Source: a virus. Taken from it: a stretch of 26,525 nucleotides of DNA. The notes beneath the pieces are model-generated. The model saw nothing but the letters and a program-made list of their open reading frames with translations, did no database searches and was not told the DNA's origin. The position numbers and the translations under genes were made by a program. The stretch is taken from the IMG/VR virus record IMGVR_UViG_3300047510_003098, positions 1-26,525 of that record; one strand, written 5' to 3'. This document shows positions 1 through 26,525 of the stretch, piece after piece. Position 1 is the stretch's first letter. Each line of letters opens with the position of its first letter.

Positions 1-58
1 TGGAGTCCTTGGGAGTAATCTTTGCGATGATATCAAGTATAGAATAAATGCTGTTCAC
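1..58 (-). CDS. Start of an unidentified gene, cut by the window edge
   Basis: Reading the minus strand from a GTG at 56-58, the frame stays open to the window edge and gives MNSIYSILDIIAKITPKDS. It starts 10 nt after the stop of the 195-residue gene, and GGAAAAG just upstream is a plausible weak ribosome site. Nineteen residues are too few to assign a function. Its tight spacing suggests it is the next member of the same late operon. It could also be a chance open frame, since only 58 bases are visible. Confidence 0.4.
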   Translation of the reverse strand, partial: MNSIYSILDIIAKITPKDS

Positions 59-68
59 GGTCTTTTCC

Positions 69-656
69 TTATCTCGCCGAGCTCTTAGGTTCGGGTTTGG
101 TAATTTTAGTTGAACCCACTGGGCTAGTAGTGCCTTGCTCGAGTTCGTTGGTTGTTTTGCCGTCAGATTTTTCCTTGCCAGCAATTTCGTGTTTGGTTGT
201 TTCTAATTCTTTTAAAAACGATGTCAGACGTTTCTCACCGACAGCATCCTGAGCCGATTCGGCTTTTAGTTCCGGTTGCTCAAGAATCGATTCTTTGTCG
301 TCAGTGATGTCATCGGATAATGCTTCTTCTTGTTCCATCTGTGCTTTGGTGTAAACGCATACAGACGCACCGGGAATACGAGCACGCTCAACGATGAGTT
401 GGCGTATCTGTTCAACTATGGTGGGATATCGCACAGCGACATCAAACATGTAGCATTCGCAAGGCCCATTTTTGGGAAAATCTCTATGATTCTGTATAGG
501 CATGCGCTTGACTTTGCTGATAGTTTCAATTTGATAGGCGTCCAGAGCCAATTTGATGGCTTCCATCACCGGGCCTCTGGGCTCTATGTCAGCGATTTTC
601 ACGCGGAATTCAAAGAGCTTGTTGGCTTCATAAAAATAAGTCTGGAAATCTTTCAT
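69..656 (-). CDS. Conserved T4-like phage protein of unknown function
   Basis: This is a 195-residue protein that I cannot assign. The first ~100 residues form a compact domain (FEFRVKIADIEP, then MPIQNHRDFP, then a run of Tyr-Met-Phe-Asp-Val and RYPTIVEQIRQLI). I recall similar domains as hypothetical proteins in marine myoviruses. The last ~90 residues are charged, Glu/Lys/Thr-rich and probably disordered. The frame is open to a TTG at 674, but that codon touches the late-promoter motif at 676-682. The ATG at 654-656 has AGGAAC just upstream and lies 20 nt after the promoter, so I start there. It lies just downstream of the small terminase gene and ahead of another gene with the same orientation, so a late role in head assembly or packaging is possible but unproven. 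Confidence 0.75.
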   Translation of the reverse strand: MKDFQTYFYEANKLFEFRVKIADIEPRGPVMEAIKLALDAYQIETISKVKRMPIQNHRDFPKNGPCECYMFDVAVRYPTIVEQIRQLIVERARIPGASVCVYTKAQMEQEEALSDDITDDKESILEQPELKAESAQDAVGEKRLTSFLKELETTKHEIAGKEKSDGKTTNELEQGTTSPVGSTKITKPEPKSSAR

Positions 657-675
657 GTTAGGTTCCTGTTCCAAG

Positions 676-682
676 TATTTAT
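676..682 (-). promoter_or_regulatory. T4-late-type promoter motif ATAAATACTT
   Basis: The minus strand reads GCATAAATACTTGG, with the last A 20 nt before the ATG at 656. It fits the motif found ahead of other virion genes in this window and resembles the T4 late promoter TATAAATA, which is read by a gp55-type sigma factor. It lies in the 2-nt gap and first codons around the gp16 stop, so it would give the 195-residue gene its own late transcript. Confidence 0.65.
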
Positions 683-1176
683 GCGGATTTATTATTTTGA
701 TCCCGGGCGGAATCTAGTATCTGCTTGAGTATTTCGTTGCGGTCCAGCACTATGCCCTGCCCTTCGACAGTATTATCCTCAGGAGATTCTTTATTGATTT
801 GATAGTCCAGTCTAGCCTTACTGAGTTGTAACTGTATCATTCGCAGTTTTTTGTCCATTTTTGCGGTTTTGGCAGCAATGGCATGTCCCAGTAAAGTTGA
901 TGCGGTCTGTAATATCACTCCTGAGTAACGTGGTTCGACATTCATGCCCAGATCCATGAGATCCTTAAATTTCTCTTCGGCCAGACTGGCCAGCTCGTCC
1001 ATCTCATGGTCTGCGGCTTCTAGTTCTCGCACCATTGGTAAGGCAGCGTCAATTTTATCAATCGCTGTGTCAACTTCTTGTATTATCTCCTGTTGTTGTT
1101 CCACCAGGGAAGGAGCATTATTTTCTTCAGAATCTGCCAATGGCAGATTCAGTAATTCTTCTAATTTTTTAGTCAT
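679..1176 (-). CDS. 16: Terminase small subunit, gp16-like
   Basis: At 165 residues it is almost the length of T4 gp16 (164). The layout also matches: an acidic flexible N-terminus, a long central helical pair (about residues 30-75 and 85-125, including YSGVILQTASTLLGHAIAAK and a following Lys/Leu-rich helix), and a polar tail. Small terminases form rings that recognise concatemeric DNA and regulate the large subunit gp17 during headful packaging. The gene follows the PP-loop gene by 19 nt. No convincing Shine-Dalgarno is visible, and the TTAAATA at 1182-1188 is too close to the start to act as a usual late promoter. The call rests on length, helix pattern and context rather than a unique motif. 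An unrelated coiled-coil head protein is the alternative. Confidence 0.7.
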   Translation of the reverse strand: MTKKLEELLNLPLADSEENNAPSLVEQQQEIIQEVDTAIDKIDAALPMVRELEAADHEMDELASLAEEKFKDLMDLGMNVEPRYSGVILQTASTLLGHAIAAKTAKMDKKLRMIQLQLSKARLDYQINKESPEDNTVEGQGIVLDRNEILKQILDSARDQNNKSA

Positions 1177-1195
1177 AGTTTTATTTAATTAAATT

Positions 1196-2431
1196 TTAAT
1201 CCGCAAAATTACCAATCAAATATCTATTAGACATACAAGGTTTATATTCCCAGTCGCTCAGCGATACATCGTGCGCAGTTCCTACTTTTTTATTATTGAC
1301 CAACGACATTCCCGAAGATCTCAAGAAGGATCGATCTATGTTACGGTATAGATGTATCATTCCTCGCATAAAAGTTTTATATCCTTCGGTGTTTTTAAAA
1401 TCATCGAGCCAATAATCCCACTCATGAAACACTGCTCGCACTGGTTTATAACACTGAAAAATATTAAGATCGTAATCGGGGTAGATTATTGCTTTTGCAA
1501 TAGATTCATAAGCTGTTCTATTATATGGACTCTGTAGCCATTCGTAATCCAGCATGTATCTCAACATTTGATTGGTTGGGGATTCGAACCATTTTTTTAT
1601 TAGATGCGCCTGTTTCGCGATCATTGCCCTGGCATCAGGGCTCCAAAAAAACATTTCAGCACGAGTATTAGTAAACCCGTTATGTACCATTGCCGGTCCA
1701 GCGTTGTGTAGCGGTCTATCCATAAAATATGTGTAAACCTTTCCGCCCTCGACTATTACCTTGGGTTTGTCCAATCCAAAAATAATGCCGACTTTTTTTC
1801 CTTTATCAAATTCTTTGAGATGATCGTATATAGAGGCGTGATTGTATCTTACCACACAGCCAGGACTGATGTAGTCACCGATCCAATGGATATAATTTTC
1901 ATCCCAGAGAAGATTTTTATTGTCGATTATATCAGTACTAAAGTCATGTATGGTGATTTTAGTAGTCGGGCTAATTTTAGTAAACCAATCTAAAATTGGT
2001 TTCGCGGCAAATTCATATTCGCTGAATTCATTGCTGGCGCCAAAATGTTTGCTGGATTGGTATTTTTTTGTCCCGGACGTGGGGTGACGATATATTATTT
2101 CGTCAATGAAAAGATTTGCCTGTACAAAACTGTAAAGTATCGTTGTAGAATCTGATCCTCCACTAAAATTTAATATGATATAATCATATTTTTCTCGTAG
2201 TTCTTTCGCTCTATTCTGATAGTATAATCTTATGTCCCCTGGAGGTTCGACACCCCAGTTAAATTTACCAAATACTTCGTCATTGAAATTCCAATGTAGG
2301 TCGGAGTATTTAAAGCCCAATCTCGATCCTTCAAGTAATGCGCTGGCTTTATCCCAATAGATTTTTCCGCCAATCTCATACCACCCCATTGCGGGATCTT
2401 GTGTAAAAGTGGTGTGATCAAATTTAATCAT
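1196..2431 (-). CDS. PP-loop ATP-pyrophosphatase-like protein
   Basis: This 411-residue protein carries SGGSDST at about residues 90-96. That is the PP-loop of the N-type ATP pyrophosphatase / HUP superfamily (asparagine synthetase B, GMP synthetase, QueC, TilS, PAPS reductase), whose members adenylate a substrate. It follows a hydrophobic beta strand (YDYIILNF) and precedes a helix, as expected. The rest is not recognisable as any named member; a GIIFGLDKP segment and many Trp/Tyr residues occur later. I chose the ATG at 2429-2431 because the frame's first possible start (2497) lies inside a terminator hairpin. A GTAAATA motif lies 24 nt upstream. The DNA looks AT-richer than its neighbours. 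With its own promoter and terminator, it looks like an acquired accessory gene. Substrate unknown; tRNA, nucleobase or amide chemistry are all possible. Confidence 0.75.
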   Translation of the reverse strand: MIKFDHTTFTQDPAMGWYEIGGKIYWDKASALLEGSRLGFKYSDLHWNFNDEVFGKFNWGVEPPGDIRLYYQNRAKELREKYDYIILNFSGGSDSTTILYSFVQANLFIDEIIYRHPTSGTKKYQSSKHFGASNEFSEYEFAAKPILDWFTKISPTTKITIHDFSTDIIDNKNLLWDENYIHWIGDYISPGCVVRYNHASIYDHLKEFDKGKKVGIIFGLDKPKVIVEGGKVYTYFMDRPLHNAGPAMVHNGFTNTRAEMFFWSPDARAMIAKQAHLIKKWFESPTNQMLRYMLDYEWLQSPYNRTAYESIAKAIIYPDYDLNIFQCYKPVRAVFHEWDYWLDDFKNTEGYKTFMRGMIHLYRNIDRSFLRSSGMSLVNNKKVGTAHDVSLSDWEYKPCMSNRYLIGNFAD

Positions 2432-2454
2432 GTAAATCGATAAGAGTTCAAAGT

Positions 2455-2461
2455 TATTTAC
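2455..2461 (-). promoter_or_regulatory. Late-promoter-like GTAAATA before the PP-loop gene
   Basis: The minus strand reads CAGTAAATAACTTT, 24 nt before the ATG at 2431 and just beyond the terminator at 2485-2509. It differs by one base from the ATAAATA core seen elsewhere, and the base after the core is A rather than C/T. Position is the main support. Confidence 0.45.
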
Positions 2462-2484
2462 TGGAGGTTCCGCTGATGTAAAAA

Positions 2485-2509
2485 GAAAAAGGACCAATGG
2501 TCCTTTTTC
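2485..2509 (-). terminator. Intrinsic terminator after the solute-binding protein pair
   Basis: An 11-bp perfect stem (2485-2495 with 2499-2509) closes on a 3-base loop. On the minus strand it ends in TTTTT-C-TTTT. It lies 22 nt after the stop of the gene at 2532 and would end the transcript of the two binding-protein genes. Its A and T arms make it usable in both directions. Confidence 0.85.
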
Positions 2510-2531
2510 CTATTTTTAAAGATAAAAAATA

Positions 2532-3485
2532 TTATCTATTACGGATTTTCGAAACTAAGCCCGGCGAAAAGAAATTTTCAAACTTTTCGTAAACTGTTTC
2601 GGTGCGTTGTTTAAATTCAAGTTGATCCTGCTGACTCAGGCTAATAACTTCTTTTCCTTCAGATACCAATCTTGATTTTGCGTTTTCGCCATCTTTGATA
2701 GATTCTACTCGTTCTGCTCTGCCTGCGCGGACAGCGGCTTCTTTGATGATCTTTTGTAGATCTTCGCCGAGGCTCTGCCAGAAGGTGTCAGTGATGATAA
2801 TTGATGTTAAAAATAAACTGTGCTGTGTATCAATAACTGCCTGACTAAACTCATTTTGGTTTAATGGATAGATACGGGGTAAAGCACTTTCTCCACCAAC
2901 TACGATGCCATCATTGACTCCTGAGTTAATTTCTTCCAATTCCATCGCAACTGGATTCGCTCCGATTGCGCGGAATGTTTCCATGGCCATTGGATTCTTG
3001 TTGCTACGAACTGAAAGTCCGGCAAAATCAGCCAATGTACGTACTGCTTTTGATGATGGAACACAACGGAAGCCGCCTGAATATGTAAAAGCAAGTCCCC
3101 GAACATTACTTTTTTCTTTGATAGATCCAAGTAGGTATTCTCCGACTTCGCCTTCGAGTACACGACTAGCATGATCATGATCTTCAAATAAGAACGGCAT
3201 ATCAAGAACGTGCATATCGTCGCTGTATTTTTCTGCCAACCAGGTTGTGTACATCTGGCTCATGTCAATTTTTCCAGATTCCATAAGATCGAGCAGGTCA
3301 TGTTTGGTGACAACCACTCCATCATTGTAACGCTGGCTGTACTCAGCAAGTGTCATAATTTCTACTTCAATTTTGTACTTGCTTTGTAAAGAATTGACTT
3401 CGCGCTCAAAATCTTTGGCAGCACGAACAAATAGACTTAAAGGTTCGTGTGCGATTACCCAACGTATTTTTTTTGCAGTCGTCAT
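2532..3485 (-). CDS. TRAP-type solute-binding protein (DctP family), copy 1, no signal peptide
   Basis: This 317-residue protein matches the DctP/SiaP family nearly end to end: VLDMPFLF then HASRVLEGEVG (about 93-115), GLAFTYSGGFR (130-140), the second-domain segment ending SVR (160), FRAIGANPVAMELEE (171-185) and DTFWQSLGEDLQ (233-244). Arg140 and Arg160 fall where the family keeps two arginines, the second being the usual carboxylate clamp. In bacteria these proteins catch organic acids in the periplasm for the DctQM permease. Here the chain begins MTTAKKIRWVIAHEP, directly at the first beta strand, so there is no signal peptide and the product should stay in the cytoplasm or go into particles. 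No DctQM genes are in the window. It follows copy 2 by 18 nt, with a weak AAAGG ribosome site. Ligand unknown. Confidence 0.88.
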   Translation of the reverse strand: MTTAKKIRWVIAHEPLSLFVRAAKDFEREVNSLQSKYKIEVEIMTLAEYSQRYNDGVVVTKHDLLDLMESGKIDMSQMYTTWLAEKYSDDMHVLDMPFLFEDHDHASRVLEGEVGEYLLGSIKEKSNVRGLAFTYSGGFRCVPSSKAVRTLADFAGLSVRSNKNPMAMETFRAIGANPVAMELEEINSGVNDGIVVGGESALPRIYPLNQNEFSQAVIDTQHSLFLTSIIITDTFWQSLGEDLQKIIKEAAVRAGRAERVESIKDGENAKSRLVSEGKEVISLSQQDQLEFKQRTETVYEKFENFFSPGLVSKIRNR

Positions 3486-3503
3486 AATATTTTATTACCT
3501 TTA

Positions 3504-4451
3504 TTAACTTTTCTGGATCGACGAAACTAGACCAGGAGTAAAGTAATCTTCATATTTGATGTAGATTTCTTTGGTTGCTTCTTGGAACTTGGCTTTTTCT
3601 TCTGCGTTTAACTTCACGATCTCGATGCCGTCTTTAGCGGCACGTTCTTGTGTAGCGGCTACATCAGCAACAGACAGATCGCGCTCATGGCGGGCGGCAG
3701 CAATGGCGGCGTCGGCTACAACTTTTTGTAGATCTTCGCTGAGGCTGTTCCATAATGTTTCACCAATCAGAATCGATGTCAAGAACAAACTGTGCTCTGT
3801 ATGATTGATGACTTTAGAAACAGCATTTTGTCCAAGAGCATAAACACGTGGGTATGTGCTTTCACCAACAGTGACGTCGGCTTGTGCAAGACCTTCTGTT
3901 AGTTCTTCTAGTTCCATCGGAACTACATCAGCACCAACTGCTTTAAATGTGTCAATGGCAACTGGAGAGTGCGATGTACGAATTTTCATACCGCGCAAAT
4001 CTTCAATCTTAGAAACCGCTTCATTACCTGGGATGATACGGAAACCGCCCGAGTATGTGAAAGCAAGACCTTTGATCTTCTTTTCTGCGCTGAGGCTACC
4101 GAGCAGGCTCTTGCCAACTTCGCCCTCGAACACGCGACTAGCATGATCGTGGCTTTGAAACAGGAAAGGCAAGTCCAGGGCGTAGAAGTCTTTGTTGACT
4201 TTGCCCAGGGTGATGGTATATGTCTGGCTCATTTCAATTGCGCCGCTGTCAAGCAAATCAACTAGATCGTGTTTGCTAACTGCTTTACCACCATTGTATT
4301 TTTCAGCATATTCGCTGAGTGTGAGTACTTCAATATCTAACGCACCGGGGGCTTTTGCTTGTACTTCGGCAGCAAAAACTTTTGCAGCACGGATAAAAAG
4401 TTCGATAGGCTCATGTGCGAGTACCCAGCGAATTTTTTTTGCTTGTGTCAT
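3504..4451 (-). CDS. TRAP-type solute-binding protein (DctP family), copy 2, no signal peptide
   Basis: This 315-residue paralogue of the downstream gene is clearly alignable over its whole length. It has LDLPFLF and HASRVFEGEVG (about 92-113), GLAFTYSGGFR (128-138), DLRGMKIRT (151-159), FKAVGADVVPMELEEL (169-184) and ETLWNSLSEDLQ. Arg138 and Arg158 are the family's conserved arginines. It too starts at the mature fold (MTQAKKIRWVLAHEP), so it lacks an export signal. The residues around the binding cleft differ from copy 1 (after the clamp Arg: TSHSP against SNKNP; later VGESTYPRVY against GGESALPRIY), which suggests a different ligand or relaxed constraint. AGGAG lies 9 nt before the ATG. 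It is first of the pair, after gp4 and a weak hairpin. Solute binding is inferred from family only. Confidence 0.9.
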   Translation of the reverse strand: MTQAKKIRWVLAHEPIELFIRAAKVFAAEVQAKAPGALDIEVLTLSEYAEKYNGGKAVSKHDLVDLLDSGAIEMSQTYTITLGKVNKDFYALDLPFLFQSHDHASRVFEGEVGKSLLGSLSAEKKIKGLAFTYSGGFRIIPGNEAVSKIEDLRGMKIRTSHSPVAIDTFKAVGADVVPMELEELTEGLAQADVTVGESTYPRVYALGQNAVSKVINHTEHSLFLTSILIGETLWNSLSEDLQKVVADAAIAAARHERDLSVADVAATQERAAKDGIEIVKLNAEEKAKFQEATKEIYIKYEDYFTPGLVSSIQKS

Positions 4452-4479
4452 TTGGGGAGTCTCCTTGAATATAGGGATG

Positions 4480-4504
4480 AAAAAAACTAAACTTCATTAG
4501 TTTA
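4480..4504 (-). terminator. Weak AT-rich terminator after gp4
   Basis: On the minus strand TAAACT-AATGA-AGTTTA is followed by G and seven T residues. The stem is only 6 bp and AT-rich, so termination would be partial. It lies between the gp4 stop (4510) and the first binding-protein gene. The binding-protein pair could therefore be fed by read-through. Confidence 0.4.
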
Positions 4505-4509
4505 CTGAA

Positions 4510-4944
4510 TTATTTACCTTTTCCTTGGTGAAATATCTGATCTTCGGTGACTACACGGAAGTTTAGACCTTGATTTTTACACCAAGCACGGGCCGCTTCC
4601 CACTTGGCCATGTTAAGCAATACAAATGCTTGATCTCGGGTGCTACGAGCGTTTTCCATGGCAGTTTCTTTCTTGGGTTTTACTTCGATGACGTCTCCGT
4701 GTTGTTTGCCGTTTTTGTCTGTGTATATGATCAAAAAATCAGGAACATAGATAGTATTTTTGTTCGTAAGTGGATTGCGATAATTGATGTGTACTGCTTC
4801 GCTGGCCCACTGTAGAATATTGGGATTGTTGTCACAGAAATTCATGAAAACAAATTCCCAGGCGCTTCTATATGTAGGTTGTTTTTTTCCTACATATTTT
4901 TCAGGATTTTTTATCTGGAATTTACCTTGTGCGTACTTGCTCAT
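4510..4944 (-). CDS. 4: Head completion nuclease, gp4-like
   Basis: At 144 residues it is close to T4 gp4 (about 150). The start resembles that family (GKFQIKNPEKYVG, then YRSAWEFVFMNFCDNNP and ILQWASE), followed by a PD-(D/E)xK nuclease core: VPDF with Asp69, then VIEVKP with Glu87 and Lys89. This fold is shared with TnsA and Vsr-type nucleases. In T4, gp4 acts after packaging so that filled heads can join tails. The ATG overlaps the TGA of the preceding gene by four bases (ATGA), so translation is probably coupled. The order tube-fold baseplate gene, small virion gene, gene 4 matches what I recall from marine T4-like phages. All three candidate active-site residues are present, so it should be catalytically competent. 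Confidence 0.85.
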   Translation of the reverse strand: MSKYAQGKFQIKNPEKYVGKKQPTYRSAWEFVFMNFCDNNPNILQWASEAVHINYRNPLTNKNTIYVPDFLIIYTDKNGKQHGDVIEVKPKKETAMENARSTRDQAFVLLNMAKWEAARAWCKNQGLNFRVVTEDQIFHQGKGK

Positions 4945-5309
4945 GGCAATATTGATCGTTCAATGTACTTGTTGCGTATGGGCTGATTATTGACACCCAA
5001 TAGGCTGGTGCCGATACGATTAAAGTTCAAGAACATACAGATATAAGCCGACAACTGAGTTTTTTCTAATTTGGCAAATTGATCCAACACTACCATTGGA
5101 TCAATACCTTGGCTGCGACTGGTATAAATTACTGCGCTGGCCAAAGCCGCGGCGCTTTCTTTGTTTTCTGAAATTTTTTCAAAAAATGAAAATATCGCAT
5201 CATTGACCGTACCAGGTACATCTATAGAACTCTTAAAATAATTATTAAAATATTCCTGAGTGGTTCCGTACTCAGTGCGTGTATAATTGGTTATCTCTGT
5301 AGTGGCCAC
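4941..5309 (-). CDS. Small conserved virion/baseplate-associated protein
   Basis: This 122-residue protein begins at a GTG (5307-5309) with a strong GGGGGAG ribosome site 7 nt upstream, 2 nt after the preceding gene's stop. It is mostly helical, ending FAKLEKTQLSAYICMFLNF, then RIGTSLLG and NKYIERSILP. I recall this C-terminal pattern (LNxxR-GTSLLG ... NKYIxRxIL) from small structural proteins of marine T4-like phages. Its position just before gene 4 corresponds to gene 53 in T4, but it is much shorter than T4 gp53 (about 196) and I see no LysM-like part. Equivalence to gp53 is possible, not shown. Confidence 0.7.
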   Translation of the reverse strand: MATTEITNYTRTEYGTTQEYFNNYFKSSIDVPGTVNDAIFSFFEKISENKESAAALASAVIYTSRSQGIDPMVVLDQFAKLEKTQLSAYICMFLNFNRIGTSLLGVNNQPIRNKYIERSILP

Positions 5310-5311
5310 GA

Positions 5312-6448
5312 TTATTCTCCCCCGGAGATATCAGGAAATCTTGGATTGTAGGTACTGGCAGATGGCGATCTTGATGTTACCACTGAACCACCATTACTGC
5401 GTACCGATCCAGATCCAAATCCAATACCGCTTGCCAATGTTCCCAAGCCCGAAGAAACTTTACCGGCTAAACTAGACACCGATGGAATGTTTACCTTTGA
5501 CAAAGGATTATTGCCTCTTAATATATCCATACCAACACTGGTCAGTTCTGCTCCAGCAATGGCCTTTAAATCTTTGCCTCGGAAATTCTGAAACCCTCTC
5601 GCACCTTTGAATGCTGCACCAAGGAAGTTACCTTCGGCGAGATCTGTGGTGACATCGTCGACTGTGTCAAGCAGTCCGCCTGGACCTAGGATACTGTTTG
5701 TTCCTCCTCCGGCTGGAGTCAGTGGACTGGGTCTCTTGTCATAGTGTAAATCTGCGAAGCCAGTGACAGTACGACTGGATGCCCAACCGTGGGCATATTT
5801 TACTGTTTCGTAACTTATGGTCATTTCGTGAGTCATCAACTCATTGGCACCATTTTGATGCTCACCGTGTCGGAATGCTGTGATGACTGGATTGATCAAT
5901 GTGTATTCGCTGAATCTTTTTTGGTGTAAGCTGTAGATCCTAACAGCACGAAGGAACTGCTGTGTCGATGATTGACTGCGTGGGTAACTCCTAGGGCTAT
6001 ATCCCCAGGCCTGGGCCTGTCTCGGACTATATTTGTGAGCAGAAGTGTAAACGCTGTGCTGGTAATCGCTGTCTCTATAATAATAGCTGTAGTAGTCGTA
6101 CCAGAAATCTCTAACCACATCTGCCGAATCATCGTGGAAGGAAATCTGTACTGGATCATATTTGATTTTATTCTGTACCACATTGACACGATTGTAGGCG
6201 TTTAATGTTTTGACATCCACAGTAAATTTTGGTAGGGATGCTGTCTTGACCACCATCCCTAACTCTAGCAATTGATCTCTAGGCATCCTACTGACTTCGG
6301 GGTTGATGTCGAAAGCCACATGGAACAAGAATCCATACTTGGGACTCAGTCTATAGTTGTCGTCAACAAACAGCCTGGCGCCATGAGCGTAGTCTTTGAT
6401 CTGGTCGCCGGTGGCAAGTTGTTTTAAAAACTGATTAATGCTGGGCAT
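5312..6448 (-). CDS. Tail-tube-fold baseplate protein (gp48/gp54-like)
   Basis: In this 378-residue protein, residues ~35-125 look like the gp19 tail-tube fold: FLFHVAFDINPE, then LGMVVKTASLPKFTVDVKTL, YNRVNVVQ and KYDPVQISFHDDSADVVRDF, followed by a Tyr-rich stretch. A second beta part follows (about 165-235, with HEMTISYETVKYAHGW), then a Gly/Ser-rich low-complexity C-terminus. In T4, gp48 (tube cap) and gp54 (tube initiator) carry tube-like domains and nucleate tube growth on the baseplate, and T4 gp48 has similar length (364). Its place directly after gp19 and at the head of an operon with a small virion gene and gene 4 supports a baseplate-hub role. I cannot separate gp48 from gp54. A late promoter lies 26 nt upstream of the ATG. 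Confidence 0.65.
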   Translation of the reverse strand: MPSINQFLKQLATGDQIKDYAHGARLFVDDNYRLSPKYGFLFHVAFDINPEVSRMPRDQLLELGMVVKTASLPKFTVDVKTLNAYNRVNVVQNKIKYDPVQISFHDDSADVVRDFWYDYYSYYYRDSDYQHSVYTSAHKYSPRQAQAWGYSPRSYPRSQSSTQQFLRAVRIYSLHQKRFSEYTLINPVITAFRHGEHQNGANELMTHEMTISYETVKYAHGWASSRTVTGFADLHYDKRPSPLTPAGGGTNSILGPGGLLDTVDDVTTDLAEGNFLGAAFKGARGFQNFRGKDLKAIAGAELTSVGMDILRGNNPLSKVNIPSVSSLAGKVSSGLGTLASGIGFGSGSVRSNGGSVVTSRSPSASTYNPRFPDISGGE

Positions 6449-6473
6449 CGTGTTGATCTCAAGTTATTTCAAA

Positions 6474-6480
6474 TATTTAT
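6474..6480 (-). promoter_or_regulatory. Late promoter motif ATAAATATTT
   Basis: The minus strand reads CCATAAATATTTGA, 26 nt before the ATG at 6448 and only 4 nt past the terminator at 6484-6512. One transcription unit ends and the next begins almost back to back. Confidence 0.65.
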
Positions 6481-6483
6481 GGT

Positions 6484-6512
6484 AAAAAAAACCCGGCTTA
6501 GCCGGGTTTTTT
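6484..6512 (-). terminator. Strong intrinsic terminator after gp19
   Basis: The CCCGGC stem, TTA loop and GCCGGG are flanked by eight A and six T residues, so the stem can extend through the A/T arms. It lies 47 nt beyond the gp19 stop and works in either direction. It should give a separate abundant gp19 message. Confidence 0.92.
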
Positions 6513-6558
6513 AGAGGTCTTACTCTAATTCTACTCTGTTCTTTAAGTCTCGTCTGGC

Positions 6559-7176
6559 TTAGCCAGTAATGGTAGATCCAATCGTACGAGCGACCGTTGA
6601 ACCCACACCAGTTCCAATCGGAGATTGGATAGCATTATCGAATCGTATAGTCAAGGCGATTGTTGCGGGTTCATTTGAACCGTAATTCATTTCGCCGTAG
6701 TCAACTTGGCTTACCTGGCAGCCATAAAGTTCCCAGGTTTCTAAAATATTGGGAGTGGAAGCTCCGTTTCCGCCATCCAATACTTCGTAGCGCAGGATAA
6801 ATTTATAATCAATACCTGACGCGGCGGAACTCTGCTCCATAAAATCAAACTGCTTTTGTATTTGTTCGCCAACTAACTTGGCCACATTACCGGCAGCATC
6901 ATCGCGAAGATTAACAGATGTTTCTTGCCATTCTGGTTTTCCTTGGAGGTAAACCTTGCTGTTATAAACATCGATGGCAAACGGATTGAAGTTCACCGAT
7001 GGACGTTTAATGTCCATGACCTGCTTGGTCAATTCTACTTTAGGTTGGCTAACACCGAATCCGTCAAATGAAGCACGGAATCGAAATTTAAGTTTTGGCA
7101 TCAACAGGCCTTGCGCCGATGCGCTTTGGTCTGTGGCTAAAGGTACTGTAAATCTTGTCAATGACGAAACAGACAT
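6559..7176 (-). CDS. 19: Tail tube protein gp19
   Basis: This 205-residue protein is highly typical of marine T4-like gp19: FTVPLATDQSASAQGLLMPKL near the N-terminus, VELTKQVMDIKRPSV, VYNSKVYLQGKPEW, LVGEQIQKQFDFMEQSSAA, YKFILRYEVLDGGNG and ETWELYGCQVS, ending IGTGVGS. It is longer than T4 gp19 (163). It polymerises into the inner tube through which DNA passes. It is placed after the sheath gene, as in T4 (18 then 19). AGGAG lies before the ATG, a late promoter at 7198-7204 and a strong terminator after it. With its own promoter and terminator it can be expressed at high copy independently of gp18, which suits a major tail protein. Confidence 0.95.
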   Translation of the reverse strand: MSVSSLTRFTVPLATDQSASAQGLLMPKLKFRFRASFDGFGVSQPKVELTKQVMDIKRPSVNFNPFAIDVYNSKVYLQGKPEWQETSVNLRDDAAGNVAKLVGEQIQKQFDFMEQSSAASGIDYKFILRYEVLDGGNGASTPNILETWELYGCQVSQVDYGEMNYGSNEPATIALTIRFDNAIQSPIGTGVGSTVARTIGSTITG

Positions 7177-7197
7177 CTTTTATTCTCCTGTTACAGA

Positions 7198-7204
7198 TAT
7201 TTAT
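7198..7204 (-). promoter_or_regulatory. Late promoter motif ATAAATAT inside a palindrome
   Basis: The minus strand reads AGATAAATATCTGT, 22 nt before the gp19 ATG. The motif sits in an inverted repeat, 7193-7208 (ACAGATA-TT-TATCTGT). Confidence 0.7.
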
Positions 7205-7219
7205 CTGTGTACAAGCTTC

Positions 7220-7246
7220 TAACGAGAGAGTTGGACTCTCTCGTTA
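7220..7246 (-). other. Intergenic 11-bp hairpin between gp18 and gp19, without T-run
   Basis: TAACGAGAGAG pairs perfectly with CTCTCTCGTTA around the loop TTGGA. It lies 11 nt past the gp18 stop. On the minus strand it is followed by AGAAGCTTG, not a T-run, so it is not a standard intrinsic terminator. It may protect the 3' end of the gp18 message or slow polymerase. Confidence 0.6.
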
Positions 7247-7256
7247 TATACTCATA

Positions 7257-10200
7257 TTATCCACCCAACTTGGCGATATCGCCGGGGTTCTTCAAACGGA
7301 TTGGAATGTAGATATATTCCACAGCCTTCATTGGCTCAATGGCTATGTCAACATACAATTCGTTTCTAGCGATGCGATCAGGTGTATTGTTTGAACTATC
7401 GCAGACTACTAGATAGTCGTAAACAGCACGTTTTGCTACTAAATCGTTTAAAGCACCTTCAATGATCGACTTGATTTGGTCGCGTGTGATTTTATCATTG
7501 GGTTCAAACAAGAATCCATTACCCACAGAAGCAAGTATCGTACGGATGTAGTTCACTAGACGTGCTACATTGATACGGTCCATGGCCGATGCGGTCGGAT
7601 TTCGTGTTTTCTGACCCCAGGTAACTAATCCAACACCTGGAAGGATGGTCAATGGGTTGACACGATTTTCGTACAAGGCATCACGCATTCCTTGATTGAT
7701 ACCATTGCGCACAAATGAGCCTGTGCTTGAGTCAACGTAGCCAATGTCGGTAGCATTATCAATCAAACCGCGTCGTGTGCCGGCGGGTGCAAACCACTGA
7801 TATGAAATGTTATCGTTGCGTATGAAAGTTCTTAGCATCATATGGCTAGCAGGCACAACGATGGTATTTCCATCAACGTCATTGGTTAAGCCGCTTGGAT
7901 AAAACACACCCAAATATGGATCTGCTGTGGACAATCCGTCACCATTGGTATTATTAGCCCAGTTAGCGATACGTATGCTGTTAGCAGGTAGTGTCAGTGG
8001 TGTGTCACCAATGACAAATGCTGTGTTCTTACGATCATTATTGAGAGCCACCATATTGGTGATCAGTTCTGGGTAACCTGGTGTAACAATCAAGTTAAAG
8101 AAGAACTGCTCTTCGCGTACCTGAGTATTGCCATCTAATGCGCTACGCATGGCCTTGACCACCATATTGCGTTGTGCTTGTGTGCCCATATAAGGTGCGC
8201 CAGAGTCTTTGAGACCACTGACACCAACCCAAGCTGACGCTACATCAGGAAGACTGTCGGCTTCGGGGAAGCTGTCTTCATTGAAATAATCGCCAATGTA
8301 TTTCTTGACGTTAAATCCTGAACGACGTGTATTAAATAACAAGGTACCACGTGGGTAAAGTCTTGGATTGGGCGCGTCAAGATCTACATAGTCGCTTTCC
8401 AACATTTCGACCACATCAGGTAAATCATCCGCAATCACATCGGCTGTTCCACCTGTGTCATCGCTGTAACCATCCCAACGAGCATCTGCGAAAACAATAC
8501 CATTTTGGCTGGTACGATCGGTGTTGTCGATAGATACCCATTGTCCGCTGGTGTTATAACGATACAATTTAGGATAGTTTTCAAGGTCGGAAGTATCTAA
8601 CCAGATATCTCCAGCTGCCAGCGCACCCCCAGAGTTGTTTGTCTTGGGTTTGGTTGGAGTGATGATTGGTCCCAGAGAGTCAGTTAATGCGAGATTGTAA
8701 CCACGAGCATCAGTGGTCACGTTACGATAGCCTTTCCAGGCTGTGCCATCATTGATCATGATGTCAACTTGTGTGGGGTCACCAAAATACCAAAGTGTGC
8801 CATCTTCAGGTGCTTTATAAGGTGCTGTAAAATCAGCGAATAGTGGGTATCCGCTAAACACCGGAGTGGTATCAGTGATATTCACATAGTTACTCACAAA
8901 CATGTATGTGCCGTTGTCACGTGTGTTAGAGAAAGTAAAGCCAGCACTGGTCAACGGTGTTCCGCTGAGATTGCGCATCTTAATCAATCCGCCAGCGGTT
9001 TGTTGTATTTGTATATCCCCATTGGTGCGTATAACTGCTCGTACTTCCGGAATGTTGGCAGCTGCTATAGCAGTCACAAACTTAGTAGCGTAATCACTAA
9101 TTGATGATCCATTGGCGATAGTGACTGTGTGTGATGTAAGAGTTGAAGAACCTGACTGGCTGACCAAGAATTCTATGGTTCCGCCTGTTATACCTGTAGG
9201 TGTTTGAGTTTGTGCCGAAATTCCAGATCTCTGTTTGATATAAAGACGATAGATCATCTCAGTGTCAGAAAAATCTAATGCGTAATCGGATCTAGTACGG
9301 AAGAATAGTGTTCCAGCCGCTGTGCCAAATCCACCGGCCACTGGATCAAAAGCATAAATGGCTTCTTCTTCTGTGCGGTATACTGGGGCAGCCTGAGACG
9401 TCCAGGATCCTGAATCAGCGTTGAATTTTTTAACAGGAACGTTCATGCCGCCGCCAGTGGCAGAAGTCTTGATGTAAACGCTGCCGGAAGGACGCTTAGA
9501 TGCGGAAGCACCCCAATTTGGTACATCAACATATGAGCCGTAATGTACTGTTGGAGCATCATAAGTGGCTGCAGTGATTCCTAAATCAGCCAATGGTGTC
9601 CCTACAGAATTAGAAATAATCATCTTTCCGTCACGGGGATCATTGCCAGAGGTGGTATATGTAACATATAACTCGAGATAGCCGTTGTTGTTTCTAGCAC
9701 GGATACCTTGTGGTACTGTGTCGTCGGCATTGTATTCAACAAATGTGTTGTTGATATCGGCTACTACCTGAGTTAAAGTTGTTCCAGTAAAAGTGACCGT
9801 TGTGCCGTTGATGGTAATCTCATCTCCAATTGTGACTGTTGGATTTAACTCTGTGCCAATTACTGCTGGTACAGCACGATAACGCCATTCATCACTACCA
9901 ACTCGACGCCAAACATTGCCAGAATCTTTCTTGAAAACACGTCCATCAAACAGATCGTTTTTTATGATGGCGGTTACAGCATAATCTCCGATGTTTCCGA
10001 TTGAAGCCAAGGGTTTCAATGTAGACCCACCTTCGGTGTCGTCTTCGTCGGTGATAAGAACAGGAGTTTTTTCTGTAAAAGTTTTTGAATCAAAATCCCA
10101 TTCAAAAATTCCCCAGGTCGCTTCTGCGAGATCGATCCAATAGGTGCTGTCTTCAGGTTCGCCGATGGGACGTATGGAAGTAGCTTCAAGTTGATCAAGG

Positions 10201-10538
10201 TCAATGTCGGCACGTATAGCATAAAGTCTGTTTGCGCCTGCCAGTGCCGAATAAGCGGTCATTAAACCATATTCGTTTAGTGGGCTGCCGTGTATGGGTG
10301 TGCCTGATGCGCTTTGTTTGAAAATAGGATAGCCAAGTTGGGCAACCAATTCTCTCTGGCTAGTGAAAACCTGTAGTTTACCAGCATTGGCTTTTGATGT
10401 GCCAGCGGCATAACTACCATTGGCTGTTTTATCTTGTGCGGTAGCGAGAACCAACAGAGGTGTAGTTCCAACTGCGCCGGGTACGTATTGGCTCTCGTCT
10501 GTGACTGAGAGTTGTAAACCTGGGGAAATCAGTGCCAT
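7257..10538 (-). CDS. 18: Contractile tail sheath protein gp18
   Basis: This 1093-residue sheath protein is much larger than T4 gp18 (659). The N-terminus (MALISPGLQLSVTDESQYVP) and the C-terminal third are typical: PASHMMLRTFIRNDNISYQW, APAGTRRGLIDNATDIGYVD, GVGLVTWGQKTR, VARLVNYIRTI and the closing VEYIYIPIRL. The C-terminal part forms the inner contractile core in known sheaths. The extra length lies in the middle (roughly residues 140-740), rich in Thr/Ser/Gly beta segments including LWYFGDPTQVDIMINDG, and probably makes surface-exposed domains. It is preceded by AAGGA, a late promoter 31 nt upstream and a terminator beyond that, and followed by gp19. Confidence 0.95.
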   Translation of the reverse strand: MALISPGLQLSVTDESQYVPGAVGTTPLLVLATAQDKTANGSYAAGTSKANAGKLQVFTSQRELVAQLGYPIFKQSASGTPIHGSPLNEYGLMTAYSALAGANRLYAIRADIDLDQLEATSIRPIGEPEDSTYWIDLAEATWGIFEWDFDSKTFTEKTPVLITDEDDTEGGSTLKPLASIGNIGDYAVTAIIKNDLFDGRVFKKDSGNVWRRVGSDEWRYRAVPAVIGTELNPTVTIGDEITINGTTVTFTGTTLTQVVADINNTFVEYNADDTVPQGIRARNNNGYLELYVTYTTSGNDPRDGKMIISNSVGTPLADLGITAATYDAPTVHYGSYVDVPNWGASASKRPSGSVYIKTSATGGGMNVPVKKFNADSGSWTSQAAPVYRTEEEAIYAFDPVAGGFGTAAGTLFFRTRSDYALDFSDTEMIYRLYIKQRSGISAQTQTPTGITGGTIEFLVSQSGSSTLTSHTVTIANGSSISDYATKFVTAIAAANIPEVRAVIRTNGDIQIQQTAGGLIKMRNLSGTPLTSAGFTFSNTRDNGTYMFVSNYVNITDTTPVFSGYPLFADFTAPYKAPEDGTLWYFGDPTQVDIMINDGTAWKGYRNVTTDARGYNLALTDSLGPIITPTKPKTNNSGGALAAGDIWLDTSDLENYPKLYRYNTSGQWVSIDNTDRTSQNGIVFADARWDGYSDDTGGTADVIADDLPDVVEMLESDYVDLDAPNPRLYPRGTLLFNTRRSGFNVKKYIGDYFNEDSFPEADSLPDVASAWVGVSGLKDSGAPYMGTQAQRNMVVKAMRSALDGNTQVREEQFFFNLIVTPGYPELITNMVALNNDRKNTAFVIGDTPLTLPANSIRIANWANNTNGDGLSTADPYLGVFYPSGLTNDVDGNTIVVPASHMMLRTFIRNDNISYQWFAPAGTRRGLIDNATDIGYVDSSTGSFVRNGINQGMRDALYENRVNPLTILPGVGLVTWGQKTRNPTASAMDRINVARLVNYIRTILASVGNGFLFEPNDKITRDQIKSIIEGALNDLVAKRAVYDYLVVCDSSNNTPDRIARNELYVDIAIEPMKAVEYIYIPIRLKNPGDIAKLGG

Positions 10539-10568
10539 GTTATTTTCCTTTATATGACAAGTTATGAG

Positions 10569-10575
10569 TATTTAT
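10569..10575 (-). promoter_or_regulatory. Late promoter motif ATAAATACTC before gp18
   Basis: The minus strand reads AAATAAATACTCAT, 31 nt before the gp18 ATG. It lies 12 nt past the minus-strand terminator at 10587-10609, so gp18 is insulated from upstream transcription. Confidence 0.65.
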
Positions 10576-10586
10576 TTTATGGCACT

Positions 10587-10609
10587 AAAAAAGGACACCT
10601 ATAGTGCCC
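10587..10609 (-). terminator. Minus-strand terminator upstream of gp18
   Basis: On the minus strand GGGCAC-TATAG-GTGTCC (one G.U pair) is followed by TTTTTT. On the plus strand the stem has an A-C mismatch and no T-run, so it is directional. It would stop transcripts coming from the dNMP kinase operon after they cross the plus-strand zinc gene. An alternative stem (10581-10586 with 10603-10608) shares one arm. Confidence 0.65.
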
Positions 10610-10639
10610 TTAATTAAGGTATCTGTCTTAAATATACGT

Positions 10640-10990
10640 ATGACAAAGAGAAAATTGTGTCCGGTATGCGGCGAAAAGCCGGTGGCTGTCAACTGCCACC
10701 ATGGAGATAGGGTCTACTATCGAAGCCGTTGTGATAGTTGTATCAGGAAAAGCCGTCGATTAAAACCCCGTGCGCCTTTATGGTTTAAACAAGGTTATAG
10801 GAAAAAAAGCAAGTGCGACCGTTGCGGATTTAAATCCAAATCAGATCGACAGATGTTTGTTTTCCATGTTGACGGCGATTTACAGAATGTGGACTGGAAT
10901 AATCTAAAAACAGTTTGTGCCAACTGTCAAATTGACTTGTTTTTAAATCAGTCGGGGTGGGCCATGTCGCCTAGCGTACAAGGGTTTTGA
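10640..10990 (+). CDS. Zinc-binding HNH-like small protein
   Basis: This 116-residue basic protein has two four-cysteine sets: Cys7/Cys10 with Cys31/Cys34, and Cys59/Cys62 with Cys93/Cys96. The second set encloses FHVDGD (His76, Asp78) and WNNLKTVCANC, a layout like the HNH/treble-clef nuclease fold, though a full catalytic His-Asn-His set is not certain. I recall similar small proteins on the opposite strand near tail genes in cyanomyoviruses, usually unannotated. I start at ATG 10640, the last start before the first Cys; the frame is open to a GTG at 10604, which lies in the hairpin region. It runs against all its neighbours and its last 20 bases overlap the 3' end of the dNMP kinase gene. 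It could be a homing-type nuclease, a transcription factor or another nucleic-acid binder. Confidence 0.75.
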   Translation: MTKRKLCPVCGEKPVAVNCHHGDRVYYRSRCDSCIRKSRRLKPRAPLWFKQGYRKKSKCDRCGFKSKSDRQMFVFHVDGDLQNVDWNNLKTVCANCQIDLFLNQSGWAMSPSVQGF

Positions 10991-11612
10991 GCCGGCCATA
11001 GAGATCCTCGATACTGCCATTATTATCGATAACGTGATCAAAATTGGTACCGATCCAAGACCATTCCGAAGCATGTACTCCGGGATATTTTTGTACCATT
11101 AACTCTTCATGATCTTCTAAGATATATTGTTCAAATTCGGGTGTAGTATTTTCTGTGAGAGCACACTGATACCATTCAGGAAGATCGCCCCGCTGTATCC
11201 ACGAAACTGCACCACCGGTTTTTTTAATGGCCTGTATCTCATTGGGGAAACGACAGTCAGAAATAACCACATCATCCTGGCTATTTCGCAATTTGTTTTC
11301 TAGGCTAGCGATCCAAATATCGTCATGGAATCCGGCGCGACAGACTTCCGTTCCCCAGTACTGTAGAACCCAACGCGGAGTCAAAGTAGGCATTTCTAGT
11401 CGTTCTGCCCACCAGGGATCTACCTGCTCTCGCCATTCTCGTGCTTGCTTGGTGCGTCCTTCAAGTAAATCTCGATCCCAGCCAAATACAGAACTGACCG
11501 CATCTTTAAGAGTGCTGGCAAAACTTTCTCTGCGAAAACCATGGAAGTTTACTAGATAGTCAGCGGCTGTGTCTTTGCCGCTGCCGATAAAACCACATAT
11601 ACCAATGATCAT
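10971..11612 (-). CDS. 1: Deoxynucleoside monophosphate kinase, gp1-like
   Basis: This 213-residue protein starts MIIGICGFIGSGKDT, a P-loop (Walker A, residues ~7-15) followed by ADYL, as in T4 gene 1 dNMP kinase and its marine relatives. Other family-like segments are TPRWVLQYWGTEVCRAGFHDDIW (residues ~78-100, seen in these kinases), VISDCRFPNE (substrate/Walker-B-like strand) and a C-terminal VIDNNGSIEDL. The enzyme phosphorylates dNMPs to dNDPs for phage DNA synthesis. I chose the ATG at 11610-11612 because it has GGAG about 9 nt upstream and the P-loop strand starts immediately; the upstream frame (to 11666) overlaps the preceding gene. The gene is a metabolic insert within the virion cluster and ends overlapping the convergent zinc gene. 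Confidence 0.88.
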   Translation of the reverse strand: MIIGICGFIGSGKDTAADYLVNFHGFRRESFASTLKDAVSSVFGWDRDLLEGRTKQAREWREQVDPWWAERLEMPTLTPRWVLQYWGTEVCRAGFHDDIWIASLENKLRNSQDDVVISDCRFPNEIQAIKKTGGAVSWIQRGDLPEWYQCALTENTTPEFEQYILEDHEELMVQKYPGVHASEWSWIGTNFDHVIDNNGSIEDLYGRLKTLVR

Positions 11613-11662
11613 ACTCGTCGTCTCCACTATTAGGACGATTATATTATGATTTTTTGTTGATG

Positions 11663-12058
11663 TCAAACGCCATAGCGATTTTTCTTTATCACAGGTACTG
11701 GGCTACGCACATTGTTATTTTTAGGTTCGATGCTTTTTTCCGATTTATTTGGTTTGAGTGCGTCGTCCCATTCTACATCCATTGCGGTGTAAGCTTTTTT
11801 TAGCATGTCCGACTCGAGTTTTGTATATGGAACTGCGATGTTATTACGCCCGGCCCAACTTTGGTTGGTCATTGGAACATCGCAGTCTCCGTCGGTCCCG
11901 GCCGCATACATCATGATTCGATTGAGATCATAGTGTCTGTCGGCGGTGCCCGCAACACGATGCACGGCTTGTATCGCCATTTCTTGATCGCGATGAGGTT
12001 TTAGGTTACTGCGAACTAGACTTTTTTTGTTTTCATTTAAGAATTCGTAGGCTCGCAT
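11663..12058 (-). CDS. Unknown protein with MRAYEFLNE N-terminus
   Basis: I do not recognise this 131-residue protein by function. It opens MRAYEFLNENKKS; short 'M(R/K)xxEF' starts recur on otherwise unrelated proteins of T4-like marine phages as far as I recall, and may be a shared targeting or processing tag. The middle has HRDQEMAIQAVHRVAGTADRH and IMMYAAGTDGD, and the C-terminal ~40 residues are charged and low-complexity. It lies between gp13 and dNMP kinase in one operon (54 nt and 50 nt gaps). CTAAATA at 12064-12070 is only 6 nt from the ATG, so it would have to give a nearly leaderless transcript; no clear ribosome site is visible. Confidence 0.65.
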   Translation of the reverse strand: MRAYEFLNENKKSLVRSNLKPHRDQEMAIQAVHRVAGTADRHYDLNRIMMYAAGTDGDCDVPMTNQSWAGRNNIAVPYTKLESDMLKKAYTAMDVEWDDALKPNKSEKSIEPKNNNVRSPVPVIKKNRYGV

Positions 12059-12112
12059 GCGATTATTTAGATCGGCACGACGTTGAAAAATTACTACTGA
12101 AGTATTGAGAAA

Positions 12113-12985
12113 TTAGCCGGTGACCCAAGTCAATGGCATCGTTCCATCAACATAGTCTTTGATCTGCTGTTCGAGCGCATCCATTTCGGCCTGTGCTTCT
12201 GCCTTGAGTGTGGCACCGTTTAGGCCTGCCCCACCCTGAGGGCCAGCGATTTGGCTGAACTTTTCACGTGCTTCTCCCAGAATACGCTTGGCGAAACTAT
12301 AAGCATAATCTTGGATCCATGGAAAACTCATGTGATCGTTCAATAACATAACGTCTGGCTTGCTGTTGTAGACCCAGAGTAGGATAGATTCTCCCCCACT
12401 ACCAAAAGGTATTTTCCTCACAATAGTGAGTTTTTTGGTCACAGGATTAAAAGTATAATTCATATAACCGCCAAACATTTTCATAGCAAGTTCTTGGTAT
12501 TGAGCAAACATTTCGTAGTTGACTAGCCCGCCAACACGACCGGCCACTAGCATGTAGGTGTTTAAATACCCCGAAGCAAATGGTTCAAATTGAGAAGCGG
12601 TTGTGCCAGTTACTGATCCAATACCACGTCGGAAAATCTGTCTTACTTGCTGTATTTCTCGTGGAAGAATGTATTCTTGTGTTTCTGGTAACAGTTCAAG
12701 GAAACAGTAACTTTCTTCTTGTGAATTGCCTGACCTTTGTCGGTATTTGATCAAAGCCTGATTTATGGCGAGATCGTAGTGTTCTTTATCTAATTCAACA
12801 TCAACAATGCCATCGGCCAGTCTAAGTCGTATGTAATCAACAATTTCGGTTCTTTTTTTGGAAACGGTATCAAGTTGACTGCTGTCAAATTCTATAGGAC
12901 CAGCGCCTGTACCGGTGCTGGAATCATAGAGACTGTCTGAAGTTACGTTGAGATTAGCGTCTAGTCCTGATTTAATTGTGGCCAT
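12113..12985 (-). CDS. 13: Neck (head-tail connector) protein, gp13-like
   Basis: This 290-residue protein is near T4 gp13 (309). After a Ser/Thr/Gly leader (~1-40) comes EIVDYIRLRLADGIVDVELD, a helix-turn typical of gp13-type neck and gp6-like connector proteins, then DLAINQALIKYRQRSG, ILPREIQQVRQIF, and later NYTFNPVTKKLTIVRKIP and LLWVYNSKPDVML. The final ~70 residues (WIQDYAYSFAKRILGEAREK, then a Gly-rich loop and EMDALEQQIKDYV) are the usual helical end. gp13 joins the portal to the neck after packaging. A late promoter lies 22 nt upstream and AGGACA serves as ribosome site. Its T4 neighbours 14 and 15 are here on the opposite strand. Confidence 0.75.
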   Translation of the reverse strand: MATIKSGLDANLNVTSDSLYDSSTGTGAGPIEFDSSQLDTVSKKRTEIVDYIRLRLADGIVDVELDKEHYDLAINQALIKYRQRSGNSQEESYCFLELLPETQEYILPREIQQVRQIFRRGIGSVTGTTASQFEPFASGYLNTYMLVAGRVGGLVNYEMFAQYQELAMKMFGGYMNYTFNPVTKKLTIVRKIPFGSGGESILLWVYNSKPDVMLLNDHMSFPWIQDYAYSFAKRILGEAREKFSQIAGPQGGAGLNGATLKAEAQAEMDALEQQIKDYVDGTMPLTWVTG

Positions 12986-12988
12986 TTG

Positions 12989-13028
12989 TGCTGTCCTGTT
13001 ACCAAGTATTTATGGTAGCAAGACAGCA
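12989..13028 (-). promoter_or_regulatory. Late promoter ATAAATACTT nested in inverted repeats, before gp13
   Basis: The minus strand reads CCATAAATACTTGG (core 13007-13013), 22 nt before the gp13 ATG. It is enclosed by TACCA/TGGTA (13000-13004, 13013-13017) and TGCTGTC/GACAGCA (12989-12995, 13022-13028). The symmetry could mark a binding site or a hairpin in transcripts that read through. Confidence 0.65.
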
Positions 13029-13036
13029 AATTTCAC

Positions 13037-14218
13037 TTATTGCGCTTTCAATAAAAGTACATCGGCACTGAGGCGTCCATTAAGGCGAGTGTCTGTGGCT
13101 TTGATATCTTCTAAGAAGCGTCGCAGTTGTACTTTAGAGGCTTTGCTAAACTCGCGCAGTTTTTCCTCGGGTTTACGCAGGGTCTTGCTTACGCTCTTGG
13201 ATTCGTCAAAGCCAACTAAGCTTGTGCCTTTGATGGCCAGAGACTGTGAATGACTATCGGCTACATATTTTCCCAACTTACGTGTTTTGACATTATAAAC
13301 CCACAGTTCCGTGGCGCCAATTATATCCACTGGGTTGATAGATACCAATTTAAGTTCTTTGTGTTCTTTGAGAAACTTAAGGCGTGCCACTAGTTTTTCC
13401 TTGCTGGGCGCTTTCTTCACCCGAGACTTGCGCTGTATCTTTTTGGCTTTTTCAAAACTGTCGCAATCAGCAAACACACCCTCGATCCAGGCTAGTACCC
13501 GACGATAATCTGCGGCTTTGAGATGACTATAACCTTCTTTGATCTGGCTATCTTCTCCAGTTTGGGCAGCCTTAAATTCATCAAACTTGTCCTGGAACAA
13601 GGATCGAACTTTGCCGATCTGCGCCTGCGGCACTTTTTGTGCTTCTAGGAATTGATATATCTTATGATCAGTCTTAGTTGCTGTCATTGCTTCGTCAAAC
13701 ATGCCTTCCATCTCGCCTAATACATCAGTCATCTTTTCATTTAGGCGATCTTGTATCGTGGGCTTAGGAACCGCCACGGCTTTGACTGTAGGCTCTACCT
13801 CAATGTCAACATCGTCAGCATGGCGCATAGCATTAGTAACACATTCTCGGAAAAATTCAATCATGCGATCATTGATGGGCATACCTTGTCTATGTGCCAT
13901 AACAAGGCTACACATGGTCATGGGCGTGTGTCGATCTGATGTTTTTAGGTACAGGCGTTTTTCTTCTTCGGTAAACTCAGAAGCAGTTTTAATCCATTCA
14001 TTGACATATTTCCTACAGTCCTTGACCGAGTAAAAATAGTTATAATAACGAAAACTATTACGGAGATGATGATCAAATTCTTCGCGGCTCATTGTCAGAG
14101 CGCGGTCGTGGTCCCAAACCGGTTCGCCACCAATGTGCTTTTCATCGGCAAATAGAGGATTTTTGGTTCGTTTGACTTTGGCTTTGATGCTTTTACCATC
14201 TACTTTGACTTTGGCCAT
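13037..14218 (-). CDS. Conserved T4-like phage protein of unknown function, 393 residues
   Basis: I cannot assign a function. The start is strongly basic (MAKVKVDGKSIKAKVKRTKN). Residues ~30-120 look helical and aromatic (FRYYNYFYSVKDCRKYVNEW). A helical middle (~150-250) has GYSHLKAADYRRVLAWIEG. The segment ~255-330 (KKIQRKSRVKKAPSKEKL, then KLVSINPVDIIGATELWVYN and TRKLGKYVA) is basic and beta-rich, and the end is Lys/Arg-rich. The overall pI looks high, and DNA or RNA binding is plausible. I recall proteins of this length and N-terminal pattern in cyanomyoviruses as conserved hypotheticals. AAGGACA precedes the ATG. ATAAAATA at 14250-14257 is a possible imperfect late promoter. It shares the unit with the 85-residue gene upstream. 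Confidence 0.75.
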   Translation of the reverse strand: MAKVKVDGKSIKAKVKRTKNPLFADEKHIGGEPVWDHDRALTMSREEFDHHLRNSFRYYNYFYSVKDCRKYVNEWIKTASEFTEEEKRLYLKTSDRHTPMTMCSLVMAHRQGMPINDRMIEFFRECVTNAMRHADDVDIEVEPTVKAVAVPKPTIQDRLNEKMTDVLGEMEGMFDEAMTATKTDHKIYQFLEAQKVPQAQIGKVRSLFQDKFDEFKAAQTGEDSQIKEGYSHLKAADYRRVLAWIEGVFADCDSFEKAKKIQRKSRVKKAPSKEKLVARLKFLKEHKELKLVSINPVDIIGATELWVYNVKTRKLGKYVADSHSQSLAIKGTSLVGFDESKSVSKTLRKPEEKLREFSKASKVQLRRFLEDIKATDTRLNGRLSADVLLLKAQ

Positions 14219-14276
14219 GGCTGTCCTTGAATAGTTGTTTAACTCGTTATATTTTATAATCTTTTGGATTTAGTGG

Positions 14277-14534
14277 TCAAGTGTAAATCAGCGAAGCGAA
14301 TGTGATGTTTTGTTCTAAATTGTCCATATATGATTGGGCTCGAACCACCAAATCTCGGTATTTCTGTGTTTCGCGGTGTAATCTGCGGCATTCAACCGAT
14401 TCTGAACTAATGTCATCTAAAATGGATTCTACAGTATTGTACATACGCTTTAGATCACGCCGGGCAACGGGATCTTTGATGATCTGTATCTGGGCGTGGG
14501 CCAGATTGGCTCGATTTCTTAGGTCCGGTTCCAT
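14277..14534 (-). CDS. Small helical protein, conserved in T4-like phages, unknown function
   Basis: This 85-residue protein begins at ATG 14532-14534 (MEPDLRNRANLAHAQIQI). The frame is open further to 14642, but that part would overlap the divergent plus-strand gene and its promoter, and it lacks a ribosome site. It is nearly all helix: IKDPVARRDLKRMYNTVESI, VECRRLHRETQKYRDLV and a final MDNLEQNITFASL. I recall small proteins of this pattern (DPVxRxDLxxMYxTVE ... LExxxTFA) in cyanomyoviruses. It may be a structural or assembly factor. It starts back to back with the gp14-position gene, separated by 70 nt holding that gene's promoter. Confidence 0.72.
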   Translation of the reverse strand: MEPDLRNRANLAHAQIQIIKDPVARRDLKRMYNTVESILDDISSESVECRRLHRETQKYRDLVVRAQSYMDNLEQNITFASLIYT

Positions 14535-14577
14535 ATTTGACTCTAGTATATAGCTTTTTGTCCAAAAAGTCAAATCG

Positions 14578-14584
14578 CTAAATA
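14578..14584 (+). promoter_or_regulatory. Plus-strand late promoter motif CTAAATACTT
   Basis: CGCTAAATACTTGA lies 21 nt before the ATG at 14605, matching the spacing of the minus-strand motifs and sharing their ACTT extension. GAGG follows as ribosome site. It is the only clear late motif on the plus strand and would drive the three-gene inverted cassette. Confidence 0.6.
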
Positions 14585-14604
14585 CTTGATGCTGAGGACT
14601 AAAA

Positions 14605-15735
14605 ATGCCTAGATTAAGTCTCTGGAAAGACGGGAAACACACAAACGACTACAAGTTCATGGATCGTAGGATCAGTGAGATGTTTACCGTTGGTGGTACG
14701 GGCATTTTAGTACACAAATATCTTGGTCCGGTTGATCAAGGCGACACTGGTGATGCCACACAACCCAATTACATCAATCAAAGTGAAAAAAATATACAGG
14801 ACCTCTTGTTTGTAGAAAATCGAGATCGCAAGTACGATTCGTCAGTGTACCGCATGCGCGGCATTTACACTCGCGGAGATCAAGATTTTGACCTTAGTCA
14901 ATTTGGTATTTTCCTACAAGCCGGTACGTTGTTTATGACTTTCCATATCAACGATATGATTGAAATTTTAGGGCGCAGACTTGTTTCCGGAGACGTACTA
15001 GAACTTGAACATCTCAAAGATTATCATGCTCTTGATACTGATCTACCAACTGCCTTAAAAAGATATTATGTGGTCGGTGATGCCAGTTTTGCTGCCGAAG
15101 GTTTCAGCCCAACTTGGTGGCCACATTTATGGCGAGTCAAGCTCAATCCGCTGGTTGATAGCCAAGAATACAAAGACATACTCAACACCATCAAAGTTGA
15201 TGCCAACAACGATGGGGTCGAAGAAACTCCCATTGGCGAAATACTCAGTACGTTTAACAAATACATTGACATCAATGATGCTGTTATCGAACAAGCCGAG
15301 ACAGAAGTACCAAAGTCTGGCTATGATGTCACTACGCTGACCACTGATTCAAGAGACAGTCAAACCGACACTGGGTCTTATAATAAAAAACCAATGCCGG
15401 CTTATCTAGCAGGCGATGGCATTCCACCAAATGGCTCTAGTGTGTCGGCTGGTATTTCTTTCCCAGAATCGCCAACAAGTGGACAATATTATCTACGTTT
15501 AGACTATCTGCCTAATCGACTATTCAAATATGACGGTCTACGTTGGATCAAAGTTGAAGATGCTGTGAGAACTTCGCTGACCAACAATGCCAATGAAAAT
15601 AAAACACTGAGATCAACCTTTACTCGAAATGTCAATACTGGTGGAAATCTCAATACCTATACCGACTCTCTGGGCAATACACATCCAGTACGTCAGAGCC
15701 TTAGCAAGGCATTCACACCCAAGGCAGATAACTGA
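14605..15735 (+). CDS. Virion structural protein in the gp14 (neck) position
   Basis: This 376-residue protein is immediately upstream of gp15, sharing one base (stop TGA/start ATG), as gene 14 precedes 15 in T4. It opens MPRLSLWKDGKHTNDYKFMD, then ISEMFTVGGTGILVHKYLGP, NIQDLLFVENRDRKYD, MRGIYTRGD and FDLSQFGIFLQAG. Around 130-200 the GDVLELEHL ... PHLWRVKLNPLVDSQEYKD pattern resembles the gp14 segment that ends in a strand and a helix. The last ~130 residues include a fibre-like SPTSGQYYLRLDYLPNRLF / DGLRWIKV piece. T4 gp14 is shorter (256) and direct similarity is weak. I read this as a gp14 equivalent that closes the neck, chiefly from order; a generic virion protein is the alternative. 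Confidence 0.65.
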   Translation: MPRLSLWKDGKHTNDYKFMDRRISEMFTVGGTGILVHKYLGPVDQGDTGDATQPNYINQSEKNIQDLLFVENRDRKYDSSVYRMRGIYTRGDQDFDLSQFGIFLQAGTLFMTFHINDMIEILGRRLVSGDVLELEHLKDYHALDTDLPTALKRYYVVGDASFAAEGFSPTWWPHLWRVKLNPLVDSQEYKDILNTIKVDANNDGVEETPIGEILSTFNKYIDINDAVIEQAETEVPKSGYDVTTLTTDSRDSQTDTGSYNKKPMPAYLAGDGIPPNGSSVSAGISFPESPTSGQYYLRLDYLPNRLFKYDGLRWIKVEDAVRTSLTNNANENKTLRSTFTRNVNTGGNLNTYTDSLGNTHPVRQSLSKAFTPKADN

Positions 15736-17105
15736 TGCCACAAGATCCTAATTTTTTCTACGATGGCCAGATAAGACGTTTTATAACTCAGTTTATCAGG
15801 CTGGTTTCAAATTTTCATGTACAGTTTGGCAAGGATCGCAACGGTAATATCAGTTTACAGCGTGTGCCGGTTATCTACGGAGATCAGAGTCGTCAAGCCG
15901 CTCAAATACTTAGAGGTAATACCGAAAACAGTCTATCAAACGTGCCAGCCATGGCTGTTTATGTTTCAGCATTTGACTATGACAGAGAGCGTGTACAAGA
16001 ACCGTTCCATGTCAGCAAAATACAATTAAGACAACAAAGATACGATCCCGATACTGGCAATTATGACACAGAAAAAAGCGATTCGTTTACAGTTGAGCGT
16101 CTTATGCCTGTGCCTTATAAATTGACCTTAAAGGTTGATATCTGGACATCAAACACCGAACAAAAATTACAAATCATCGAACAGATCGCCACTCTGTTTA
16201 ATCCAGCATTGGAAATACAAAGCACCGATAACTACATCGACTGGACCAGCCTTAGCGCGGTATTTTTAACCGGCACCAATTGGGATTCAAGATCGATACC
16301 TGCCGGTGGTGAGGAACCCATCAGTGTGGCTACTATGACATTTGAACTGCCAATTTGGATTTCTGCGCCAGCAAAAGTTCAAAGGCTTGGAGTTGTTTAC
16401 AAGATCTTGGGCTCAATTTATGACACAGACGGAAACTTATCAAATAACTTATTTGACGATGAGACATATCTCGGAAGGCGAGTTATCTCGCCTTATGGGT
16501 ATCGTGTTTTGTTCGTTGACGATAAAATCACTTTGTTAAAAAGATCTGAAATTTCAATCAATGACATGGCTCCCGAAGCAACTGCCAATTGGAAAGATCT
16601 CATCGATCATTATGGTGAATTGCGTGACGGTCTCAGTGAGATACGCTTGAAACACCATAGCAACGACTACGAGGTTGTTGGTCATGTCAGCTACAACCCA
16701 CTGGTTGACAGTCAATTGATATTCAACATTGATGCTGATACTGTCCCAACTAACTCTTTAGATCCTGTTGATGCTATCATTGATCCGTTTACTGTAAATG
16801 TGGATCAGTTTGATTTGCTGTCCCCAGATATTGGTACTAGATATCTTATTTTGAATCCGATTGGAAATTCTGCCAACGCTGAAGCCGCGATAGTATGGGG
16901 AGATCCTGAGTTTATTGCCAATGCCAATGACATAATCGAATATGGCAATTCAGGATGGAGTGTGGCTTTTGATAGTCAGCAAGAAACTTCCACAGAGTAT
17001 GTGACCAACTTAAATACTGGAACACAGTATAAATGGTTTGAAGGATCATGGTCAAAGAGCGTCGAAGGTCTTTATCAGGAGGGGGAATGGAGCGTCGTGC
17101 TATAG
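15735..17105 (+). CDS. 15: Tail completion / sheath stabiliser protein, gp15-like
   Basis: This 456-residue protein has residues 1-235 following T4 gp15 (272): FFYDGQIRRFITQFIRLVSN at the start, then RVPVIYGD, an AFDYDRERVQEPF segment, PVPYKLTLKVDIWTSNTEQK, LQIIEQIATLFNPALEIQ and VATMTFELPIWISAP. gp15 caps the sheath and tube and docks to the neck. Residues ~240-456 are an extension absent from T4, holding YGYRVLFVDDKITLL and a Trp-rich, fibre-like C-terminus (NSGWSVAFDSQ, YKWFEGSWS). AAGG precedes the ATG, which overlaps the previous stop; the 3' end overlaps the Nudix gene by 19 nt. Its orientation is opposite to gp13, gp18 and gp19. Confidence 0.85.
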   Translation: MPQDPNFFYDGQIRRFITQFIRLVSNFHVQFGKDRNGNISLQRVPVIYGDQSRQAAQILRGNTENSLSNVPAMAVYVSAFDYDRERVQEPFHVSKIQLRQQRYDPDTGNYDTEKSDSFTVERLMPVPYKLTLKVDIWTSNTEQKLQIIEQIATLFNPALEIQSTDNYIDWTSLSAVFLTGTNWDSRSIPAGGEEPISVATMTFELPIWISAPAKVQRLGVVYKILGSIYDTDGNLSNNLFDDETYLGRRVISPYGYRVLFVDDKITLLKRSEISINDMAPEATANWKDLIDHYGELRDGLSEIRLKHHSNDYEVVGHVSYNPLVDSQLIFNIDADTVPTNSLDPVDAIIDPFTVNVDQFDLLSPDIGTRYLILNPIGNSANAEAAIVWGDPEFIANANDIIEYGNSGWSVAFDSQQETSTEYVTNLNTGTQYKWFEGSWSKSVEGLYQEGEWSVVL

Positions 17106-17515
17106 AAAGTTGCGGTGCTTTGATCTACTCTGTTTCAACTAAAAGATATCTATTCTTACTAAGGAATCACGATCGAGACCCAGGATCTTGGGGCCTAGTT
17201 GGTGGCAAGATTGAACCTGGAGAATCGGTGATTGATGGCCTACATCGAGAAATACGTGAGGAAATTGGTGAGATACAATATCGTAAAATCGTACCAATAG
17301 AAAAATTTACCAGCAACAATCAACAATTTTTTTTCCACACATTTTTAATCTCAATTGACAACGAATTTGTTCCTAAACTGAACGACGAGCACAGAGGTTT
17401 TTGTTGGGTGGCAATAAAAGATCACCCCCGGCCTTTACATCCGGGGGTGTGGCGTAGTTTCAAATTTGACTCTGTGATACGTAAATTAGAAACGATGGAA
17501 TCTATATTATCCTAG
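17087..17515 (+). CDS. Nudix hydrolase
   Basis: This 142-residue protein has a Nudix box from Gly40 to Gly61: GGKIEPGESVIDG then LHREIREEIGEI. The metal-binding REIREE core and both glycines are present; the residue after the last glycine is Glu, where a hydrophobic is usual. The fold is intact (N-terminal strand CGALIYSV, RYLFLLRNHDRDPGSWGLVG). These enzymes hydrolyse nucleoside diphosphates linked to another group (dNTPs, ADP-ribose, NAD, capped RNA). The substrate here is not evident; T4 also has a Nudix enzyme (NudE). I start at ATG 17087, with AGGAGG 4 nt upstream and inside the gp15 gene, rather than at the ATG 17048. Translation is probably coupled to gp15. The 3' end overlaps the convergent gene by 9 nt and contains that gene's terminator. 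Confidence 0.88.
   Translation: MERRAIESCGALIYSVSTKRYLFLLRNHDRDPGSWGLVGGKIEPGESVIDGLHREIREEIGEIQYRKIVPIEKFTSNNQQFFFHTFLISIDNEFVPKLNDEHRGFCWVAIKDHPRPLHPGVWRSFKFDSVIRKLETMESILS
17423..17449 (-). terminator. GC-rich terminator inside the Nudix coding sequence
   Basis: CACCCCCGG and CCGGGGGTG form a perfect 9-bp stem with a 9-base loop. On the minus strand it is followed by ATCTTTTATT, and it lies 58 nt past the stop of the minus-strand gene at 17507. On the plus strand no T-run follows. It would therefore end transcripts of the convergent 225-residue gene, while also encoding Nudix residues around HPRPLHPGV. Confidence 0.6.
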
Positions 17516-18184
17516 ATCGGCTTCAACAACAAATTCTCTAGTTGAAACAGTTCTAAAATTCAAAACATCTTTCCATTCATTGGGAACATGGCCGTCGGCG
17601 CTGAAGCCTTGTACCAATACAAAATCAACATCAGGGTAGGTATCAAAAACTATACGCATGGCCTTGGCCCAGAATGGATGGTTGTCGTCCATTTCACAGC
17701 CCAACAAAAAGATCTTGTCGTGCCCATCGAAGGCTGCTAAGTAAGCGGCAATCGCTCCTGCATTCCATGAAGGATCTTGCGGGATCAAGTAAAACTTGCC
17801 AGGATAATCAAGAACCTGGCCTGCATTGGAATAAACAATATGATTATCGCAGTATCCATTGCTGGCGATTTCAGCGGCGTTTTCGCGACCAATAGTCACT
17901 AAAAAATCACATTCAATATCTTTGTAGACATCATTACAGCCATAAGTCTGTAATTTTGAACTTCCTAATAGGCCACCTTTGTGATTCTTGATCAAGCTCA
18001 TGTCAAACTGCTCGCGTAACCAGCCTCCGCCGAGCACTATGGCCTGTGTAGTAATATGATTGTTAAAAACATTGTTTGGTACCCACTCTTTTTCGTACTG
18101 TTGCGCTTGACCTTGTAGTGTCATGCGTGTTGTGACATCTTCACCGGTATATGAAGAGCGGTATTTTTGTTCAATTTTGTACAT
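17507..18184 (-). CDS. Conserved phage protein of unknown function, 225 residues
   Basis: I do not recognise a function. It opens MYKIEQKYRSSYTGEDVTTR, then NVFNNHITTQAIVLGGGWLR, IKNHKGGLLGSSKLQTYGCN, DFLVTIGRENAAEIASNGYC, IVYSNAGQVLDYPGKFYLIP, AGAIAAYLAAFDGHDKIFLL and NFRTVSTREFVVEAD at the end. The alternating strand/helix pattern with a Gly-rich turn (VLGGG) and 'HDKIFLLGCEMD' suggests a Rossmann-like alpha/beta enzyme fold. I recall close relatives next to tail genes in cyanomyoviruses, also unassigned. It follows a fibre gene on the same strand and has GGAG as ribosome site. It could be a glycosyltransferase- or pterin-kinase-like enzyme, but that is a guess. Confidence 0.75.
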   Translation of the reverse strand: MYKIEQKYRSSYTGEDVTTRMTLQGQAQQYEKEWVPNNVFNNHITTQAIVLGGGWLREQFDMSLIKNHKGGLLGSSKLQTYGCNDVYKDIECDFLVTIGRENAAEIASNGYCDNHIVYSNAGQVLDYPGKFYLIPQDPSWNAGAIAAYLAAFDGHDKIFLLGCEMDDNHPFWAKAMRIVFDTYPDVDFVLVQGFSADGHVPNEWKDVLNFRTVSTREFVVEADLG

Positions 18185-18226
18185 AGTTGGCTAGCTCCAA
18201 AAATTCTATATAGTACTTATCAAAAA

Positions 18227-19354
18227 TCAAGCAGAAATGTACGTTGCGGCTAGTTTTACACCGTTACCTGCGGACACTCCTGTATATAAAAGACGCACAT
18301 TTCCACTGCTGATATCTGCGGTTATATCTCCCAATGATGCGTTAGTTGATGTTTCGCCATAGACTGTGACTGTGGCAGTTGTACCGTCGTGTACCAATAG
18401 AGCCTCAATGATGTTGTAATTACTGCCGTTAGATATTGTTATCAAATACTTTGCACCTTGATAAGTGGCAGCAACAAAAGTATCAATGACAGTAGCAGTT
18501 GTATTAACAGATGTTGTTGATGGAGATACAATAATTTTATTAATAACAGGTGCTGTCAGTGTTTTGTTTGTCAGAGTTTGTGTATCTGTTAATGTTGCCA
18601 TTCCGTCCACTGACAACGAAGCTTTGACATATCCCACCGACGACGACGATCCTAAAAATGATCTTTGGAAATACACGCTGACGTTGGAACTATCACCGGT
18701 ACCCAACAATCGTATGTTGCTGTCATTGATATCAGCAGTGAGACTAACCACTTCATAGTTTGAATTACTTAGTACAACAGCATACTCTGATATATAGACA
18801 TCGGTTCCATCTGACAACACGTCAACAGTTGAAGTTTTATAACGGCCATTTGTGTTATCTACTGCTGATACTGTCCATCTCACTGAAGTAGATCCACTGG
18901 AGGCAATGCTGTTAATCACTGTCTGCGATGTTGTTACTGCTTTACTTCCTACATAAATGTTACTGTTTTCAAGATTTGGTACGAATGTGAGTCCAGTTGA
19001 ACCAATGGTGATAGGATCTTGAGTAGTCAGTTTCCAGAGTGTTCCTGCGTACTCGGTTCCTTCAACGGTGTTTACTATCACGCCAGATGTGACTTCGGCG
19101 TTTTGATTGGAATCTAATGTCCTGGTCCATGTGCCGTTACTGCCTGATCCCAGTGTGGAAACAAAATAGATACCATTTTGACTAGCATTGGTTTGCCCTA
19201 CTACCAACACACGATCGTTGACTTGTAGATTTACTCCGTCAACTGTGGCAGGAGCGCCGCCTGAGAGTGTGATGTTGTTGACCGCGGCCGCACGACAACT
19301 ATTTTTAAAATCCGAATCTTGTAGTTGCGTTAAACGCGGTCTAGTTAATCCCAT
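18227..19354 (-). CDS. Tail fibre / receptor-contact virion protein, 375 residues
   Basis: The N-terminus (MGLTRPRLTQLQDSDFKNSC) leads into a module ~22-128, GGAPATVDGV ... VNDRVLVVGQTNASQNGIYF ... WTRTLDSNQNAE, found in many phage tail fibres. A beta domain follows (~140-235), then a LTDTQTLTNKTLTAPVIN linker (255-272; 'TLTNKTLT' is a common fibre motif), then a second copy of the beta domain (~283-374). The same domain ends the 1321-residue fibre. These domains likely sit on the particle surface or mediate trimer formation. A late promoter lies 25 nt upstream of the ATG with AGGACA as ribosome site. Which receptor it touches cannot be told. Confidence 0.8.
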   Translation of the reverse strand: MGLTRPRLTQLQDSDFKNSCRAAAVNNITLSGGAPATVDGVNLQVNDRVLVVGQTNASQNGIYFVSTLGSGSNGTWTRTLDSNQNAEVTSGVIVNTVEGTEYAGTLWKLTTQDPITIGSTGLTFVPNLENSNIYVGSKAVTTSQTVINSIASSGSTSVRWTVSAVDNTNGRYKTSTVDVLSDGTDVYISEYAVVLSNSNYEVVSLTADINDSNIRLLGTGDSSNVSVYFQRSFLGSSSSVGYVKASLSVDGMATLTDTQTLTNKTLTAPVINKIIVSPSTTSVNTTATVIDTFVAATYQGAKYLITISNGSNYNIIEALLVHDGTTATVTVYGETSTNASLGDITADISSGNVRLLYTGVSAGNGVKLAATYISA

Positions 19355-19378
19355 TATTATAATGTCCTGTTTATCGAG

Positions 19379-19385
19379 TATTTAT
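19379..19385 (-). promoter_or_regulatory. Late promoter motif ATAAATACTC
   Basis: The minus strand reads AGATAAATACTCGA, 25 nt before the ATG at 19354 and about 30 nt past the terminator at 19415-19440. Confidence 0.65.
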
Positions 19386-19414
19386 CTTGACTATTTTGTT
19401 ACAGATCGTCCAAC

Positions 19415-19440
19415 AAAAAAGGCCCTCTCGGGCCTTTTTT
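19415..19440 (-). terminator. Strong intrinsic terminator after the 458-residue fibre gene
   Basis: AAAAAAGGCCC pairs with GGGCCTTTTTT around a TCTC loop. It is symmetrical enough to work both ways and lies 21 nt past the stop at 19462. It ends the fibre unit before the promoter at 19379. Confidence 0.92.
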
Positions 19441-19461
19441 GCTGTTTTTGTACAACAATGA

Positions 19462-20838
19462 TTAATAGCGGCCAACTGCCACTTCAATCACGCCACTTTG
19501 ACCATCAAAGTTGGCCAGGGCTTTACCAATCACTTGGCCAATCTGTGGTGTGCGTGTCACTGTAGCATGTCCGTTGCCAGAAGCTACCAGCATGTCGCCT
19601 TTGCGTACTGCGCCAGTGACCTTACAAGGAACACGACCTGTAAACGCCACTGCCACTACGTTGGCGCCGCGGAGTCCGGAGTTCATCAAGAAACCTGGAG
19701 CACTAGATACCACGCCAGCGATACGTGCTGAACCTGGAGCAGCTATAGTAACTTCTTCAGCACCACCAAACTCAACCACTGTACCGGGCTCGTAGGCCTT
19801 GTCTGCTTGATAGTTCTCTGCCAAGTCAGCGTACTGTGCTGTTGTTGCTTGACCATTGAATGTGGTAGCATACACAGTATTAAACTTGAACGAACTTGAG
19901 CCTAAATTGAGCGTATTGTCGGTTGTTGGTGTCAAGTTACCACCGATAGTGGTATTGCCAGGCAGAGCCGAAGCATCGCCAATCACTGAGTAATTGGTGC
20001 CATCTGTGGTAAGTTCCCACTTGTCTGAAGTTTCGTTCCAACGGATCTGCACTGCAGGATCATCACCGCGTAGCACACGCAAACCAGCATTCTGGCTAGG
20101 TGCACCTGTGGTAACATCACTGTTGAGGTCGATGATGTTGTCAGCAACACTGAGTGTTGTGGTATTGACTGTGGTTGTCGTGCCTGATATAGTCAAGTTA
20201 CCTGTGACTGTCATGTCGTCATCGACACGTACCACACCTGTGCCATTGGCCGTGAGTGTGAGATCTGTGTTGGTGGTCTTGCTGGTGATCGTGTCTGATT
20301 TAATGCCTGTGGAAAATGGCACAGCATTACCACTGCTGGTATTGATGTTGGTACCTTCTTCGATGGTCAGCGTACCTTTGACTTGTACCACACCTGAACC
20401 TGTTGGATCTAGCTCAATGTCTCCCGAACCTGAAGTTTGGAACACTAGATTCTGGTTGGCGTCGGCCGAAACCACGATGTTACCCGAATCTTCTTGTAAT
20501 ACTTTCTGTCCGTTAACATACAGAGATCCAGGACCAACGTAGACGTCTTTCCATTGTTTGGTAGAGCTACCTAGGTCATAGGTAATGTCTGTGACTGGCA
20601 ACATAGCGTTGGCAGTAAAAATAACAGCAGTTGTACCATCAATTTTAACATCAACATTGGAACCAGTACCAGTATCATTGATCTCGATTGACGAGTCGTT
20701 TTTGTTGATCTTTGATACTGCTACGTTACCCGATAATGTCAGATTACCTGATGTTGAACTGATCGCGCCGGTTGCGGCGTTGATCTGTAATGGGCCTACT
20801 TGTAGACCATTTTTAACTACGAAAAATCCTGCGGCCAT
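19462..20838 (-). CDS. Tail fibre protein with peptidase-G2-like C-terminal domain
   Basis: This 458-residue protein has an N-terminus MAAGFFVVKNGLQVGP typical of small virion fibres. Beta-repeat modules follow: YDLGSSTKQWKDVYVGPGSL (~87-106), GSGDIELDPTGSGVVQVKGT, and TVNTTTLSVADNIIDLNSDV then RGDDPAVQIRWNETSDKWEL (~224-276). Residues ~336-458 (YADLAENYQADKAYEPGTVV, AGVVSSAPGFLMNS, GRVPCKVTGAVRKGDMLVAS) resemble the peptidase G2 / intramolecular processing domain at fibre C-termini. Family members cut themselves after trimer assembly; I cannot confirm the catalytic residues here. AGGGAG serves as ribosome site. No late motif is seen upstream, so it is probably transcribed with the giant fibre gene, 70 nt away. 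Confidence 0.82.
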   Translation of the reverse strand: MAAGFFVVKNGLQVGPLQINAATGAISSTSGNLTLSGNVAVSKINKNDSSIEINDTGTGSNVDVKIDGTTAVIFTANAMLPVTDITYDLGSSTKQWKDVYVGPGSLYVNGQKVLQEDSGNIVVSADANQNLVFQTSGSGDIELDPTGSGVVQVKGTLTIEEGTNINTSSGNAVPFSTGIKSDTITSKTTNTDLTLTANGTGVVRVDDDMTVTGNLTISGTTTTVNTTTLSVADNIIDLNSDVTTGAPSQNAGLRVLRGDDPAVQIRWNETSDKWELTTDGTNYSVIGDASALPGNTTIGGNLTPTTDNTLNLGSSSFKFNTVYATTFNGQATTAQYADLAENYQADKAYEPGTVVEFGGAEEVTIAAPGSARIAGVVSSAPGFLMNSGLRGANVVAVAFTGRVPCKVTGAVRKGDMLVASGNGHATVTRTPQIGQVIGKALANFDGQSGVIEVAVGRY

Positions 20839-20868
20839 AGTTCCATATCTCCCTTCTGGCGTTGTTTA

Positions 20869-20898
20869 GGAACCAGGAAGCCCTATGCTTCCTGTTCC
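20869..20898 (-). other. Hairpin between the giant fibre and the 458-residue fibre genes
   Basis: CAGGAAGC (20874-20881) pairs with GCTTCCTG (20887-20894), extended by GGAA/TTCC across a one-base bulge. No T-run follows on the minus strand, so it is more likely an RNA stabiliser or partial pause signal than a terminator; it leaves the downstream fibre gene co-transcribed. Confidence 0.5.
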
Positions 20899-20908
20899 GG
20901 TTTTAAAA

Positions 20909-23900
20909 TCAAACTACGATGTAATCTTTCTTGATTACTACGTTTACTGTTCCTGATGCGGCTGCGTAGCGCAGACGTACATCACTGCCACTGATGTCAG
21001 CGGTTACAGTACCCAATGATGCGTTTGTTGCTACGATGCCGTACTCAACCATTGTGGCTGTCGTACCATCGTGTATGACCAACACTTCACTGATCTCGTA
21101 ATCGCCACCAGCAGTGGATGCTTGTACTAGATACTTGGCCGAACGATAAGTTGCTTTGGCAAACGTATCAACGTTGGTGGCTGAAGTAGTACATGCGGTG
21201 CTGGCTCGCGAAGTCACAAATGCGCCGCTGGTATCAATTTTAGTTGTTACCGCACCCGAAGATGTGCCTGTGTAGATATTGATCGCTGAGTCTGTGGGCT
21301 CAATCTGCATGTATCCGTTTGCGCTGGCTACACCCGAAATCGTGGATGTTGTCAACAAACGGCGTACATCAATCACGTCGCCGGCTTGTGGTGCTTCAGT
21401 AAATGTCAGCGATGTGCTTGCCACCGAGTAAGCAGTGGTTGGGATCTGTACCACACCGTTGATTGCTACCACTGTTCCAGCAGTGGTTGATGCCGCACCT
21501 AAAGTGAATACTGTGGTTGTTCCATCACCGTTGAACGATTCTGCTGTGATAACTGTGAAGTCGCCACCAATGTTACGCCATGCAGATCCGGTGTACAGTT
21601 CTGCTGTTCCTGTTGAAGAGTTGTAGCGGAACATACCTTGTGCGGCAGTGGCTGGACGTTCACCAGTTGTACCAGATGGAATACGCATGGAATCAGTGCC
21701 AATGATATTGAGTCTAGCACCTGTGAGCAAATCACCGCTGGTACCATCGCCACCAATGATCACTTGATCGTAGGTTGAGTTGGCCACTGAGCGGAATAGT
21801 CCTGCTACGGTTGTACCATAATGTTGAATATTTTGTCCGGCTGTCTGCTCATCGTTGACTACTAGACTATCTACATTGGTAGTATCAAAGTCTGCGTTGG
21901 CACCAGTTACTGTACCAGTAACAGCTAGATTGCCTGTGATACCAGCGTCTGTGGTCACCGATAAGCTGTCAAGTGTTGCGGCACCCGAAGAATCAATGGT
22001 AGTAAACGCACCTGATGATGCTGTTGTTGCACCAATTGTTGCACCGTTAATTGCTCCGCCGGTTACAGAGATATTTGAGAACGAACTGTTTCCAGTTGAT
22101 GTAACATTACCAGTTACATCACCAGTCAAGTTACCTGTGACATTACCTGTGACATTACCAGTTACGTTACCTGTCAAGTCACCTGTGACATTGCCTGTGA
22201 CATTGCCTGTGACATTGCCTGTCAAGTTACCAGTTACGTTACCTGTCAAGTCACCTGTGACATTACCTGTGACATTGCCTGTCAAGTTACCAGTTACATT
22301 ACCTGTCAAGTCACCTGTGACATTACCTGTGACATTGCCTGTGACATTACCAGTTAGATCGCCTGTGACATTGCCTGTGACGTTACCTACTAGGTCGCCA
22401 TTGAAGTTATCTGCTGATACGTTGCCTGTAAACGAGCCAGTTGTACCAGAAATATTACCTGTGACATCGCCTGTTAGGTTACCTGTGACATTGCCTGTCA
22501 AATCACCAGTTACGTTACCAGTTACGTTACCAGTTACGTTACCGGTAATGCCTCCGTTAAAGGTTGCGGCTGGACTTACCGTTAGTGAATCACCATTGAT
22601 GTTTATGCTTTTGCCAGATGAGCCTGTGATAGTAAGATCTTCACCAGCGGCTGCTGTTATAGTTTGTACGCCTGCAATGTTACCAGTTAGATCACCAGTT
22701 ACGTTACCAGTTACGTTACCTGTGACGTTACCTGTGACGTTACCTACTAGGTCGCCATTGAAGTTATCAGCCGATACGTTGCCTGTAAACGAGCCAGTTG
22801 TACCAGAAATATTACCAGTTAGATCACCAGTTACGTTACCAGTTACGTTACCTGTGACGTTACCTGTGACGTTACCTACTAGGTCGCCATTGAAGTTATC
22901 TGCCGATACGTTGCCTGTAAACGAGCCAGTTGTACCTGAAATGTCACCTGTGACATTACCTGTGACATTACCTGTTACGTTACCAGTAAATTCTGCGGCT
23001 ATTAGGTTTTTGTTAAAGTTCCAAGTATCTGAACCGCTGTTGTATGTGATTGTTGCGTTGGCGCCATCAACTGTTAGACCAGCACCATTGGCTGCTGCAG
23101 CATCAGCTGCGCCTTTGGCCACTGTCACGTTAAGGTCTGCGATCTCAACTGTGGTTGATGACACCGATGTCAGTGTACCTTGTACGGTTAGGTTTCCGCC
23201 AATGACAGCACCGCCACCAACATATAAACTACCACCAATGCCAGCACCGCCTGCGACTGTCAATGCACCAGTTGTTGAACTTGAAGCTGCGGTAGTACTG
23301 TTTATAGCAACATTTGATGTTGAAGATGTTGTAATAGCCGAGTTTGTAAATGTCAGCGAAGTGGTTCCGTCAACAGAAACAATAATATTGGATTGGGAAG
23401 CACCGTTGGTGTCACTGATGATAATCGATGAATCATACTCAACGATACGATCGCCACCACTTGAAATTTGTGCGTCAACATAGGCTTTTGTGGCTGCGTC
23501 GGTGTTGCTCACCGGAGTGGCAATATTGGCTACTAATACGCCATTGAAGTTGGTAGAAGTTGTCACCGACAAGGTTCCGGTTGACACCGAAGTTGCCGTT
23601 ACATTACCAACAACATCACCATTGAAGTTGTCAGCACTAACGTTGCCTGTGAAAGAGCCAGTTGTACCAGAAATATTACCTGTGACATCGCCTGTTAGGT
23701 TACCTGTGACATTGCCTGTCAAATCACCAGTTACGTTACCTGTGACATTGCCTGTGACATTACCAGTTACATCGCCTGTCAAGTTACCTGTGACATTACC
23801 AACAACATCACCATTGAAGTTGTCAGCACTAACATTGCCTGTGAATGCGCCAGTTGTACCAGAAATATTACCTGTGACATCGCCTGTCAAGTTACCTGTG

Positions 23901-24874
23901 ACATTACCAGTTACATTACCAACAACATCACCATTGAAGTTGTCAGCACTAACGTTGCCTGTGAATGCGCCAGTTGTACCAGAAATATTACCTGTGACAT
24001 CGCCTGTCAAGTTACCAGTTACGTTACCTGTCAAGTTACCTGTGACATCACCTACGACATCACCGTTGAAGTTGTCTGCTGATACGTTGCCTGTGAAAGA
24101 GCCAGTTGTACCAGAAATATTACCTGTGACATCGCCTGTCAAGTTACCAGTTACGTTACCTGTGACATTACCAGTTACGTTACCTGTCAAGTTACCTGTG
24201 ACATCACCAGTTACGTTACCTGTCAAGTTACCAGTTACGTTACCAGTTAGATCGCCTGTGACGTTACCTGTGACATTACCAGTTACGTTACCAGTTAGAT
24301 CGCCTGTGACGTTACCAGTTACGTTACCAGTTAGATCGCCTGTGACGTTACCAGTTACGTTACCAGTTACGTTACCAGTTACGTTACCAGTTAGATCGCC
24401 TGTGACATTAGTTGCGCTAATGTTGCCACTAAACGTGCCATCTACCGCTTCAACGTCAGCAAATTCTGCGTCTGCGTAGGCTGTGATATTGATAGCACCA
24501 GCTGTGCCACCTGTTTCTGTAGTCAGTACTGCTGCAAATTTGTCTTCGGATTCGTCCCAAATAAAAGCGGCGTTTACGTTACCTACGCCTGCAACTGAGG
24601 CCAAGTTACGATTGACTAAAATACCAATGTCATAACTGGGTGCTCCAGTATAGCCGTTGTTGAAAATGACCAGTGGGTCATTGATGTATGTGTTCGTGCT
24701 TTGTACTGTGCTAGTGTCTCCACTAACAGATAAGTTACCAACGATGGTAACGTTTGAATTCAGTGTGAGATCAGGGTTGAATACCGAACCTACCAGTGTA
24801 CCTGCTTTAATCTTGGTATACTCAATGGTTGCGTCCGTGATCTGATTGTTTTTAATTCGTGTAATATTAGGCAT
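20909..24874 (-). CDS. Giant repetitive tail fibre protein, 1321 residues
   Basis: Residues 1-155 form a fibre N-terminal module (GNLSVSGDTSTVQSTNTYIN, DIGILVNRN, AAFIWDESEDKFAAVL). Three tracts of four-residue (T-G-N/D-V/L) repeats follow at ~157-426, 629-734 and 777-926, interrupted by seven copies of a SGTTG(S/A)F ... SADNFNGD cassette. Between tracts lie fibre modules: NTDAATKAYVDAQI (458-471), GALTVAGGAGIGGSLYVGGG (536-555). The end holds RPATAAQGMFRYNSSTGTAE (1073-1092), a VVAINGVVQIPTTAYSV beta domain (~1110-1175) and a terminal domain (~1233-1321) shared with the 375-residue protein. The repeats probably form a long beta-helical or fibrous shaft. AGGAG precedes the ATG, GTAAATA lies 31 nt upstream, and an exact TATAAATA lies 171 nt upstream. 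Confidence 0.9.
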   Translation of the reverse strand: MPNITRIKNNQITDATIEYTKIKAGTLVGSVFNPDLTLNSNVTIVGNLSVSGDTSTVQSTNTYINDPLVIFNNGYTGAPSYDIGILVNRNLASVAGVGNVNAAFIWDESEDKFAAVLTTETGGTAGAINITAYADAEFADVEAVDGTFSGNISATNVTGDLTGNVTGNVTGNVTGNVTGDLTGNVTGNVTGDLTGNVTGNVTGNVTGDLTGNVTGNLTGNVTGDVTGNLTGNVTGNVTGNVTGNLTGDVTGNISGTTGSFTGNVSADNFNGDVVGDVTGNLTGNVTGNLTGDVTGNISGTTGAFTGNVSADNFNGDVVGNVTGNVTGNLTGDVTGNISGTTGAFTGNVSADNFNGDVVGNVTGNLTGDVTGNVTGNVTGNVTGDLTGNVTGNLTGDVTGNISGTTGSFTGNVSADNFNGDVVGNVTATSVSTGTLSVTTSTNFNGVLVANIATPVSNTDAATKAYVDAQISSGGDRIVEYDSSIIISDTNGASQSNIIVSVDGTTSLTFTNSAITTSSTSNVAINSTTAASSSTTGALTVAGGAGIGGSLYVGGGAVIGGNLTVQGTLTSVSSTTVEIADLNVTVAKGAADAAAANGAGLTVDGANATITYNSGSDTWNFNKNLIAAEFTGNVTGNVTGNVTGDISGTTGSFTGNVSADNFNGDLVGNVTGNVTGNVTGNVTGDLTGNISGTTGSFTGNVSADNFNGDLVGNVTGNVTGNVTGNVTGDLTGNIAGVQTITAAAGEDLTITGSSGKSININGDSLTVSPAATFNGGITGNVTGNVTGNVTGDLTGNVTGNLTGDVTGNISGTTGSFTGNVSADNFNGDLVGNVTGNVTGDLTGNVTGNVTGNVTGDLTGNVTGNLTGNVTGNVTGDLTGNVTGNLTGNVTGNVTGNVTGDLTGNVTGNVTGNVTGNLTGDVTGNVTSTGNSSFSNISVTGGAINGATIGATTASSGAFTTIDSSGAATLDSLSVTTDAGITGNLAVTGTVTGANADFDTTNVDSLVVNDEQTAGQNIQHYGTTVAGLFRSVANSTYDQVIIGGDGTSGDLLTGARLNIIGTDSMRIPSGTTGERPATAAQGMFRYNSSTGTAELYTGSAWRNIGGDFTVITAESFNGDGTTTVFTLGAASTTAGTVVAINGVVQIPTTAYSVASTSLTFTEAPQAGDVIDVRRLLTTSTISGVASANGYMQIEPTDSAINIYTGTSSGAVTTKIDTSGAFVTSRASTACTTSATNVDTFAKATYRSAKYLVQASTAGGDYEISEVLVIHDGTTATMVEYGIVATNASLGTVTADISGSDVRLRYAAASGTVNVVIKKDYIVV
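22097..22546 (-). repeat. TGNV repeat tract C (residues ~777-926)
   Basis: Near-perfect 12-bp units encode T-G-N/D-V/L on the minus strand, with two main synonymous spellings (GGTAACGTAACT-like and GGCAATGTCACA-like). It includes one SADNFNGD cassette. Being coding, it can expand or contract by 12 bp without frameshift. Confidence 0.9.
22673..22990 (-). repeat. TGNV repeat tract B (residues ~629-734)
   Basis: Same 12-bp coding units as the other two tracts. It has two SADNFNGD cassettes that are nearly identical at the DNA level over more than 100 bp (around 22720-22800 and 22850-22930), which indicates recent duplication or gene conversion. Confidence 0.9.
23597..24406 (-). repeat. TGNV repeat tract A (residues ~157-426)
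   Basis: The longest tract, about 810 bp of 12-bp units with four SADNFNGD cassettes in its C-terminal half. The cassettes carry Ser or Ala variants of the same sentence (TTGSF/TTGAF), so the block looks built from several duplications of a cassette plus flanking units. Confidence 0.9.
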
Positions 24875-24904
24875 TCCTGTGCGCTCCTAAAGTGTTTCAA
24901 ATAA

Positions 24905-24911
24905 TATTTAC
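24905..24911 (-). promoter_or_regulatory. Late-promoter-like GTAAATATT before the giant fibre gene
   Basis: The minus strand reads CGGTAAATATTATT, 31 nt before the ATG at 24874. It is one base off the ATAAATA core and has the usual T-containing extension. Confidence 0.5.
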
Positions 24912-25044
24912 CGAAATCGTGAGGAAACACCGTCCGTGACAAGGATTTTTAATATGTTAGTCAGGGGCGGTTGGGGAATGTTGTATAGAAGTTTAGGTCG
25001 TACTAGACCTTGCTATATGAATTTTGACTGAATGTCTTTAATTT

Positions 25045-25052
25045 TATTTATA
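25045..25052 (-). promoter_or_regulatory. Exact T4-late TATAAATA after the upstream fibre gene
   Basis: TATAAATA on the minus strand follows directly after the TAA of the gene at 25053. It lies 171 nt before the giant fibre start, so it would give a long leader. The 178-bp gap (24875-25052) contains no gene I can support; apart from the two promoter-like motifs it holds a short AGGTC/GACCT inverted repeat at 24995-25010. Confidence 0.5.
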
Positions 25053-26525
25053 TTACCAAGTTGAAAGCGCGGCTCTTACCCAAGTATTTTGCGCTATACA
25101 CACATATATGTAGGTATTATCATAGGCTACTTGTCCAGAATTACCGGTACTAGTAGACGATGATGGCGCTGTAGGTGAGGCCAATCTAGTCGCCACAGTG
25201 GTAGCTAAAAATCTCACATCAATGATGTCTGTGACTTGGGGAATCTCAACAAAAGTGATGGTAGTCCCTGATACTGAATATGCGGCTGGACTCTGTATCA
25301 CACCATTCAATGACACCAGTATTGAATCTGTGGTGGCAGATTGATCTAAACTGTAAGAATCTGACGATCCATCGGGTACAACAATCTGGGATTCAATGTT
25401 ATTAGACATTTTAACCCAGACTGTACCATCGTAGAATTCTACCGATGCTAATTCAGCATTGTATCTTATATCTCCGGCTACAGGCTGTGCTGGGCGTTGT
25501 GCGATAGTGCCAGAAGGAAGATTTATCGCTGAAGTAATATCAAAATCTATGGTTGCTCCGTCAAGGCTGGTTATGGTATTATCACTCAGTGATAAGTTCC
25601 CAACAGTGAAACCAATATTTGAAAAATAACTATTTTGAACACCGTCAACTGTGATCACTACACTGGTATTATTAGCAATGATTGACGTATTGCCGCTGAC
25701 TATACGATCATCGTTGAAATTGACAAAATAGTTGTCAACATAGCCTTTGTTAACAGCATCATCATTGTCTACCGGTGTGCTGACACCTACTATTCGGGAA
25801 TTATTAACTAAAATGACCCCAGTGCCACTGGGATTCAGTGAAATATTTCCGTCAGCATCAAGACTAGAAATTTCATTGCCATCTATTTTTACATTATCAA
25901 CTGTTAGAGACTGTAGATCAGAAATAGATAAGAGTGTTGCTCCTAAATCAACTGTTGATGTTCCAATGGTGATATTTTTTGATGTTACCAACCCCGATGA
26001 TACTGTAAAATTGTTGCTGTCAAAAACAGCAATGCCTTTGTCAATGTTGCTGGCATCATTGATGGCTACATCACCATCAGTGACTGTAAAATACGTATTT
26101 GAAAAACTAGATATACCTTTAGTAGAAGATGTAGCTGTGTCTACTGTAAAAGTTGCTAAATTGTTGTTATTATCATAACTGATAGATATGCCCGATTGTG
26201 TAGCATTGGCCAACAGTGCTCCGGTAACATCTTCGGAAATATTGGTGTTAATCGTGACCACGCCATCAGTGACCACAAAGTTATTGGTATCAAACTGCGC
26301 TACACCCAGCGACGTTGTGGTTGCTGTTGGTACATCAAATACGATTTTATGTGTGATATTATCATAACTAACGGAAATGTTTTCGTGAGTGGCACCAACA
26401 CCGCTGATCATTGCTCCGGCAACGTCTTGTACATAATCGTCACGAACAGAAACAGCGCCGTCTGTCACTGAAAAATTGTTGGTTTCAAAACTGGCAACAC
26501 CGCGACTGACTGTTGTTGCTATGTT
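25053..26525 (-). CDS. Tail fibre protein, N-terminus outside the window
   Basis: The minus-strand frame is open from the window edge to a TAA at 25053, giving 490 residues; the GTG at 26468 is internal, because residues before it (GVASFETNNFSVTDG) continue the repeat pattern. Four copies of a G(V/I)xxF(D/E)xNNFxVTDGxV unit occupy roughly 25999-26500, a motif seen in long marine phage fibres. Further on are LDADGNISLNPSGTGVILVN, VDNDDAVNKGYVDNYF (a TKAYVD-type fibre motif), RPAQPVAGDIRYNAELASVE and a DSILVSLNGVIQSPAAYSV beta domain. The last two are shared with the giant fibre gene downstream. The protein ends NTWVRAALSTW. The missing 5' part probably holds the particle-binding domain. Confidence 0.88.
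   Translation of the reverse strand, partial: NIATTVSRGVASFETNNFSVTDGAVSVRDDYVQDVAGAMISGVGATHENISVSYDNITHKIVFDVPTATTTSLGVAQFDTNNFVVTDGVVTINTNISEDVTGALLANATQSGISISYDNNNNLATFTVDTATSSTKGISSFSNTYFTVTDGDVAINDASNIDKGIAVFDSNNFTVSSGLVTSKNITIGTSTVDLGATLLSISDLQSLTVDNVKIDGNEISSLDADGNISLNPSGTGVILVNNSRIVGVSTPVDNDDAVNKGYVDNYFVNFNDDRIVSGNTSIIANNTSVVITVDGVQNSYFSNIGFTVGNLSLSDNTITSLDGATIDFDITSAINLPSGTIAQRPAQPVAGDIRYNAELASVEFYDGTVWVKMSNNIESQIVVPDGSSDSYSLDQSATTDSILVSLNGVIQSPAAYSVSGTTITFVEIPQVTDIIDVRFLATTVATRLASPTAPSSSTSTGNSGQVAYDNTYIYVCIAQNTWVRAALSTW

Follow-up and report, generated by a model that had tools for sequence, protein, structure and literature searches.

The window, by which we mean the whole 26,525-nucleotide stretch of viral DNA analyzed here (IMG/VR record IMGVR_UViG_3300047510_003098), encodes two tandem DctP-family proteins, TRAPa and TRAPb, that have the complete fold of a TRAP solute-binding protein (SBP), lack a signal peptide and lie within an inserted block of accessory genes. 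The interpretation that we favor, though tentatively, is that both are cytoplasmic carboxylate-binding Venus flytraps of the DctP type, which would buffer an acid or present it to co-encoded enzymes. The accepted role of TRAP binding proteins is that of receptors outside the cytoplasm; an unexported group that is under selection and keeps its binding pocket implies a second, intracellular use of the fold. It also points to an effect of jumbo phages on organic-acid metabolism of a kind for which we found no description in the literature searched.

Family assignment and predicted fold

An earlier sequence-only reading had placed two tandem DctP-type open reading frames at positions 2532–4451 and proposed that each matched the fold over its full length. 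The coordinates were exact (Table 1), and both proteins gave full-length matches to the Pfam family DctP (PF03480), with 172 bits for TRAPa and 166 bits for TRAPb against a cut-off of 23.4. The two window proteins scored 139 and 136 bits with the NF037995 profile, above its cut-off of 50, and 141 and 135 bits with TIGR00787, under its stricter cut-off of 175. Both matched PHROG 31178, a group of unknown function, and TRAPa matched 79 distinct solved TRAP-type sequences at E values of 0.001 or below. A better-matching family outside the TRAP proteins, which would have spoken against the assignment, was sought in Pfam, PHROG and other profile searches and none was found.

The AlphaFold2 model of TRAPa, generated from 36 aligned sequences, had a pLDDT of 95.7 and a pTM of 0.92. 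Its best solved matches in a Foldseek search were TRAP SBPs (4p47, TM 0.86), and comparison with DctPAm gave a Z score of 36.6 and an rmsd of 2.3 over 301 residues. Profile search and structure prediction hence agree on the two-domain TRAP-SBP fold, the latter through the TRAPa model. TRAPa and TRAPb are 49% identical and are not the products of a recent tandem duplication, since the two copies fall in separate starred clades of the tree.

Table 1. Coordinates of the TRAP genes and of the features surrounding them in the window
Feature	Position	Strand	Evidence
TRAPa, unexported DctP-family protein, 315 aa	3504..4451	(-)	Pfam 2.8e-50, model, residue counts
TRAPb, second unexported DctP-family protein, 317 aa	2532..3485	(-)	Pfam 1.1e-48, trees
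Shine-Dalgarno AAGGAG, 9 nt 5' of TRAPa ATG	4461..4466	(-)	sequence
T4 gp4-like head closure, left edge of insertion	4510..4944	(-)	phrog_218 4e-42; adjoins g2 homologue in PA5oct
g2, gene directly after head closure in insertion-free relatives; other insertion edge	679..1176	(-)	phrog_16202 5e-14
g3, PP-loop ATP-pyrophosphatase-like (SGGSDS), 411 aa, within inserted block	1196..2431	(-)	motif, fold, clustering near TRAP genes
Intrinsic terminator hairpin GAAAAAGGACCATTGGTCCTTTTTC, just 3' of TRAPb	2485..2509	(-)	z -4.8

Absence of an export signal

The absence of a signal peptide from both proteins, also claimed from the sequence alone, was borne out. No in-frame ATG, GTG or TTG lies upstream of either window ORF, and in the close relatives L004, L006, L025 and L045 a stop codon immediately precedes the ATG. 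The maximal N-terminal hydropathy over a 12-residue stretch was at most 1.5 in the phage copies, even with upstream non-coding residues taken in, versus 1.98–3.07 in exported Bdellovibrionota homologues. These data, together with the placement of the Shine-Dalgarno sequence, rule out a signal peptide hidden behind an upstream start. Other binding proteins of the same phages, namely TctC/Bug proteins and a second DctP, do have signal peptides as judged by eye.

Because they are not exported to an extracytoplasmic location, we have not filed TRAPa and TRAPb as TRAP-transporter receptors. The closest homologues outside their clade are exported, as would be expected if these were ordinary receptors whose signal peptide had been missed or which reach the periplasm by another route. 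However, the lack of an upstream start in the window, the stop codon before the ATG in close relatives, a Shine-Dalgarno sequence at a plausible distance and the single change of export state on the tree make such hidden export highly improbable.

Conservation of the ligand-binding site

In SiaP of Haemophilus influenzae, the carboxylate of the ligand is held by Arg147 and Arg127, and the closing network consists of Arg127, Glu186 and His209 (PMC4089482); 98% of DctP proteins have Arg147 (PMC4646407). Residues R138, R158, E197 and H220 of TRAPa correspond to SiaP R127, R147, E186 and H209 with a constant offset of +11, and the equivalent of the carboxylate arginine R158 is also present in TRAPb. 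Among the 36 aligned rows, the four positions are kept in 35, 33, 36 and 36, respectively; the exceptions at R158 are three divergent paralogues (L036:1213, L040:1257 and L058:1576). The equivalent of SiaP Asn187 is not kept and is replaced by Ser, Thr or Ala. Further invariant polar residues outside the SiaP set, such as H13, S134 and R202, lie in or near the predicted pocket.

The unexported proteins are under purifying selection, with dN/dS ratios of approximately 0.05–0.17 for those full-length pairs for which a value could be computed. Judging from these residues and ratios, a working carboxylate-binding flytrap seems to have been retained, and the conservation of both pocket and hinge argues against a simple reuse of the fold.

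The TRAP genes as inserted cargo

TRAPa, TRAPb and g3 all lie between the gp4-like head-closure gene and g2. In PA5oct this junction is closed, the match to the gp4 homologue ending at 126153 and that to the g2 homologue starting at 126158. Likewise, gp4 and g2 are adjacent in three huge related contigs (G007, G021 and G027), in which the TRAP gene is found approximately 210, 41 and 40 kb away, respectively. In other relatives the gap between gp4 and g2 holds a TRAP gene alone or a TRAP gene with g3, at times with a TctC gene in addition. Inserted between genes that adjoin each other in relatives, and having cellular homologues, the TRAP genes are accessory cargo, and the description of their surroundings as a phage virion-gene cluster was misleading. 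A terminator hairpin follows the TRAP gene in 14 of the 15 relatives inspected; the one in the window is symmetrical and so could serve both strands.

The sequence-only reading had also listed a particle component among the possible roles, the fold being reused, for instance, in the neck or head. The TRAP gene does lie amid head and tail genes at 17 loci, and a T4-like late-promoter core, ATAAATA, which would suit late expression, occurs 5' of the gene in 14 of 33 loci, related ones being counted, against 0.8 expected. This core was not found upstream of the TRAP genes in the window, where a single exact copy of the T4 late promoter TATAAATA is present, which is not above chance. Against a structural role, the position of the gene among structural genes is not constant, as evidenced by PA5oct and the three huge relatives, members of the group exist on bacterial chromosomes, and the ligand residues are conserved. 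As inserted cargo at a junction that is closed in relatives, the genes offer through their location no argument for a particle component, a role that we judge improbable; of the roles listed, that of a cytoplasmic binder fits best.

Relatives and phylogeny

Two scans of IMG/VR identified 56 loci of large phages, or 37 without near-duplicates; the contigs reach 345 kb in length. Sheath and tail-tube proteins place the window phage near PA5oct and Atu_ph07, which are T4-like jumbo myoviruses. Among isolated phages no close homologue was found, the search giving weak matches alone, mostly to unannotated records resembling bacterial DNA, and a plasmid search returned a single distant match (33%).

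The scan of bacterial genomes yielded relatives with a signal peptide in Bdellovibrionota (L096, L098 and L102–L104) and relatives without one in Gammaproteobacteria MAGs (L095 and L101), Bacteriovoracaceae (L097), a Xanthobacteraceae MAG (L099) and others. L100 and L105 possibly lie on phage contigs within MAGs. A search of 129 Bacteriovoracaceae genomes recovered a second unexported copy from Bacteriovorax (L151). Since L097 and L151 have the same neighbors, flagellin-like and other genes that are 78–82% identical, both copies are chromosomal. Among 369 genomes sampled from the class to which L095 belongs, the only match was to the genome of L095 itself, so the bacterial unexported type is rare in that class. 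An exported homologue in Bacteriovoracaceae genome G036 (L162, C1:75690-76610) carries one TAG stop and is perhaps a decaying paralogue.

A 40-row tree sets the 27 unexported proteins apart on one side of a branch with support of 98/99, and the export state switches once. On the other side are signal-peptide-bearing copies from predatory Bdellovibrionota with which they have pocket motifs in common. The equivalent fork in a larger tree that includes long-branch paralogues had support of 87/90. TRAPa belongs to a clade of phage proteins only, and TRAPb groups with the chromosomal bacterial copies; the idea that phage copies might form a clade of their own thus holds for the TRAPa type but not for the TRAPb type.

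Neighboring enzyme and transporter genes

The predicted fold of g3 weakly resembles that of the PP-loop region in GMP synthetase and similar enzymes; g3 had no match in INPHARED and no profile match among PDB sequences. A PP-loop ATP-pyrophosphatase-like gene lies within the stored flank at 26 of the 37 deduplicated loci, and in 16 long contigs such genes are nearer to the TRAP gene than random placement would give (Fisher p 0.001, an optimistic value because the contigs are related). The g3 protein of the window falls in one group of these PP-loop-like proteins, that with SGGSDS. Six loci with virion-cluster placement (L004, L025, L028, L032, L033 and L045) have no PP-loop gene nearby.

The lack of a nearby DctQM permease, likewise noted from the sequence, is true of the window, where none is visible and so neither TRAP protein is encoded with one, and the nearest relatives (contigs of 28 kb and 207 kb) have no DctM. 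The statement does not extend to the whole family: in five of 32 related phage contigs, DctM directly precedes the unexported copy, accompanied in complete sets by DctQ and a signal-peptide DctP, and hence permeases do occur nearby. In L036 (1213-6930; also L038, L039, L040-L042 and L048) an operon-like run comprises, in order, a DctP paralogue that is unexported and has no carboxylate arginine, then DctQ, DctM, a signal-peptide DctP and an unexported DctP; with such a run, large phages encode a TRAP transporter set. In four bacterial genomes, an MFS permease gene is followed by one for a small HxD...H protein and then by the unexported DctP. By its residue pattern the small protein is like 2OG-Fe(II) oxygenases, with no Pfam match. 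Transporter genes thus adjoin the unexported copy in two unrelated ways, DctQ-DctM-DctP in phages and MFS in bacteria.

Signal-peptide TctC/Bug receptors are often found next to the unexported DctP, as at L005:5044-5922 and in its relatives; TctC/Bug matches were present in 18 of the 32 phage contigs at E ≤ 0.001, 11 of them over the cut-off, and the TctC-like c10 had no match in INPHARED. Unusual metabolic genes also occur near the TRAP gene (L007:1433-3015 and 9477-11545; L039:7078-8169), encoding a beta-keto acid cleavage enzyme, short-chain dehydrogenase-like and fatty-acid desaturase-like proteins, an ATP-grasp protein and a ring-hydroxylating oxygenase alpha subunit.

We propose that TRAPa and TRAPb, DctP flytraps that have no signal peptide but kept their acid-binding and closing machinery, work in the cytoplasm. 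For T4-like jumbo phages the genes are accessory cargo, inserted in the window behind the head-closure gene and followed by a terminator. During infection the protein would capture a small organic acid, possibly one freshly imported, which would then be buffered or presented to carboxylate-activating or carboxylate-modifying enzymes encoded by the same genome; candidate partners are the PP-loop ATP-pyrophosphatase-like and 2OG-oxygenase-like proteins. Fold, conservation, selection and gene linkage are observed here; the ligand, its hand-off and a benefit to the phage are what we infer. Against this reading stand the replacement of Asn187, the virion-cluster loci without a PP-loop gene and the partner enzymes, which vary between genomes so that no single pathway is defined.

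The main rival is that the proteins are themselves enzymes with a binding-protein fold and share a short pathway with their PP-loop and oxygenase-like neighbors. Enzymes are known on other PBP-fold families, namely the MqnA-type dehydratases and Thi5. The enzyme-like neighbors in an operon-like arrangement and the invariant polar pocket residues beyond the SiaP set would suit such a role. However, the closing network of a receptor is intact, and the exported Bdellovibrionota sisters have YSGG(F/Y)R and, in part, ESTY and T.HSL in common with the unexported proteins, which is more in keeping with a single common ligand than with new chemistry; these sisters constitute a natural control with shared pocket motifs. 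We consider an enzymatic role unlikely, although it is the strongest of the alternatives.

A sensor, sponge or regulator would lower or report a host acid or signal, for example in anti-defense or metabolic control, with no hand-off to an enzyme. A cytoplasmic, single-domain protein with a conserved pocket would serve this purpose, and some loci have no linked enzyme, but the linkage to enzymes and transporters recurs. We therefore place this role, which is itself doubtful, below that of an enzyme, as we do a particle component and hidden export.

Comparison with known systems

TRAPa and TRAPb belong to the same sequence family as the DctP-type TRAP SBPs (PF03480, NF037995; DctPAm, IseP and SiaP) and have their full-length fold, their hinge network and their carboxylate arginine. 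They differ in lacking both a signal peptide and a DctQM in the window, in the replacement of Asn187 and in being inserted in a phage genome. Closest outside the clade are the exported 'WVLAHEP' DctP proteins of Bdellovibrionota (L096, L098, L102-L104 and L153-L160), which have the same N-terminal and pocket motifs but bear signal peptides and are split from the unexported group at 98/99. The bacterial unexported DctP proteins (L095, L097, L101 and L151) belong to the clade of TRAPb and likewise lack a signal peptide, but are chromosomal and follow MFS and oxygenase-like genes. TctC/Bug receptors of the TTT family are carboxylate SBPs that are often 'orphans' without a cognate permease (PMC5812351); they constitute another family, and the phage copies inspected keep the signal peptide.

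A TRAP-like annotation is on record for jumbo phages in one case: in the Ralstonia phages RP12 and RP31, a 'TRAP transporter solute receptor like protein' is listed next to ABC transporter subunits (PMC5468394). That protein is phage-encoded and similarly annotated, in phiKZ-related phages, and was compared by annotation only. Apart from it, we found no paper on phage TRAP or SBP genes that describes the unexported DctP group. The DctP family and phage TRAP-receptor annotations are hence already known; what is new is the unexported group, which is not located where a TRAP receptor resides.

A broader, speculative scenario, which we regard as rather unlikely in its entirety, is that a single loss of the signal peptide turned a bacterial uptake receptor into a dedicated cytoplasmic carrier. 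It would take over an organic acid from a transporter and pass it on to tailoring enzymes of the PP-loop and oxygenase-like kinds; the module would have been spread by jumbo phages, in one lineage of which the carrier would have become two chains, divided just ahead of the strand that binds the ligand.

Split version and other genes of the window

A split form of the unexported DctP is encoded by two overlapping ORFs in L055:5989-7430, L056:6001-6953, L057:5986-6646 and L058:5989-6943. The break falls at residue ~153–157, in the loop before the strand that carries the carboxylate arginine, and L055 has one N-half with two different C-halves. A programmed frameshift is disfavored because the direction of the shift varies between loci, an overlapping ATG or GTG is available to every C-half, two C-halves exist in L055, and dN/dS is low in both halves. 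The UniProt 'DctP/TeaA' phage entries A0A6J7WI33 and A0A6J7WKL0 (159 and 162 aa) resemble the two halves.

Elsewhere in the window, a small ORF with several CxxC pairs (10604-10990, +) lies between the sheath and dNMP kinase genes on the strand opposite to its neighbors; it appears zinc-finger or HNH-like by eye and has no Pfam match. A 225-aa protein, also without a Pfam match, is encoded between the Nudix hydrolase and fiber genes (17507-18184, -). The 1321-aa tail-fiber-like protein at 20909-24874 (-) consists largely of VTGN(V/L)TG repeats, which yield long spurious antisense ORFs such as that at 21855-23483 (+).
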